In this document: piece after piece, positions 1 to 64,000 of the stretch
How the letters are laid out: every line of letters starts with the position of its first letter
Numbering within the stretch: position 1 is the stretch's first letter
Source of the DNA: Allocoleopsis franciscana PCC 7113
Lineage (GTDB): Bacteria; Cyanobacteriota; Cyanobacteriia; Cyanobacteriales; Coleofasciculaceae
Length of the DNA: 64,000 nucleotides
Reading direction: 5' to 3'
NCBI RefSeq assembly: GCF_000317515.1
Contig: NC_019738.1
Span: 5,234,001-5,298,000, forward strand
Made by a program: the position numbers and the translations under genes
Notes under the pieces: generated by a model
What the model was told of the DNA's origin: nothing
Seen by the model: only the letters and a program-made list of their open reading frames with translations
The model's database searches: none

Positions 1-1
1 G

Positions 2-1246
2 GTACGGATTCTGTTCTACGGTCAATCCATTACGAAGCAGGAATGGTGGCTTGAGGTAGAGAAGGACTTGAGGCAACGCTTTCCTAATGCGGATTTGCAA
101 ATCGAGAATCGTGCGATTGGGGGATTCGCCTCTCCTGTGCTCATCCGTACCGCTGAACATGACTTATACCCCTTCTATCCCGATCTTTTGATCTTCCATG
201 TCTATGGGCCAGAACCGGAATATGAGTCAATTATCGCCAACGTGCGCCGCCGCACCACCAGCGAAATCGCATTTCACTCCGACCACATCACTTGGCTACC
301 CACAGGCACTTTCTTGGATGATAAAGAAAAGGTTAATGGCTACCAGTGGCACGACTCTCATTCCACTGAATGGTTGCCCCAAATAGCCCAAAAGTATGGA
401 AGTGAATTGATCGAAATTCGTGAACCCTGGAAGCAATACTTAAAAGATAATTGGTTGAAACCCAAAGATTTGCTGTCCGACGATGCTCACTTAAACGATC
501 GCGGCAATTTTCTGCTAGGAAGTCTCGTCAAGCGACAACTTCGCTACAACCCAAAATTTCCCACCGATTCCTGGAAAGATTTGGTGAAAACTTATGTTGT
601 GGGAAAGGATGTGAAGTGGAAAAATGGCAAGCTGGTTCTAGAGTTTGAGGGGAATCGGGTAGATGTTATTGCTGCCAAAAGTACTGATAGCAAATCCCAC
701 CAAGGGCGGATTTTAATTGATGGCAAACCCCCTTCTCAATTTCCTGAACTTTATACCATTACACGACCAAGTCAAGCGATTGGTGTGGATTGGCCCGCTA
801 TCATACAAGTCTCTTGGGAAAAACCACTGATTATTGAAGATTGGACGGCACGAATTACTGAAATTAACGAAGATGCCAGCCAATTTAAATTTGAAGTTAG
901 AGGTTCTAAGACAGGGTTTGATGGCAGTGAGGTTAGCGATCGCAAGTTTGTGTCTAATTCCGGTCGAGTTGTGATTGAACCAGATAATTGGTGGTTGAAA
1001 AATTCCTATGAATACTCTCGCCAGCCGATTCCGAAAGGTTTTGAGGTTAAGTGGCAAGTTTTACCAATGTTTGTAGATGAATATGTTGTACCGAAGGTTG
1101 AAGACTCAAGTCAAGAGTATCTAACAACGTTGGCACAGAACTTGAGTAATGCCAAACATACGCTGGAAATTATCCCCAACGAAAAGGGGATTTTGCCGAT
1201 TCAATCTATTCGCGTTTACCGACCTCCACTTGTAGCTAAAGAGTAA
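2..1246 (+). CDS. SGNH/GDSL-type hydrolase, 5' partial
   Basis: The reading frame is open from the first bases of the window, so the true start lies upstream. The first visible residues include FYGQSIT, which fits block I of SGNH esterases with the nucleophilic serine in a GQS context. Later, DDAHLNDRG (near position 480-505) fits block V, with the catalytic Asp and His. The rest, about 250 residues, is beta-rich and unassigned, and may be a carbohydrate-binding or accessory domain. The family hydrolyses ester bonds, often acetyl groups on polysaccharides, but the substrate cannot be read here. It converges on the downstream histidine kinase gene, with 26 bp between the stops. Confidence 0.75.
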   Translation, partial: VRILFYGQSITKQEWWLEVEKDLRQRFPNADLQIENRAIGGFASPVLIRTAEHDLYPFYPDLLIFHVYGPEPEYESIIANVRRRTTSEIAFHSDHITWLPTGTFLDDKEKVNGYQWHDSHSTEWLPQIAQKYGSELIEIREPWKQYLKDNWLKPKDLLSDDAHLNDRGNFLLGSLVKRQLRYNPKFPTDSWKDLVKTYVVGKDVKWKNGKLVLEFEGNRVDVIAAKSTDSKSHQGRILIDGKPPSQFPELYTITRPSQAIGVDWPAIIQVSWEKPLIIEDWTARITEINEDASQFKFEVRGSKTGFDGSEVSDRKFVSNSGRVVIEPDNWWLKNSYEYSRQPIPKGFEVKWQVLPMFVDEYVVPKVEDSSQEYLTTLAQNLSNAKHTLEIIPNEKGILPIQSIRVYRPPLVAKE

Positions 1247-1272
1247 AAGCTCAAGGATAAAAAGTTCAGTCT

Positions 1273-2553
1273 TTAAGCAATGGGAATAGAGATCGCAAAC
1301 TCCGTTCCCTCTCCCAATACCGAATAACAAGTCAGACTACCACCATGAGTTTCTTCCACAATCTGACGGCTAATAGATAACCCTAATCCTGTTCCTTGAC
1401 CGACGGGTTTTGTCGTAAATAATTGGTCAAAGATTCTCGACTCAACGTCTTCTGTCATCCCGGTGCCATTGTCTTTAATTTTAATCACGACACTTTGATG
1501 ATTCTCACTCAATTGAGTTTGAATTGTGATGGTATTAGGCTGCTCAGTGATATCAGCCAAGCTACGACTCTCATTCAAGTCTTCACAAGCATCGATCGCA
1601 TTTGCTAAAATATTCATAAATACCTGATTCAGTTGACCCAAATAGCATTTAACTAAAGGAATTTCTCCATAGTCTTTAATGACTTGAATTTCTGGACGGG
1701 TATTGTTACCTTTTAATCGATGTTGTAATATCATCAAGGTACTATCAATTCCCTCATGAATATTGGTTGATACTTGAGAATCTATATCTCCACGCGAAAA
1801 AGTCCGCAGGGAGTTACTAATATGAACAAGGCGACTGGTACTTTCTGTCATGACAGAAAGCATCCTAGGTAACCGTTCTAAGAAATAATCTAACTTTATA
1901 TTTTTTGCATGTTGCTCAATCTCTAATCCTGGCTCAGTAAATTGTTCTTGATAGAGTCGGATATGATTAATTAAATTTCTGACCCCCTCACTGGATAGCT
2001 CAGTATAGCCCGCAATACAGGTCAGGGGATTATTCATTTCATGGGCAACACCGGCGACTAACTGACCGAGAACCGCCATTTTTTCCTGCTGAAGCAGTTG
2101 AAGTTGGGCTTGTTGCAACTGCTTCATGGTCTCTCTAACTTCTTTGACATCCTTCAGCGTTTTGTTGATGGTAATGGCTAAATCTTCAAAATTGATCGGC
2201 TTGGTGATGAAATCAAAAGCACCACAATTCATAGCTGTTCTAATATTTTTCATATCGCCATAGGCAGAAATCACCACAGCTTTAAGCGTCTCATCGATTT
2301 CGCGTAATTTATTGAGCAAGGTGAGACCATCCATTTCTGGCATATTAATATCGGTCAACACCATGTCTATTTGGTGTCCGCTTTTCAGTTTATCTAACGC
2401 TTCTTTACCATTATGGACAAATATTAACTCAATTTCTTTAGCGATAATTTTCTTCCTTAATCGCTGTTTAATTAGGCGCTCTAACTCTAATTCATCATCA
2501 ACAATTAGGATTTTGGCTGGTGTCACGTCGCTTGGCTCTACATCAAAAGTCAC
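1273..2553 (-). CDS. Response regulator-histidine kinase hybrid (REC-HisKA-HATPase)
   Basis: A 426-aa soluble signalling protein. An N-terminal receiver domain (about residues 13-130) carries the phospho-acceptor Asp68 in LTDINMPEMDG. A short coiled coil follows (about 130-160), then a dimerisation/phospho-acceptor domain with His171 in GVAHEMNNPL. The C-terminal ATPase domain has N box (ANAIDAC), G1 (DNGTGM) and G2 (GTGLGLS) motifs. There is no membrane segment, so it probably relays phosphate from another kinase. The start is GTG at 2553, preceded by GGAGG with good spacing; an overlapping ATG two bases upstream runs straight into a stop. It lies 117 bp downstream of the giant multi-kinase gene on the same strand, so the two may be cotranscribed and functionally linked. 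Confidence 0.88.
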   Translation of the reverse strand: MTFDVEPSDVTPAKILIVDDELELERLIKQRLRKKIIAKEIELIFVHNGKEALDKLKSGHQIDMVLTDINMPEMDGLTLLNKLREIDETLKAVVISAYGDMKNIRTAMNCGAFDFITKPINFEDLAITINKTLKDVKEVRETMKQLQQAQLQLLQQEKMAVLGQLVAGVAHEMNNPLTCIAGYTELSSEGVRNLINHIRLYQEQFTEPGLEIEQHAKNIKLDYFLERLPRMLSVMTESTSRLVHISNSLRTFSRGDIDSQVSTNIHEGIDSTLMILQHRLKGNNTRPEIQVIKDYGEIPLVKCYLGQLNQVFMNILANAIDACEDLNESRSLADITEQPNTITIQTQLSENHQSVVIKIKDNGTGMTEDVESRIFDQLFTTKPVGQGTGLGLSISRQIVEETHGGSLTCYSVLGEGTEFAISIPIA

Positions 2554-2670
2554 ATAAACCTCCGCGCATTCTGGAAGCTCACTTTATAGAAGGGGTAGGA
2601 GGAAAAACGACCTACCACTGTATGTTATAAACCAGATATCATCGCGATCGCTTGAGCAATTCTCTCCGTA

Positions 2671-5600
2671 TCAAACGGATAAACACCTGGGCAAAGTGAT
2701 AATAAACTCCGTATAAGCTCCCGGTTCGGTTTCCACTTTCAAGGTGCCGCCATGCTGCCCCACAATAATCTCATGAGTCAGTGACAACCCCAATCCTGTA
2801 CCTTCTCCCGTCGGTTTGGTGGTAAAGAAGGGATTGAAGATTTTTTCGGTAAGTTCGGGTGGAATCCCCATACCATTATCACGGATGCGGATTTCTACAG
2901 CTTCCCCTAAATGTTGGGTTTTCACCCAAATCGTGGGGGTAAAGACTTCCTCCTCGTGAGACAGATGTCCCTGTTGGTTGTTCTCCTGCTGTTGTTGATA
3001 GTGTTTCTGCTTTGCCTGGACAGCATAACAAGCATTATCGATCATGTTGATAAAAGCGCGGTTAAGGTCGCCGGATACTACCTCCCATTGACCGATAGAG
3101 TCGTCATAGTCCTTGCAAATCACCACATTAAATTGACTATTGATCGCACGTTTACTGTGATACGCTAACTGCACGGCTTGGTCAAGCAAACTGTTGAGGT
3201 CAGTGGGTTGGTGTTGACCGCTATCCATGCGTGCGTGCTGCATCATACTGTGAATAATACCCTCAGCCCGTTGACCATGTTGATGAATGGCGGCAGCATT
3301 ATCTCGAATGTCGATTAACATCTGTTTCATGTAATCTAAAGTGTCTGCATCAAGATGTTCAGTTTGATTATCCATTTCTGCTAGAAGTTCCTCGGTCAAC
3401 TCCACAGAACCCTCGGCATAATTGTTGACAAAATTGAGCGGATTCCTAATTTCATGCGCCACCCCAGCGGTTAAAGCACCCAAGGAGGAAAGTTTTTCTT
3501 TGGCAATAATCTGCTTTTGGGCGGCTTTTAAGGCGGCGGTTCTCTGTTCGACTTTTGCTTCTAGGGTGTGGGAATATTCTTCAAGTTGCTGGTTGGCTTG
3601 TTCTAAATCGTGATTGAGATGGGACAGTTCATTCAGAAACTTTTCTCGTTCTGCTTCTGCCTGTTTGCGTTCTGTGATATCTGTAAAAGCCGCGATCGCG
3701 TAAGCAATATTGCCCTCTTCGTCATAGATAGGCGTTCCCAACACTTCTATGGGAATACTTTTATCAGAGTGGCGTATTTCCATATCATCAATTTTCACCG
3801 TTTTCCCTTGCAAGGCTTGAGCAATTGGCTCGCGAGTACTGGGGTAAAATTGATTAGTTCCAGCGAGATAGGCTTGATAAACTTCTGGTAATTGCTCGGC
3901 GGTGAGTGTATCAACAACGCCTTGACCGAGAATCTGTTGTCCAATTTGATTGGTATAGTAGGGCTGACCTTGCCTATTGGTGACAAACACTCCCGCTGGC
4001 ATTGCATTGAGAAATTGCCTCATTCGGCTCTCACTTTCGCGCACTTGAGCGTAGAGTTGGGCATTAACAATTGCGATCGCAACTTGTGAAACTAAAACTT
4101 CTAATACTTTTACCCTCTCTTGGGTAAAAGCCGCCACTGCCAGATTATTCTCTAGGTAAATAATACCTTGCAGCTTGGATTGATAAACAATCGGTAAACA
4201 AAGGATTGATTTGGGTTGAGAGTTTTGAATATAGGAATCTGCATTAAACGGCTCGGCAATCGTTGCGTCGTTTAAGACAAGATTTTTTTGGCTCCTCAAG
4301 ACATAGTTGACAACGGAGAGAGGCAAATCCTGGCTTGTCTCCACCGGAATCGATTGTAAAATCGTCACGACTTCATCAGTTGTCTTACCCGTCGCTTCAA
4401 TGTAGAGTTGTTCATCTTTGAGCAGCAGCAGTACAGCTTTTTGAGCCGCCGCGTTTTCCAACAAAATTTTGATTAATTTATTCAACAACTTTTCCAGGAC
4501 AATTTCACTCGTAATCACTTGAGAAAGTTTGATAAAACTCGCTAAGTCTAAGAAATTGCTAAAATGACCCGTGGATGTGCTTTCCGTCGTGGTGTGAGTA
4601 ACTTTGAGTTGTGGGATTTCCGGCTTGTAAGTTTGCGTTTTGAGAAAAGGATATCGGGATTCTAAATCTTTAACTTTCGCGATCGCTCCCCAGGTAAAAT
4701 AACCATAGTAGGCTTCGAGCATATAGGTTTGGGTAACTTTTTCTCGACCACAAGCGAGATAAAATTCTGCTGCTAGTTCATTCGCTAGCGCTTCTTCCTG
4801 AATGTACCCCTGTTTTTTGGCACCTTGAATAGCACAATCGTAGTAATCCATTGCTGCCAAAGGGCGTTTTAAAACATGGGCTTTTTCTGCCTCTACCAAG
4901 TCATATTTATGCTGAAAATTCATGGGCGCATAGAATGCCCATTGCTTCATCTTTTCTTGATTAAATTGAACTTGGAGCAAATATTTTTTTCGTTTGCGGG
5001 GTGAGAGCGATGAACTAATTTTTAGGAGGATGAGAGAATGGTAAAAATTATGTTCAGCTACATAAATTGTACCGACAACTGCATCTAAGTAACTTACAGC
5101 GTGTTCGGCATGAATTAGGGCATTAGTGTAATCTTTAAAATTATAAAGCAAGATTAACTTAAACAGGTGGAAGCAAAATATAATCATTCTATAATTTGCT
5201 TCTTCTAGCCGTAAAAACATCGTTTCTTCTTGAAAATCGGCTCCTGTTAACAAGCAAGGAGATTCAGCTTTACCAGCTAAGTTTAATGCCACTTGCCGAC
5301 CCACTTTAAGGTAAAAAATTCCAAATTCTTGCTTTAATTTTTCTAGTAATTCTTCATAAGGCTCGGTCTTTTGAGCAACAACCGCTAGGTTTTCTCCGCT
5401 AAAAAACAAGTACATACAATACTCCGCACTGCCATATCCCATATATTCAGCATTCCCTGTTTCTAACCCCGTTTGAATTGCGGTTATGAAATTTTTCATG
5501 GCTTCCCGAAGGGGTTCTTTCCAGGGTTGGATATGGCTGGCAAAGACTTTGTGTACTTGACATTTAATCGGATCACTGGCAAATTGCTCTAACACATTTA

Positions 5601-8600
5601 AGGACAATCGTCCAAATTCATACCCTGCCTCAATATCATCCAATGCACCACATAGAAGCAAACCGTAGAGGCAATATCCGTAAGCGGAAGAGGCGGCATT
5701 ACCATACTGAACGGATAAATGAACCAGTGACAAAATCACTGGAAATAACAATGCAGGCTGAGCAAAGTAAACTGGAGGGATAAGAGTCGCTAAGATATGA
5801 GTGGCTGCCAGTTTGACAGCATCATTCATCTTGGGTAAATCTGCCAATTTAGCGATTTGATTGACTTCAAACCTCAATTGTGACCGCAAATGCTCCGAGA
5901 TTTGTTCAATGCCCGCTGAGTCTTTTGGCAGCGGATTTCCTAATAGATCCAGAATTTCTAATCCTGTATCAATGGCTGCGATAAAATTGCCTTGGCTGGT
6001 ATAAAATTTAATCTTCTTTTCGTAAATTTTTACTTGATCAAGGACTGTTTTTGCCTGTTTTAGGGCAATATCAATTAACGCTTTTGACTGTTGATAGTTG
6101 GTGTTTAAGTATTCTACTTCCACCGCTTCGATATAGAGATTTAGTGTTAAATCATACTGATGAATCCAACTATCTGCGGAAATCAGTCCAAGCCCTATTT
6201 TTAAATACTTAAGGGAGGGTTCATATGCCGTTGCTGCCTTGGCTTTGACAGCAGCTATTAAATTAAGTTGAGCTAGCTTGACTTTTTCTGTGGGTTCGGC
6301 AATCAACTCAATACCAATGTTTAGTTGATTGACAACTTCAAAGATATTTTCTTCAATTTCTGATTCCGGAATAGATTCAAGTAGCAATTTACCGATTTTT
6401 AGGTGGGTTTCTCGTTTTGAAGATTCGGGAATCAGTGAATAAGCGGCTTGCTGTACGCGATCATGTAAAAACTTGTAACCAACTCCAGCAATTGTAGATT
6501 TTAGATTTTGGATTTTGGATAGCTTATCATCCTCTCTTTCACTCAAAAATTCGCTTCCAGTTTCATTAGGTTCTACTTCAATTTCTTCAAACACAAGGGG
6601 GATTTTATAGGCTTCGCTCAACGGTAGAATTAACCCTGCTTGTAAAGCGGGATAGAGTGCAATAGCCGTTGTAATAGGAGACTGTTCGCTGACAATTGAC
6701 AACACATCTAAAGTAAATTTATCCCCGACACAAGCCGCTAATTTTAAAACTTTGACAGTTGCTTCTGGCAGCTTTTGTATTCTTCTGGTGACCAGTTCCA
6801 CCACCGTCTGATCAGCAATGCAAATAGCCTGGATTTCCTCTAAATTCCATTGCCAAGAAGCGGTGCTAAAATCAAACCTTAATAAATTTTCTTGATAAAT
6901 GGTTTGGAGTAATTGAGTTAAGAAAAAAGGATTACCTTTTGTTATATTACAGATTAATTCTGCTAACTCCTTAGTTTTTTCATTCTGAGGATGAAAAAGA
7001 CCGTTTAATTCGGCATTTTCTTCAATACAATTATTACATGTATCGGTAATTAATTGAGTAACATCAGCTAATTCAAGAGGTTGCAGAACAATATTATTAA
7101 CCACTGCCCCTGCCTGTTGAATTTCTTCTACTATCTGAATTAAAGGATGGGTAGGACTGACTTCATTATCTCGATAAGCACCGATCAATAGTAAATATTT
7201 ATGGTCTGAATCAGTGGCTAATAATTGCATTAATTTTAAAGTCGCCGAATCAGCCCATTGTAAATCATCTAAAAATATCACTAAAGGATGTTGCTTTTGA
7301 GTAAAAACCTGAATAAATCTTTTAAAGACTCGATTGAAACGATTTTGTGAGGCTATTGGCTCCAGTTGTGGAACTTCTGGCTGTTTACCAATAATTAATT
7401 CTACTTCTGGAATCACGTCGATAATTACTTGTCCATTTGACCCAATAGCCGTTAAAATCTTGTTGCGCCAATCTTGTAATTTGGCATTATTTTCCGTCAA
7501 TAATTGACGCATCAATGACCCAATCGCTTGAGTTAGGGATGCATAGGGAATATTTCGCTTAAATTGGTCAAATTTTCCAGCAATAAAGTAACCCCGTTGG
7601 CGTGTAATGGGTTTATTCACTTCATTGACAACAGCCGATTTTCCAATACCAGAGTAACCCCTAACGAGCATCAACTCAGTTTGAAAAGGCTTTTTATCCT
7701 GTGTTTCTCCCCCAGAAACTCGCTCAAAAGCAGCTAAGAGTTGAGTGACTTGGGTTTCTCGACCATATAATTTTTGTGGAATTAATAATTGACTTAAAAT
7801 ATCTAAGCGTCCTGGACTAAAATTAGTAATTTCTATTGGGTTGTTGAACGAATTGAGACAAAATTCTAAATCAGCTAATAGTCCCGCTGCACTTTGATAT
7901 CTGTCTTCCGCATTTTTTGCCATCAATTTCATGACAATTGCTGAAATAGCTGAAGGAATTTCTGGATTTAATTGCTGTACAGGTGTGGGAGATTGGGCAA
8001 TATGGCTATAAACAATCTCTAATAGGTCATGGCTCTGAAACGGCAATTGACCCGTGAGCATTTCATATAAGGTAACACCTAGAGAGTAGAAATCTGTCCG
8101 ATAGTCAAGGGTGCGATTCATCCTCCCGGTTTGTTCAGGAGACATGTAAGCGAGAGTCCCTTCAAACGAATTAGGATTATTGAAAATAGGGTTTTCTTTA
8201 GACAGGCGTGAGGCAATACCAAAGTCATTTAATTTAACAATTTCACTCGGAAAATTGATGATGATATTACTGGGTTTAATGTCTTTGTGAATAATCTGGT
8301 TCTGATGCAGGTAATCTAAAGCCTGAGTGAGTTGAATGGCAATCCTCAAACAAGTCGTAATAGAGAGTTTTTCAGTTTGTAAATGTTGATCAAGGGAATG
8401 ACCCCCAAAGTCTTCTAGGAGTAGCGCTAGACGATGGTTAAAAGTTTCGAGACTTAGGGCTTTGACAATATTAGAATGCTCTAAATTTTGCCGAATTTGA
8501 TACTCGTGCTTGAGGTGGGTAATGGCTTCTAGGCTAGGATACTTGGCTTTGAGGAGTTTGAGGATTCTTGACTCTGGGTGAGAGGGTATCTGTCCTCGAT

Positions 8601-8664
8601 AGATAATTGTTTCCACCCCTTCGTGCAGAGTGGAGATGATTTGGTATTGAGCTAAAATATTCAT
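2671..8664 (-). CDS. Giant Ser/Thr kinase-AAA ATPase-GAF-PAS-histidine kinase
   Basis: About 1997 aa from the ATG at 8664; an upstream TTG at 8724 would add 20 residues that look unlike the family start. Domain order: eukaryotic-type Ser/Thr kinase (HKDIKPSN at about 126-133, NDFG at 146-149, SPEQ segment); AAA-type ATPase with Walker A GYSGIGKS at about 336-343; a long helical TPR-like middle region; a GAF domain near 1370-1530; a PAS domain near 1550-1670; a coiled coil; and a histidine kinase with its acceptor His near 1737 (GVAHEIRNPL) and GTGLGLS near the end. This architecture is the cyanobacterial 'multi-sensor signal transduction multi-kinase' family, with two kinase chemistries in one chain. 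The ligand is unknown. The REC-kinase gene downstream is a plausible partner. Confidence 0.9.
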   Translation of the reverse strand: MNILAQYQIISTLHEGVETIIYRGQIPSHPESRILKLLKAKYPSLEAITHLKHEYQIRQNLEHSNIVKALSLETFNHRLALLLEDFGGHSLDQHLQTEKLSITTCLRIAIQLTQALDYLHQNQIIHKDIKPSNIIINFPSEIVKLNDFGIASRLSKENPIFNNPNSFEGTLAYMSPEQTGRMNRTLDYRTDFYSLGVTLYEMLTGQLPFQSHDLLEIVYSHIAQSPTPVQQLNPEIPSAISAIVMKLMAKNAEDRYQSAAGLLADLEFCLNSFNNPIEITNFSPGRLDILSQLLIPQKLYGRETQVTQLLAAFERVSGGETQDKKPFQTELMLVRGYSGIGKSAVVNEVNKPITRQRGYFIAGKFDQFKRNIPYASLTQAIGSLMRQLLTENNAKLQDWRNKILTAIGSNGQVIIDVIPEVELIIGKQPEVPQLEPIASQNRFNRVFKRFIQVFTQKQHPLVIFLDDLQWADSATLKLMQLLATDSDHKYLLLIGAYRDNEVSPTHPLIQIVEEIQQAGAVVNNIVLQPLELADVTQLITDTCNNCIEENAELNGLFHPQNEKTKELAELICNITKGNPFFLTQLLQTIYQENLLRFDFSTASWQWNLEEIQAICIADQTVVELVTRRIQKLPEATVKVLKLAACVGDKFTLDVLSIVSEQSPITTAIALYPALQAGLILPLSEAYKIPLVFEEIEVEPNETGSEFLSEREDDKLSKIQNLKSTIAGVGYKFLHDRVQQAAYSLIPESSKRETHLKIGKLLLESIPESEIEENIFEVVNQLNIGIELIAEPTEKVKLAQLNLIAAVKAKAATAYEPSLKYLKIGLGLISADSWIHQYDLTLNLYIEAVEVEYLNTNYQQSKALIDIALKQAKTVLDQVKIYEKKIKFYTSQGNFIAAIDTGLEILDLLGNPLPKDSAGIEQISEHLRSQLRFEVNQIAKLADLPKMNDAVKLAATHILATLIPPVYFAQPALLFPVILSLVHLSVQYGNAASSAYGYCLYGLLLCGALDDIEAGYEFGRLSLNVLEQFASDPIKCQVHKVFASHIQPWKEPLREAMKNFITAIQTGLETGNAEYMGYGSAEYCMYLFFSGENLAVVAQKTEPYEELLEKLKQEFGIFYLKVGRQVALNLAGKAESPCLLTGADFQEETMFLRLEEANYRMIIFCFHLFKLILLYNFKDYTNALIHAEHAVSYLDAVVGTIYVAEHNFYHSLILLKISSSLSPRKRKKYLLQVQFNQEKMKQWAFYAPMNFQHKYDLVEAEKAHVLKRPLAAMDYYDCAIQGAKKQGYIQEEALANELAAEFYLACGREKVTQTYMLEAYYGYFTWGAIAKVKDLESRYPFLKTQTYKPEIPQLKVTHTTTESTSTGHFSNFLDLASFIKLSQVITSEIVLEKLLNKLIKILLENAAAQKAVLLLLKDEQLYIEATGKTTDEVVTILQSIPVETSQDLPLSVVNYVLRSQKNLVLNDATIAEPFNADSYIQNSQPKSILCLPIVYQSKLQGIIYLENNLAVAAFTQERVKVLEVLVSQVAIAIVNAQLYAQVRESESRMRQFLNAMPAGVFVTNRQGQPYYTNQIGQQILGQGVVDTLTAEQLPEVYQAYLAGTNQFYPSTREPIAQALQGKTVKIDDMEIRHSDKSIPIEVLGTPIYDEEGNIAYAIAAFTDITERKQAEAEREKFLNELSHLNHDLEQANQQLEEYSHTLEAKVEQRTAALKAAQKQIIAKEKLSSLGALTAGVAHEIRNPLNFVNNYAEGSVELTEELLAEMDNQTEHLDADTLDYMKQMLIDIRDNAAAIHQHGQRAEGIIHSMMQHARMDSGQHQPTDLNSLLDQAVQLAYHSKRAINSQFNVVICKDYDDSIGQWEVVSGDLNRAFINMIDNACYAVQAKQKHYQQQQENNQQGHLSHEEEVFTPTIWVKTQHLGEAVEIRIRDNGMGIPPELTEKIFNPFFTTKPTGEGTGLGLSLTHEIIVGQHGGTLKVETEPGAYTEFIITLPRCLSV

Positions 8665-8845
8665 CTTTGAAGGGCTTGTGCGAGTGAAAACTCTATCTTG
8701 ACGCAGATTCACCTCTTCGCTCAAAAGCCCTCTAACTGAAGGTCATACTGCACCCTACGCCAAGGTTGTTTTTATGGGTACCAACTTTGATACCACGGCT
8801 CCATTTGCTTAATCTCAGTCGTTTGACCGATAAAAGCATTGTGTC

Positions 8846-8867
8846 AATATAGCTACATAGCTATATT
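8846..8867. promoter_or_regulatory. Perfect dyad (operator candidate) upstream of DUF3122 gene
   Basis: Two perfect 10-bp arms (AATATAGCTA and its complement) are separated by CA. The dyad ends 16 bp before the ATG at 8884. The size and symmetry suit a dimeric repressor or activator of the MarR or ArsR kind. A related palindrome, AATAGCTATT, sits inside the psbA promoter at 9808-9817, so one regulator may control both genes. The regulator is not identified in this window. Confidence 0.45.
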
Positions 8868-8883
8868 ATCAGGTAAGTGACTC

Positions 8884-9414
8884 ATGATACACCCATTCCA
8901 TCGGTCAATCGTCTCCTGTCTACTCTTGCTCAGCTTATTACTGCTGATGAGCTTCGGTAGCTTCAATCCGAAAACCGCAACGGCGGCTGTCTTGGAAACA
9001 GAAGAAGCGCCAGGGCAGATGCTCTACCAATCCAGGCAAACCCTGCGGGATCAGACGGGCAATCGTTGGCAAGCGATCGCATTTAAGCGCATCAAACCTG
9101 ATGGTACAATCTCTCTTAACTTGCGACTGGTTGGCTTTCCGGGTGTGGTGGAACTCGATCATACTCAACCCTTGATCTTAACCACCTCTTTGGGACAACG
9201 TCTGACGGCAAAGAACATTTCTCGCAACGTCCTGACGGACACTCTATCAGCGACCAACATAGGACAGTATGATGTCATGCCTGTCTTATCCCAGTTAAAA
9301 GCGGAGATTCCACTCCAACTCACCTTAATCACAACCAGTGGCTCAGTGGTTAAATTACTAGTTCCACCCAATGCCATTCAAGAGTGGCAAACTCTGGCAA
9401 CTCTTGAAGTGTAA
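8884..9414 (+). CDS. DUF3122 family exported protein
   Basis: A 176-aa protein with a hydrophobic N-terminal segment (about residues 8-25) ending near TATAAV, consistent with a Sec signal peptide. The mature part begins with a run typical of cyanobacterial DUF3122 proteins (LYQSRQTLRDQTGNRWQAIA) and is beta-rich. The function is unknown; the family is found almost only in cyanobacteria and is expected in the periplasm or thylakoid lumen. The start is ATG with GGTAAG upstream. It lies just before a decayed flavoprotein gene and a divergent psbA, and a perfect dyad precedes it, so a shared role in photosystem II function under low oxygen is possible but inferred. Confidence 0.8.
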   Translation: MIHPFHRSIVSCLLLLSLLLLMSFGSFNPKTATAAVLETEEAPGQMLYQSRQTLRDQTGNRWQAIAFKRIKPDGTISLNLRLVGFPGVVELDHTQPLILTTSLGQRLTAKNISRNVLTDTLSATNIGQYDVMPVLSQLKAEIPLQLTLITTSGSVVKLLVPPNAIQEWQTLATLEV

Positions 9415-9473
9415 GTTAAATTACTGCAAAGCATCTGGGGTTAAGATGGGCATTAACGAGGTCTCTACGATTA

Positions 9474-9745
9474 ATGGCTCATATTGTTGTAATTGGTGCA
9501 GGAATTGGGGGATTGCCAATCCAGTCTTGCCCGATCCAGTTACCGGACAGCGACGACGTGCGATCGCACTTCAAGGACGTTGGGTGAGTTGGAGTAAAAA
9601 GGCTTTTGAGCAATTTTTCCTCGCCAAGATGCGTTGCGGTCTATCTGTACCCTGGTTCGAGCGTTGGGGATTGCGATCTCTCGGTCTGTCCCTCGTTAAA
9701 CCCATTGAGAACGAATCAAGTATCACTCATGAGTGTTCAAACTAA
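9474..9745 (+). pseudogene. Internally deleted FAD flavoprotein (sulfide:quinone reductase-like)
   Basis: From ATG 9474, frame 3 encodes MAHIVVIGAGIGGLP, the dinucleotide-binding N-terminus typical of SQR/NDH-2-like flavoproteins, where TAYELR would normally follow. Instead the frame shifts and stops at 9585-9587. In frame 2, about 9530-9745 encodes a C-terminus of the same family (RRRAIALQGRWVSW, KKAFEQFFLAKM, then LGLSLVKPIE). About 300 codons are therefore missing, and both ends survive out of frame. The remnant cannot be functional. Whether the parent was a sulfide:quinone reductase or a related NAD(P)/FAD oxidoreductase cannot be settled from the ends alone. It lies directly upstream of a low-oxygen-type psbA. 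Confidence 0.7.
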
Positions 9746-9797
9746 TTCTGGCTGATAGGCTTGTAATTTCAAACCCATTAGCCAAACTACAATTTTA

Positions 9798-9827
9798 TTG
9801 ACAATTTAATAGCTATTTGGTTATATA
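9798..9827 (+). promoter_or_regulatory. psbA promoter with embedded palindrome
   Basis: TTGACA at 9798-9803 and TATATA at 9822-9827, 18 bp apart, form a good sigma-70-type promoter about 83 bp before the psbA ATG. A perfect palindrome, AATAGCTATT (9808-9817), occupies the spacer, where a bound regulator would block or remodel polymerase. Its core, TAGCTA, is shared with the dyad before the DUF3122 gene. Confidence 0.5.
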
Positions 9828-9909
9828 GTTTTAGGCGCAAAAAGCAACCCTTGGCTGGAGCGCTGAACATCATTCTATTTATCGAACTTCATAAGGAGTG
9901 GTTTATTCA

Positions 9910-10992
9910 ATGACAACCGCTTTAACTCAACGCCCAGGCAATGACCTGTGGACGCGATTTTGCAATTGGGTTACGAGTACCGAAAATCGGCTATACATCG
10001 GCTGGTTTGGCGTATTACTGATTCCCACCGCCCTAACGGCAACTGTCGTCTTTGTTTTGGCATTTATTGCCGCACCCCCCGTTGATATCGACGGAATTCG
10101 TGAACCCGTTTCTGGTTCTTTGCTCTACGGCAACAACATCATTACAGCTACCGTTGTCCCAACTTCTGCGGCGATTGGTTTGCACTTTTACCCGATGTGG
10201 GAAGCCGCTTCCCTGGATGAATGGCTTTATAATGGCGGGCCTTATCAATTAATCGTGTTTCATTTCCTGATTGCCATTTATGCTTACATGGGTCGGGAAT
10301 GGGAACTCAGCTATCGTCTGGGGATGCGTCCTTGGATTGCAGTCGCGTTCTCTGCTCCTGTTGCAGCAGCAACGGCTGTGCTGTTAATTTATTCCATCGG
10401 GCAAGGTAGTTTCTCTGATGGGTTGATGCTGGGAATTAGCGGCACGTTCAACTTCATGATTGTGTTTCAGGCTGAACACAACATCCTGATGCATCCATTC
10501 CATCAGTTAGGTGTCGCGGGTGTGTTCGGAGGTGCGCTGTTTGCTGCCATGCACGGTTCTTTGGTTACCTCTAGTTTGCTGCAAGAAACGACCGAAAGCG
10601 AATCGGCAAATTATGGCTACAAGTTTGGTCAAGAGGAAGAAACGTACAACATCGTAGCCGCTCACGGTTACTTTGGACGCTTAATCTTCCAATATGCCAG
10701 CTTTAATAATTCGCGATCGCTCCACTTCTTTCTTGCCGCTTGGCCTGTGGTCGGCATTTGGTTCGCTGCCCTGGGTATTAGTACAATGGCGTTTAACCTG
10801 AATGGGTTTAACTTCAACCAATCAATCCTTGACTCTCAAGGGCATGGCATCGATACCTGGGCGGATATTATCAACCGCGCCAACTTGGGGATTGAAGTCA
10901 TGCATGAACGCAATGCACACAACTTCCCCTTAGACTTAGCCGCAGCTGAAGCACAACCTGTTGCCTTTGCAGCTCCTGTAATTCAGGGTTAA
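9910..10992 (+). CDS. psbA: Photosystem II D1 protein, divergent low-oxygen-type isoform (D1')
   Basis: A 360-aa D1 reaction-centre subunit of photosystem II, a five-helix thylakoid membrane protein. The start is ATG 9910, preceded by AAGGAG at 9893-9898. Tyr161, His190, Ser264, the Mn-cluster ligands (Asp170, Glu189, His332, Glu333, His337, Asp342) and the cleavage site after Ala344 are all present, so it should support water oxidation. It carries Ala80, Leu158 and Ala286, the three substitutions that define the D1' isoform induced in microaerobic conditions (Synechocystis psbA1, Thermosynechococcus psbA2). Met173 replaces Pro, as in Thermosynechococcus PsbA2. It also has Glu130, the high-potential pheophytin form, and Ala144. 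Many other positions differ from standard D1. It is a single gene ending at a strong terminator. Confidence 0.97.
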
Positions 10993-11033
10993 GCCTCTGC
11001 TATTCAGAATTATTCTTTCTGAGTTCGCTACTA

Positions 11034-11079
11034 AAACTAATCTGCACCCCCTAAAGAAGAGAATGCAGATTAGTTTTTT
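11034..11079 (+). terminator. Intrinsic terminator of psbA
   Basis: A 13-bp perfect stem (the arm reads AAACTAATCTGCA, with its complement at 11064-11076) closes a 17-base loop and merges into a run of six T. It begins 41 bp after the psbA stop. Confidence 0.9.
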
Positions 11080-11156
11080 ATATTTGATCAGGTGATAGGA
11101 AAAGAGTCAATGGCTTCACTTCCCCCTCACCCCATCTAAACTTTCGAGCAATGAAG

Positions 11157-12971
11157 TTATCGCTGCGAAACTGAGAATTGCCGGGGTTGATAGTCAGACC
11201 CAATCTTGTTGGCACAAAATCCTAAATCTCGGCTTTGTCCAGGTTCAATCACCCGACCCCAATCCAAGGGAGTGACGACATACTGAGTGCCTTGAGGTTG
11301 GAAATTACCATTCCAACTATTATTAATTGAAGCCTGATTCATTTCAAATGTCAGTTGCCAATTCTGAACTGGTGTACTGCCCGTATTGGTCACCATCATG
11401 CCCATACAAAATCCAGTTTGCCAATCTGCTTGCAGGTTAGAGGACACTTTTAGCGCCCCTTGACCTGTTGTTACAACAGGCTGAGTGGGTTGAGGGCTGG
11501 GAGAAGGATTGGTCACAACCGGACTAGAACTCGGTTGAGCTGTCGGAGTTTGGGTAATGATGGGATTACTGGTTGTAGATGGGCCAAAACCGTTTGCCAG
11601 CACCAATCCTTGAAGTAGTTCTTGCTTGGCAGCCTGAACAGATTGCCAGTCATCTTGCAGGATTCCCCCCGTATCCGCACTGTTGGGATTCCAACTCCAG
11701 TAAGCGAAGCTCAAGTCTTTTTGACGGATGTAATCAACGAATTTGCGTTGCCAAATCCCCTCTTTGGAACTCGTATCAACCTGCCGCCCGCCAAACTCTC
11801 CAACCAAAATGGGTGCAATGCCTTTGGTGGCAATATAGTTCCATCCCGTTTCCCAACGACTTTCTAAATTATTGGGAAAACTGGGTTCGTTAAACCAAGG
11901 CTGATTGTAGACACCAGCGCCATACTCGTGGGGAGAATAAACCAGCTTATTCGATTTAGACAAGCGCACGGGGAATTTTTCCACACCCTCTAAATTGGCA
12001 CCCATCCAATGAGCGGCTAATTTTTGACCGGGGACATTCTTCTCGACGCCTTCGACAACAATCAACCAATTGGGGTTGATGGCGAGAATCGCATTTCCAG
12101 CGCGTTCGGCTGCCAGTCGCCAGTCTGTTTCTGAGTTGTTGGTACCCCAGCTAGCGCGACCATGAGGTTCATTTTTCAGGTCTGCCCCGATGATGTTGGG
12201 GTAGTTTTTGTAACGGGTCGCCAACATCTTCCAGGTGTCGATCCAGTCGGTTTCTGTGAACCCATCACCGTACCACAACTCCGGAATGCGTTGGTCGTTG
12301 AGTCGGTGAGAGTCTAACAGAACTAATAGTCCTAGCCGATTGGACTCTTGAATCACAGCATCCATCACTTCTAGGGGCGATTTCCCTTGAAGTTCTTGAT
12401 TGCTGCCCAATTGGTAGTTAATGCCTTGTACATTCTGCGATCGCAGAGATTGCACGGAGTAAGGAAGGCGGATTAGGTTATAGCCTAAGCTTTTAATCTG
12501 CGCCAGCATATCCTTATAGTCTCGGCTCGACAAACCGTCAGGCGCATGTAACTCGGTTTCAATGCCAAACCAGTTCACACCTCTGAGTAAAACAGACTTT
12601 CCGGAAGCATCGACGATTTTAGAGCCTTGTGTCGAGAGGGGTAGCTGAATGGTCATCCCAGAGGCCGCATCCACACGATTGGGAGAAGACCAACCCAATC
12701 CAATCAGGGACATTAACACAACGGCTAACCCCAGTCCAATCAGTCCTGGATAGGTTCTCATGCCGTTCCCTCTTGGTCTAGGGGGATAGGGTGAGCCATT
12801 TCTAGGACGTTGACGGTTGGGCGGGTTGACGGCTGTCGCCCGATAACGAGTTGTTCGCCGCGACGCGCTAGGGCGTTGGCGTTGGCCCCCCAAGCGGCGG
12901 AATACGGTGAGTAGACTCGCTAATGCAGCATGGGCAACACGCGAGATTGGGTACAGAGAAAATTTAGACAT
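11157..12971 (-). CDS. Membrane-anchored GH5 endoglucanase-like enzyme with CBM2
   Basis: A 604-aa glycoside hydrolase. The N-terminus (about 1-73) is basic and Arg/Pro-rich and should be cytoplasmic. One hydrophobic segment (about 75-94) looks like a type II anchor or uncleaved signal. The catalytic domain (about 105-450) shows the GH5 acid/base Glu268 in LKNEPHG and the nucleophile Glu392 in VGEFGG. A Pro/Ser/Thr linker (about 460-505) leads to a C-terminal CBM2 cellulose-binding module bounded by cysteines. The family cleaves beta-1,4-glucans and related polymers; a role in remodelling the strain's own cellulose or sheath is as likely as nutrition. The start is ATG 12971; the gene is alone. 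Confidence 0.85.
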   Translation of the reverse strand: MSKFSLYPISRVAHAALASLLTVFRRLGGQRQRPSASRRTTRYRATAVNPPNRQRPRNGSPYPPRPRGNGMRTYPGLIGLGLAVVLMSLIGLGWSSPNRVDAASGMTIQLPLSTQGSKIVDASGKSVLLRGVNWFGIETELHAPDGLSSRDYKDMLAQIKSLGYNLIRLPYSVQSLRSQNVQGINYQLGSNQELQGKSPLEVMDAVIQESNRLGLLVLLDSHRLNDQRIPELWYGDGFTETDWIDTWKMLATRYKNYPNIIGADLKNEPHGRASWGTNNSETDWRLAAERAGNAILAINPNWLIVVEGVEKNVPGQKLAAHWMGANLEGVEKFPVRLSKSNKLVYSPHEYGAGVYNQPWFNEPSFPNNLESRWETGWNYIATKGIAPILVGEFGGRQVDTSSKEGIWQRKFVDYIRQKDLSFAYWSWNPNSADTGGILQDDWQSVQAAKQELLQGLVLANGFGPSTTSNPIITQTPTAQPSSSPVVTNPSPSPQPTQPVVTTGQGALKVSSNLQADWQTGFCMGMMVTNTGSTPVQNWQLTFEMNQASINNSWNGNFQPQGTQYVVTPLDWGRVIEPGQSRDLGFCANKIGSDYQPRQFSVSQR

Positions 12972-13339
12972 TTTTTCGTGAAAAGTGAAGCAGTTGACTG
13001 GGTCAAAACGAGAGAACAGAAGTTAACTCAACGCATGACTGGCTAAATGTTTTTAGCTTTTGCTGTCTGCCACCCTTCTTAACTTTGACAACATTTAGCG
13101 GGTATTGTTTCCCATCATGGCGTCCGATGACAGCAAAATTATTATTCTATTTCGAGGATAGCAAGCCTATTCAATGACTCCGAAAATTCAATGGTCTTGG
13201 TGGATTTGTACTGGTTAATTAATTCTCTGGAAAGACAATATATAACCTTTCTCGATGGGATGAGGTGCACTTTGACCTCTCTCCTACAAAGAGAGAGGCT
13301 TTGATTTTTACTCCCCTTCCAGTTCAAAACATTATTCCT
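12972..13339. other. Intergenic region with one hairpin
   Basis: This is the upstream region of the GH5 gene (leftward) and the downstream side of the DUF3891 gene. An 8-bp stem (CCTCTCTC at 13276-13283 pairing with 13291-13298) is followed by a T-rich stretch; the sequence style resembles short dispersed palindromes of cyanobacteria. A 61-codon open frame here lacks convincing coding features. No RNA gene was recognised. Confidence 0.4.
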
Positions 13340-14125
13340 CTATCTGGGGCGAAGTGTTGCTGTGAGTGTTACCCAAGGAGCATTGGCAAGTTGCTCGCGC
13401 ATGGTTGGCTCGTCGTTGGCTTTCTGCGTTAAGATCCGTCCCTCAAATACCACCGTTACCTCATCAGACTGGAAACACCAAGGCTCTACCGACAACTGAG
13501 TTAAGTCATCATTAATAGGTATCAAGGTTAAAGTCGTTTCTCCCGTTGCCGATGGAACTTGCTCAATCTGCTTTTGTGCGGTTACGCCCATACAAATTGC
13601 CAGAGATAAGGCATCCAGGGTAGCGACGAGTCGTTGATTGCGTGCGATCGCTTCTGGCGTAACATACGGTTGATAAGCCGAATCTTGCTCTAACTGGTTA
13701 ATCAAATGCCGTTGGAATTCTTTTTCCTGCTGCAAAAAAGCTTCGACAACTCTTGTCGATTCCGGTGAGTTTTTCCAGTGGGTAAAGCGTTCATACAATC
13801 CTGTTCCATGCAGCGAAACGAGCAGTGCGGCATACCGTCCCATCGGCATTACCAGGTGTTTTGCCCCTGCCCATAGTTTTGTATGGACTTGGGGTGCAAC
13901 TTCCAGGAAACTGTGAGGGTAGCCCGTGTCAGGATTAAGGGTGGGAGCGGATTCCCACGGTAGCCAACCGATGTCATGTTGTTCAGCCCCCAAGCAAACG
14001 GCTTCATAAGGAGCAACCGAGCCAAACATCTCATTGCCCCAAACCTGAGCCATTTGTCCAGAAACCCAGGCATGGGTGGGTTGAGTAATACAAATCCGAT
14101 TTTCACCGATGGTGCGGTACAACAT
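13340..14125 (-). CDS. DUF3891 family protein
   Basis: A protein of about 261 aa from the ATG at 14125 (MLYRTIGENRICITQ). An ATG at 14158 would add 11 residues without a ribosome-binding site and unlike the family start. Features include HAWVSGQMA near the start, a GAEQHDIGW segment and VSLHGTGLYERF; the His and Asp residues suggest a metal-dependent hydrolase of the HD type, but no activity is established. It is predicted soluble and cytoplasmic, and monocistronic, converging with the disrupted gene at 14234. Confidence 0.75.
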   Translation of the reverse strand: MLYRTIGENRICITQPTHAWVSGQMAQVWGNEMFGSVAPYEAVCLGAEQHDIGWLPWESAPTLNPDTGYPHSFLEVAPQVHTKLWAGAKHLVMPMGRYAALLVSLHGTGLYERFTHWKNSPESTRVVEAFLQQEKEFQRHLINQLEQDSAYQPYVTPEAIARNQRLVATLDALSLAICMGVTAQKQIEQVPSATGETTLTLIPINDDLTQLSVEPWCFQSDEVTVVFEGRILTQKANDEPTMREQLANAPWVTLTATLRPR

Positions 14126-14233
14126 GACTGCCCCTGTTTGCACAATCCTTATGTTCAAACACTAGACCGCAGAAAGGGCAAACGCCTTCATTCTAGGGGT
14201 TAGGATTTTAGGGTAGGGCGTTCTGATGGAAGT

Positions 14234-14596
14234 ATGGCAAAGCAGGAACATCCCCTCACGGGAGAAGCGCTAATTAAGGAAGTCTGTCGGCGGATTCGGG
14301 TTGCCCGTAGCTACTGGGATGCTCACAATAATGCGGCTTGTCGGGGAGAACGCGTTAAGCGAAGCTATTAGACATCTCCAAAAAAGAACCTGAAACCCTT
14401 GTTTTACCTGCGCTGAAATCTAATTTCTGGAGAGGTCTATTCCGAAGGAAATCGGGCTTTAGCGCTTTACAATATGTTGACGAAAGAACAAAAAGACCAG
14501 ATTCCGCAGCAGTTGCGGGTGTGGCTTCGATATCGGAGTGAAAAATATTTTGGGGCACATCGAACGCCACCCAAGTCGAAACGAAAGTCGAAATAG
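14234..14596 (+). pseudogene. Conserved small cyanobacterial protein, disrupted by a MITE
   Basis: The first part (14234-14368, 45 codons) starts MAKQEHPLTGEALIKE and is Arg-rich. It meets a TAG created at the insertion junction. After removing 67 bp of element and one TA duplicate, the frame continues in phase from 14440 as SEGNRALALYNMLTKEQ to a Lys/Arg-rich end and a TAG at 14594. The restored protein would have about 97 residues. Both halves look like one gene in codon usage and composition. The family was not recognised by name. The insert has two in-frame stops, so only a 45-aa fragment can be made. Confidence 0.65.
14371..14437. mobile_element. 67-bp MITE with TA target duplication
   Basis: Imperfect terminal inverted repeats (GACATCTCCAAAAA on the left; GACCTCTCCAGAAAT on the right, complement strand) bound a 67-bp insert flanked by TA on both sides (14369-14370 and 14438-14439). 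The TA duplication points to mobilisation by an IS630/Tc1-like transposase. It has no coding capacity. It interrupts the gene at 14234-14596. Confidence 0.65.
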
Positions 14597-14660
14597 GATT
14601 GTGGGGAAAGTGCGATCGCTGATTATTCAAAATATTTAGAAAAACTCTTGAATTTTGAGA

Positions 14661-15614
14661 TTAATTAGAGTATTTCACAGTTTTAAGGTGACAACCAACA
14701 TAACCGACAATCATCTTTCTTTGCTCATTTGGAAAGAAATAAATGCGCCAGCCAAACGACAGCTTAGCGTGCCAACTGAAGACTCGCTCCTTACCATCGG
14801 GGCAAAGAAATGTTCGTTCTTTGTTATACTTGGGATTCTGAAGTGTGACCTGGCTTTCTGGAGAAACATTCCTAAGGATCTTTGGCTCAAAAATCTCATC
14901 TGTCCAACCCTTGCAGTAGTCTTCAAGCTCTGACAATCTATTTTTAACAAGCTGTAATATAGGGTTTTCAGCGCCAAGGCTCTGCAATTGCTCACTCACT
15001 GCCTCGCAGAATATCAGGTTGGGGAATAACTCATCTTTACGATTCCAGAGTTCTAACCCGTTAACCACTCTTGAGCGGATACGGTTGTTAATCCAATCAG
15101 AGTGTTCTTGTACATGGTTGCTACGACTGGCGTGGATAATTTCTAGCCGTTCATCAATTAAATCTTCATTTTCATCAAACCGTCTAACTTCCAACTCTAA
15201 ACGGCTACAATCCCATCGTGCTTCTGAAATCAAGCTCACCGCAAGTGCATCAATCACTACAGCAAAGCCAAGTCCTTTTGCTTCCTCTCCTTGATGCCAA
15301 ACCTGAGACAAATCAAAGTTGCCTTTAATTTCTTCAGCAACATCAGTCCAGAAGGGAGCTTTTGATGTGAGAGTTCTGAAGAAAGTACGCTCTTCCCGAT
15401 TTACCGTCGAATCGTTGCGCCAACGAGCTACAGGATAACCAGGTGCGAGTTCAATAGTGTTAATTTCATCCGAAGTGCGAAGTACTCGCTTCACACCACT
15501 GGTAGTTGCTTGTCGTACAGTGCCAATCAGCTCTGACATTAATTGCTGTGCTGTTGGAATATCAGCAGCAGGAGTTCGCAGAGACAGTTCATTGAGTACC
15601 ATCTCTAAATCCAT
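14661..15614 (-). CDS. Unknown protein, third gene of DUF262/AAA cassette
   Basis: A 317-aa soluble protein with no recognised overall family. Residues 1-260 are mixed alpha/beta with many acidic residues. The C-terminal 50 residues (FSWHAKLSFGWRIYFFP, then MIVGYVGCHL) resemble the end of RelE/HigB-like toxin folds, with a basic/aromatic surface and a final 'IGYIGxHL'-type strand. That is a pattern-level resemblance only. It starts 3 bp after the stop of the AAA ATPase gene, so it is translated from the same transcript. In such a cassette it could be the effector or a specificity subunit. Confidence 0.6.
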   Translation of the reverse strand: MDLEMVLNELSLRTPAADIPTAQQLMSELIGTVRQATTSGVKRVLRTSDEINTIELAPGYPVARWRNDSTVNREERTFFRTLTSKAPFWTDVAEEIKGNFDLSQVWHQGEEAKGLGFAVVIDALAVSLISEARWDCSRLELEVRRFDENEDLIDERLEIIHASRSNHVQEHSDWINNRIRSRVVNGLELWNRKDELFPNLIFCEAVSEQLQSLGAENPILQLVKNRLSELEDYCKGWTDEIFEPKILRNVSPESQVTLQNPKYNKERTFLCPDGKERVFSWHAKLSFGWRIYFFPNEQRKMIVGYVGCHLKTVKYSN

Positions 15615-15617
15615 GTC

Positions 15618-16736
15618 TTATTCTCCTGCTGGTTCTAATAAAGCCTCCAAACTCTTATCCCACTCATCAAAGAAGCCTTCTGGCCATTGATCAATTCGTC
15701 CGTTGCGATCGATGTGTGGTGAAACTACTTCAGTAAAAGCTTGCCCTTGTTTCTCTTGTCGCTGGAAGTAGTGCAACTGAACATCTTTGGGATTAAGCTT
15801 TCCGTCATGAACGGCAAGACGAATCCCATTTAAAACATGGTCACTATGAGTTTCTATCACAACCTGAACACCACAACTAGCAGCAAGCGCTAACAACTCG
15901 CCCATTTTTGCTTGCCCTTTAGGATGCAGATGGGCTTCTGGGTTTTCAATCAGAATCAGTGTGCTTGGAGGAGATGCAAGCGCCGCCACAATAATTGGTA
16001 GGGTGTAGCTAATTCCAAACCCCACATTGGTAGCACGATAGGGGTTACTATCTCCGTAAAAGTATTGTAAGTTTATCAGACCCATATCTGGGTTGGAATT
16101 AATTTTGATACGTGTACCAGGGCTGACTTCCCTCATCCATGCCTCGACCTGGTTACTCAGATCGTTGGACTTTGCCATCGGATGACTCAGTTGATTGTTA
16201 GGAATATCTTTATCTTCATTAAGTGAGAGGAAGTGAGCAGTGTATTCACCTCTAGTTCCAAGTTGCCCCAGTCGCTGCACTTGATAATCTGATATGTCAT
16301 TAAAAGGACGCGGCCCTATACGCTCTGCCTGAAGATAGTGGAATTTTTTGCTAAAAAGACTTGATTGATAGACTTCAGAATCAGTTGGTTCTAAAGCAAG
16401 ATTCAAAACATCAGCCTCTTTCTTTTTTGAGTCGTAGTTGAAACGCCATATCCCTTTATTGTTATCTTTCCAAACAATCTCAAATCCGACATAGTTTTCT
16501 TTTGCCCTCTCGCAAAAAGCATCTTGAGCTGTACCAATATGAACCCATTCCCCATTCAGTGCCAAACCTATCTTCGGTAATAAGCCTTGCTGGTAAGATT
16601 GACGTAGCAGCAGGAGTGCTTGAAGTACTGAAGATTTGCCTGTGCTGTTAAGACCAGAAAGCAGGTTTAGCGCTCTAAACTCAAGGAACTCGGACTCAAA
16701 AGGTTTGAAGTTTTTCAAGCATAAAGAATGAATCAT
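15618..16736 (-). CDS. AAA/SMC-like ATPase with DUF3696 C-terminus
   Basis: A 372-aa ATPase of the ABC/OLD-like AAA class. Walker A is GLNSTGKSS (residues 28-36), an ABC-type signature region is NVGFGISYTLP (237-247), Walker B is LILIENPEAHL (260-270), and a switch His is at 297 in ETHSDH. The C-terminal 50 residues match DUF3696 (GRIDQWPEGFFDEWD). There is no fused nuclease domain. Its ATG overlaps the stop of the upstream DUF262 gene (ATGA), and the third gene follows after 3 bp. Relatives act as ATPase sensors in anti-phage systems and in DNA repair; the role here is inferred from context. Confidence 0.85.
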   Translation of the reverse strand: MIHSLCLKNFKPFESEFLEFRALNLLSGLNSTGKSSVLQALLLLRQSYQQGLLPKIGLALNGEWVHIGTAQDAFCERAKENYVGFEIVWKDNNKGIWRFNYDSKKKEADVLNLALEPTDSEVYQSSLFSKKFHYLQAERIGPRPFNDISDYQVQRLGQLGTRGEYTAHFLSLNEDKDIPNNQLSHPMAKSNDLSNQVEAWMREVSPGTRIKINSNPDMGLINLQYFYGDSNPYRATNVGFGISYTLPIIVAALASPPSTLILIENPEAHLHPKGQAKMGELLALAASCGVQVVIETHSDHVLNGIRLAVHDGKLNPKDVQLHYFQRQEKQGQAFTEVVSPHIDRNGRIDQWPEGFFDEWDKSLEALLEPAGE

Positions 16737-17887
16737 GCCAGTACTTTCTCGACTAGTCTTTCAATAGTGCTAAAACGATAATTGACTTGACTCACTTTGC
16801 TGGTACTCTGAGAAATAGATATTTGAAAATCTTCATCATCTTCTAGTAAGTTGATAAAATTATCAACTAAATCTTGCTTTTTCTCTTTTAAAATTTGGAT
16901 TTCTCGCTCACTAAGCTGTCCCAAAATTACAGACCACACTTCAAACAATGCTTTGTTGAGCCGATATTTTTTTTGGATGCTTTCTTTAGAACGCTTACGA
17001 AAAGCATATTTTGCAAAGATATCAAAGGCTGTATTCATCGCCTGAATAAACTTCTGCTCAAGAGTATCTACCTCTTGCTGAGACATGTGGTTTATTCTTA
17101 CCATTGTATCATTTAAAAAATCATCTAATATTTTAGCATCATAATCTTTGTAACAATTAATTGTAAAAGCCAAAAAACGAAGTACTAACTCACGATCTAC
17201 CATTCGGCTCTTACTACGATCGGTAATATCTGTTGACTGCTTAAATTCTCTAGATTGTGCAAGTTTAGCCAAGAGTTGAGTTGCCTTGCCAGGGTTAAGA
17301 GCATGGCGTAACTCTTGTGGTGAAAGAGGCATACCTCCTGTGTTAATGCGTTTAAAAATATTATTTTTAACTTCAGGAGGTGTACCTTTTTCAATCAAAT
17401 AGACTGTTACTTGAGTCTCTTCAATGCGACGCTGGTATCTACGCTCCAGCTGATCGTATGTTTTGCCATCAAGTTCTTTAAGATATTCTAGCCCGCATAA
17501 CTTGAGCTTCTTATCACTCTTATCGCTGACAAATTGTTTGAGGGCAGAAAGCCGTTGTAATCCATCTACAACCAACCACTGCTCTTCATTAGTAGCATCT
17601 ATGTAGAATGCTGGTAGTGGAATACGGATTAGAATAGATTCAATTAGCCGACTTTTAACATCAGGCTTCCATATATTTGCTTGACGCTGAAATTCAGGTG
17701 CTAAGTTAAGCGCGTCCTCATTGATGCGTCTAAGTAGTTGCTCAATTGTTGGTTCTCTGGTAACAATGTTAATTTTTTCAGGATCGTACCGGAAATCACT
17801 AGCCTCATATCCTTGTTCATCAATGTCTTCTTCGTCTAAAGTGTCTTCGTCAAGTAGTTCTCTGTCTCGGTTCTTCAGCTCGGTCAC
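16733..17887 (-). CDS. DUF262 (ParB/GmrS-like) protein
   Basis: A 384-aa protein. The N-terminal 35 residues are strongly acidic. The DUF262 core shows PEFQRQANIW (64-73), the ParB-type motif VVDGLQRLSAL (106-116) and the family motif FKRINTGGMPLSPQELR (178-194). A helical C-terminal domain follows. The DUF262/GmrS family contains NTP-stimulated nucleases, including the modification-dependent enzyme GmrSD; the HNH-bearing DUF1524 half is absent here. The start is GTG 17887, with AAGGAG 8 bp upstream. It is the first gene of a three-gene unit, which suggests a nuclease or NTPase sensor working with the ATPase. Confidence 0.85.
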   Translation of the reverse strand: MTELKNRDRELLDEDTLDEEDIDEQGYEASDFRYDPEKINIVTREPTIEQLLRRINEDALNLAPEFQRQANIWKPDVKSRLIESILIRIPLPAFYIDATNEEQWLVVDGLQRLSALKQFVSDKSDKKLKLCGLEYLKELDGKTYDQLERRYQRRIEETQVTVYLIEKGTPPEVKNNIFKRINTGGMPLSPQELRHALNPGKATQLLAKLAQSREFKQSTDITDRSKSRMVDRELVLRFLAFTINCYKDYDAKILDDFLNDTMVRINHMSQQEVDTLEQKFIQAMNTAFDIFAKYAFRKRSKESIQKKYRLNKALFEVWSVILGQLSEREIQILKEKKQDLVDNFINLLEDDEDFQISISQSTSKVSQVNYRFSTIERLVEKVLA

Positions 17888-17995
17888 GACGGGTACTCCT
17901 TGGCATTAATACTTATTTACTTATCTGTTAGCCTAATTGAGCATTTATTATAAAAATTATTAATTTTCTTATTGCATAGGAACTGACTCAAGCCT

Positions 17996-18064
17996 CTATT
18001 TTAAGTTCAAGTTCCTGCCTTTTAGATAAATTATGCAAACATTTGTATCAAGGAGATATTTCAT
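17996..18064 (-). pseudogene. vapC (PIN-domain toxin) remnant
   Basis: An ATG overlapping the stop of the vapB-like gene (ATGA) opens a frame reading MKYLLDTNVCIIYLKGRN, a textbook VapC start with the first PIN aspartate. It stops at TAG after 22 codons. In-frame codons after the TAG (RLESVP) still match a VapC, so the TAG probably arose from a Gln codon. All homology ends near 17970 and the rest of the gene is missing. No active toxin can be made. Confidence 0.7.
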
Positions 18065-18285
18065 TCCAGAGATTCGCGCTCAGGTTGTTCATTTTGAGGA
18101 TGTCTAATAAAGGAGTCATCCTGAATGCATCCATAAAACTGTGAAAGAAAAGCAGTTTCAACACTTTTGGACAGCGTCGTTTGATAGACAATCACAACCT
18201 CGATATCCGTATCTCTTATGTCAGGTAAATGAACCTTTAAAAGACCATCGCTACCGATATGGGATTTTAGTGTGATGCTCTGCAT
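18061..18285 (-). CDS. VapB-like antitoxin, orphaned
   Basis: A 74-aa protein from the ATG at 18285 (MQSITLKSHIGSDGLLKV), with GGAG about 9 bp upstream. The longer frame to 18366 has no homology-like start and overlaps the direct repeat. Residues 1-40 form the usual small beta-rich DNA-binding/dimer module seen in cyanobacterial PIN-toxin partners, and the acidic C-terminus is the toxin-neutralising tail. It is translationally coupled to the broken vapC, so it is now an antitoxin without a local toxin. It may still bind its promoter or neutralise VapC proteins elsewhere. Confidence 0.65.
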   Translation of the reverse strand: MQSITLKSHIGSDGLLKVHLPDIRDTDIEVVIVYQTTLSKSVETAFLSQFYGCIQDDSFIRHPQNEQPERESLE

Positions 18286-18318
18286 GGTTCTCACTCCGTA
18301 CTTACAAACTGATTTCCT

Positions 18319-18408
18319 CATAGAATAGCGAATAGTGTAGTTATTGCGTGGCTCTTGCTGTGGCAACTATCACGATTGAAATTCCAGACGACCTCTCAGA
18401 ACAATTGA
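18319..18408. repeat. Left 90-bp direct repeat flanking hicBA
   Basis: It is identical to 18906-18995 except for one base (18330 versus 18917), 587 bp apart. It carries the leader and first 20 codons of the gene at 18935; from GTG 18348 the frame stops at 18417, so this copy is a truncated duplicate. It also forms the leader side of the vapB-like gene. Confidence 0.92.
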
Positions 18409-18444
18409 GTAAAACTTGATGACCCAACATCCGAAGGGGAAACC

Positions 18445-18651
18445 ATGATGAAATGGCGTGTTGTGCTTGAAGCCGATGCTGAAACGGGAGATTGGTCTGT
18501 TTGGTGTCCAGAATTACCCGGTTGTGTTTCGGCTGGAGAAACCGAAGAAGAAGCATTAGAAAATATTCGTGAAGCGATCGCACTTTATCTCGAACCAGAC
18601 CCAATCGAGTTAAAATCAGGAGCCATTTTGCGCGAGGTTTCGGTTGGATGA
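18445..18651 (+). CDS. hicB: HicB-family antitoxin
   Basis: A 68-aa antitoxin with the typical HicB partial RNase H-like fold: MKWRVVLEADAETGDWSVW, then CPELPGCVSAGETEEEALE and IREAI. It lacks a C-terminal DNA-binding helix-turn-helix, as in short cyanobacterial forms. The start is one of two adjacent ATGs (18445 or 18448), with AGGGG upstream. Its end overlaps the hicA start by 4 bp (ATGA). Antitoxin-first order is seen in many cyanobacterial hicBA pairs. It should bind and silence HicA. Confidence 0.88.
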   Translation: MMKWRVVLEADAETGDWSVWCPELPGCVSAGETEEEALENIREAIALYLEPDPIELKSGAILREVSVG

Positions 18652-18872
18652 CCCGCACCCGTCGCATGAATGCAGATGAAGTGGAACGAATTCTGGAGCG
18701 TTATGGGTTTGCACTCATTTCTCAAAAGGGTAGTCATCGCAAGTGGCGCAATCTTGATCGTCAGCTTCAGGTGATTGTGCCCTACCACAAGGGACGTGAT
18801 TTGCCCATCGGCACACTCCGAAACATTATGGTTGGTGCAGATATTCCAGAGAACGAATGGAAAACGGAGTAA
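18648..18872 (+). CDS. hicA: HicA-family mRNA interferase toxin
   Basis: A 74-aa double-stranded RNA-binding-domain toxin. It has NADEVERILERYGF, then the catalytic histidine in QKGSHRKW and the conserved VPYHKGRDLPIGTLRNIM end. The length and key His match active HicA. The family cleaves mRNA in stressed cells. It is coupled to hicB by a 4-bp overlap. The pair sits between two 90-bp direct repeats. Confidence 0.88.
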   Translation: MTRTRRMNADEVERILERYGFALISQKGSHRKWRNLDRQLQVIVPYHKGRDLPIGTLRNIMVGADIPENEWKTE

Positions 18873-18905
18873 GGTTATCATCGTACAGAGAACCTCTCAA
18901 CCCGG

Positions 18906-18995
18906 CATAGAATAGCAAATAGTGTAGTTATTGCGTGGCTCTTGCTGTGGCAACTATCACGATTGAAATTCCAGACGACCTCTCAGAACAATTGA
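18906..18995. repeat. Right 90-bp direct repeat flanking hicBA
   Basis: This is the second copy of the repeat described at 18319-18408. It runs from 29 bp before the GTG at 18935 into codon 20 of that gene, which stays intact downstream. The arrangement shows that hicBA lies inside a duplication, or entered by recombination with the 5' end of this gene. Confidence 0.92.
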
Positions 18996-19306
18996 CTCAA
19001 TTAGGCGATCGCTTGCCAGAATTATTAAGGCAGTGCGTTCAGCAGTCTATCCTTCCGGCTCATGTTTACCGCTACATTCTGGACTTCCTCACGAGTCAGC
19101 CAACCCCAGAACAAATAGCCGCCTTTCGCCCCACACCTGAGATGCAAGAGCGGCTCAGTACGTTACTTGCCAAAAATCAAAGTGGCAATATCACACCAAC
19201 TGAGATTGAAGAACTCAACGAATATGAGCGAATAGAACATCTCGCAATCATGCTCAAGCTTGGCAACCTCCCCTACCTGACGCGCCCCTCTACCTCTAAC
19301 TCGTGA
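18935..19306 (+). CDS. Small antitoxin-like protein preceding HNH gene
   Basis: A 123-aa protein starting at GTG 18935 (ALAVATITIEIPDDLSEQL). The first 30 residues look like the beta-strand plus helix start of ribbon-helix-helix or UPF0175-type small regulators; the rest is helical (PTPEQIAAFRPTPEMQERL). No family is assigned with certainty. It overlaps the HNH gene by 4 bp (GTGA), so the two are translated together, in the manner of toxin-antitoxin pairs. Its promoter and first 20 codons are duplicated upstream of hicB. Confidence 0.6.
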   Translation: MALAVATITIEIPDDLSEQLTQLGDRLPELLRQCVQQSILPAHVYRYILDFLTSQPTPEQIAAFRPTPEMQERLSTLLAKNQSGNITPTEIEELNEYERIEHLAIMLKLGNLPYLTRPSTSNS

Positions 19307-19710
19307 CATATATCTCTGAATCCCTACGTCGTTTGGTTCAAGAGCGATCTGGATATTGCTGCGAATACTGCCAAATTTCAGCAGATGTCACATTCTATGC
19401 TCATGAGGTAGATCATGTGATTGCCCTCAAGCATGGCGGTGAAACCATTGCTGAAAATTTAGCCTATGCCTGCTGGCGGTGTAACCGTTACAAAGGAACC
19501 GATCTTGGCTCCTTCGATCCACAAACCAACCAATTTAGTTTTTTGTACAATCCCCGCACTCAACAATGGAGCGAACATTTCTCCTTAAGAGACGACGAAA
19601 TTAGTGGCTTAACTCCGGAAGGAAGAACAACTGTACAACTCCTTGGATTGAACAGCGTTGAGCGTCGTGCAGAACGCAGACGAGCAGAGGAACTAAAAGA
19701 AACTGAATAA
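19303..19710 (+). CDS. HNH endonuclease
   Basis: A 135-aa protein with a compact HNH/beta-beta-alpha-metal nuclease fold. A zinc pair CEYC is near residues 19-22, the core is HEVDHVIALKHGG, an Asn follows in AENLA, and the second zinc pair is CWRC with NRYKG after it. All catalytic and zinc residues are present. It starts at GTG 19303, overlapping the upstream stop. The family makes metal-dependent DNA cuts; such small HNH proteins are common and dispersed in cyanobacteria. It could be a toxin paired with the upstream protein, or a solitary nuclease. No intron or intein context is seen. Confidence 0.8.
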   Translation: MTYISESLRRLVQERSGYCCEYCQISADVTFYAHEVDHVIALKHGGETIAENLAYACWRCNRYKGTDLGSFDPQTNQFSFLYNPRTQQWSEHFSLRDDEISGLTPEGRTTVQLLGLNSVERRAERRRAEELKETE

Positions 19711-19821
19711 ACTAAACAGGAGGCGGAGAAGCTGGGGAGCTAGGGAAAAAAATACGCTCATTTGGAAAGGGGGGCTATCAATGGGGAGATGGTATCACTC
19801 GCCAGCAGATTTCCCCTATAA

Positions 19822-19862
19822 AAACAAAAAAACAGCCACCTCCATCAGGAAGTAGCCGTTTT
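19822..19862 (-). terminator. Intrinsic terminator of groESL operon
   Basis: On the minus strand, an imperfect stem around CTTCC...GGAGG, extended by AAAACGGC/GCTGTTTT, ends in a run of seven T. A second GC-rich hairpin (GGTGGGC at 19871-19877 with 19881-19887) lies between it and the groEL stop. Confidence 0.65.
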
Positions 19863-19897
19863 AACCCGCAGGTGGGCAATGCCCACCCAACTAGATA

Positions 19898-21550
<1,653 letters not shown>

Positions 21551-21554
21551 TCAG

Positions 21555-21645
21555 TCAGTAAAGAGTTTGAAGGTTTAAAGGTTGAAGGTTTAAGATTGAA
21601 GGTTGACACTTACAACTTGCCAACTTTACAACTTGCTCTCGTTAT
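21555..21645. repeat. Degenerate heptamer repeats between groES and groEL
   Basis: The groES-groEL spacer holds repeated units near GGTTGAAGGTTTAA, followed by the inverse type (CAACTTGCCAACTTTACAAC), so the two halves can pair. This style matches the short tandemly repeated heptanucleotides of filamentous cyanobacteria. A related tract lies at 59907-59990. Confidence 0.6.
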
Positions 21646-21956
21646 TAACTAACGACGGCAAGGATGTCCTTTTCCGACAGCAAGACGTACTCTTCTGTAC
21701 CCAGTTTGATGTCGGTACCCGCGTACTTAGAATAGAGAACCTTGTCGCCGACTTTCACTTCGACTTCAGAGCGAGTTCCATCATCGTTACGCTTTCCAGG
21801 ACCGACAGCCACAATTTCACCCACTTGAGGCTTTTCTTTCGCGTTATCGGGTAACAAGATGCCCCCAGCGGTTTTTTCTTCAGCGGCGCTAACCTTGACG
21901 AAAACGCGATCGCCTAACGGCTTAACAGTGGAAACACTTAGAGATACAGCTGCCAT
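21645..21956 (-). CDS. groES: Co-chaperonin GroES
   Basis: A 103-aa co-chaperonin that caps the GroEL ring. It has [11 protein letters not shown] at the start, the mobile-loop region [17 protein letters not shown], and [15 protein letters not shown] and [11 protein letters not shown] at the end. The length is standard. It is the first gene of the operon; the CIRCE element lies about 40-70 bp upstream. Confidence 0.97.
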
Positions 21957-21996
21957 ATATATAAATCTCTCCCGATTTAGATTCTTCTGAACTGAG

Positions 21997-22023
21997 TTAG
22001 CACTCTCAGCTCCTGAGTGCTAA
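21997..22023 (-). promoter_or_regulatory. CIRCE element (HrcA operator) of groESL
   Basis: A perfect inverted repeat, TTAGCACTC-N9-GAGTGCTAA, matches the consensus CIRCE exactly. It lies upstream of groES, where HrcA binds to repress the operon until heat shock. Confidence 0.97.
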
Positions 22024-22385
22024 TTTACTCAACTAAGGGATGCGATCGCAACAAACTTTCCTGTACGGGTTCCCGAACTTATCGATTCATGTTGGCTCAA
22101 ATCCTTACCTGGAAAGCTTTAGAAAGAAATCTATAAAAAAGCTATGGATTGAAGCCTGAACGCTCAATTCCGACAAGAAATAAGTAAAAATACTCAGCTT
22201 ATGAATGGTTCAGAACTAATTGTGAGCCAAATCTATTGTGATTGCCGACAAGATTCAGTGGTAGCCACGTTAGCAGCGTCGGCCTGAAGCTAGCGAATCA
22301 CGCTATAGATGAAGATAGATAGAGTATTAATCGCGGCGCTTGGGCGTCTTTAAGTGAAATCCGTCGATCAAACAACTCCGTGGAA
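22024..22385. other. Intergenic region between groESL and ferredoxin-like gene
   Basis: About 360 bp hold the divergent promoters of groESL (leftward, next to CIRCE) and the 2Fe-2S gene (rightward). One HIP1 site is present. No ORF, RNA gene or strong hairpin was recognised. Confidence 0.4.
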
Positions 22386-22946
22386 ATGCCAGCGAATCCA
22401 ACCAATCACAATCCAGCAGAATTATCTCATCCTGAACCCTCAATCTCCAATGAGGTCTTAGCCAAAAACGCTTTAGCCGCTAATATCCAAAGCTTAGGCA
22501 TCCATCAAATTCAGCGACACGTTTTTCTGTGTGCCGACCAGACTAAACCAAAATGCTGTCCCAAACAAATCAGTCTAGAATCCTGGGATTACCTGAAAAA
22601 TCGCCTCAAGGAACTCAACCTCGACCAAGTAACCGAGACTCAACCGAACTGTATCTTCCGCACCAAAGCAAACTGTTTGCGAGTCTGTGCCGTCGGCCCG
22701 ATTATGGTGGTCTATCCGGACGGTGTGTGGTATCGCAACGCTACCCCAGAAGTCATCGAACAAATTATTCAGGAGCATTTCATCGGCAACAAAGTTGTAG
22801 AAGAATATGCCATTGCGACTCATCCCTTGCCAGAACCTACCCCACCCGCTACAAGCAATGCCGAGGAAAACGCCCCATCGAGAGATCACATTACCACAGT
22901 TGATGTGATGACGGCTGCCCAGAGTCAGGAGTTAAGTATTGAGTAA
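22386..22946 (+). CDS. Thioredoxin-like [2Fe-2S] ferredoxin family protein
   Basis: A protein of about 186 aa from the ATG at 22386; an in-frame GTG at 22380 is also possible. Cys residues sit in [10 protein letters not shown] near the middle, then [18 protein letters not shown] and [10 protein letters not shown], the pattern of the thioredoxin-like [2Fe-2S] ferredoxins related to the NuoE/HoxE fold. The C-terminal 40 residues are low complexity. It should carry one [2Fe-2S] cluster and act in electron transfer or sensing; the partner is unknown. Predicted cytoplasmic. Confidence 0.8.
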
Positions 22947-23229
22947 ATTGACCGAATAGCCTAAAACAATTTGATACCCACGGAATTTCGCATTGGTGTA
23001 GCATAATGATTAGCAAAGCTTTTTAGTACCTTTGGTGCGGCTTGAACAGCAATGGCACAAAACTCAAATGCATCGCATTACAGGCAACTTCTGTGCCTAA
23101 GCCAGTGTGAGAACCGAATTCTCCCGGTACAAGTTGGTCGTAGTAGGTTGTAGCGTCTAGACCAATCTGCGGATAATACAGAAGACGTTATTACCCATCT
23201 CAGCAATCCGGCATGACGAGTGTCACAAC

Positions 23230-23877
23230 ATGAAAGATAACGGTGTCAGAGACAACAAGCGACTATTGCTGATTGATGACGACCCCAATCTCATCTTGTT
23301 AGTCAAGGACTACCTGGAATTCCGGGGCTATGAAGTCATCACCGCTGAAAATGGTCGAGAAGCGCTAGAGGTTTTAGACCAAGACGTGCCTGATTTGATT
23401 ATTTGTGATGTGATGATGCCGGAGATGGACGGCTACGCCCTGGTCGAGCATGTCAGGCAAGACCCTCGCACTAGCTGGATTCCAGTCCTATTTCTCTCCG
23501 CCAAGGGTCAAAGTCAAGACAAGGTCAAGGGTCTGAACCAAGGGGCGGATGTCTACATGGTGAAGCCCTTTGAACCGGAAGAATTGGTCGCGCAGGTAGA
23601 ATCCTCGCTGAAGCAAGCTAATCGTTTAATTCATCACTCCGGTACAGGAACAGAGGCGGGACCGAAAATTCAGGTTCCCTTTGATGTGGAGTTAACGCCC
23701 ACAGAATTAAAAGTGGTGCAGTTCGTAGCCAGGGGGATGGCGAATCGAGAAATTGCGGAGCAGATGAATGTGAGTCAGCGCACCATTGAAAGTCATGTTT
23801 CTAACATGCTGGGTAAGACAGGTCTCCATAATCGCACGGAATTGGCACGCTGGGCGATTGAGGCAAGTATGGCTTAG
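23230..23877 (+). CDS. LuxR/NarL-type response regulator (Ycf29-like)
   Basis: A 215-aa protein. The receiver domain (about 10-125) has the acidic pocket at 16-18 and the acceptor Asp60 in IICDVMMPEMDG, plus the conserved Lys in MVKPFEP. A linker leads to a LuxR helix-turn-helix (about 150-212): LTPTELKVVQFVARGMANREIA, with the recognition helix near SQRTIESHVSNML. It controls transcription upon phosphorylation; its kinase is not adjacent. The architecture matches the chloroplast/cyanobacterial Ycf29 group, but NarL-type regulators are numerous, so no symbol is given. It is followed by the DUF3370 gene on the same strand. Confidence 0.87.
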   Translation: MKDNGVRDNKRLLLIDDDPNLILLVKDYLEFRGYEVITAENGREALEVLDQDVPDLIICDVMMPEMDGYALVEHVRQDPRTSWIPVLFLSAKGQSQDKVKGLNQGADVYMVKPFEPEELVAQVESSLKQANRLIHHSGTGTEAGPKIQVPFDVELTPTELKVVQFVARGMANREIAEQMNVSQRTIESHVSNMLGKTGLHNRTELARWAIEASMA

Positions 23878-23951
23878 TTCCAGCCGGAAGTGTAAAGATT
23901 GTACGGTGTTGTATCGTAGTGTCTTTGCAAGTCACCCACAGCTATCCATCT

Positions 23952-25319
23952 ATGCTGCCGTTTTTGCCCATTTTTACCCTGGCTCAAGCGACCCCAACGC
24001 CAATCCCTACACCCGCACCCCAGGTGGAAATTGTCCAACCGCAACCCGTGCGAATACTCCCAGGAAAACTTGATTCTGTCCCGGTATTCAATAGCAACAG
24101 TCCTGAGGTCGTACAAACAGAAGGCATTTTACTCTCCACCTTTCCCCCAAATGGCAAAAGCACCCCCAGTGCACACTTAAATTTTCCGTTTAAGGGACGC
24201 TTTGATATCTTTGCTCACCATATTGCTAAACCCGCAACACCCGAAGATTTGCGGACTCTTTATCTAGGGGTTATGGTTTACAATCCGGGGCTTAGGTCAG
24301 TCAAGGTCGATATCTTGCAAGCGGCAAGTTACTTGAGTCAACCAGATGCGCCGTTTATTGAGTTGCCGTCTTTTGTGGAGAATCCAACGGGTACTGTTTA
24401 TGCCGGCCCTGGCAGTCGTGTGATGAATGATATTCTGCGGGGACAGCGGCAAGTTGAGTTTCCTTCCCAGTTGGTGATTCCCCCCAAGCAAAGCCGAATG
24501 TTGCTGAATCTACCCATTCCCGTGCGGACGTTGGAACCTCCATTGAATGGTCGTTCCACCTTGATGCGGTTGCAAAGTAGTGGGTCAGTCTACGTTGCCA
24601 GTCTTGCCCGCTATGCACCTGTTGATGCACAGGGTAACGAACGCCCTCCTACCTTGGCAGAATGGCAGACCTTACTAGATAAAGGTGAACTATCAGGGCC
24701 ACGCGATCGCATTCCCACGCCTCCTAATGCCACCACAGAACGAATAATCTATGGTCGTGTTGCCGGTGTGGCTCAAGGTTCTCAATGGCAGGCGAAGTTG
24801 GTGGATCGTCCTAATGCCCGATTTTTAAGTATCCCTGCGTCCGGACAAGCCTTTTCCTATGGACTGAGTACCCTCCCTGGCGGCAAATTGGGCACAGCTC
24901 AAAGTCAGAGTGCGAGAATGCGGGTGCGCTATCCAGACACCGCTTACTTTGCTCATGGGAACTATGGGGTGCAATATAGCCTGACGTTACCCTTGGTTAA
25001 TCCCACCCGCAATACTCAAACCGTCACTTTGGCGCTTCAGACACCGATTAAGCAAGATGAACTCCAGGGGGGACTGCGCTTTTTGGAACCACCCAGCAAA
25101 CAAGTCTTTTTCCGGGGTACGGTTCAAGTCCGCTACACCGATGATGCTGGAATACCCCAGAGTCGTTATGTACATTTAGTACAACGACGGGGTCAACAAG
25201 GAGAACCCTTAGTTACCCTCAAAATGCCCCCTTCTGCCCAACGTTTAGTGCAAGTAGACTTTCTTTATCCTCCAGATGCTTCACCGCCCCAAGTTTTGAC
25301 GGTGAGGACGTTGGAATAA
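23952..25319 (+). CDS. DUF3370 family exported protein
   Basis: A protein of about 455 aa from the ATG at 23952 (MLPFLPIFTLAQATPTP); the frame is open from GTG 23919, but the shorter start gives a compact signal-like N-terminus. A Pro/Thr linker follows, then a beta-rich DUF3370 body (VRILPGKLDSVPVFNSN, later a GIPQSRYVHLV segment). The family is cyanobacterial, of unknown function, and expected in the periplasm or outer layers. It may be in one transcript with the response regulator, whose stop lies 75 bp upstream. Confidence 0.78.
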   Translation: MLPFLPIFTLAQATPTPIPTPAPQVEIVQPQPVRILPGKLDSVPVFNSNSPEVVQTEGILLSTFPPNGKSTPSAHLNFPFKGRFDIFAHHIAKPATPEDLRTLYLGVMVYNPGLRSVKVDILQAASYLSQPDAPFIELPSFVENPTGTVYAGPGSRVMNDILRGQRQVEFPSQLVIPPKQSRMLLNLPIPVRTLEPPLNGRSTLMRLQSSGSVYVASLARYAPVDAQGNERPPTLAEWQTLLDKGELSGPRDRIPTPPNATTERIIYGRVAGVAQGSQWQAKLVDRPNARFLSIPASGQAFSYGLSTLPGGKLGTAQSQSARMRVRYPDTAYFAHGNYGVQYSLTLPLVNPTRNTQTVTLALQTPIKQDELQGGLRFLEPPSKQVFFRGTVQVRYTDDAGIPQSRYVHLVQRRGQQGEPLVTLKMPPSAQRLVQVDFLYPPDASPPQVLTVRTLE

Positions 25320-25574
25320 TAATCGATGTGTGGGACATGGAGTGACTGAATCACCCAATAACTGAGTGTGGTTAACAAAGTCAAACTGTTCAGTGGATTT
25401 TGTTACACCCAGTTAACCGATACGTTTTAGGAAGCAATACGGTCTGTTGTATGCAGACTGCACGCCGAAGTTCCCCATTGAAGCGATCGTACATGCAACT
25501 CTAGGCAGGGGCGCAGAAGAAGAGGAGGACGCTATGCTCTCAGGAGTTAAAACGTAAATGGTCGCCAGAGGAAA

Positions 25575-26675
25575 ATGTATTCTCAGGAGCTGCTAAAGCC
25601 GGATGGGCGTCCCCTGACTCTATACAGCAGATACCCCATTGCGGAAGGCATCCAGGCTCCTAGTCCTGGTAATGAGCCGATTCGAGCCAATCCACATCTG
25701 CGCTGGCATCCCTTGCGAGGTGAATGGATTGCCTACGCCAGTCATCGTCAAGGGCGGACTTTTCTGCCGCCCCCTGAGTACAACCCACTGGCACCCCTTA
25801 TCGATCCTCACTTTCCCACCGAACTGCCTCAGGGGCAATATGATATCGCGGTTTTCGACAACCGCTTTGCTTCAATGACGCGGGTGGCACACGACCCGCC
25901 TAGCAGTATTGTGGAAACTCTACCCGCGAATGGTGCGTGTGAGGTTGTAGTCTTTACCCAAGACCCCGAATCTCCTCTCGGTTCCCTGGAACTGGATCAC
26001 CTAGATTTACTGTTACAGGTGTGGGCTGACCGGACTCGCATACTTGGAGAACACCCGCAGATTCAGTATGTACTGCCCTTCGAGAATCGGGGAGTAGAGA
26101 TGGGGGTAACGTTGCTTCATCCTCACGGTCAGATTTACGCCTACCCGTTTGTCCCTCCTGTTCCAGCAAGAATGCAGGAACGCCAGCAGGCCTATTACCA
26201 GGAAAATCAGCGGAGTTTGCTGCAAGATTTGATTCAAAAGGAAATTGAGGACAAGCAGCGGATTATTTATTTGGATGAACAGGCGATCGCATTTGTCCCT
26301 GCCTGCGCCCGTTATCCCTACGAAGTTTGGATTGCAACGATTGAGCCAGTTGCAACATTTATCGACCTGACGGCAAAGCAGCGTAGAGGACTTGCCAAAG
26401 CCTTAAAAACTGTCACCCTCAAGTACGACGGCTTGTGGAAGCGCCCCTTCCCTTACTTGATGGCTTGGTTTCAAGCCCAGACTGACGGGCAACCTCATCC
26501 GGAATCACATCTGCACGCCGAGTTCTACCCCCCATATCGTACCTCGGACAAGCTGAAGTACTTAGCTGGAACCGAACTTGCAGCAGGAATGTTTGCCAAT
26601 GATGCGCTGCCAGAGGAGAAAGCGAAGGAGTTGCAGGCGGTATCGATCATTCTTGAAGCGGGGGTGCGGGTATGA
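25575..26675 (+). CDS. galT: Galactose-1-phosphate uridylyltransferase
   Basis: A 366-aa Leloir pathway enzyme that exchanges UMP between UDP-glucose and galactose-1-phosphate in the cytoplasm. The uridylylated histidine is in HPHGQIYAYPFVPP; NPHLRWHPLRGEWIAY at the start and the HLHAEFYPP segment near the end fit the HIT-superfamily GalT fold. The length is normal. The start is ATG 25575 with an AGAGGAAA ribosome site. Its stop overlaps the start of a 33-codon ORF (ATGA), and an ATP-grasp gene and galK follow. Confidence 0.95.
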   Translation: MYSQELLKPDGRPLTLYSRYPIAEGIQAPSPGNEPIRANPHLRWHPLRGEWIAYASHRQGRTFLPPPEYNPLAPLIDPHFPTELPQGQYDIAVFDNRFASMTRVAHDPPSSIVETLPANGACEVVVFTQDPESPLGSLELDHLDLLLQVWADRTRILGEHPQIQYVLPFENRGVEMGVTLLHPHGQIYAYPFVPPVPARMQERQQAYYQENQRSLLQDLIQKEIEDKQRIIYLDEQAIAFVPACARYPYEVWIATIEPVATFIDLTAKQRRGLAKALKTVTLKYDGLWKRPFPYLMAWFQAQTDGQPHPESHLHAEFYPPYRTSDKLKYLAGTELAAGMFANDALPEEKAKELQAVSIILEAGVRV

Positions 26676-26773
26676 ATCAATTCAATGAAGTAAATGAAGA
26701 AGTCTCCCGCAAACGAGAGTTAATCCGGAATGCCCTAACTGAAACTTTTGATAAATGGAGCCGTTTTCTATGA
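26672..26773 (+). CDS. 33-aa ORF coupled between galT and ATP-grasp gene
   Basis: ATG 26672 overlaps the galT stop, and the TGA at 26771-26773 overlaps the ATG of the next gene at 26770. The peptide is charged and helical (MNQFNEVNEEVSRKRELI, then TETFDKWSRFL). Start-stop overlap on both sides argues for real coupled translation. No family was recognised. It could be a small regulatory or partner peptide, or just a ribosome-coupling leader. Confidence 0.45.
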   Translation: MNQFNEVNEEVSRKRELIRNALTETFDKWSRFL

Positions 26774-28044
26774 ACTTAACATCCAATTTCCAATATTTTC
26801 AGGGGAATTCTTTCTCCGATTTATTTGCACAAGACATCACTTCTGCACGTTATGGATTCATCCTAAATTATCCTGCAACTGCCAGTTGGGCCGCTTACCC
26901 TAACAGAAAAAAATACTTTCTTCAAGATGGTAGTAGTGAAGCCACCAAAACCTCTTTTGATAAGATTTGTCAGAAGGAAGCTTGGAAAAATTTGGCGGTG
27001 TTAGGTGATACTCTTCCAGGAATCGTGATTATTGAGCCGCAAAAGTTGCTGGTTGATTACTGGCGCGATCATTTTAACTATAGTTATAGCAATATAGAGC
27101 TGATAGATTGCTCAACTTATCTAGAGGAACTGAGCCAAAGCGATCGCTTTGAGAACATAATCACTTTATTTCCATTTGATCATCTGCAACCTGAAAAACA
27201 CGCCGTTAATCCAGATACCCACTACCACTTACTCAGCAAAGTGACGCTAAACGAACTGGGGGTGCAATGTCCAAACTATAAGAGCTACAATCTGCACAAA
27301 ATTAGTCTCGAAGAGATTAAATTACCCGAACAATTTCCCTACTTGATCAAAACGTCTCACGGACTCTCAGGAGAAGGAACTTACATTATCAGAAATGCTA
27401 GCGATCTAAACTATTGTTTGGAAGAACTGAGAAAATATCTCCAAATTCAGTTACTCGATACAATTATTGTCTCACAGTTTGTCAAGAATGAAGTACAAAA
27501 CTACTGTGTACAGTTCTACATCAACAAAACTGGAGAAATTACACTGATCGGTACGACAAGCCAACTCGTCACCCCAGAAGGTAATTATTTGGGGGGACTC
27601 ATTCACTACCGCGAAACCGATATGAGTAAGTTTTATGAAATGATTACTGCCATTGGTCAATATGCTCACTCCTGTGGGTATTTCGGTGTGATTGGTTTTG
27701 ATGTATTGGAAGATCAGGACGGACAGCTTTATGCGATCGATGCCAATTTCCGAGTCAATGGCTCAACTCCACTATGCTTACAGCGCCCTACTTTATTGGA
27801 ATTGGGAAAAGAGGTGGCTAAATATTCCAGTGACTACCGCATGGATGGGACATTGGATTCTATTTTAAAAACTCTCAAGCTCGAACTGAAACGTAAGGAA
27901 TTTATAATTTTATCGGCTTTAGAAAAAGTTAAATACGGAAAAATTTACACCGAGATTTACGGAATTGTTAGTGGAGAGACGCTTGAGGGAATGCAGCATA
28001 TTGAGCAGAACTTAAAGGAGAAGGGATTGCAGTTGATTAGTTGA
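26770..28044 (+). CDS. ATP-grasp domain protein in the gal cluster
   Basis: A protein of about 424 aa from the ATG at 26770, which overlaps the preceding stop; the ATG at 26755 is less likely. The ATP-grasp body shows FPYLIKTSHGLSGEGTYII (ATP-binding Lys and Gly-rich loop), VIGFDVLEDQDGQLYAID and DANFRVNGSTP (Mg/ATP-binding Asp and Asn). The N-terminal domain has no clear relatives. Such enzymes join a carboxylate to an amine or thiol through an acyl-phosphate. The substrate is unknown. Its place between galT and galK suggests a link to galactose or sugar-peptide metabolism, but this is inference. Confidence 0.75.
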   Translation: MNLTSNFQYFQGNSFSDLFAQDITSARYGFILNYPATASWAAYPNRKKYFLQDGSSEATKTSFDKICQKEAWKNLAVLGDTLPGIVIIEPQKLLVDYWRDHFNYSYSNIELIDCSTYLEELSQSDRFENIITLFPFDHLQPEKHAVNPDTHYHLLSKVTLNELGVQCPNYKSYNLHKISLEEIKLPEQFPYLIKTSHGLSGEGTYIIRNASDLNYCLEELRKYLQIQLLDTIIVSQFVKNEVQNYCVQFYINKTGEITLIGTTSQLVTPEGNYLGGLIHYRETDMSKFYEMITAIGQYAHSCGYFGVIGFDVLEDQDGQLYAIDANFRVNGSTPLCLQRPTLLELGKEVAKYSSDYRMDGTLDSILKTLKLELKRKEFIILSALEKVKYGKIYTEIYGIVSGETLEGMQHIEQNLKEKGLQLIS

Positions 28045-28199
28045 ACGTTGATTCACAATGACGACACCAATAAACTCAAAGTGCTGCTGAGAGAATACAG
28101 CTTTTCAGGAAAATTTTTCATAAGTCAGATTGCTAGCTTTAATACCAATAAAACGTTGAAAATACATGATTAAATCAATACTTTTTGTTCTCATAAGCC

Positions 28200-29270
28200 A
28201 TGACGAACTTTCAGCAGATATTTGGTGCATTACCTGAAGCCGAAGCTAGTGCGCCGGGACGGGTGAATCTACTTGGGGAACACACTGACTACAACGATGG
28301 ATTTGTACTGCCAACGGCTATTCCCCAACGCACTACGGTGCAACTGGGTTTGAGCAAAGATGGACAGCACCACTTTTACTCGGTGGAACTTGACGAACGG
28401 GTGAGTATTTCAGAAGGTCATCATACACCCTCTGGATTTGCTAGTTATATCTTGGGGTGTGTTCGGCTTTTAGAACAGGAAGAGTACACCGTACCCTCTG
28501 TTAATCTGCACGTCACTTCCTCGGTTCCCATTGGTTCAGGTTTGTCTAGCAGTGCCGCTTTGGAGGTGGCGACTCTTAGGGGGTTGCGATCGCTCTTAAA
28601 TTTAGATATCGATGATGTACGGATCGCTCAGTTGGCACAGCAGGCAGAAATCCAATATTCGGGTGTGCAATGCGGCATTATGGATCAGATGGCATCGAGC
28701 CTAGCGGACACGGAACATCTGCTATTTCTCGACACGCGATCGCTCGATCGCCAGGTAATACCTTTTCCATCTGGGGCAGAAGTTGTAGTAATAGATAGTG
28801 GTGTGCCTCGCACTCTGGCAGGGAGTGTCTATAACCAGCGACGAGCGGAGTGTGAAGAGGCGGCGCACTTGCTACGGGTGAAGGCGCTCAGAGATATTAC
28901 CGATCCGCAAGCTGTGGAAGACTTACCTGAACCGCAACGCCGTCGTGCTCGTCATGTCATCACTGAGGATAACCGAGTACTGGAGGCTCTACAGGGAGTA
29001 TCAGCTGAGCGTTTTGGTGAGTTGATGAATGCTTCCCACGCTAGCTTACGCGATGATTACGAAGTTTCCGTGCCTGCTCTGGATACACTGGTAGAGATGC
29101 TACAGGAAACGTCTGGAGTATTTGGGGCACGTCTTACAGGCGCTGGGTTTGGTGGGGCTTGCGTGGCTTTGGTTGCTACGGGTAAGGGGGAGGCGATTAG
29201 TCGAGATGTGATGGAACGGTATATGCGATCAGGTTATACCGGACGTGTTCTGGTTCCGGAGGTTAGTTAG
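28200..29270 (+). CDS. galK: Galactokinase
   Basis: A 356-aa GHMP-family kinase that phosphorylates galactose at C1 with ATP. It shows the galactokinase signature GRVNLLGEHTDYNDG, the phosphate loop VPIGSGLSSSAALEVA and the C-terminal GARLTGAGFGGACVAL motif. The length is slightly shorter than E. coli GalK. The start is ATG 28200. It is 155 bp after the ATP-grasp gene on the same strand and converges with galE. Confidence 0.94.
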   Translation: MTNFQQIFGALPEAEASAPGRVNLLGEHTDYNDGFVLPTAIPQRTTVQLGLSKDGQHHFYSVELDERVSISEGHHTPSGFASYILGCVRLLEQEEYTVPSVNLHVTSSVPIGSGLSSSAALEVATLRGLRSLLNLDIDDVRIAQLAQQAEIQYSGVQCGIMDQMASSLADTEHLLFLDTRSLDRQVIPFPSGAEVVVIDSGVPRTLAGSVYNQRRAECEEAAHLLRVKALRDITDPQAVEDLPEPQRRRARHVITEDNRVLEALQGVSAERFGELMNASHASLRDDYEVSVPALDTLVEMLQETSGVFGARLTGAGFGGACVALVATGKGEAISRDVMERYMRSGYTGRVLVPEVS

Positions 29271-29463
29271 GCTACGTCTGGTCTAAAACAGGGGTGGAAA
29301 GAGGGTCATCCGTCGGGGTTATGAAGTGACCCAGAAACCAACCCCATAGATTCGCCGCTTCAACACTGGCGTTTCCAAAAACAACTTTAGGCGGCATTCG
29401 CTAATTTGTTCCTAAGGGAGAGCCACTGATACAAAATCCCCATTGATAACCCCCTTTTTTGGT

Positions 29464-30558
29464 CTAAGTCTTTAGTTCCTGTGGCCTTGTGGCCTCTATA
29501 TTCTGCCTTGTCTCCCTTGTTTCCTCCTCTAGAAGTGCCGGAACTTCCCGTGAAAAGTAAGCTCCATGCCGCTGCTGATGCCACTGCCATGCGTGAGCCA
29601 AGATATCTTTTACGTCTGGGTATTGAGGATTCCAACCCAAAACGTTTTTGGCTTTGTCGCTACTGCCCACTAAAACAGGTGGGTCGCCCGGTCGGCGATC
29701 GCGTTCCACTATTTTGATTTCTTTTCTTGTTACTTCCTTGGCACTTTCTATCACTTCTCTGACCGAAAATCCGCTACCATTCCCTAGATTAAATACCTCA
29801 CTATCTCCCTCTTTAAGTAGGTACTCTAGACCCAAAACATGGGCTTGTGCCAAGTCAGTGACGTGAATATAATCGCGAATACAAGTGCCGTCTCTGGTAG
29901 GATAATCTGTACCAAAAATTGAGACAGACTCTCGTTTGCCCAAAGCCGCGAAAAGTACCAGTGGAATCAGGTGAGTTTCGGGTACGTGATCTTCACCCAG
30001 CAACCCGGTTGATTCAGCACCAGCGGCGTTAAAGTAACGGAAACAGACAGACTTTAAACCGTAGGCTTGGTCAAAATCAGACAACATTCGCTCTACCATC
30101 CACTTTGATGTTGCATAGGGACTGATCGGGTCTTGAGGATGGTCTTCTACAAGGGGAACAGTCTTCGGTACGCCATAGAGAGCGCAAGTAGAAGAAAATA
30201 CAAACTTATTAATAGAAGCTGCCACCATCGCTTCTAAAAGCGTCAAAGTCCCTGCGACATTATTACGGTAATATTTAGCGGGATCGGTGACCGATTCACC
30301 CACAGCAATAAAAGCCGCAAAATGCATTACCGCCGTAATATTGTGGGTTGTGAATAGTTGGTCGAGGAGGGCGCGATCGCTAATATCACCGACAATCAAC
30401 TCGACCTTCAAGACCTGTTCTACAAGTTCTCGATGTCCATAAGACAGGTTATCCAAAATGATTACGTCGTAGCCTGCCTGTTTTAGAGCGAATACAGCAT
30501 GGGAGCCAATGTATCCTGCCCCCCCTGTGACTAAAATGGTAGCTTTACCCTGAGACAT
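29464..30558 (-). CDS. galE: UDP-glucose 4-epimerase
   Basis: A 364-aa NAD-dependent short-chain dehydrogenase-type epimerase that interconverts UDP-galactose and UDP-glucose. The NAD-binding motif is TGGAGYIGSH near residue 11; the active site is SSTCALYG plus YATSKW (Tyr and Lys). The C-terminal 25 residues after AWQWHQQRHGAYF are polar and extra. It is transcribed toward galK, so the complete Leloir route (galK, galT, galE) is clustered here. Confidence 0.96.
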   Translation of the reverse strand: MSQGKATILVTGGAGYIGSHAVFALKQAGYDVIILDNLSYGHRELVEQVLKVELIVGDISDRALLDQLFTTHNITAVMHFAAFIAVGESVTDPAKYYRNNVAGTLTLLEAMVAASINKFVFSSTCALYGVPKTVPLVEDHPQDPISPYATSKWMVERMLSDFDQAYGLKSVCFRYFNAAGAESTGLLGEDHVPETHLIPLVLFAALGKRESVSIFGTDYPTRDGTCIRDYIHVTDLAQAHVLGLEYLLKEGDSEVFNLGNGSGFSVREVIESAKEVTRKEIKIVERDRRPGDPPVLVGSSDKAKNVLGWNPQYPDVKDILAHAWQWHQQRHGAYFSREVPALLEEETRETRQNIEATRPQELKT

Positions 30559-30971
30559 GTTTACTTGTTCCTCATCGAAACTTTAAAATCGTTGCCGCTC
30601 ATCGAAGTACCGGGACATGGCATTGTCAAGGTTAGGGAGTAGCATACCGCGCTCACTGCCGAAAACGCTGTAGGTTGGGCGGGGAGTGGTAAGACCAAGT
30701 TCTCACGTGGGACAAGCTTCAACACGAGAGGCATCAACACCAGCTATAGAAGCAGCTAACCGTGCCAACTGGACTCAAGCGATCGCGCTGTTATTCGCTA
30801 AATCCCACATTCCGCACTTGCCATCCATTAACAAATCGAGCGTCGTATGCACCAGATCCGGCACATACGTAGGCGAAACAACTGAATCCTCTGCGGCTAT
30901 GAAGGTTTGCCCAGCGCTTTGACGGTTCAATATCATTCAGGGAAAATGAACAGGTAAATATCAACTCCGTT
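30559..30971. other. Intergenic region between galE and ycf51
   Basis: About 410 bp with divergent promoter duty. One weak 78-codon frame (30686-30922) lacks a ribosome site and family features and is not called. No RNA gene was recognised. Confidence 0.35.
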
Positions 30972-31493
30972 ATGGTCAACAACGCTGATTTTAATATTTT
31001 TACCCAATGGTCAGCTATTCTGACCGTAGTCTGCGGTGCCCTGGCGACACTGGCTTTTATTTTCAAATGGGGCATCCGGTTCCGCCTCGTGGGAATTACC
31101 GGTTTTATGGGGGTTCTCACCGGGAGTTTATTTGCCTTGGCACTGGTCCCTTTTACCCGTACTGCCATTCCCGGTGCTGTCCATTTTACGAGGGTGTATG
31201 ACAATGGTGGGAATCAAACGGTGATTACTGTCCCTTCGCAAATCACCGAAACTGAATTGGAAGCGACTCTCCGCCAAGCGGCGAGTGACTTATTTTCTTA
31301 CGGACGCTTAGGAGGCGGGGCAGATAACCAGTTGACAGTTCGGGCGCGTACTATTATTCACCCAAAACCGGGTGTTTCTAAGCCACTGTTCTTAGGGCAG
31401 GTGAAGCGATCGCTGGCTACCCGCGATGATGAACAAATGGCGATTGATATCTATCCCGAAAGCTTTGCCCAACTGCCAAAACCCAGCGCTTAA
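30972..31493 (+). CDS. ycf51: Ycf51 family protein (DUF2518)
   Basis: A 173-aa protein. Two hydrophobic helices (about 14-32 and 38-60, WSAILTVVCGALATLAFIF and GFMGVLTGSLFALALV) precede a soluble domain (RVYDNGGNQTVITVPSQ, later LTVRARTIIHPKPG). This matches the Ycf51 family encoded by cyanobacteria and some algal plastids, of unknown function. Membrane-bound, probably thylakoid or plasma membrane. Confidence 0.85.
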   Translation: MVNNADFNIFTQWSAILTVVCGALATLAFIFKWGIRFRLVGITGFMGVLTGSLFALALVPFTRTAIPGAVHFTRVYDNGGNQTVITVPSQITETELEATLRQAASDLFSYGRLGGGADNQLTVRARTIIHPKPGVSKPLFLGQVKRSLATRDDEQMAIDIYPESFAQLPKPSA

Positions 31494-31622
31494 AGGATTT
31501 ATTGATAGAACAGGTCCTGATAGGGGCGGGTTCACCTAGCCCTCAGCGAGTGTCAGTCTAAACCTACCAAGTTGAGCAATCGACTGTTTTGATAGTATTA
31601 TGGTCAACTCGTCAAGATCTCA

Positions 31623-32843
31623 ATGACAATCTCCCAGCAACGGGATGATATACCTGATCAATCCTCAACTGACTTTTCTGCTACAGGCATGAACCAAGCC
31701 CCAACTTCATTACTGTCCTTATCGGTTGCACCTGCTCAAGTGTTGCGGGGTAATCAAGCACTGGAACAATCGGTCGATGCGATCGCACGTCTGGGGAAAC
31801 GTCCCTTAGTCGTAGGAGGCGATCGCACCCTAGCTTCCCTCACCTCAAAACTAAAACCGGTTCTAGAACAACAGCAACTCAGCTATTCTTCAGCCTCCTA
31901 CACTCCTGATTGCTCTGAAGCTTCTTTATCCGCCCTCAAAGAAGCTGCCGCCTCCCATCAAGCAGATTTGATTATTGGGATTGGTGGCGGAAAAGCCTTA
32001 GACACCGCCAAACTCTTAGCCTATCAGTGCCAGTTGCCGATTGTAACCATTCCGACATCAGGTGCCACCTGTGCGGCTTGGACGGCTTTATCCAATATCT
32101 ATTCCGATGAAGGCGCATTCCTCTATGATGTGTCCCTTAACCACTGCCCAGACTTATTAATCCTTGATTACAACCTAATTCAGACAGCACCACAACGCAC
32201 CTTAATTGCCGGGATTGGTGATGCCTTAGCCAAGTGGTATGAAGCATCTGTCAGTAGCGGCAGTTCACCCGTTACCCTAATTATTGCCGCTGTCCAACAG
32301 GCCAGAGTTTTGCGTGATATCCTGTTTCAAAAATCAGCAGATGCCCTGAAAGAACCGGGCAGTGAAGCTTGGCGGGAAGTGGTGGATGCTACGGTTTTAC
32401 TCGCGGGTGTGATTGGCGGTTTGGGGGGTGCCCAGTGTCGGACTGTTGCCGCCCATGCTGTTCACAATGGCTTAACCCATCTTCCATCGGCCCACGATGC
32501 CCTACATGGTGAGAAAGTTGCCTATGGGATTCTGGTGCAGTTGCGTTTAGAAGAAATGCTTCAGGGAAATCAATTAGCGGCATCTGCACGGCAACAACTG
32601 CTGAAATTTTACAGCGAAATTGGTTTACCTCAAACGCTGGAAGATTTGGGGTTAGGAAACATCACCTTGGCAGAGTTACGGAAAGCGGCGGAAATTGCCT
32701 GTAATCCTAATTCCGACATTCATCGCCTACCGTTTGAAGTCGTACCCGATCAACTCATGGCGGCGATGGTTTCTACGACAACACCAGTGGAGAAAAGTCG
32801 CAGCCCCCTGGGTTTAACGGTAGCCGTCACTGACTCTCAATAA
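31623..32843 (+). CDS. Iron-containing alcohol dehydrogenase family (GldA-like)
   Basis: A 406-aa protein; ATG 31623 begins a polar leader, and an internal Met (MNQAPTSLLSLSVAP) could be the true start. The NAD-binding GIGGGKALDTAKLLA and TIPTSGATCAAWTALS motifs and metal-binding residues in AGIGDALAKWYEA and HAVHNGLTHLP fit the iron/zinc-dependent glycerol dehydrogenase group. The substrate is unknown; relatives reduce dihydroxyacetone or similar compounds. A hairpin at 32852-32881 ends the unit. Confidence 0.82.
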   Translation: MTISQQRDDIPDQSSTDFSATGMNQAPTSLLSLSVAPAQVLRGNQALEQSVDAIARLGKRPLVVGGDRTLASLTSKLKPVLEQQQLSYSSASYTPDCSEASLSALKEAAASHQADLIIGIGGGKALDTAKLLAYQCQLPIVTIPTSGATCAAWTALSNIYSDEGAFLYDVSLNHCPDLLILDYNLIQTAPQRTLIAGIGDALAKWYEASVSSGSSPVTLIIAAVQQARVLRDILFQKSADALKEPGSEAWREVVDATVLLAGVIGGLGGAQCRTVAAHAVHNGLTHLPSAHDALHGEKVAYGILVQLRLEEMLQGNQLAASARQQLLKFYSEIGLPQTLEDLGLGNITLAELRKAAEIACNPNSDIHRLPFEVVPDQLMAAMVSTTTPVEKSRSPLGLTVAVTDSQ

Positions 32844-32851
32844 GCCTTCAC

Positions 32852-32881
32852 ATCCGCCAGTGGTTAAAACCACTGGCGGAT
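32852..32881 (+). terminator. Hairpin after dehydrogenase gene
   Basis: A perfect 14-bp stem (arm ATCCGCCAGTGGTT) with a 2-base formal loop lies 9 bp after the stop. The downstream sequence is T-rich but has no solid T-run, so termination is likely but not certain. Confidence 0.65.
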
Positions 32882-32922
32882 ACCTTTATAATTTTTAAGT
32901 TTAGGAAAAGCCTGGTTTTCTG

Positions 32923-34134
32923 ATGAAGTTAGATTGGATTACCCCCGCCCAGCGTGTAAGTGCCCTGCCTCCTTACGTGTTTGCCCGCTTAGATGAACTG
33001 AAAGCGCGTGCCCGTGAGCAGGGACTTGATTTGATTGACTTAGGGATGGGGAATCCCGATGGCCCAGCACCTCAACCGGTGATTGAAGCGGCGATCGCAG
33101 CCCTGCAAAATCCCGCCAATCACGGCTATCCTCCCTTTGAGGGTACTGCCAGTTTCCGCCGTGCGATCGCCAATTGGTACCGCCGTCGCTATGATGTTGA
33201 ACTCGATCCCGATAGCGAAGCCTTACCCCTGTTGGGTTCCAAAGAAGGGCTGACTCACCTTGCCCTAGCTTACGTTAATCCAGGTGACTTGGTTTTAGTC
33301 CCCAGTCCCGCTTATCCAGCTCACTTCCGGGGGCCGTTGATTGCTGGCGGTACTCTGCACAGCTTGATTCTCAAACCCGAAAACGACTGGATAATTGATT
33401 TAGGAGCCATTCCCGACGAGGTGGCTCAACGCGCCAAAATTCTCTATTTCAACTATCCCAGTAATCCCACCGCTGCTACAGCTCCGCGTGAATTTTTTAA
33501 AGATATTGTCGCCTTTGCCCGTAAGCACGAAATCCTACTGGTTCATGATTTGTGCTACGCCGAACTCGCCTTTGATGGCTATCAGCCCACTAGCTTGCTC
33601 GAAATTCCCGGTGCCAAGGAAATTGGTGTCGAGTTTCATACCTTATCCAAAACCTACAATATGGCGGGCTGGCGCGTTGGTTTTGTGGTAGGTAATCGCC
33701 ATATTATTCAAGGCTTGCGAACCTTAAAAACCAATTTGGACTATGGGATTTTTGCGGCGTTGCAAACCGCTGCCGAAACCGCATTACAGTTACCTGATGT
33801 TTATGTCAGTGAAGTCCAAACGCGTTACCGCCGCCGCCGCGATTTTCTGATTGAAGGGTTAGGAGAGTTGGGGTGGACGATTCCCAAAACGAAAGCAACG
33901 ATGTATTTGTGGGTGCCTTGTACCCAAGGGATGAGTTCAACCGATTTTGCCCTCAACGTGTTGCAGCAAACGGGTGTTGTTGTCACACCGGGGAATGCCT
34001 TTGGTGTGGCGGGTGAGGGGTATGTGCGGATTAGTTTGATTGCCGAGTGCGATCGCTTAGCTGAAGTTTTGCGCCGATTTAAGCAATCCGGAATCTACTA
34101 TCAGTCGGAAGCACTGCTGAAGGCTGAAGGATAA
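32923..34134 (+). CDS. PLP-dependent class I/II aminotransferase (AlaC/YfdZ-like)
   Basis: A 403-aa fold-type I enzyme. The start region RVSALPPYVFARLDEL and DLGMGNPDGPAPQPV are typical of the AlaC/YfdZ group (alanine transaminase) and of LL-diaminopimelate aminotransferase relatives. The PLP lysine lies in SKTYNMAGWRVGF and the FNYPSNPTA motif is present. Cytoplasmic. The exact amino acid substrate cannot be told apart from sequence alone. The gene is alone, between two terminator-like hairpins or gaps. Confidence 0.87.
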   Translation: MKLDWITPAQRVSALPPYVFARLDELKARAREQGLDLIDLGMGNPDGPAPQPVIEAAIAALQNPANHGYPPFEGTASFRRAIANWYRRRYDVELDPDSEALPLLGSKEGLTHLALAYVNPGDLVLVPSPAYPAHFRGPLIAGGTLHSLILKPENDWIIDLGAIPDEVAQRAKILYFNYPSNPTAATAPREFFKDIVAFARKHEILLVHDLCYAELAFDGYQPTSLLEIPGAKEIGVEFHTLSKTYNMAGWRVGFVVGNRHIIQGLRTLKTNLDYGIFAALQTAAETALQLPDVYVSEVQTRYRRRRDFLIEGLGELGWTIPKTKATMYLWVPCTQGMSSTDFALNVLQQTGVVVTPGNAFGVAGEGYVRISLIAECDRLAEVLRRFKQSGIYYQSEALLKAEG

Positions 34135-34213
34135 ACTCTTTGCATAAGTAGCACAGCTCACAGCGATAAGTACTACAGTTACATCGCAAAAACTGGCTTG
34201 TGCCAAGGCTGTT

Positions 34214-35473
34214 ATGAATCTAAGATATCGGAGAATCCTTACAGTCTGCCTCTACTTAACTGTATGGAGTTTAGCGGCGGTTGTGGGTGTCAAGCAACCT
34301 GTTAGTATAGCGCTTGCTAAAGGAGAATCAAGTCCGAAAGCCCAAGTTTCTGAGCCGACTATGAATGCCAAACTGATTGCAGCCAACACCCGTTTGAGCT
34401 TCAAGCTGTTTTCAGCGATTCTCAAACAACAGCCGGAGCAAAACATTTTTATCTCTCCGGCGAGTGTAGCGATCGCTTTATCCATGACCTATAACGGAGC
34501 CAAGGGAGAAACGCAACAGGCGATCGCTCAAACTTTAGAGTTACAAGGGATGAGCCTTGAAGATATCAATCAAGGGTATGCCTCCCTGAGAGCCACAATC
34601 ACTCATCTCGATCCCAAAGTGCAGCTTTCGGTCGCTAACTCCCTGTGGGCGAGAAAAGGTGAACCGTTTGTTCCAGAATTTCTGCAAAAAAATCAGGATT
34701 TCTATGGAGCAAAGATAACCGATTTAGATTTTAATGACCCTAGCACTCCATCTATTATTAATACTTGGGTTAAGCAGAGTACGAATGGAAAGATTGATGC
34801 CATTATCGATGGTAAGGAGATTGAACCCGATACCATTCTTTTTCTAATCAACGCCATCTATTTTAAAGGACTCTGGACAACACCATTCGATAAAACTAAA
34901 ACGCAAGAGTTACCCTTTACCTTATTGAACGGGACGCAGAAACTGCAACCGATCATGTTTCAACAGGCGCAATATGGTTACTATGCTAATCACTTATTTC
35001 AGGCTGTAACGTTGCCCTATGGACAGGAACGATTAAGTTTGTATATCTTTTTACCTCAAGAGAACGTCAGTCTCCAAACATTCTACAAAAACCTGAATGC
35101 TGAAAACTGGGAGCAATGGATGAACCAGTTTGAAACGAAGCAAGTCTTCGTTGGGTTACCTCGCTTCAGATTAAACTATGGGCTTGAACTGAATGACACA
35201 TTGAAATCCCTGGGGATGGCGATCGCCTTTGATGTGAACCGAGCTGATTTTACAGGGATGACTCCTCGCTCAGCTTACATTAGTAGAGTCAAACACAACA
35301 CATTTTTTGAAGTGAACGAAGAAGGAAGTGAAGCGGCTGGAGCAACATCGGTGCAGATGGGGACAAGAGCCGCACCTCCTCAGTTGATTGCGGATCGGCC
35401 TTTCTTTTGTGTCATTCGTGATAATCAGACTAAAACAATATTATTCATGGGTTCTATCATAAAACCCCAGTAA
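34214..35473 (+). CDS. Secreted serpin (serine protease inhibitor), predicted P1 Arg
   Basis: A 419-aa serpin. Basic N-terminus, hydrophobic segment at about 8-27, then the serpin core starting near NTRLSFKLFSAIL. Typical motifs include NIFISPASVAIALSMTYNGA, NAIYFKGLW and PRFRLNYGLELNDTLKSLGM. The hinge EEGSEAAGAT (369-378) has small residues, so it can insert as an inhibitory serpin does. Counting from P15 Gly371 places P1 at Arg385 with Ala386 after it, predicting inhibition of trypsin-like proteases. The C-terminal serpin signature RPFFCVIRD is present. Expected in the periplasm or outside the cell. Confidence 0.92.
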   Translation: MNLRYRRILTVCLYLTVWSLAAVVGVKQPVSIALAKGESSPKAQVSEPTMNAKLIAANTRLSFKLFSAILKQQPEQNIFISPASVAIALSMTYNGAKGETQQAIAQTLELQGMSLEDINQGYASLRATITHLDPKVQLSVANSLWARKGEPFVPEFLQKNQDFYGAKITDLDFNDPSTPSIINTWVKQSTNGKIDAIIDGKEIEPDTILFLINAIYFKGLWTTPFDKTKTQELPFTLLNGTQKLQPIMFQQAQYGYYANHLFQAVTLPYGQERLSLYIFLPQENVSLQTFYKNLNAENWEQWMNQFETKQVFVGLPRFRLNYGLELNDTLKSLGMAIAFDVNRADFTGMTPRSAYISRVKHNTFFEVNEEGSEAAGATSVQMGTRAAPPQLIADRPFFCVIRDNQTKTILFMGSIIKPQ

Positions 35474-35556
35474 AATGAAAGTGGTATGGAGCTAGTAGAG
35501 GGCTATTGTGACTTACTATCATACCCTACCTCAAATCATTTTCAGGATGTGTTGCC

Positions 35557-35967
35557 ATGATTGAAATAAAAACACTTATTTTTCCGAGTTTGGTGACGGT
35601 TTTAACTCTAATTCTCTACTTCGTTCTAACTGCCAATGTTGGCAGAGCAAGATTTAAATATAAAGTACCTGTACCCCAAATTTCGGGCAATCCAGATTTT
35701 GAGAGAGTATTTCGAGTCCAGCAAAATACTTTGGAGCAACTCATTCTTTTGTTGCCAAGTTTATGGTTATTCTCTCTATTTGTCAGCCCCATTTGGGGTA
35801 CTGGGATTGGATTAATTTGGGTAATTGGACGTATTTTATATGCTTGGGGTTACTATCAAGCGGCAGAAAAACGGGCGCTCGGTTTTGGTATCAATTCTTT
35901 GTCTATTCTTGTCCTGCTTTTAGGTGCTATAGTAGGAGTGATTAGGGCTTATTTGACTTTCATCTGA
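35557..35967 (+). CDS. MAPEG family membrane protein
   Basis: A 136-aa protein with four hydrophobic helices (about 6-26, 58-78, 81-98, 110-132). NPDFERVFRVQQNTLEQLI is the MAPEG signature (glutathione/eicosanoid metabolism enzymes), with the E..x.N.E residues that bind glutathione. In bacteria these are microsomal glutathione-transferase-like proteins of unclear substrate. The start is ATG 35557. Confidence 0.9.
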   Translation: MIEIKTLIFPSLVTVLTLILYFVLTANVGRARFKYKVPVPQISGNPDFERVFRVQQNTLEQLILLLPSLWLFSLFVSPIWGTGIGLIWVIGRILYAWGYYQAAEKRALGFGINSLSILVLLLGAIVGVIRAYLTFI

Positions 35968-36198
35968 ACCCAGCTATCAACTTCTTTTCTTGCTCTGAAG
36001 AGAGAAAAATAATGGGCTTAAGAGTGCAAACTGAATGGGCTATTCGGCGATGGAAATAGTCATTAGAATGGTTGTAGAACTCCTTAGATTTTCCTTGTAA
36101 TCGGATTGTGAACTTACCCGGAGCAATCAGCCTTCGGCTTGAAAAGAATAAGGCTTAACAGTTTCACCCCAGATGGTTCGCTTCTCTGGGGGTTTTTT
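35968..36198 (+). ncRNA. Possible small RNA or long 3' UTR ending in a terminator
   Basis: There is no ORF in the 200 bp after the MAPEG stop, yet it ends in a strong intrinsic terminator far from the gene. A hairpin (AGCCTTCGGCT, 36130s) sits just upstream. This is compatible with an independent small RNA or a processed 3' UTR. No known RNA family was recognised. Confidence 0.25.
36167..36198 (+). terminator. Intrinsic terminator
   Basis: CCCCAGA (36167-36173) pairs with TCTGGGG (36185-36191), followed by GTTTTTT. It is 200 bp beyond the MAPEG stop and 15 bp before the stop of the convergent hybrid kinase gene. Confidence 0.8.
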
Positions 36199-36212
36199 AT
36201 TGGTTCCTGTTC

Positions 36213-38270
36213 CTAGGGGGAAGATGTACAGCGATCTCTGGGCAAAATTTGCAGCAGTTCCCTAGTTGTAAACGGCTTAGGCAAGAAACCCTGGCAACCA
36301 ACACATTCAGCTTGAAGTACAGCTTCTGTAGAGTTTAGCCCACTCATGATCACCACATAAATGCCGGGATTGAATTGACGGAGTAGGGGAATGATTGCCA
36401 AACCACCGACTGAGGGCATCATCATATCGATTAAGACAGCTTGAATTTTATCTTTGTGCTCCGCAAACACCGAGACTGCCTCAATTCCATCACTGGCAGT
36501 TAACACTCGATAGTTATAAGTTTCTAGGGTGGTTTTAGTACTTTCACGAATCGCTGGTTCATCATCGACTACTAAAATCAATTCCTGATGACCCAAAAGC
36601 AACTCTAAATGCTCGCCTGTTGGCACTACTGTGGATGGATTGGCAGGTAAATAAACCTTAAATGTGCTCCCTTTGTTCACTTCACTTTGTACATCCACAA
36701 AGCCTCCATGACTCTTCACAATACCCAATACGGCAGAGAGTCCTAATCCAGTTCCTTTGCCAATCTCTTTAGTAGTAAAAAATGGGTCAAAAATTCGGTG
36801 CAAAATATCGGGTGGAATGCCCGTTCCCGTATCGGTAACGGTCACAACAACGTAGGAGCCAATATTAGCATCCAAATGCATCCTGGCATACTGTTCATCG
36901 AGCAGTAAATTCTCAGCCTCAATCTGTAAAACACCACCCTCCGGCATGGCATCACGGGCATTTACACATAGATTCATAAACACCTGATGCATTTGGGTGA
37001 CATCACCTAATATCATCCATAAATCAGGTGAAATGTCAGTATTAATGTCGATTGATTTAGGCAGAGTTTGCTGTATAATCTTCCTGATTTCTAACAGCAA
37101 GTGACTCATTTGCAGACTCACTCGCTTTCCTTCTACCCCCCGTGCAAACGATAAAATTTGTTTAACCAGTCCTGCGCCCCTTTGGGCGCTGGTTTCTATC
37201 GTTTTAATCATTTGCCGGGTTTGGTCATTGACATCGGGAAACTTGAGCGGTAATAATTGAGCGCCCATCAGAATTGGACTCAGAATATTGTTGAGGTCAT
37301 GAGCAATTCCGCTGGCAAGGGTTCCCAGACTTTCCAATCGTTGCGCTCGTAAAAATTGTGCTTCGAGTTGTTTTTTTTCGGTAATATCCATGTGGATACC
37401 AATCATCCGCATGGGTTTGCCGGCGAGGTCGTGAAAGAGGCTGCTCTTAACAGCAATCCAGCGAATTTCTCCATTCGGTAAGATGATGCGAAACTCGGTA
37501 TCCAATCCCTGCCCAACCCTAACCGCTTGCCAGAGTTCCTGCTCGGTGTTGCGGCGATCGTCGGGATGAAGGGTTTGAATCCAATCATCGTATCGACCGT
37601 TAAAGCTCCCTGGAGCCAGCCCATACAGAGCTTCTAGCTCAGCCGTCCAGGTAATCTCATTCGATGGGATACTCCATTCAAAGGTGCCAATCTTACCGGC
37701 TTTTTGCGCCAATTCCAACCGTTCCTGAATTCTCTGACACCACTCAATTTCTCGTCTGAGTAATTCATTGGCTGTTTCGAGTTCAGCGGTGCGCTCTTGT
37801 ACCCGCAGTTCCAAGATTTCGTTAGCCTCTCGTAGGGCTTCGGCGGCTTGTTTGCGCTCGATCGCATAACGTAGAGAGCGCACTAAAATATCTTGGTTGA
37901 GCTGTCGCTTTACGATGTAATCCTGTGCCCCATGCCGAACCGCTTCCACCGCGAGCTCATCATCATTGGTATTAGTCAACACCACAATCGGCAACTTGGG
38001 GGCGTGCTCGATCAGGGAATCCAGGGAGGCTAACCCATAACTGTCGGGCAGAGTGAGATCGAGCAAAATCACATCGAAGTGATCGACTTCGATCTGGGCA
38101 ATCGCATCCTTCAGCCGCTTCACATGAGCCAAGTTAAAGCGGCTGAGCAAACTACCCTTGAGGACTTCCTGAAGTAAGCGAGCTTCTGCCAGGTTGTCCT
38201 CAACGAGCAGGATGTTAACAAAAGGTCTGCCTACCGGCTTTCCGGTGGCAGCGTTGCCGTCTCCAACCAA
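36213..38270 (-). CDS. Hybrid histidine kinase REC-PAS-HisKA-HATPase-REC
   Basis: A protein of about 685 aa from the TTG at 38270; no ATG is available, and the frame overlaps the upstream rcp gene by 40 bp. Order: REC (about 15-135, [11 protein letters not shown]), coiled coil, PAS ([15 protein letters not shown]), HisKA with its acceptor His in [13 protein letters not shown], HATPase ([13 protein letters not shown]), and a C-terminal REC ([27 protein letters not shown]). Soluble. Gene order phytochrome - Rcp1 - this kinase suggests a light-signalling relay in which Rcp1 and this protein act after the phytochrome. Confidence 0.9.
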
Positions 38271-38677
38271 AATTCCTCAATCCCCTGAACAATTTTGAAC
38301 AATTGTGTCAAATTACGTGATTTTGAAATGTAGCAGTTGACGTGTAAATCATAGCTTTTGGATATATCCTCCTCGTTGCGAGACGTGGATAGGACAATAA
38401 TCGGAATGTGCTTGAGGGACGGGTCCGCTTTAATTTCTGCCAGTACTTCCCGTCCATCCTTTTTGGGCAGATTCAGGTCAAGCAGAATGATGTCTGGACG
38501 AACCGCATCTGCATACTCTCCATCTTGCCGCAGATAAGCCATCGCTTCCATGCCATCCCGCGCAATCACCACTTTACACTGGGCGGCAGTGCTTCTGAGT
38601 GCTTCCTGGATTAGCCGGATATCACCTCGGTTATCTTCGACCAAAAGGATAGTTTTGTTTCTTGTGTCCACTGGCAT
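38231..38677 (-). CDS. rcp1: Rcp1-type response regulator
   Basis: A 148-aa single-domain receiver with acceptor Asp67 in IILLDLNLPKKDGREVL, acidic residues near 15-16 (LLVEDN) and a Lys in CYISKSRNL. The C-terminal [11 protein letters not shown] extension is typical of Rcp1, the partner of the phytochrome Cph1. It overlaps the phytochrome gene by 47 bp and the next gene by 40 bp, so translation is coupled. Phosphate flow from phytochrome His to Asp67 is expected. Confidence 0.88.
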   Translation of the reverse strand: MPVDTRNKTILLVEDNRGDIRLIQEALRSTAAQCKVVIARDGMEAMAYLRQDGEYADAVRPDIILLDLNLPKKDGREVLAEIKADPSLKHIPIIVLSTSRNEEDISKSYDLHVNCYISKSRNLTQLFKIVQGIEEFWLETATLPPESR

Positions 38678-40940
38678 GATGGCGATCGCGTCCTCCTACT
38701 GGAATCGTGAAAAAGAAGGTTGCACCTTTGCCCAGTTCGGATTCAACCCAGATCCGTCCTCGGTGGCATTCCACAATTTTCTTACAGATAGCCAGTCCCA
38801 TGCCGGAACCGGGATACTCATCGCGGGTATGCAAGCGTTGGAAAATCACAAAGATGCGATCGGCAAACTGCGGATCGATGCCAATCCCGTTGTCCTGAAC
38901 CGAGAACAACCAAGAATCCTCCTGTCGTTGCACTCCCACATGAATCCGAGGTGCTTCGTCCTTCTTTTTAAACTTAATGGCGTTCCCCAACAAGTTTTGG
39001 AACAATTGCATGAGCTGGGTACTATCCGCCACGATGATTGGCATCGAATCGTAGGTAATTTCCGCCTGGGTTTCGGTAATCCGCCCTCGCAGATGGCTGA
39101 ATGCCCGATTTAAAGAGGTTTCTACCTCAGTGAGTTCCCATTCAATCCCTTTCAGGTCTACCTTGGAGTACACCAGCACATCATCAATCAGCGTCTGCAT
39201 CAGGCTAACGCCATCCACGGCAAAGCCAATGAATTCTTTGCCATCCTCGTCCAGTTCATCGTTATAGCGCATCTCTAGTAACTGCACGAAATTCGCCACC
39301 TGATTCAGGGGTTCTTGCAAGTCATGAGATGCCACATAGGCAAACTTCTTCAGTTCGGCATTAGAGCGTTCCAAATCTTGAGCCAGTAAGGCCAGTTCTT
39401 CCGCCTGCCGCAGTACGATGTTGACGATCGCCTTTCTTAACTCTAACGTTGCCTTAACTTCTATCGGCTTCCAAGGCAACGACTTCAGGCGGACGGTTTC
39501 CTTCCACAAATCAAAGGATTTACGAGGACATAGCTGCAAAGTGTCACTCGACTCTTTGAGTTCGTAGGCATGATTGGGATCGCCCCCCCAGTTCACCGTC
39601 TGAATCACCTCAGGACGGAACCACAATACATAACTGCGTTTGGAAATCGGAATCGCCAGCATTCCACTGGCAACATCCTTAAACCGTTCGGCATCGGAGT
39701 AAATCAGGGGCAGAGAATCGGTATAAAACACCTCTTCATCCACGGTTTTCGTCAGCCATTGCGCCAGGTAATTGAGTTCCTCTTCCGGTGGCGTCCGACC
39801 GATTGTTGTCCAGTGCCCATTAAAACAAATAGCCGCGCCCTTCGCATCCGCCAAGTCCAGCAAGTTCGGCTCTTGCTGAATCAATCCATCAATAAAGTTG
39901 TCCGCCTGGGACATGTACTCTATCAACGCCGATTGGACTTGTGCCAGCTTCATGCGATAGTTGTAGTCGGCTTCTTCCTCGCGGGTAAAGATTTCTGCAA
40001 AAATCACCCGTCCCAAGAATTCGCAAGCTTTCCGCAATTCGTAAGGAACATGTTTGGGGGTGCGATGGTGACAGGCAATCAGTCCCCAAAGCTTCTCATC
40101 CTTCATTAAGGAAATCGTGAGCGACGCCCCAACCCCCATGTTGTGCAGGTACTCAAGGTGGCAGGGATAGGCACTCCGCAGGATTGAGAGCGTCAGATCG
40201 ACGGGTTGATTGGTTATGGGATTGTCGCCCGGATAAAGCTCTACAGGTTCCGCGTGGGCGTTGGGAATCACCCGAATCCAGTTGGATAGGAACATTTTCC
40301 GGGCGGGTTGGGGAATATCCGATTCTGGATAGTGCAACCCCAAATAAGGCTCCATCTCGTCCAATTTTGCTTCGGCAACCACTTCGCCATGCCCATCTTC
40401 ATCAAATTTGTAGAGCATGACGCGATCAAACCCGGTAACCTTACGCACTTCCCGGACAATGATTTGACAAAAATCTTGGAGGTTGGAGGTGGTTTCGAGT
40501 TGGTTAATTGACGCTCTAGCTAGATGATAAAAACTTAAAAAGGGAATTGTCTCTTGAGTTAGGGCGGGTTCCAATTCCAGCACTAAAAATCCATCCGCAC
40601 TGCGATGAAAAACCGCATCAAATACTTGGTAATCATCTCCTTTCCGCCTGACCCAAACTTTAGTGGGATTGATTAAGTCTAGATTTTCATGGGATAATCC
40701 CATCCTGACTCGATCCACCTGAAAGGAATCAAGAATATCATCCAGTGTCTTACCCAGAATCGCTTCAGGAGCCAACCCTAATGCCTGAAATGTATTTCGG
40801 CTGACCTGCAAAACGGTTAATTCAGGCTCTTGCAAGACCAGTAAAACGCCATGGGGTTGGACTTGAGTCAAGAGATGAATCGGTGGCTGTTTTAATCTGT
40901 TTAAGTTAACCTCTTGGGTTTCTAAATTTATTCCTGTCAT
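38631..40940 (-). CDS. cph1: Cyanobacterial phytochrome histidine kinase (Cph1-like)
   Basis: A protein of 769 aa from the ATG at 40940, which follows GGAGGG; the frame is open to 40976. Order: PAS (about 20-125, IHLLTQVQPHGVLL), GAF (about 140-310), PHY (about 320-500) and histidine kinase (acceptor His in YVASHDLQEPLNQ; HATPase ending near FFFTIPV). The bilin-binding Cys260 is in LRSAYPCHLEYL with His261, and the Asp208 motif is ESDIP. No N-terminal Cys as in bacteriophytochromes, so it should bind phycocyanobilin in the GAF domain and switch between red- and far-red-absorbing states. It leads a Rcp1 gene by overlap. Confidence 0.93.
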   Translation of the reverse strand: MTGINLETQEVNLNRLKQPPIHLLTQVQPHGVLLVLQEPELTVLQVSRNTFQALGLAPEAILGKTLDDILDSFQVDRVRMGLSHENLDLINPTKVWVRRKGDDYQVFDAVFHRSADGFLVLELEPALTQETIPFLSFYHLARASINQLETTSNLQDFCQIIVREVRKVTGFDRVMLYKFDEDGHGEVVAEAKLDEMEPYLGLHYPESDIPQPARKMFLSNWIRVIPNAHAEPVELYPGDNPITNQPVDLTLSILRSAYPCHLEYLHNMGVGASLTISLMKDEKLWGLIACHHRTPKHVPYELRKACEFLGRVIFAEIFTREEEADYNYRMKLAQVQSALIEYMSQADNFIDGLIQQEPNLLDLADAKGAAICFNGHWTTIGRTPPEEELNYLAQWLTKTVDEEVFYTDSLPLIYSDAERFKDVASGMLAIPISKRSYVLWFRPEVIQTVNWGGDPNHAYELKESSDTLQLCPRKSFDLWKETVRLKSLPWKPIEVKATLELRKAIVNIVLRQAEELALLAQDLERSNAELKKFAYVASHDLQEPLNQVANFVQLLEMRYNDELDEDGKEFIGFAVDGVSLMQTLIDDVLVYSKVDLKGIEWELTEVETSLNRAFSHLRGRITETQAEITYDSMPIIVADSTQLMQLFQNLLGNAIKFKKKDEAPRIHVGVQRQEDSWLFSVQDNGIGIDPQFADRIFVIFQRLHTRDEYPGSGMGLAICKKIVECHRGRIWVESELGKGATFFFTIPVGGRDRHHASGHKKQNYPFGRR

Positions 40941-41339
40941 GATTGCCCTCCATAGAATGGAATAGAAAATCAACAACCCATCACGATATAGCTTCTACGA
41001 GGAGTTCATCTCTTGGGTTGAGTTTTCAATACTATTTGGATCGATTCAGACTCTAGACGGTTGCGATATCACATGAAGTCTATGCAGCCGTTGATACACT
41101 CATTGCTCAATTTTAGTGTTTTATCCTGGGTTATGGCTTTAAAAATTTTTACTTGTCTCTAGTTTGCAGGATATCGCAGAAAGTTCCTGGAAAATTCAAC
41201 AAAACATTAAATAAACTAAAAGTTTTCTCAAATAAAGAATAAAAGAGTCTATAGGCAGTTAACCGACTCAAGTCAGTTATTTGAACTCTATTTACAAAAC
41301 TATATTTCTTTAAATAAAAATCATAGAATTGATAAGTAA
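40941..41339. other. Intergenic region upstream of phytochrome gene
   Basis: About 400 bp, A+T-rich to the right, containing the leftward promoter of the phytochrome operon and the 3' side of a second Rcp gene. No ORF with coding character and no RNA gene was recognised. Confidence 0.4.
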
Positions 41340-41798
41340 CTACTCTATAGGTAAAGTAACAATGCCTAACCAAAATTCTTCAATCCGTTTAACAAGCTGA
41401 AACAGTTGTTCTAAATCCGAGGATTTGATCACATAGCAATTTCCCTGAAGGGCATAACTTTGGAAAATGTCTTCTTCATGGTCGGAAATGGTTAAAATCA
41501 CAATGGGAATCCGCTTAAGCTGTGGATCAGCCTTAATTTCAGCTAAGAGTTCTCTGCCATCCTTTCCGGATATGTTCAAGTCCAGCAAAATCAAATCGGG
41601 ACGGGTAGCCTCCTTATAGTTTCCCCGGCGATGTAGAAAGTCCATCGCTTCCATCCCATCTGCGATCGCGATAATTTGATGCCGTCCTGAATTTTCAGTG
41701 AGTGCATCTTTGATCAGGTGGGTATGTTCGGGGTTATCTTCCACAACTAAAATTAATCGCTGCGCCGGGGATTCTTCCATATTCAAGGCAATACTCAA
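41340..41798 (-). CDS. Second Rcp1-like response regulator
   Basis: A 152-aa single receiver domain. The acidic pocket is LVVEDNPEHTHLI, the acceptor Asp is in LILLDLNISGKDGRELL and the Lys is in CYVIKSSDL; the C-terminal RIEEFWLGIV again marks the Rcp1 group. It is about half identical to the Rcp1 at 38231. It lies upstream of the phytochrome gene on the same strand, separated by a 400-bp gap, so it is probably transcribed apart. It could be an alternate phosphate sink for the phytochrome. Confidence 0.87.
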   Translation of the reverse strand: MSIALNMEESPAQRLILVVEDNPEHTHLIKDALTENSGRHQIIAIADGMEAMDFLHRRGNYKEATRPDLILLDLNISGKDGRELLAEIKADPQLKRIPIVILTISDHEEDIFQSYALQGNCYVIKSSDLEQLFQLVKRIEEFWLGIVTLPIE

Positions 41799-41818
41799 TA
41801 CTTAACTATTAACCGAAA

Positions 41819-42763
41819 TTACTTGTATAAACTATGCTCTCGACTCAGCAGTGCAACACTCAACGTCACAATCACCACTCCCACCACTTGCAAACCCTGT
41901 AGTGTTTCCTGAATCGTTAACCAAGCCAGAATTACCGTAAGTGCTGGATTACTCGCGCCAATCATCGAGGCAGATGTAGCACCGATGAGGCGAATCCCGA
42001 AATTGTTCAGCAAGTGACCGGCAAAAGTGGCGATCGCAGACAAAAGAGCACCAATCCACAGGGGAATCCAGATTAGCTGAGTATCCTGTACATTCCAGAT
42101 TACAAGACTCGCGGCTGATAATCCTAAGGTGGTGACAAAACTAATCCAAGTAAAGGGAAAAGGATGCAGGGTTTCAAAACTCTTTTGAGCCACAACCGTA
42201 TAAAGAGCATACACAACACCGGAGGCAATCCCGGTAATGATACCAATTAAGGTTTGGTTATTCGCCGCCGTATCACTATAGGGCATGGTCAGGAAACTGC
42301 CCAGTAACACCAATCCCATCACACTCCAGCGAAACAGCGTCGGACGATTCCCAAACCACCGCCAGGAAAATAGCGCCGTAAAAACGGGATAAGTAAAGAA
42401 GAGAGTTAGGGCAATTCCCGTCGGAATCAGTCCGATGGAAATATAGATCATTGCCAAGTAAAGAAACATAAGAACCCCACATCCCAACGATTGCAGCAGC
42501 AGAGTTCGTTGTTCTATATTTCCTAACTGTTTAATATCTTGCCAGGTTGCAGGATAGAGTTTCGGTACCAGAGATGCCATCAACGGAACAACTAACAGCA
42601 TCCGCATAAACATTAATAAGAAAGAGTTCTGCAAGGTTGGCGTCACAAAACCCCCCGTCTGGAAGAGTCCCAGAATCGCGTGCTCGTTGAAGAGAACTCG
42701 AACAATTACATTATGAAAGCAGAAAAAGACAGAAGATAGCAGAACAATCAGGAAGCCCAGCAC
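41819..42763 (-). CDS. EamA/DMT-family transporter
   Basis: A 314-aa inner membrane protein with about ten hydrophobic helices in two EamA repeats (GVLMFLYLAMIYISIGLIPTG in the first; SLGLSAAS-type and ASMIGASNPALTVILAWL in the second). The start is GTG 42763. Members export amino acids, metabolites or sugars; the substrate is unknown. It lies upstream of the rcp gene on the same strand, 20 bp away, and so may share its transcript. Confidence 0.85.
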   Translation of the reverse strand: MLGFLIVLLSSVFFCFHNVIVRVLFNEHAILGLFQTGGFVTPTLQNSFLLMFMRMLLVVPLMASLVPKLYPATWQDIKQLGNIEQRTLLLQSLGCGVLMFLYLAMIYISIGLIPTGIALTLFFTYPVFTALFSWRWFGNRPTLFRWSVMGLVLLGSFLTMPYSDTAANNQTLIGIITGIASGVVYALYTVVAQKSFETLHPFPFTWISFVTTLGLSAASLVIWNVQDTQLIWIPLWIGALLSAIATFAGHLLNNFGIRLIGATSASMIGASNPALTVILAWLTIQETLQGLQVVGVVIVTLSVALLSREHSLYK

Positions 42764-42835
42764 CGCTGAAATTGAGGATGAAGTACTGTTTGATTGTACT
42801 GAGGGGATGAACTTCAGGGGGCGACAATATATATA

Positions 42836-42952
42836 TTATTTAGCCTGAAGTTGAATCACTTCATGGTTTTGCTGGTCTGATGAAGCATCTTCCTGCCGCT
42901 TAAGTACCAGCAATGTGATGTCATCAAATACCTTTTGCTTGCCACGCTGAAA
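42836..42952 (-). pseudogene. C-terminal remnant of a SpoIIE/PP2C phosphatase
   Basis: The minus strand encodes GKQKVFDDITLLVLKRQED followed by a short tail and TAA (42836-42838), in one frame that stops upstream at 42953. The core matches GKQKVFDDITLVVFKRKDD at the end of the PP2C domain at 48-51 kb. Everything before the Gly is gone. The fragment ends abruptly at about 42943, where the STAS remnant begins on the other strand. Confidence 0.7.
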
Positions 42953-43161
42953 CTAATCCTGCCACGATGAGCATCAACTTAAAAGACTTAGGATTTCTCA
43001 ACAGCTCTGGTATCAGTATGTTGTCAAAATTTGTCTTGAGTTTGCGAAAAAAGAAAGGAATTCAGTTAATCGTTCTAGGTTCTAACGATATGCCTTGGCA
43101 AGGAAAATCGTTGAAAAATTTGGAGAAATTATTACCTGGATTAAAGCTAGAAATTGATTAA
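42945..43161 (+). pseudogene. C-terminal half of a Slr1659-type STAS regulator
   Basis: From ATG 42967 it encodes SINLKDLGFLNSSGISMLSKF and ends WQGKSLKNLEKLLPGLKLEID, the C-terminal half of the Slr1659 STAS-like family, with the phospho-acceptor-type Ser region NSSG. In-frame codons before the ATG (AETNPAT) still match the family, so the ATG is internal. The N-terminal half is missing. It abuts a PP2C remnant on the opposite strand, as if one deletion removed the heads of two divergent genes. Confidence 0.65.
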
Positions 43162-43209
43162 ATACCTCAAGATTATTCACTCTTTCTCAAGGATATAAAT
43201 ATCTACCCC

Positions 43210-44601
43210 ATGGTTAACCTCAATTTGTCTCCCACAAGCTTAACGTCTACCCCTTGGCGGCTGCATCCCGGTTACTTAAGTGAAGGTGGCTCCAACTTTG
43301 AATCGGTGCATATTTTATTAGGTCGATTCTTAGCCGATCGCCATTCCGCAGATCCACTAGCCGATCGCTCTCTTTTGGAGGAGAACTCAACGTTTGAATG
43401 GGGCAAAGGAAAGCCTTTGGAAAAGGTGATTGACTCCCAGGCAGACTTTGAATTTTTGATGAAACATCCACGTCTATTTCGCAATGCGATCGCGGTTATC
43501 GAACCTTGGGAACACGTTGGTTATAACCCCCTCGGCGAGCATGTTCGCGCTTCTATCAATGTGGCCTACATTGCCCAGAAAATTGCGGATTGTGACTCTA
43601 TTCTGTTTCCGTTGTGGTCTTCCGGGCTGCTTGATCCAGAATTAATTATACCGATTATCTCCTCTAGTTTGGCGGTCGTCGTTGAAGGAGGCGATCCCTC
43701 AGTGCGTGATGCGAGTTCATTTGCTGGAGGTAACTGTTCCCTAGCTGAATTACATCAGTTTGTAGAAGCACTGCTGCTGTCGCGATCTCCTACGAGTGCC
43801 CCTGCAATTTTTATCTGTTTAGGACACCAACTAGCCGCCCAAGCCCATATTCGTCTGATCCAAAAAGCTGTGCAGCAGGTGTGTAGCTTAGCTGCATTAC
43901 CCCGTGATTCTCAAGGCAGGGCGTTGAAAGCATTACAAACGGTTTGCCAGCGCATTGCTGAGGTTGGTAATTCGCTTCAGGTTCAGAAAAAGAATGGTCA
44001 TCTGGTTGCCCAAAGTTGGAACGATCCAGAGTTTGCTGTTGGCCCCAATGAGTCTAAAGAAGTGGGTGGTCGCCAACTACTGCACTATTGCTCTCCCGAT
44101 AGTGAGAAATCAGGCATCCCGCAAGAGTTAATTACAGCCCATGAGGTGACAGCCGATGAATTTGAAGGAGTGATTGATACATCCATTGAATACGAACATG
44201 AACTGAATATTGCCATGTTCCATTCAGACGAGGTGAATGAGGAAGCCATTCTTTTTGCCAACTGGGCTTATCGGCTGCTACACGATACCATTATTCCCCA
44301 TCGTCATCTTTTGGCAGGAAGTTCCCTCGCATGGCTGATGCAACTTCCCTATGCCCTAGAAATTCTTTGCTCAACCGCCCATGATGGCGATGTACTGACG
44401 GAGTGTTCTGCCACCTGCATTAACTATAAAGATTTTGAAAGTAAGGTGATTCGGCGCTCATTTACTAGTCAATTTCATCCTGAGTTGCTAGCAAATTTGC
44501 GAGTGGTTGGTCATCGACAACCGCCTTCCTATGCTCAACTCAAAATAGACGATGGGGCGAGATTATTTGCTCGGCTGCTGTATGCCGGAATGCAGGAATA
44601 G
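43210..44601 (+). CDS. Class I glutamine amidotransferase-like protein
   Basis: A 463-aa protein. The middle shows the nucleophile Cys in IFICLGHQLAAQ and the C-terminal His-Pro-Glu in FTSQFHPELLANL, the triad parts of class I glutamine amidotransferases (GMP synthase/CarA type). The N-terminal domain is unassigned and a long insert separates the triad parts. No synthase partner is encoded, so the acceptor of ammonia is unknown. It may be a peptidase-like or salvage enzyme rather than a true amidotransferase. Cytoplasmic. The start is ATG 43210. Confidence 0.7.
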   Translation: MVNLNLSPTSLTSTPWRLHPGYLSEGGSNFESVHILLGRFLADRHSADPLADRSLLEENSTFEWGKGKPLEKVIDSQADFEFLMKHPRLFRNAIAVIEPWEHVGYNPLGEHVRASINVAYIAQKIADCDSILFPLWSSGLLDPELIIPIISSSLAVVVEGGDPSVRDASSFAGGNCSLAELHQFVEALLLSRSPTSAPAIFICLGHQLAAQAHIRLIQKAVQQVCSLAALPRDSQGRALKALQTVCQRIAEVGNSLQVQKKNGHLVAQSWNDPEFAVGPNESKEVGGRQLLHYCSPDSEKSGIPQELITAHEVTADEFEGVIDTSIEYEHELNIAMFHSDEVNEEAILFANWAYRLLHDTIIPHRHLLAGSSLAWLMQLPYALEILCSTAHDGDVLTECSATCINYKDFESKVIRRSFTSQFHPELLANLRVVGHRQPPSYAQLKIDDGARLFARLLYAGMQE

Positions 44602-44750
44602 AAGAACTTGGTTATTTGTTAATGACACTTATAGCGATTCTTATATCAGTGAGGTACATCTAGCTTTTTTGCCTATTCTCAACTCCCGAAAACCTAGAAC
44701 CTTGTACCTCATTCAATTGAGAACCACTATAAGGCATTCTCTTTACCAAA

Positions 44751-46370
44751 ATGCTGAACAAACTCTTACCATTTGAGGCTGATACTTGGGCGTTCGTTTT
44801 GAGCAGTCTACTTCTCGCCGTTGGTGGTGCAGTGCTGCTCTACATCGTGATGTTCTATATCCTACGCTCAATCTTCCGCAAGTTTGAGCGAGACATTGCG
44901 CTCGTCACCCTTAATGTTTCTGCCTATCCAGCACTAACCGTTTTTATTTTAGCCGTCCTGAAGCTGACGTTTCATCAATTGCCTTCTGTTGTATTAATCG
45001 ACGGCTTTGAAAATATCTTAGCTGCCGGTCTGATCATCGCGGCGAGTTACTGGTTAGTGCAGCTCTTTATCCAGGTCTTTATCTATTACTTGAAAGACTT
45101 CACCCAGCAAACGGAAGCGATGTGGGATGATGTTCTCCTCCCGTTGCTGGAAGCCGTAGTTCCCGTGGTGATTGTTCTGATTGCCAGCGTCTTCGTTTTG
45201 CGATCGCTGGGAGTTGATTTGACAGGAATTTGGGTGGCGTTAGGTGGAGCAACCTTTGTCATCGGCTTTGCAGCTCAAGGCATCTTGGCAAACTTTTTCA
45301 GTGGGGTGGTACTGTTGATTGATACACCCTTTCAGTTTGGTGATGTTTTGCGGCTTGAGGATGGCTCGATTGCGATGCTACGAAAGATTGGAGTGCGGGT
45401 TACGCAACTCTATCTCCCTAGCCAACATTGTGACATCTATATCCCCAACAGTAAGTTACAAGAGCAAAACATTGTTAACCTCAGCCGCCCAACTGCTTAC
45501 TATCACTATTCGACTGAGGTGAGCATCCCATTTGTGCATGATGCTCGTGAAGTCAAGCAGGTTATTAGAGAAACTATCCTAGCACATCCAGATACACTGG
45601 GTGATATCGAACGGAAATTAGAATTGATTGATCGCTATTCTCAAATAGAGGAGCTTGAAGAGCAGCGAAAATTTGGTAGACTGCGCTTACTGGCTGAGCA
45701 GGATGTTAACTACAAGCTAGAAGAAATTGCCCCAGCTCTAGAAGCACTGGTGGTCACCCTTCAATTTGCCGAAAAAGGTGGCTTGACTCAGGATGAAATT
45801 GAGAATGTGCAGCAAGAATATCGCGATGTTCTCGCGGTGATTGGCTTGGAGATCACCACAGAAATCCAAAATAACCGTTCAGTGGTTACGCTCCAGGAAA
45901 CTCGATCCAAAGACAACTTAATTGGCTTAGTCCGAGAATGGTACCGGGCGTGTATGCGCGATCCCAATTTGCTGGACAACGACAGCTATATGATTCCTGA
46001 CGAGTGGGAGCGCAAAATTACTTTACTGAAGCGACGCACACAACGCTTATATCAAAAAATTTCCAATCCGCAACGGGAAGAAACTCGCTTGGATGATTAT
46101 GTAATGGAATTAAAGCAATGGCTGCAAGAGCGATTTAAACAGCCCAGGCAGAAGTGGCAAGAACCCCAAGTTTTAGTCAAAGAAATTGAGCATGATGAAG
46201 CGAATTGCTACATTAAATTTCAACTCAATTTCTTTGTGGATGATATCAAGCTAGAAAATGGAAAACGAGGCGATCGCGTTAGCAGCCAGATCTATCAGAG
46301 CGTTGTGCAATATCTCCAGCACAGTCAAGAAACTAAGGATTTAGGCGAAGAAGTACAGCTCCTCCATTAA
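44751..46370 (+). CDS. MscS-family mechanosensitive channel
   Basis: A 539-aa protein. Four hydrophobic helices in the first 200 residues (about 10-32, 50-68, 85-112, 122-150) precede the pore-helix region with GGATFVIGFAAQGILANFFSGVV and the beta-domain DTPFQFGDVLRLEDG, which are diagnostic. The C-terminal 250 residues are cytoplasmic, with predicted coiled coil. It should release solutes upon osmotic downshock. It starts at ATG 44751 and is 50 bp upstream of the disrupted permease-PP2C gene. Confidence 0.9.
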   Translation: MLNKLLPFEADTWAFVLSSLLLAVGGAVLLYIVMFYILRSIFRKFERDIALVTLNVSAYPALTVFILAVLKLTFHQLPSVVLIDGFENILAAGLIIAASYWLVQLFIQVFIYYLKDFTQQTEAMWDDVLLPLLEAVVPVVIVLIASVFVLRSLGVDLTGIWVALGGATFVIGFAAQGILANFFSGVVLLIDTPFQFGDVLRLEDGSIAMLRKIGVRVTQLYLPSQHCDIYIPNSKLQEQNIVNLSRPTAYYHYSTEVSIPFVHDAREVKQVIRETILAHPDTLGDIERKLELIDRYSQIEELEEQRKFGRLRLLAEQDVNYKLEEIAPALEALVVTLQFAEKGGLTQDEIENVQQEYRDVLAVIGLEITTEIQNNRSVVTLQETRSKDNLIGLVREWYRACMRDPNLLDNDSYMIPDEWERKITLLKRRTQRLYQKISNPQREETRLDDYVMELKQWLQERFKQPRQKWQEPQVLVKEIEHDEANCYIKFQLNFFVDDIKLENGKRGDRVSSQIYQSVVQYLQHSQETKDLGEEVQLLH

Positions 46371-46489
46371 GGCTCATAAACCTTGCTAAGGGATTGTACT
46401 AATAAAAGATAGGAAAGAATATGCTTCAGTCTTCTTCCCCCTCCAACGCTTTTGCCAACTTTCAGCGCCTTCCCCGTCACCTCAGCCTT

Positions 46490-46495
46490 CTGGAA
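46490..46495. repeat. Left target-site duplication of the IS
   Basis: CTGGAA, matched by 48117-48122. The two copies bracket the element exactly, giving a 6-bp duplication. Confidence 0.85.
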
Positions 46496-48116
46496 CGGAA
46501 GTTCCCCCGTACAGATGAACTACAAAGGGAGAAAAAGCTTGAGTGACGGGAACTAGAGCCATTTACTCCCAGAAAGCCGTACCCATGTTTTTAAGAATTT
46601 TTTAAGATTTTGGCGGGGAGATTTCTGGGACAATAGTAGCCATGTATATTGAACGAGTCCCTAACAGAAATTCACCCCCCGCTGTCCTCCTACGAGAGTC
46701 CTATCGTGAAGGGGGTAAAATCCGTAAAAGAACTTTAGCTAACCTGTCAAAATTACCGGATACTGTCATTGATAACTTGAGAATAGTGCTCAAAGGCGGC
46801 GCAGCTATTGAAAATCTCTCCGAATCATTCTCTGTAGAAAGAAGTCTACCTCATGGTCATGTAGCTGCGGTTTTAGGAACAATCAAAAAACTGTCTTTGC
46901 ACCATCTAATCTCACCCTCAAATTCGAGAAAACGAGCTCTAGTTTTGGCGATGATCGTGGCGCGTCTCCTTGACCCTCGTTCCAAGTTAGCCACAGCGAG
47001 AGGATTGCACAGCGAAACGTGCAATTCATCGTTAAGTGAACTGTTGGGCTTAGAAAAAGCCGATGAGGATGAATTGTATGAAGCAATGGATTGGCTGGTA
47101 TCCAAACAAGAATTAATCGAAAATGAGTTAGCCCTAAGACATCTATCCGAAGGAGCTTCGGAAACTTCTTGAACAAGAAGCTGTTCAACTCTCATTATTT
47201 GATGAAACTGACTTAGTAGAATTTTCTTGTTCTGATTACCCCAGTGAGCGGCTAATTGCTTGTCGCAACCCGATGCTTGCTCAAGAAAAGTCTTTGACTA
47301 GAATTGCTTTATTACAGGCGACACAGCAGGAACTCAATAAGATTGTTATCGCCACTTCACGAGATAAACGCGCCCTCAAAGGAGCCGACCAGATTGGACT
47401 GAGAGTGGGGCGAGTTCTCAATGCTACATGTGTGGGGAAATACTTTAATATTGCCATCACTGAGACAAGTTTTTCTTACTCATTGAATGAAGCGGCTATC
47501 GCCAATGATTCGGCTTTGGATGGAGTCTATATTATTCGGACTTCAGTCAAACCGGAGACTTTAGATGCGGCTCAAACGGTGAGAACCTATAAAAGCCTTT
47601 CTACTGTCGAACAAGCTTTCCGCAGTTATAAAACTATCGATTTGAAAGTACGTCCAATTTATCACCGTTTAGAACAGCGCGTCAAAGCTCACGTCTTCTT
47701 GTGTATGCTGGCTTATTATGTGGAGTGGCACATGAGGAAAGCTTTAGCTCCACTGCTGTTTGACGATGAAAAAGTCACAGTTGAACCGGAGGGAAAAAGT
47801 TCAATTGTTGCTCCATCTAAGCGTTCAAAGAAAGCCCGCGCTAAGGCAGCGACTAAAAAGACACCTGAAAAGCTTCCTGTCCATAGTTTTCGGACTTTAA
47901 TGACTGATTTAGCAACGATTGTCAAAAATAAATTCCAGTCTAGTGGTCTGGAGACTTCTCTAATGTTTGAGAAAATTACTCAACCGACTCCACTCCAACA
48001 AAAAGCGTTAGATTTGTTAGAAGTTTCCTTAATTTGTACCCAGTAACAGCCGAGGAGTTGAGTCTCTCCCTCTCTCACAGCATAGGTTGTAGTTTTTTGT
48101 CAAAGGGGAACTTCCG
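46496..48116 (+). mobile_element. IS1634/IS4-superfamily element, internally deleted
   Basis: 1621 bp bounded by perfect 12-bp terminal repeats (CGGAAGTTCCCC and its complement), with a further match, AACTACAA, at equal distance inside both ends. It is flanked by 6-bp CTGGAA duplications. The transposase is in two out-of-frame pieces, and the central catalytic part is missing, so it can only move if another copy supplies transposase. Confidence 0.88.
46642..48046 (+). pseudogene. IS1634-family transposase, deleted and frameshifted
   Basis: The N-terminal piece (46642-47172) encodes MYIERVPNRNSPPAVLLRE and a helical domain, then leaves the family after ELALRHLSEG. The C-terminal piece (up to 48046) resumes at about 47160 as RKLLEQEAVQLSLFDETD and carries the conserved YKSLSTVEQAFRSYKTIDL block and RVKAHVFLCMLAYYVEWH. 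Family transposases are 550-600 aa; here about 200 residues with the first catalytic Asp (DVSSxYFEG region) are absent, and the join is out of frame. The final catalytic Glu is retained. Confidence 0.82.
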
Positions 48117-48122
48117 CTGGAA
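48117..48122. repeat. Right target-site duplication of the IS
   Basis: CTGGAA, identical to 46490-46495. Confidence 0.85.
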
Positions 48123-50911
48123 GCCTGGGGATTTGGTCTGACGGGTTTGCTCCTCTGGATTAGTTCGGCACCGGGTGCTCACTTGCAACTTGGACCCCAA
48201 GCCATTTTCGTCTGGCTGCCGGGAGCCATTATTGGCGTAATGATCAACTTTTAAGTTAAGCATCTTGGCGAGCGCTGGCAAGATTTATCGGGGGGAACGC
48301 CCAGTTATATCACGCGACTCTTAGACAAATTTCCCCTATTGGGGACTTACGCCGCAATCGGCTATTACATCAGTTGGGTTGCCGTGCTGCCCGCCAACGC
48401 CATCATCATCACCGACTTTATTGCGGCTAATCTCGAACCGTTGGGGATTACCGCACCCGAAACTTTGTTGCGTATCGCCTTAACCGCCCTCGCCTTTATC
48501 GTTTCGTTTAGTGGAACCCGTTCCCTCGGCATTCTGCATCTCTTTTTTGTCGTACCTGCGGTGGGGTTTCTGACGGTCTTTTGCGTTCAGGGAATGGGCT
48601 GGTTGGCGTTGTCTCCCGATAGTCCAGGTCTACTTCCCCCCAATTGGTCAACATTCGATTTCGGGGGATGGGCACAATGGTATGTCATCGCTACCTACGC
48701 CGTTTACGCCTGCGAAACTGCCTCGGCTTTCATTGCCGACAGCCAGAAACCCCGAAAAACACTACACATCCTCGTCCTTGCTGCCTGGTTGATTCCGATC
48801 GTCTATTTAGGCGGTTCCTGGGTACTCATGCGGCTGGCAACACAACCTGGACTTGGCGATAACACTTATCTCAATCTGTTAGCCGCCTCTAAACCCTTTT
48901 GGGGGGATTTAGCGCCTCTACTCGTCACGTTTCTTGTTCTGTCTGGCAGTCTCCTCAGTTGTGCCACAGCAGCTTCTAATAGTCCCCGCATGTTGTATCA
49001 ATTGGCACTAGATGGTCATATTTCGCCCGTTTTTGCCGTAACCTCCCGTCAGGGGGTTCTTTGTCCAAGTTTGGTGCTTACGCTCTTTCTGAGTCTGGTT
49101 TGGCTGATGTGGGGCGATTTGGCGCGGATCGTCTTCGTGACGGGGATTGGCTGGCTGTTCTCCTTTATTGCCCTGCACTGGGGGTTGTGGTTGAAGCGGG
49201 GGGAACCGGGGGTGCTTTGGCCAAGACTCTCGCTGGGATTTGCCATTTTCGAGTCCATTGCCTTGATTGGGGGGGGATTGGCGTGGAATTGGCAGGATTT
49301 GCTGATCGGGTTATTGTTACCTCTGGTGATTCTCGCAGGAAATGCGCTGATGCGCCGGATCTCCTTTGCGCCGTTCCATCCGACCTGGTGGCAGAAACTG
49401 TACAGCAAGTCGAGTCGCCGCCTTGCGCCGGATTTCATGCTGATTCAGGTGCTCGTTTTAATTGCCCTAGTCACTTGCGCGACGATCACCACTTGGATGG
49501 TGAAAGGTTCCCTACAACAGTTTGCTGTCGATAGTACGACTCTCAAAAATTTCTTTGTGCTGTTGTTGCTGCTGATTACGTTTGTGGAAGTTGCGATCGC
49601 CGGATGGACGAGTTTACCCCAAGTCACTAGTTTGGGGGAAGCAAAAGAACAAGCCGAACACCTGTTTAAAATTGCGATTGATTCGATTGTCGTGGTGAAT
49701 GAAAAAGGGGTTGTGGTTCAGGTAAATCCAGCCACCGAACTATTATTTAGAACCTCAGCATTCAATATTCTCCAGTATCATCTCAGCGAGTTTTTTCCAG
49801 ACTTGGAGGCTCGACCCGATCTTTGGGAAAATCGCAGCGAGCATATGTTCAATTTAAATCGCACTTCGAGCATCAATCCCGATAGAAATTCGAGCCACGA
49901 TCACCGCATCATTGAAATTTCCATTTCCAGTCGGTTCCATGAAGAGTTTCGTGAATATGTTGGTATTTTGCGAGATATTACTGATCGCAAACGCCAAAAA
50001 GAAATCTTAGAAGCGATGGTAAAAGAGCGGACTACTGACTTAGGGACTGCCAACGATGCTATTGCAGCGCTCAACAAACGGCTTAAAGCTGACAATCTCC
50101 GTATGGGAGCTGAACTCGATATCCTGCGTCAAATGCAGCAGATGATTTTACCTAAACAGCAAGAGTTGGAAGACATTGAAGAACTGGATATCGCTGGATA
50201 CATGGAACCTGCTGACGAAGTCGGTGGAGATTATTACGATGTCTTGCACACGGATGGGATTGTTACCATTGGCATTGGAGATGTCACCGATCATGGATTA
50301 GAGAGTGGCATTTTGATGGTGATGGCTCAAACAGCAGTTCGCACACTCAAAGAAATTAAAGAACAAGACCCTGTGCGTTTTTTAGATACGCTCAACCGCA
50401 CGATTTACAAAAATGTCTCTCGCATGAACTCAGGCAAGAATTTGACCCTGGCGATTTTGAATTATGTGGCGGGGGCTATCAGTATCAGCGGTCAGCACGA
50501 GGAGACTATTGTAGTGAGAAAAGGGGGTCAAATCGAGCGGATTGACACGATGGATTTAGGGTTACCAATTGGTTTGGATGAAGAGATTGCTGATTTTATC
50601 AGTCATACAACGGTGAAGTTGGAACCAGGGGATGGGGTGGTGCTATATACCGATGGCATTCCAGAAGCTAGAGATATCCATGGCAAGTTTTATGAGATGG
50701 AAAGACTTTGTGCGGCGGTGAGTCAAAATTGGCACAAAGATGCTGAACAAGTCAAGCAATCTGTGATTGAGGATGTGCGTCGATTTATTGGCAAACAGAA
50801 GGTGTTCGATGATATTACTTTGGTGGTCTTTAAGCGGAAGGATGACTCAGTGGTGAGTGCCGAAATGCAATCACCTAGCGTCTCCTCTGAGGGGATGAAC
50901 TGAACAGGTTT

Positions 50912-51754
50912 TTACGCTTCAACCGCTTGGACTAAATTGTCTAACTCTTGCTGCATCTTTTCGCACACGAGGTTATAGCAATCTTCCACATAATCCCCAT
51001 CATGGGCAGCTTCTCGACCATAACGCTCAAAAATAATCGGTGGGCAAACCCTGGTGTGAATGGTTACAGGTAATGGAATATTAGGCAAAGGGCCGATCGC
51101 CAATCCCCAGGGTAATCCCAAATAAATCGGAAAAACCTCTGGATCGATATCCAAAAACCAAGGCATTCCCCATTCATGGAGTTGCCGCACTTGCTGATAC
51201 AAGTTAGCCAAGACAATGAGTGTATCGTGAGCACCGTAGGAAATCAGCGGCACAATCGGGACATTGTGCCCTAGTGCCAGCTTGATAAAAGCTTGATTCC
51301 CAGCCAAGCAGATTTTGTGACGCAAGGCATGGAGGCGAAATACATCTTTAGCGCCACCAGGGTAGACAAGAACACTGGCACCTTTTCGCAAAGCCGCGAT
51401 CGCCATTTTGGGATGCGCCACCACCGCACCCGTTTCAGCCGCGAGGTGGGCGACTCTGGGAGCAGCTTTCCAGACACAGGGATGCATCAAGCCATAAACA
51501 GGGCGTTCTGTACCAAATCGTCGAAACCAGTCATACATCATCATCACCATATCAGGGGCGACTAGCCCTCCATTATGGGAACCGACGAGCAAGACTTGCC
51601 CCTGAGGCGGAATATGGTGCCAGCCGCTCGTTTGCACTCGAAAATAGTAACGATATAGCCACTCCCACAGCGGCATGAACAGTTGAATAACTTGAGGATT
51701 TCGTTGATCTAAAGACCAGCCCGGTCGGGCTACAAGGTCAGATTTTTTAGACAT
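50912..51754 (-). CDS. Lysophospholipid acyltransferase family protein
   Basis: A 280-aa protein. The acyltransferase region shows VLLVGSHNGGLVAPDMVMM (His with a downstream Asp, a variant of HX4D) and VLVYPGGAKDVFR (the EGTRS-like substrate block with G-G). It has hydrophobic patches but no clear multi-pass topology, so it is probably membrane-associated. The family transfers acyl chains to glycerolipids or related acceptors; the DAGAT-like variant motif leaves the acceptor open. It converges with the PP2C fusion gene, 8 bp from its stop. Confidence 0.8.
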   Translation of the reverse strand: MSKKSDLVARPGWSLDQRNPQVIQLFMPLWEWLYRYYFRVQTSGWHHIPPQGQVLLVGSHNGGLVAPDMVMMMYDWFRRFGTERPVYGLMHPCVWKAAPRVAHLAAETGAVVAHPKMAIAALRKGASVLVYPGGAKDVFRLHALRHKICLAGNQAFIKLALGHNVPIVPLISYGAHDTLIVLANLYQQVRQLHEWGMPWFLDIDPEVFPIYLGLPWGLAIGPLPNIPLPVTIHTRVCPPIIFERYGREAAHDGDYVEDCYNLVCEKMQQELDNLVQAVEA

Positions 51755-51977
51755 CGAGGAATTGTAGCAAGATTAGTGAGCCTAGAGCAATCCATCAAAT
51801 CCAAGGAGAATAACTTATACAGAGGTTATATTATTTCCATTGGCAGCGGAATTAACCAAGATTGGGATACAAAAACTCTGCGTTCCTCTGCGTCACCCTT
51901 TGCGACCTCTGCGTTAAAAACTCCAGTCTTCCCATCCCAAAGATCGATCACATCCCTTCTACCCTCTGCCTTTTTGA
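51755..51977. repeat. CTCTGCG-rich intergenic repeat
   Basis: Around 51877-51925 the unit CTCTGCGT recurs three times with short spacers, a short dispersed repeat common between cyanobacterial genes. No gene was seen. Confidence 0.4.
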
Positions 51978-52958
51978 TCATCGAGTCTGAAAGATATTTT
52001 GAACCATAGGTTTGTCTACACGAGCAGCCGCGCGATCAAGTTCTGCAACTTCGTTGGAATCAAGTTGCCAACCCAAAGCGCCAATATTCTCTGTAGCTTG
52101 TTCCACACTTTTGGCACCAGGGATGGGAATGGTTCCTTTACAGATGCACCAGTTGAGGGCAACCTGTGATAGAGTTTTGTTTCTGGATTGGGCGATCGCT
52201 CGTAAGCCGTCCACGATTGGCTGGATTCCAGGTAATAACTGCCTAAACAGCACACCTCGGATGCCTTTTGGTAAAGAGCCTTTGTGTGAGTATTTTCCAG
52301 TTAACAGTCCCAATCCCAGAGGGCTATAGGCAATCAGCTTTATCCCCAGCTCATCACAAACCTCTTTGAGTCCAAGTTGGGTGACCGGATAGGTGGATAA
52401 AAGGGAATACTGAACTTGTAGGGTAGAAATGGGAACGCCGCGATCGGCAAGCTTTTGATGCACCCATTTGAGCCGTTTGGGGCCGTAATTGGATAAGCCG
52501 ACTCCCTTAACCAATCCTTGCTCGTAAAGATCCGCCAAACCCTCTAAGAGTATCCCCTCCTGCCAGGGAGCATAGTTAGCCGTAGACCAGTGCATTTGTA
52601 CTAAATCTACGTTTCTGCCCAATCGCTGGGCAGATGCCTTGCCAGCCGACACCATGGACTGACGTGTCAACCGCCACGGATAAGCCGCCAGCTTGGTGGC
52701 AAGGCAAATCTTGTCTGAATTTGAACCCAAATATTCCTGAGAGAACCGTCCGAGGAGTTGCTCACTTCGCCCATTCAATTTCCCCGTTCCGTAGGAATCA
52801 CCTGTATCAAATAAAGTCACACCCTGGCTCACACAAAGGTTAAAGACGGCTTGCAACTGGTCATCCATGCTTTCGTCATATCCCCAGAGCAGTCGGTTTC
52901 CCCAAGCCCAAGTTCCGCAGCCCATGAGGGGAAGGGAGAGTTTTTGCGTCGTCTGCAT
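51978..52958 (-). CDS. Aldo/keto reductase family oxidoreductase
   Basis: A 326-aa TIM-barrel NADPH-dependent reductase. It has the catalytic Asp/Tyr in LFDTGDSYGTGKLNGRSE, Lys in LATKLAAYP and His in VQMHWST, the full AKR tetrad. The C-terminal GAKSVEQATENIGAL binds NADPH. It is cytoplasmic; the substrate is an unknown aldehyde or ketone. It is upstream of the acyltransferase gene on the same strand, about 220 bp away. Confidence 0.93.
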   Translation of the reverse strand: MQTTQKLSLPLMGCGTWAWGNRLLWGYDESMDDQLQAVFNLCVSQGVTLFDTGDSYGTGKLNGRSEQLLGRFSQEYLGSNSDKICLATKLAAYPWRLTRQSMVSAGKASAQRLGRNVDLVQMHWSTANYAPWQEGILLEGLADLYEQGLVKGVGLSNYGPKRLKWVHQKLADRGVPISTLQVQYSLLSTYPVTQLGLKEVCDELGIKLIAYSPLGLGLLTGKYSHKGSLPKGIRGVLFRQLLPGIQPIVDGLRAIAQSRNKTLSQVALNWCICKGTIPIPGAKSVEQATENIGALGWQLDSNEVAELDRAAARVDKPMVQNIFQTR

Positions 52959-53086
52959 CTTTACTCGGTGTAGATGTCCTTAAGACCTTTGTTTAAATTC
53001 TCTATCACTTTACTCTCAGTTCGTGTACACTGCGCTACGCTAGTATTATCGGCTAAATACAATATTGAGTTTAAGAGGATATTACT

Positions 53087-53572
53087 ATCGCTTCTAAACA
53101 ACTGATTAACCATCAAATCAAGACTCCTCAAGTCCTGTTGATTGATCAAGAAAACAACAATCGTGGTTTGACGGATACCCGTGAGGCACTGCAACTCGCT
53201 GAAAGTGTAGGGCTTGACCTTGTCGTAGTCTCTGAAAGTAAAGAGGCTCCGGTGGCTAAGATCTTGGACTATGGCAAGCATCAGTACCAACAGAAAAAAC
53301 GTCAACGCCAGAGTGCTAAACCTTCGATGAAGGAGGTTCAGCTCCGCCCGAACGTCGGCGAGTCGGATTACAGCTTACGCATCAATAGAGCTGTTGAGTG
53401 GTTGGGTAAAGGCGATTCCGTGAAATTTCAAGTTCGTTTACGGGGTCGGGAACATCAACATCGCGATCGCGCCGCAGAATTGCTAGACCGTATTGTAGTT
53501 GACCTCGGTCAAGCCGGAAAAGTCCAGTCCTTAGATAAACGGTCACTGATTGTTCAGGTGATTCCCTCTTAG
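53087..53572 (+). CDS. infC: Translation initiation factor IF-3, non-AUG start
   Basis: About 161 aa. It binds the 30S subunit and checks the start codon. The N-terminal domain is LINHQIKTPQVLLIDQENNN and the C-terminal domain includes KEVQLRPNVGESDYSLRIN and FQVRLRGREHQH. No ATG, GTG or TTG precedes the conserved INHQIK segment: the frame is open from the TAA at 53072, and AAGAGG at 53073-53078 lies 8 bp before an ATC (53087) and 2 bp before an ATT (53081). A rare AUU/AUC start is the known autoregulatory device of infC. The TTG at 53138 would cut the conserved start. Confidence 0.9.
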   Translation: MASKQLINHQIKTPQVLLIDQENNNRGLTDTREALQLAESVGLDLVVVSESKEAPVAKILDYGKHQYQQKKRQRQSAKPSMKEVQLRPNVGESDYSLRINRAVEWLGKGDSVKFQVRLRGREHQHRDRAAELLDRIVVDLGQAGKVQSLDKRSLIVQVIPS

Positions 53573-53581
53573 ATGAATGTG

Positions 53582-53607
53582 CCAGGGAGTTCTGATGAGC
53601 TCCCTGG
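53582..53607 (+). terminator. Hairpin after infC
   Basis: CCAGGGAG pairs with CTCCCTGG around a 10-base loop, 10 bp after the stop. No T-run follows, so it may be an RNA-stabilising stem rather than a strict terminator. Confidence 0.45.
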
Positions 53608-53634
53608 ATGTAGGGATTGCACCACAAAATAATC

Positions 53635-53877
53635 CTAGTTTTTCTGATACCAGCGATTGCCGGCAGACAGAACCGCTGCTAAAGCGATTCCTGGCAAAGC
53701 TATAACGGCTGCCCAAGGCGAGCGGAACCAAGCGGGTTGCTCGTATCTTTCCTGTTGATAAGCTTCAGATTTGCTGTGCGAACAGGATTGAACCGAACTC
53801 ACTGAACCCAACACCATGCCACTTGCGATCGCCGTGGTGGATAGGATAGCTAGCAGAGATAACTTAAGTTTAAGCAC
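53635..53877 (-). CDS. Small exported/membrane protein, unknown
   Basis: An 80-aa protein with a signal-like N-terminus (MLKLKLSLLAILSTTAIASG) ending near a Cys at residue 32, a short polar part, and a second hydrophobic helix (AAVIALPGIALAAVLSAG) before RWYQKN. It could be a small two-helix membrane protein or a lipoprotein with a C-terminal anchor. No family recognised; the composition and ATG start suggest a real gene. It converges with infC and is followed by nothing on its strand. Confidence 0.55.
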   Translation of the reverse strand: MLKLKLSLLAILSTTAIASGMVLGSVSSVQSCSHSKSEAYQQERYEQPAWFRSPWAAVIALPGIALAAVLSAGNRWYQKN

Positions 53878-53916
53878 AGTTTCTTCTCCAACTCATTTGA
53901 ACAGATTTAAGTTAAA

Positions 53917-54705
53917 CTAAGCCCCCATTCCAGAGTACTGCTTTAACCCCTTGCGCCACAGCCAGCGGTTCAAGATGAAAAAAAGTAGACTCCAACCCAG
54001 CATGACCAAAACACTTCGCCCAATATCCACAGGTAGCCCAATTAAAATTGCTGCCGGGAAGTGAATCAGGTAAGGAAAGGGAGTCCACAGCGCTACCTCA
54101 CGCACAGCGGGTGGAAAAACTTCTAGCGGGGCAATCACCCCAGACAAAAACAAGTAGAATAAAACCCAGAATTGCTCGATCGCACTGGCTCGTTCTGTCC
54201 AGAAGGCAAACAGAGCAAAAGTATACTGCATCAAGAAGCGCACAGCAAAAGCCAGTGCCACCACAGGTATAAACAGCAATATATTGCCCAGATGCGGTAG
54301 CCAAATCGCCTCCGGATAAAGCCAGAAAAACAAACCGACTAACATTAACGCCAAAGGCAGACGAGCCAGCCGTTCAGATAAATGCGAGGCGACATGATGC
54401 CACGCCGGATCAATTGGCTGTAAAAGTCGGGGAGAAAGCTTGCCTTCCACCACTTCCTTTTCAAACTCCCAAACGACCCAAACGACGTTAAACTGACGGA
54501 CGAGAAAAACAGTGAGAAAATAGCGGGCAAAATCGTTAGGAGCCAGACCAAATTGTCCACTTTGGGAGGCTTTGATCCAGATACCCATCAAAATCAGCGG
54601 TAGCGTTCCCGAAAGCGCCCATAACAATAACTCCGCCCGGTACTCTACCATGTAGGCATAGTAAACCGAGAGGAACGTTTGAGCTATCCTCATCCCCTGC
54701 TTCAT
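53917..54705 (-). CDS. ABC-2 family transporter permease
   Basis: A 262-aa protein with about six hydrophobic helices (LLLWALSGTLPLILMGIWI near the start; GNILLFIPVVALAFAVRFLM in the middle; SVLVMLGWSLLFFIL near the end) and a charged loop. It fits the ABC-2/DUF990 permease group. The ATG overlaps the stop of the ATPase gene (ATGA), so the pair is coupled. Together they form an exporter; the substrate is unknown. Confidence 0.82.
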   Translation of the reverse strand: MKQGMRIAQTFLSVYYAYMVEYRAELLLWALSGTLPLILMGIWIKASQSGQFGLAPNDFARYFLTVFLVRQFNVVWVVWEFEKEVVEGKLSPRLLQPIDPAWHHVASHLSERLARLPLALMLVGLFFWLYPEAIWLPHLGNILLFIPVVALAFAVRFLMQYTFALFAFWTERASAIEQFWVLFYLFLSGVIAPLEVFPPAVREVALWTPFPYLIHFPAAILIGLPVDIGRSVLVMLGWSLLFFILNRWLWRKGLKQYSGMGA

Positions 54706-55685
54706 GAAACGACCCCAGCACGAAAGACCCGACCAATCACTTCTTCAATGGGTGGTTCAGTTACAGTTAAATCAATGACTTCCAGCTCAGCCAAAATTTT
54801 AGACACGGTACTTGTCAGGACATCGCGCTTGACCAAAAAACGAACCTCCCGACCGTCAATGGCTTCGACTTCAGCATAAGTAGAGAGCTTGTCTTTGGGC
54901 AACGGCTTAGCCAGTTCCACTTGAACCTCGCGATAAGGTGCGAAGCGGTCAACTAACCCTTCTAAAGAGCCATCATAAATCAGTTGACCTGCATAAATTA
55001 ACAGTACCCGTTGGCATAGAGCGGTGATATCTGCCATATAGTGACTGGTCAGAAGAATGGTCGCACCGGTGCGTTGATTATACTCCCGCAGGAAGTCGCG
55101 AACTCCCACTTGGGCGTTGACATCTAATCCCAAGGTTGGCTCATCGAGGAAGAGGACTTGGGGTTGATGGAGCAAGGCTGCCAGCAGTTCGGCTTTCATG
55201 CGTTCCCCTAAAGAAAGCTTCCGCACGGGTTGGGTAAGTTTGCCTTCTAGAGAAAGCATCTCGGTGAGTTCTCCGACGCGATACTGAAAGTCTCTGTCAG
55301 AGATACCATAGACAGCCGCATTAATTTTCAGCGAATCTAGTGCAGGCAAGTCCCAAAGCAACTGCTGCTTTTGACCCATCACCAGGGTAATTTTCTTCAA
55401 AAAGTCAGCTTGCCTGCGAAAGGGGACATGACTTGCCACTCTCACTCGACCGCTGGAAGGGTGAATCAGTCCGGTCAGCATCTTGAGTATGGTGGTTTTT
55501 CCTGCACCATTGGGGCCGAGGAATCCAACCACTTCGCCCATCTCAATCTCAAAAGTAACGTCTTGAACCGCGTTTACTGAGCGGTAGGTGCGGCGCAGAA
55601 AGTGAGCCAACGTACCTTTTATGCCCGGTTCTTTCACGGCAACCGGGTAGACTTTGCTTAGGTTCTCAACGACAACAATAGACAT
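54702..55685 (-). CDS. ABC transporter ATP-binding protein
   Basis: A 327-aa ATPase of the ABC-2/DrrA type. Walker A is FLGPNGAGKTTILKML, the signature is KLSLGERMKAELLAAL (residues 158-173), Walker B is VLFLDEPTLGLD and the switch His is in LLTSHYM. The N-terminus has the YPVAVKEPGIKG insertion typical of cyanobacterial/Natrono-type members. It powers the neighbouring permease. Confidence 0.93.
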   Translation of the reverse strand: MSIVVVENLSKVYPVAVKEPGIKGTLAHFLRRTYRSVNAVQDVTFEIEMGEVVGFLGPNGAGKTTILKMLTGLIHPSSGRVRVASHVPFRRQADFLKKITLVMGQKQQLLWDLPALDSLKINAAVYGISDRDFQYRVGELTEMLSLEGKLTQPVRKLSLGERMKAELLAALLHQPQVLFLDEPTLGLDVNAQVGVRDFLREYNQRTGATILLTSHYMADITALCQRVLLIYAGQLIYDGSLEGLVDRFAPYREVQVELAKPLPKDKLSTYAEVEAIDGREVRFLVKRDVLTSTVSKILAELEVIDLTVTEPPIEEVIGRVFRAGVVS

Positions 55686-56112
55686 AGCTTTACTGTAATC
55701 GATGGGTCATCAATCTGTATCTACTTCAAAGTACGAGGAAGCTCTCTAATTTTTTGACCAGAAAGCTCTTGACAACTAACCCATTATTAATTCAAAAAAA
55801 CTGCCGTAAGGTATGGGCATTGAACGGGATGGAATCAAATTTGTTCAGCTATCGCACCCACAAGTGACATTCTATAAATTGTCAAAAGGCTCGAAACTTA
55901 GGTCATTCAGCAAAGTTTAAAAGTATCAAATTAAGAGCAAAAAGGCTCAGGCAGAAAAGCTTGAGCCTCTTGTCATTTACTTGAATGACTAAAAATAGTA
56001 GAATTAAAAAAGAAAATGAGCCGATAAAAATCGGCTGGAATATAAGAGTCAAAAATTATGAACCGAACGATATCGGTTAGCCCAAAAGGGTGAAAAGTAG
56101 TGTTTTTAAAAC
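55686..56112. other. Intergenic region between ABC and RNA-binding genes
   Basis: About 430 bp with two hairpins. One, AGGCTCA/TGAGCCT (55943-55968), has a T-run on the minus side; another, AGCCGAT/ATCGGCT (56019-56036), is followed on the minus strand by a long A/T run. Both can end the transcript of the rbp gene and insulate the ABC genes. No ORF was seen. Confidence 0.5.
56003..56036 (-). terminator. Intrinsic terminator of the RNA-binding protein gene
   Basis: On the minus strand, AGCCGAT pairs with ATCGGCT around a 4-base T loop, followed by a T-rich tract over 56003-56016. It lies 77 bp after the rbp stop. Confidence 0.7.
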
Positions 56113-56412
56113 TTAGTAGCGACGAGAGAAACTGTTGCTTTTCCGAGGCCCACCCGAAGAGCTTTTATTTTCGCGGGGCTTAGCCTTATTCACTTTCAGG
56201 TCGCGACCCATCCATTCGGCACCATCTAAAGCTTCAATGGCGGCTTCTTCTTCAGCGTCTGAACTCATCTCCACAAAGCCAAATCCACGGATGCGACCCG
56301 TTTCTCGATCCGTGGGAAGTTGAACTCGTTTGACTGTACCGTATTCTGCAAAAACCGCATTGAGGTCGTCTTGGGTAACTTGGTAGGACAGATTACCTAC
56401 ATAGATTGACAT
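56113..56412 (-). CDS. rbp: RRM-type RNA-binding protein (Rbp family)
   Basis: A 99-aa protein. The start is the ATG at 56412 (MSIYVGNLSYQVTQ), with GGAG upstream; the longer frame to 56514 is not coding-like. It has one RNA-recognition motif: RNP2 is SIYVGNL and RNP1 is IRGFGFVEM, with conserved aromatics. The tail is short and basic (PRENKSSSGGPRKSNSF). Cyanobacterial Rbp proteins are often cold- or stress-induced and bind RNA in the cytoplasm. Monocistronic. Confidence 0.92.
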   Translation of the reverse strand: MSIYVGNLSYQVTQDDLNAVFAEYGTVKRVQLPTDRETGRIRGFGFVEMSSDAEEEAAIEALDGAEWMGRDLKVNKAKPRENKSSSGGPRKSNSFSRRY

Positions 56413-56686
56413 TGATCTTCTCCAAAAACAGGGGAGTGTAGAGATTGGAATTGCGGAGAGAAATCTGTTAACGACCAGAAGCGAGAAGCCTACCGATGAA
56501 AACAAAATCTGCAACCGAATTAATTCTCTTCCTTAAGATAGCGCATAAAGGTGATAGCTCAAGGAGAGAACTAAAAATTTTTACAAAGAGTTTGTTAGGA
56601 ATCACGTTAAGGTTTTGAGAACAGGGGATTGAGCGCACCCTTAACCGAGTACGATGCATCAACACACCGCTCTTGTTAACACACCC

Positions 56687-57475
56687 CTAAGCCGATTTCC
56701 TCTGTGCATCCGCTTCGCTTAATGTAAGGATTTCAACACCTTCTTCCGTAACCGCTAATGTATGCTCAAATTGAGCAGAAAGTTTGCGATCTTTGGTCAC
56801 GGCTGTCCATTTGTCCGCGAGAACCTCAACTTCCCAAGTGCCTTCATTAATCATTGGCTCAATGGTAAAAACCATACCAGGGCGAAGACGCTTTCCTTTC
56901 CCCCTAGTGCCATAGTGAGGAATCTGAGGCGCGGTATGGAAAATATTACTCACCCCATGTCCGACGAAGTCTCGCACAACAGAAAAACCCTGAGCCTCGG
57001 CATACTCTTGAATCGCCGCACCAATGTCTCCAATCCGTGAACCGGATCTAACGGTAGCAATCCCTCTTCTTAAACACTCCTGTGTCACCTCCACCAACTT
57101 TTTCGCCGTTGGGGAAGGAGTACCCACAAAAAAAGTTTTGGAGGTATCACCGTGGTAGCCCTCTACCGTCGGCGTCACATCAATATTGATAATGTCGCCT
57201 TCCTTGAGGATTTGTTTAGCATTGGGAATTCCATGACAGACCACCTCATTGACACTGGTGCAGATGGACTTGGGAAAGCCATGATAGCCCAGAGGCGCAC
57301 TTTTTGCCCCATGTGCTATTGTCCAGCGCTCTGCTTCGTCATTCAGTTCTAAGGTACTCACCCCTGGCTTAACCATCGGTGCTAGGTGATCTAAAAGTTC
57401 AGCCGCCAAGCGCCCTGCGCGACGCATTTTTTCAATTTCTCTGCTGGATAAGAGAACGATTGTTTCGTTTCCCAT
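56687..57475 (-). CDS. map: Methionine aminopeptidase, type I
   Basis: A 262-aa metalloenzyme that removes the initiator Met from nascent proteins. It has KSICTSVNEVVCHGIP, the metal ligands Asp in DIINIDVTPTVEGYHGD and His in HGVSNIFHTAPQIPHYG, and the final Glu ligands in FTIEPMINEG and FEHTLAVTEEG. The length is standard, with no N-terminal extension. It starts at ATG 57475. Confidence 0.95.
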   Translation of the reverse strand: MGNETIVLLSSREIEKMRRAGRLAAELLDHLAPMVKPGVSTLELNDEAERWTIAHGAKSAPLGYHGFPKSICTSVNEVVCHGIPNAKQILKEGDIINIDVTPTVEGYHGDTSKTFFVGTPSPTAKKLVEVTQECLRRGIATVRSGSRIGDIGAAIQEYAEAQGFSVVRDFVGHGVSNIFHTAPQIPHYGTRGKGKRLRPGMVFTIEPMINEGTWEVEVLADKWTAVTKDRKLSAQFEHTLAVTEEGVEILTLSEADAQRKSA

Positions 57476-57637
57476 GAATCTTCCTTAACCTGATCTCCCC
57501 AATTCGTGGGGACGTCCATCTAACATCTAAGTAACTGAACTGACTCCGAAACTCTACATCTAGGGTGCATCGCGACGTACCCTACTACGACTATTAGTAT
57601 TTAGCACAGAATTTTGTGTCAGTCCTCTATTAATTAA

Positions 57638-58822
<1,185 letters not shown>

Positions 58823-58916
58823 CAGATGACTCGTATTTGATGTTGCGTATCCGCAGTTTCCCTTACGGGGCTTAGGCAATGCTAGGATGGCATTTGCCGA
58901 ATTTGGTGAGGTACTG

Positions 58917-59900
58917 ATGGCAGAAACACTTTTCTTTAACGCCCTACGCGCCGCCATTGATGAAGAAATGGCACGCGATGAAGCTGTATTTGTACTCGGT
59001 GAAGATGTCGGTCACTACGGTGGTTCCTACAAAGTCACCAAAGATCTGTATAAAAAATACGGTGATCTTCGGGTTCTGGATACCCCGATTGCGGAAAACA
59101 GCTTTACTGGTCTAGCCGTTGGTGCAGCCATGACGGGTTTACGACCCATTATTGAAGGTATGAATATGGGCTTTTTGCTCCTTGCCTTCAACCAAATTTC
59201 CAACAACGCGGGGATGCTGCGTTATACATCCGGTGGGAACTTCAAAATTCCCATGGTGATTCGTGGCCCAGGTGGGGTTGGTCGTCAGTTGGGGGCTGAA
59301 CACTCCCAGCGACTAGAAGCTTACTTTCAGGCGGTTCCGGGCTTAAAAATCGTCGCCTGCTCAACCCCTTACAATGCCAAAGGACTGCTTAAATCGGCAA
59401 TTCGGGACGACAATCCCGTTTTATTCTTTGAGCATGTCCTGCTTTACAACCTCAAAGAAGACCTGCCTGATGAGGAGTACTTGGTTCCTCTCGATAAAGC
59501 AGAGGTCGTCCGCAAGGGGAAAGATGTCACCATTCTCACCTACTCTCGGATGCGTCATCACGTCATGCAAGCCGTGAAGCCGCTGGAAAAAGAAGGGTTT
59601 GATCCAGAGGTGATTGACTTGATTTCCTTGAAGCCATTAGATTTTGACACCATCGGGGCTTCCATTCGCAAAACCCACCGGGTGATTGTGGTGGAAGAAT
59701 GCATGAAAACTGGGGGTATTGGAGCCGAATTAATTGCGTCGATTAATGATCGATTGTTTGATGAACTCGATGCGCCAGTGCTGCGGCTGTCTTCTCAGGA
59801 TATCCCAACCCCTTACAACGGTATTCTGGAAAATCTAACGATTGTGCAACCCCAGCAAATTGTGGAAGCTGTACAAAAGATGGTGGCATCGCGGGTTTAA
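58917..59900 (+). CDS. pdhB: Pyruvate dehydrogenase E1 component, beta subunit
   Basis: A protein of 327 aa from the ATG at 58917 ([18 protein letters not shown]); the frame is open to 58887. It has [19 protein letters not shown] and [20 protein letters not shown] for the thiamine diphosphate site and dimer interface, with [11 protein letters not shown] and a [14 protein letters not shown] segment; the C-terminal half binds E1 alpha and E2. It joins the pyruvate dehydrogenase complex that feeds acetyl-CoA. In cyanobacteria pdhB is often followed by secD and secF, as here. Confidence 0.95.
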
Positions 59901-59906
59901 GGTGAG

Positions 59907-59990
59907 AAAATAGTAGGTTAATAGGTTGCAGGTTGCCAGTTAGGATACCAAACTTTAACCTTCAACTTTCAACTTTCTAACCTACCTTGC
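59907..59990. repeat. Heptamer-type repeats and hairpin after pdhB
   Basis: The tract holds GGTTGCAGGTTGCC, then AACCTTCAACTTTCAACTTTC, and the outer parts GTAGGTTA/TAACCTAC can pair. It resembles the groES-groEL spacer repeats and may serve as a terminator for pdhB. Confidence 0.5.
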
Positions 59991-60160
59991 CTTTCAAAGT
60001 AGGGATTCGTCTCCGGAAACGTTCAACCGAGCAACTTTCCAGCCTCTGGCTGGTGAAAGTGAAAACTTTCCTCGCTTGCCACCAAGTAACGACATCACCG
60101 AAGAGACTGGGTCGTTGCTAAAAAGGATTATCATATCACTTGTTGCGGCGGTTCGTAGTG

Positions 60161-61567
60161 ATGCAAAAACAGCGTTGGATATTAGCCCTGATTTTAGCCC
60201 TGGTGATTGGGGCGATCTGGGTGCTTGTGCAGGTGAAAATTCCCTTAGGATTAGACTTGCGGGGGGGCGCACAGTTGACCATTCAGGTCAAGACCACAAA
60301 AGAAATTAAGCAAATCACGCCTAGGCAACTAGAAGACGTTCTAGCTGTCGTTGAAAATCGGGTGAACGGCCTTGGGGTTTCAGAACCAGTGGTGCAGAGT
60401 GTTGGTTCCGATCAAATCTTGGTACAGCTACCTGGGGTGAGTGACCCGCAACAGGCCGAACGGGTGCTGGGTGGCACCGCACAATTGGAATTCCGCCAGC
60501 AGAAACCCGGAGCCGATTATTATCAGCTAATGGCTGAAATGCAGGCGCGAGACGCCTTGGTGCAGCAACAGGCTCAGTTGAGTAAGACCGGGGACGAAAA
60601 AGCGATCGCAGAGAATAAAGCGGCTCTGGAGCGCAGCAACCAAGCGATCGCAGAATTGTTTGAACCGGCTGATCTGACGGGGAAAAATCTTAGAGATGCT
60701 CTGCCTGAACCGACTCAAACCGGTGATAACTGGAAAGTTGCCATCCGTTTTGACGCCGAAGGAGCCGAAAAATTTGCTCAGCTAACCAAGGAACTGGCGG
60801 GAACCGGTCGCAGTATTGGTATTTTCCTCGATCAGGCTCTGATTAGCGCCCCCACCGTCGGACCCGAATATGCCCAAGCGGGTATCACGGGTGGCGGTGC
60901 TGAGATTAGTGGTCGCTATACAGCCCAATCAGCCAACGAATTTGCCGTGCAGCTACGGGGGGGTGCCTTACCTGTACCGGTGGAAATTGTAGAGAACCGC
61001 ACGGTGGGTGCAACGTTAGGACGAGATAGTATCCAACGAAGTCTCTATGCCGGGATTGGCGGTCTGGTTTTAGTATTAGTGTTTATGGGCGTCTATTACC
61101 GCCTGCCCGGTTTAATTGCTGACGTTTCCTTAATCATCTACGCCCTGTTGACGATGGCGGTTTTTGCTCTGTTGGGTGTTACTTTAACCCTGCCGGGAAT
61201 TGCTGGTTTTATCCTGAGTATTGGCATGGCGGTTGATGCGAACGTGCTGATTTTTGAACGGACACGAGAAGAAATAAGAGCGGGTAAGACTTTGTATCGC
61301 TCGGTTGAATCAGGATTTTACCGGGCATTCTCTAGCATTTTGGACGGTAACGTGACTACAGTGATTGCTTGTGCCGCCTTATTTTGGCAAGGGTCTGGTT
61401 TAGTGAAGGGTTTTGCACTGACACTTGGTTTAGGGGTGGCGGTGAGTATGTTTACGGCGCTCACCTGTAGCCGCACCTTTATGCTGCTGCTGGTTTTGGG
61501 ATTTCCTGGGTTGCGCCAAAAGCCTGAACTCTTTGTTCCCAACCCACCAGTATCAGTGAACTCATAG
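60161..61567 (+). CDS. secD: Preprotein translocase subunit SecD
   Basis: A protein of about 468 aa from the ATG at 60161 ([17 protein letters not shown]); the frame is open to 60140. It has six membrane helices: the first at 6-24, the others from about 300 on. A large periplasmic/lumenal P1 domain lies between ([27 protein letters not shown]). The SecD/RND motif [23 protein letters not shown] is present. It uses proton flow to assist Sec protein export. Coupled to secF 8 bp downstream. Confidence 0.96.
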
Positions 61568-61581
61568 GCGGAGGGGTGACC

Positions 61582-62517
61582 ATGAAACTTAATATAATCA
61601 AACAGCGATCGCTCTGGTGGTCGATCTCTGCCACGATGATTCTTGCTGGCATCATCAGTATGGTGATTTCCACCGCAAATCTGGGTTCTCCTTTACGCCT
61701 GGGTTTGGATTTTGTCGGTGGTACGCGGCTGCAATTTGAGTTAGATTGCTCGAAATCCGATAACTGCAACAAACCCATCGACGTTCAAGCGGTTCGGCAA
61801 GTCTTAGATGCTGAGGGGTTGGGCAACAGCAGCATCCAAGTTTTAGATCAACAAGGGGACAGAGAACCAGGGGTGACGATTCGCACCAAGTCATTAGATT
61901 ACGCGAAGCGTACCCAGCTACAAAATAATTTGAGCGAAAAAATTGGCGCTTTTGACCCTAAAACTCTGCAAATTGACACGGTAGGGCCAACCTTGGGTCG
62001 TCAGCTATTTATTTCAGGTCTAATAGCGATTATTCTCTCTTTTGCAGGCATCCTTATCTACCTGACCTTCCGGTTCCAATTCGACTACGCTTTCTTCGCC
62101 TTCGTTGCCTTATTCCACGATGTCTTAATCACCGTTGGCATCTTCTCTATCCTGGGTTTGGTGTTAGGTGTGGAAATTGATAGCCTCTTCGTCGTTGCCA
62201 TCCTGACGATTATTGGTTTCTCAGTCAACGATACGGTGGTGATTTACGACCGAGTGCGGGAGGTAATCAAGGAGCATCCAGACATGCACATTAACCAAGT
62301 GGTGGATGATGCCGTGAATCAAACCCTAAGTCGCTCGATTAATACCACCTTAACAACGTTGCTGACATTGGTTTCGATCTTCCTGTTTGGAGGAGAAACC
62401 CTCAAGTATTTTGCCTTAGCCTTGATTGTGGGCTTTATTGCAGGTGCTTATTCCAGTATTTTTGTTGCGAGTACGATGCTTGCCTGGTGGCGAGAGCGCC
62501 AGAGCAAAGCCGCATAA
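61582..62517 (+). CDS. secF: Preprotein translocase subunit SecF
   Basis: A protein of about 311 aa from the ATG at 61582; GGAGGGG lies upstream, and an alternate GTG at 61576 exists. It has six helices, the SecF motif [15 protein letters not shown] in the periplasmic domain, and [19 protein letters not shown], the SecD/F motif. It forms a complex with SecD and SecYEG. Confidence 0.95.
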
Positions 62518-62571
62518 TCGCAAAAGTAAAAGTTCCGGCAAAATCGAGAGGATGGGGAGGCTTTCAGCTCA

Positions 62572-62645
62572 CAATAGACATCTTGAGGAGATTAAGCTTC
62601 AGCGACCGTGAAGGATTGCAGGTTAATGATCAAAGATGTCTATTG
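62572..62645. repeat. 74-bp inverted-repeat unit between secF and next gene
   Basis: A perfect 13-bp inverted repeat (CAATAGACATCTT and its complement) with a 48-bp interior. It ends 14 bp before the ATG at 62659, so the stem could hide that start or act as a terminator/attenuator for secDF. No target duplication is seen. Confidence 0.6.
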
Positions 62646-62658
62646 AACGCTAGAAACC

Positions 62659-63093
62659 ATGGAGCCGCCAGACGTCCAGATGCCTCGAATATCTAGAAGA
62701 GAACCTTCCGACCTTGACCCCACTCTGAAAATACCGATAATGCGGTTACATCGGCTGACGGTTTATGGTCGCTGGTTTGTCGTCAGCTTGCTTTGGGTGA
62801 CGCTGACCCCCTTATTTCTGTGGGGTTGGCGCTACGAGATTTCGCTGATGCGATCGCACTTTACTTGGTCAGCACTGCGATATGGCATCATCTTTAATCC
62901 TTGGCCCGCCTTGGGTTTAGGTTTGTGTGTTTCTATGACGACTGCTGTCTTAGTTTGGCACAGTCGTAATATTTTATTTGGACTACCACACCAGGAACAA
63001 CTGCACCTAGAGCAACAGGTACGCCGCATTGCTCAACAAGGAGCGAGTCACCCCTTGTGGAAGTGGGTGTTTAAACAAGATTCAACCCATTAA
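62659..63093 (+). CDS. Conserved membrane protein, unknown
   Basis: A 144-aa protein with a charged N-terminus and two hydrophobic helices (WFVVSLLWVTLTPLFLWGW at about 39-57, and LGLGLCVSMTTAVLVW at about 86-101), then a basic, helical tail (EQLHLEQQVRRIAQQ). Unrecognised family. The first ATG (62659) is followed by another Met at residue 8 and one at residue 28 (MRLHRLTVYGRW), either of which may be the true start. Confidence 0.65.
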   Translation: MEPPDVQMPRISRREPSDLDPTLKIPIMRLHRLTVYGRWFVVSLLWVTLTPLFLWGWRYEISLMRSHFTWSALRYGIIFNPWPALGLGLCVSMTTAVLVWHSRNILFGLPHQEQLHLEQQVRRIAQQGASHPLWKWVFKQDSTH

Positions 63094-63282
63094 AGCCGTT
63101 TCGACCAGCAGCGCGGATTGATTGGAGTTTTCTTGGCTTTGTCTGCGCCTTGCTCTGGTGACGTTGAAATGTCAACAGCATCCATTAACTTTTTGCGGGT
63201 TTGAGCATGGGGAAGACTTTCTGGGAGTGTCAGAAACTCTTCCCATGTCAGTGCTGGGGATGGCGTCTCTACCCTATCGTTA
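63094..63282 (-). pseudogene. Orphan 3' coding fragment
   Basis: On the minus strand a frame with no start encodes TPSPALTWEEFLTLPESL, then PHAQTRKKLMDAVD and a basic end, and stops at 63093-63095. A shared stretch with the next gene (NHAQTRKSLTAVI) shows partial duplication: 25 bp at 63185-63209 and 63372-63396 differ by two bases. It could be the frameshifted tail of the upstream coiled-coil gene or a decayed duplicate. Confidence 0.35.
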
Positions 63283-63765
63283 TTAATTTATAATTTCCTT
63301 AGACTCAGGTCTAACTTGTTGATTGCCGCGTTCCTTATTTAACTGTTCGATGGTGTCGCCAATCACGGCAGTTAAGCTTTTGCGGGTTTGAGCATGATTA
63401 GATTGCTCGGTTTTTAAGGCATCAATTAGGCGATCGCGTTCTACTAATACTTCTTTCAGCTTTGCCTTCAATTCTTCAGCCGTTAGCAGTCCTGTTACTT
63501 CCTGTTCAAGTGCTGACTCCCCTTCAGGATTATCCGCACTCAGGGGAGAACTTTCTCCTTGGAGTTGCTGAATTTGAACTTTGAGGGATTCGACTTGTTG
63601 TTGTGCTAACTTTGCCTCTGTACGACGTTGCTGTGCTTCATTGGTGTATAGTTTACGCCAGTTATCCGCACTCTCATAAGCGGCATCGCGATCGCTAATA
63701 GTATCTGCCAGTTGCTGCTTGAGCTGCTTAATTTCGTTTAACCACTGCTTGACATCGTTGTTCAT
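63283..63765 (-). CDS. Coiled-coil protein, unknown
   Basis: A protein of 160 aa from the ATG at 63765; a TTG at 63771 is in frame. It is almost all helical with heptad-like leucines (EIKQLKQQLADTISDRD, QQQVESLKVQIQQLQG, LKAKLKEVLVERDRLID), interrupted by a short Ser/Pro segment. No catalytic motif. Such proteins act as scaffolds or regulators in cyanobacteria; the family was not recognised. Confidence 0.65.
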   Translation of the reverse strand: MNNDVKQWLNEIKQLKQQLADTISDRDAAYESADNWRKLYTNEAQQRRTEAKLAQQQVESLKVQIQQLQGESSPLSADNPEGESALEQEVTGLLTAEELKAKLKEVLVERDRLIDALKTEQSNHAQTRKSLTAVIGDTIEQLNKERGNQQVRPESKEIIN

Positions 63766-63902
63766 TGACAACCGCTCCTGTAATAGCTTTCTGGTTAACA
63801 GTCTCTTGTGTCGGTCACATGACCGACCTCTTGTGAGCAGTAAATCGCCTATAAATTTGGCAGATTAATCATTAACATACCCTGCTGCCAAACTTAATCT
63901 CT

Positions 63903-64000
63903 ATGCTTTCTGCGCGTTTTTTCCGTTTTTTTCGCCACCTTAATTGGGCAACCCTCAAGAAAACGTTCGCCCGTGCCATAGAACGTCGGTTGATGGGTCT
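63903..64000 (+). CDS. Start of YihY/BrkB-like membrane protein gene, 3' partial
   Basis: The last 98 bp encode MLSARFFRFFRHLNWATLKK then ARAIERRLMG, a basic N-terminus like that of cyanobacterial YihY-family proteins, where a 'L(A/S)AEMAYN' segment would come next. The gene runs out of the window, so the identification is tentative. Confidence 0.35.
   Translation, partial: MLSARFFRFFRHLNWATLKKTFARAIERRLMG

What the first reader, a model, noticed from the sequence alone, without database searches (positions are those of the whole stretch)
14661..17887. Candidate defence system: DUF262 + AAA(DUF3696) + unknown effector
Three genes with overlaps or 3-bp gaps encode a GmrS/ParB-like DUF262 protein, an OLD/ABC-like ATPase and a 317-aa unknown protein. 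Sensor ATPase plus nuclease-like partner plus unknown third protein is the usual layout of anti-phage operons, and it sits among toxin-antitoxin debris. It matches no defence system I can name: PARIS pairs its ATPase with DUF4435, and type IV GmrSD fuses DUF262 to DUF1524 without an ATPase.
Basis: partly seen in the sequence, partly recalled or inferred. Interest (0 to 1): 0.8.

Follow-up and report, generated by a model that had tools for sequence, protein, structure and literature searches.

The report
A Menshen anti-phage operon in a cyanobacterium
The three genes form an intact copy of Menshen, a bacterial phage-defence system already described in 2022, carried by a cyanobacterium, and its third protein most likely ends in a RelE/YoeB-type toxin that would stop protein synthesis in infected cells, so the find is ordinary rather than a new defence system.

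Summary
Three intact, tightly packed genes lie at 14661-17887 (-). They match the PADLOC models NsnA (458 bits), NsnB (434) and NsnC (358) over almost their full lengths. NsnABC is the Menshen anti-phage system; a deposited phage record labels the same trio Menshen__NsnA/B/C. Order is conserved in cyanobacteria: in 24 of 24 NsnC relatives NsnB lies directly upstream, and NsnA wherever the contig reaches. A congeneric genome lacks the whole 5-kb segment and keeps only the 3' end of nsnC.

The "unknown effector" can be assigned. Its model has a C-terminal domain matching RelE/YoeB/HigB RNase toxins (all of the top 14 structural matches, Z 5.5-7.9) and an N-terminal domain weakly resembling PIN. 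That is the architecture of PtuZ in "ptuXYZ", reported in 2025 as novel and very probably Menshen under another name. Related NsnAB pairs carry at least three NsnC types.

Most likely mechanism: a ParB/Srx-fold NTPase sensor (NsnA) and an OLD/ABC-type ATPase (NsnB) unleash an NsnC RNase that halts translation. RNase activity and triggering are inferred, not shown.

The parts
16733..17887 (-). nsnA: DUF262 (GmrSD_N) ParB/Srx-fold protein, 384 aa; putative NTP-dependent sensor/switch; no DUF1524 nuclease domain
   Evidence: PADLOC NsnA 458 bits; PF03235 86.5 bits; D108-G109-x-Q111-R112 invariant in 27 homologues; model pLDDT 82 matches BrxU at Z 9.5 over residues 41-381, then SspE and ParB at Z about 6-7
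15618..16736 (-). nsnB: OLD/ABC-type ATPase with C-terminal DUF3696, 372 aa; putative regulator or signal transducer
   Evidence: PADLOC NsnB 434 bits; AAA_15, AAA_21 and DUF3696; Walker A G28..GKS, Walker B E264-N-P-E267, H-loop H297-S298 invariant or nearly so in 23 homologues
14661..15614 (-). nsnC: effector, 317 aa; residues 1-180 PIN-like (probably inactive), residues 195-311 RelE/YoeB/HigB (BECR) fold
   Evidence: PADLOC NsnC 358 bits; model pLDDT 85; structural matches; conserved C-terminal H282, W289, R290, F293, G304, G307
14735..19798 (.). segment present here and absent (replaced by about 1.5 kb) in a congeneric genome; holds the Menshen operon, VapBC remnant, HicAB and an HNH gene pair
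   Evidence: blastn of G001 contig C11 against the window: 92-94% identity up to 14734 and again from 19799
17996..18285 (-). VapBC-like remnant: antitoxin-like ORF (18061-18285) and a VapC/PIN start cut to 22 codons (17996-18064)
   Evidence: read from sequence; no Pfam hit for the antitoxin-like ORF
18445..18872 (+). hicB-hicA toxin-antitoxin pair (neighbour, not part of Menshen)
   Evidence: PF15919, PF07927 62.9 bits

Best explanation
This is a complete Menshen (NsnABC) anti-phage operon of the PIN'-BECR effector subtype. NsnA is a ParB/Srx-fold NTP-binding protein, a BrxU-like scaffold without the HNH nuclease, and most likely senses a phage-associated nucleic acid or phage activity. NsnB is an OLD/ABC-type ATPase that couples sensing to the effector. 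NsnC combines a degenerate PIN-like adaptor, probably docked on NsnAB, with a RelE/YoeB-type ribonuclease toxin. On infection the complex would release or activate the toxin, which cuts mRNA, probably at the ribosome, stopping translation and phage replication (abortive infection). Shown here: family membership, gene order, motifs, predicted folds, and modular NsnC types. Inferred: RNase activity, its target, the trigger, and complex formation. That Menshen protects against phage and needs its DUF262 gene rests on the published work.
For: PADLOC NsnA, NsnB and NsnC matches over full length. The same trio is annotated Menshen__NsnA/B/C in PQ189377.1. A review reports Menshen as DUF262 plus a predicted OLD-type partner, with the DUF262 gene needed for phage resistance (PMC10952713). 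Conserved synteny. NsnC C-terminal domain: the top 14 structural matches are all RelE-superfamily toxins, Z 5.5-7.9 over 77-87 residues, with other rows starting below Z 5. Same architecture as PtuZ. NsnA fold matches BrxU, SspE and ParB, with an invariant DGxQR pocket. NsnB ATPase motifs invariant. NsnAB pairs carry different NsnC C-termini while sharing the N-terminal region. Patchy presence, including absence at the same site in a sister species.
Against: Profile comparison of the NsnC C-terminal domain with YoeB and HigB families was no better than shuffled controls, and Foldseek alone gave no significant hit for NsnC, so the RelE assignment rests on a predicted model and middling Z values. 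Known RelE-superfamily catalytic residues could not be mapped one to one. The PIN resemblance is weak (Z 3.3-4.5). No expression or phage data exist for this strain.
Confidence: 0.65

Rival explanations
1. Menshen acts mainly on DNA: NsnA or NsnB recognises and cuts phage DNA, as a type IV restriction enzyme or OLD nuclease would, and NsnC is an accessory subunit.
For: DUF262 belongs to GmrSD/BrxU/SspE DNA-targeting enzymes and the NsnA model matches BrxU at Z 9.5. The review calls the partner a predicted OLD nuclease.
Against: This NsnA has no DUF1524, and Pfam finds no TOPRIM domain in this 372-aa NsnB, which is ATPase to about residue 303 followed by DUF3696. NsnC is the part that varies between systems, as effectors usually do.
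Confidence: 0.2
2. The RelE-like domain of NsnC is a binding or sensing module (for example ribosome or RNA binding) rather than a catalytic toxin.
For: Canonical catalytic residues could not be mapped, and sequence similarity to YoeB/HigB is not detectable. The PIN-like half of PtuZ is reported to lack catalytic residues, so degeneration occurs in this protein.
Against: The C-terminal domain keeps invariant H282, W289 and R290 across 22 proteins, and this part is exchanged between NsnC types, which fits effectors better than sensors.
Confidence: 0.12
3. It is a categorically new defence system.
For: No Pfam or NCBIfam name covers the third protein.
Against: Full-length PADLOC NsnA/B/C matches; identical trio already annotated as Menshen; effector architecture already published as ptuXYZ.
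Confidence: 0.02
4. The operon is a selfish addiction or stability module, and phage defence is a by-product.
For: RelE-like toxin domain; neighbours include HicAB and a VapBC remnant; relatives sit on plasmids.
Against: The layout is sensor, ATPase and effector, with no antitoxin-like gene. The family was shown to defend against phages (cited in PMC10952713).
Confidence: 0.06

Closest known systems
Menshen (NsnABC), Millman et al. 2022
   Same: All three genes, order, orientation and tight spacing; full-length family matches
   Different: No TOPRIM domain was found in this NsnB by Pfam, although a review associates one with a Menshen component; NsnC is one of many subtypes (model PDLC03879)
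ptuXYZ (mBio 2025, PMC11980606)
   Same: DUF262 protein, P-loop ATPase, and a third protein with N-terminal PIN-like and C-terminal HigB/YoeB-like (BECR) domains
   Different: Described there as a novel potential defence locus; the paper was not among the Menshen-mentioning papers found.
GmrSD / BrxU / SspE (DUF262 + DUF1524)
   Same: NsnA shares the ParB/Srx NTP-binding domain and helical scaffold and a DGxQR pocket
   Different: No DUF1524 nuclease domain; works with two partner genes
PARIS (AriA/AriB)
   Same: NsnB is a distant relative of AriA (E 1.7e-26)
   Different: NsnB scores far higher as NsnB (E 1.4e-130); no AriB/DUF4435 gene, and a DUF262 gene is present
RelE/YoeB/HigB toxins
   Same: Predicted fold of NsnC residues 195-311
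   Different: Fused to a PIN-like domain, no cognate antitoxin, no detectable sequence similarity

Membership tests
Menshen (NsnABC) | NsnA: DUF262 protein without DUF1524 | tested here: met
   PADLOC NsnA 458 bits, residues 17-383 of 384; PF03235 only, no DUF1524
Menshen (NsnABC) | NsnB: OLD/ABC-type ATPase with intact motifs | tested here: met
   PADLOC NsnB 434 bits over residues 1-368; motifs
Menshen (NsnABC) | NsnC encoded directly downstream | tested here: met
   PADLOC NsnC 358 bits over residues 1-312; 3-bp gap; synteny
Menshen (NsnABC) | Confers phage resistance dependent on its genes | not testable with these tools
   Experimental; reported for the family, not for this copy
Type IV restriction GmrSD/BrxU | DUF262 fused to or paired with a DUF1524 HNH endonuclease | tested here: not met
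   No DUF1524 in any of the three proteins
PARIS | AriA ATPase paired with AriB (DUF4435/TOPRIM-like) | tested here: not met
   AriA match far weaker than NsnB; no AriB match in NsnA or NsnC
RelE/ParE (BECR) superfamily toxin domain in NsnC | RelE fold | tested here: met
   Model matches YoeB, RelE and HigB chains, Z 5.5-7.9, rmsd 2.5-4.1, 77-87 residues aligned; on a predicted model only
RelE/ParE (BECR) superfamily toxin domain in NsnC | Sequence similarity to known members | tested here: inconclusive
   hhalign with YoeB and HigB profiles no better than shuffled controls
RelE/ParE (BECR) superfamily toxin domain in NsnC | RNase activity | not testable with these tools
   needs an assay
ptuXYZ | DUF262 + P-loop ATPase + PIN'-BECR third protein | tested here: met
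   Same architecture from Pfam and structure matches; PIN part weak; no direct sequence comparison

The most novel reading that the evidence does not exclude
Menshen NsnC is a polymorphic-toxin-like effector whose C-terminal RNase tip is exchanged by recombination. In two Okeania genomes a row of 3'-end copies of nsnC (about 365-bp units, lacking the N-terminal half) follows the gene and could serve as a reservoir of alternative toxin tips. ptuXYZ and Menshen are one system.
Probability: 0.15. Interest if true: 0.5.

Novelty: new member of a known kind. Interest (0 to 1): 0.2.

Why it matters
It prevents a known system from being counted again as new, gives the unnamed third gene a testable role (a RelE/YoeB-type translation-blocking RNase with named conserved residues), and links two literatures that very probably describe the same operon under different names (Menshen and ptuXYZ).

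Tried and rejected
Pfam and NCBIfam for the third protein gave nothing useful. Sequence search of solved structures found no true relative of any of the three proteins; the weak NsnC rows (ARIH1 and others) are chance-level. Foldseek for NsnC gave no significant hit; the VIA-align re-ranking did. Profile comparison of the NsnC C-terminus with cyanobacterial YoeB and HigB families failed against shuffled controls. Promoter and terminator scans found fewer sites than expected by chance. The other DUF262 genes of the genome were listed: the one of similar length (L003) is a different gene cluster, not a second Menshen. The genome's only other NsnB match is a 32% fragment. The Menshen-specific paper (NAR 2025, gkaf357) and the 2022 discovery paper are not held, so they could not be read. 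'Categorically new system' was rejected.

Full report
What is there. Three genes on the minus strand, 17887-16733, 16736-15618 and 15614-14661, encode 384, 372 and 317 aa. The first two overlap by 4 bp (ATGA) and the third follows after 3 bp. The first starts at a GTG preceded by AAGGAG. Pfam gives GmrSD_N (DUF262) for the first, AAA_15/AAA_21 plus DUF3696 for the second and nothing for the third.

What it is. PADLOC models identify the three as NsnA (E 5.6e-138, residues 17-383), NsnB (E 1.4e-130, residues 1-368) and NsnC (E 1.4e-107, residues 1-312); the best model of any other system lies about 95 orders of magnitude behind for NsnA and NsnB, and only NsnC models match the third protein. 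Nsn is the gene prefix of Menshen: the record of Vibrio phage 10N.286.55.E6_PE002 labels a homologous trio Menshen__NsnA, Menshen__NsnB and Menshen__NsnC. A review describes Menshen (Millman et al. 2022) as a DUF262 protein with a predicted OLD-type partner and states that mutating or deleting the DUF262 gene abolished phage resistance (PMC10952713).

Conservation. NsnC relatives were found in 24 cyanobacterial loci. In all 24 NsnB lies immediately upstream, and in the 21 where the contig extends far enough NsnA lies upstream of NsnB; in a few of these one gene is partly deleted, as in L028. NsnB occurs patchily: 15 of 194 genomes of the phylum at E <= 1e-40. It also occurs on plasmids, often beside a DUF262 gene, and in two Vibrio phages. 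In the only congeneric genome held, the flanks match at 92-94% but the window stretch 14735-19798 is replaced by about 1.5 kb, leaving the last ~75 bp of nsnC in place. The segment that varies thus includes Menshen, a VapBC remnant, HicAB and an HNH gene pair, and the remnant points to loss in the sister genome. One further relative (L014) is a deletion scar joining the start of nsnA to the end of nsnC.

The third protein. An AlphaFold2 model from 22 homologues has mean pLDDT 85. Foldseek alone finds nothing significant. Aligning Foldseek's 1000 best chains with VIA-align puts 14 RelE-superfamily chains (YoeB, RelE, HigB, including RelE on the ribosome) at the top for residues 195-317, Z 5.5-7.9, covering most of each toxin; below them the values drop. 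Residues 1-180 resemble PIN and related nucleases only weakly (PRORP Z 4.5, VapC4 3.5, ZC3H12C 3.6). Across homologues H282, W289, R290, F293, G304 and G307 are invariant. A profile comparison with YoeB and HigB was no better than shuffles, so the assignment rests on structure. Exactly this architecture, PIN-like plus HigB/YoeB-like, was published for PtuZ, the third gene of 'ptuXYZ' (DUF262, P-loop ATPase, PtuZ), presented as a novel potential defence locus (PMC11980606). That paper was not among the papers found that mention Menshen. The two are very probably the same system; direct sequence comparison was not possible.

Sensor and ATPase. NsnA keeps D108-G109-x-Q111-R112 in all 27 homologues aligned, resembling the motif the review describes as the NTP pocket of DUF262 proteins. 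Its model matches BrxU (Z 9.5, over residues 41-381, but with large rmsd, so domain orientations differ), SspE and ParB (Z about 6-7). It has no DUF1524 nuclease domain. NsnB has invariant ATPase motifs and no TOPRIM domain that Pfam detects. Neither therefore looks like the nuclease, which leaves NsnC.

Modularity. NsnAB pairs with NsnB at 50-60% identity carry other NsnC proteins (L046-L048, L050, L051, L053), and more distant pairs a third kind (L054, L058-L060). Each has its own PADLOC NsnC model (PDLC03898, PDLC03889). The window's NsnC model still matches the first 178 residues of the second type (E 2.4e-12), and all types begin with a shared NE(L/V)S-like motif. A constant N-terminal region with exchanged C-termini is what one expects of an adaptor carrying different toxin tips.

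Mechanism. NsnA detects a phage cue with an NTP-dependent switch, NsnB's ATPase relays it, and NsnC's RelE-like tip cleaves mRNA and stops translation. The folds, motifs and modularity are shown or predicted here; the cue, the complex and RNase activity are inferred.

Verdict. An intact, ordinary member of a known defence system. Its value lies in assigning the effector and in connecting Menshen with ptuXYZ. The dedicated Menshen domain paper (NAR 2025, gkaf357, cited) could not be read and may already report the RelE-type effector.

Noticed in passing
L034:5526-7083 and L029:6619-7917: In two Okeania genomes nsnC is followed by further partial copies of its 3' end (365-bp units, about 66-97% identical to the reference copy), without the N-terminal half. 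Could be decaying duplications or a reservoir of toxin tips.
   Followed up: partly
window 19303-19710 (+) with 18935-19306 (+): HNH endonuclease gene weakly resembling Septu PtuB, overlapping a small upstream gene, within the variable segment.
   Followed up: no
window 14361-14441: Short interspersed repeat of about 73 bp between nsnC and the DUF3891 gene, with four near-identical and five diverged further copies in the genome.
   Followed up: no
L003 (own genome, C1:4926242-4926667): Another DUF262 gene of similar length followed by a HEPN-like gene and preceded by a gene resembling a tRNA-guanine transglycosylase (DpdA-like); possible different defence cluster (the last two names are my reading).
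   Followed up: no
L107:5001-6432 (Nostoc plasmid pNsp_d); also L052: NsnB at 57-60% identity without an adjacent NsnA and with a different, short downstream gene; possible orphan or variant system on Nostoc plasmids.
   Followed up: partly
window 9898-10992: A photosynthetic reaction centre (psbA-like) gene lies here; the matching region of the congeneric genome appears to lack it.
   Followed up: no
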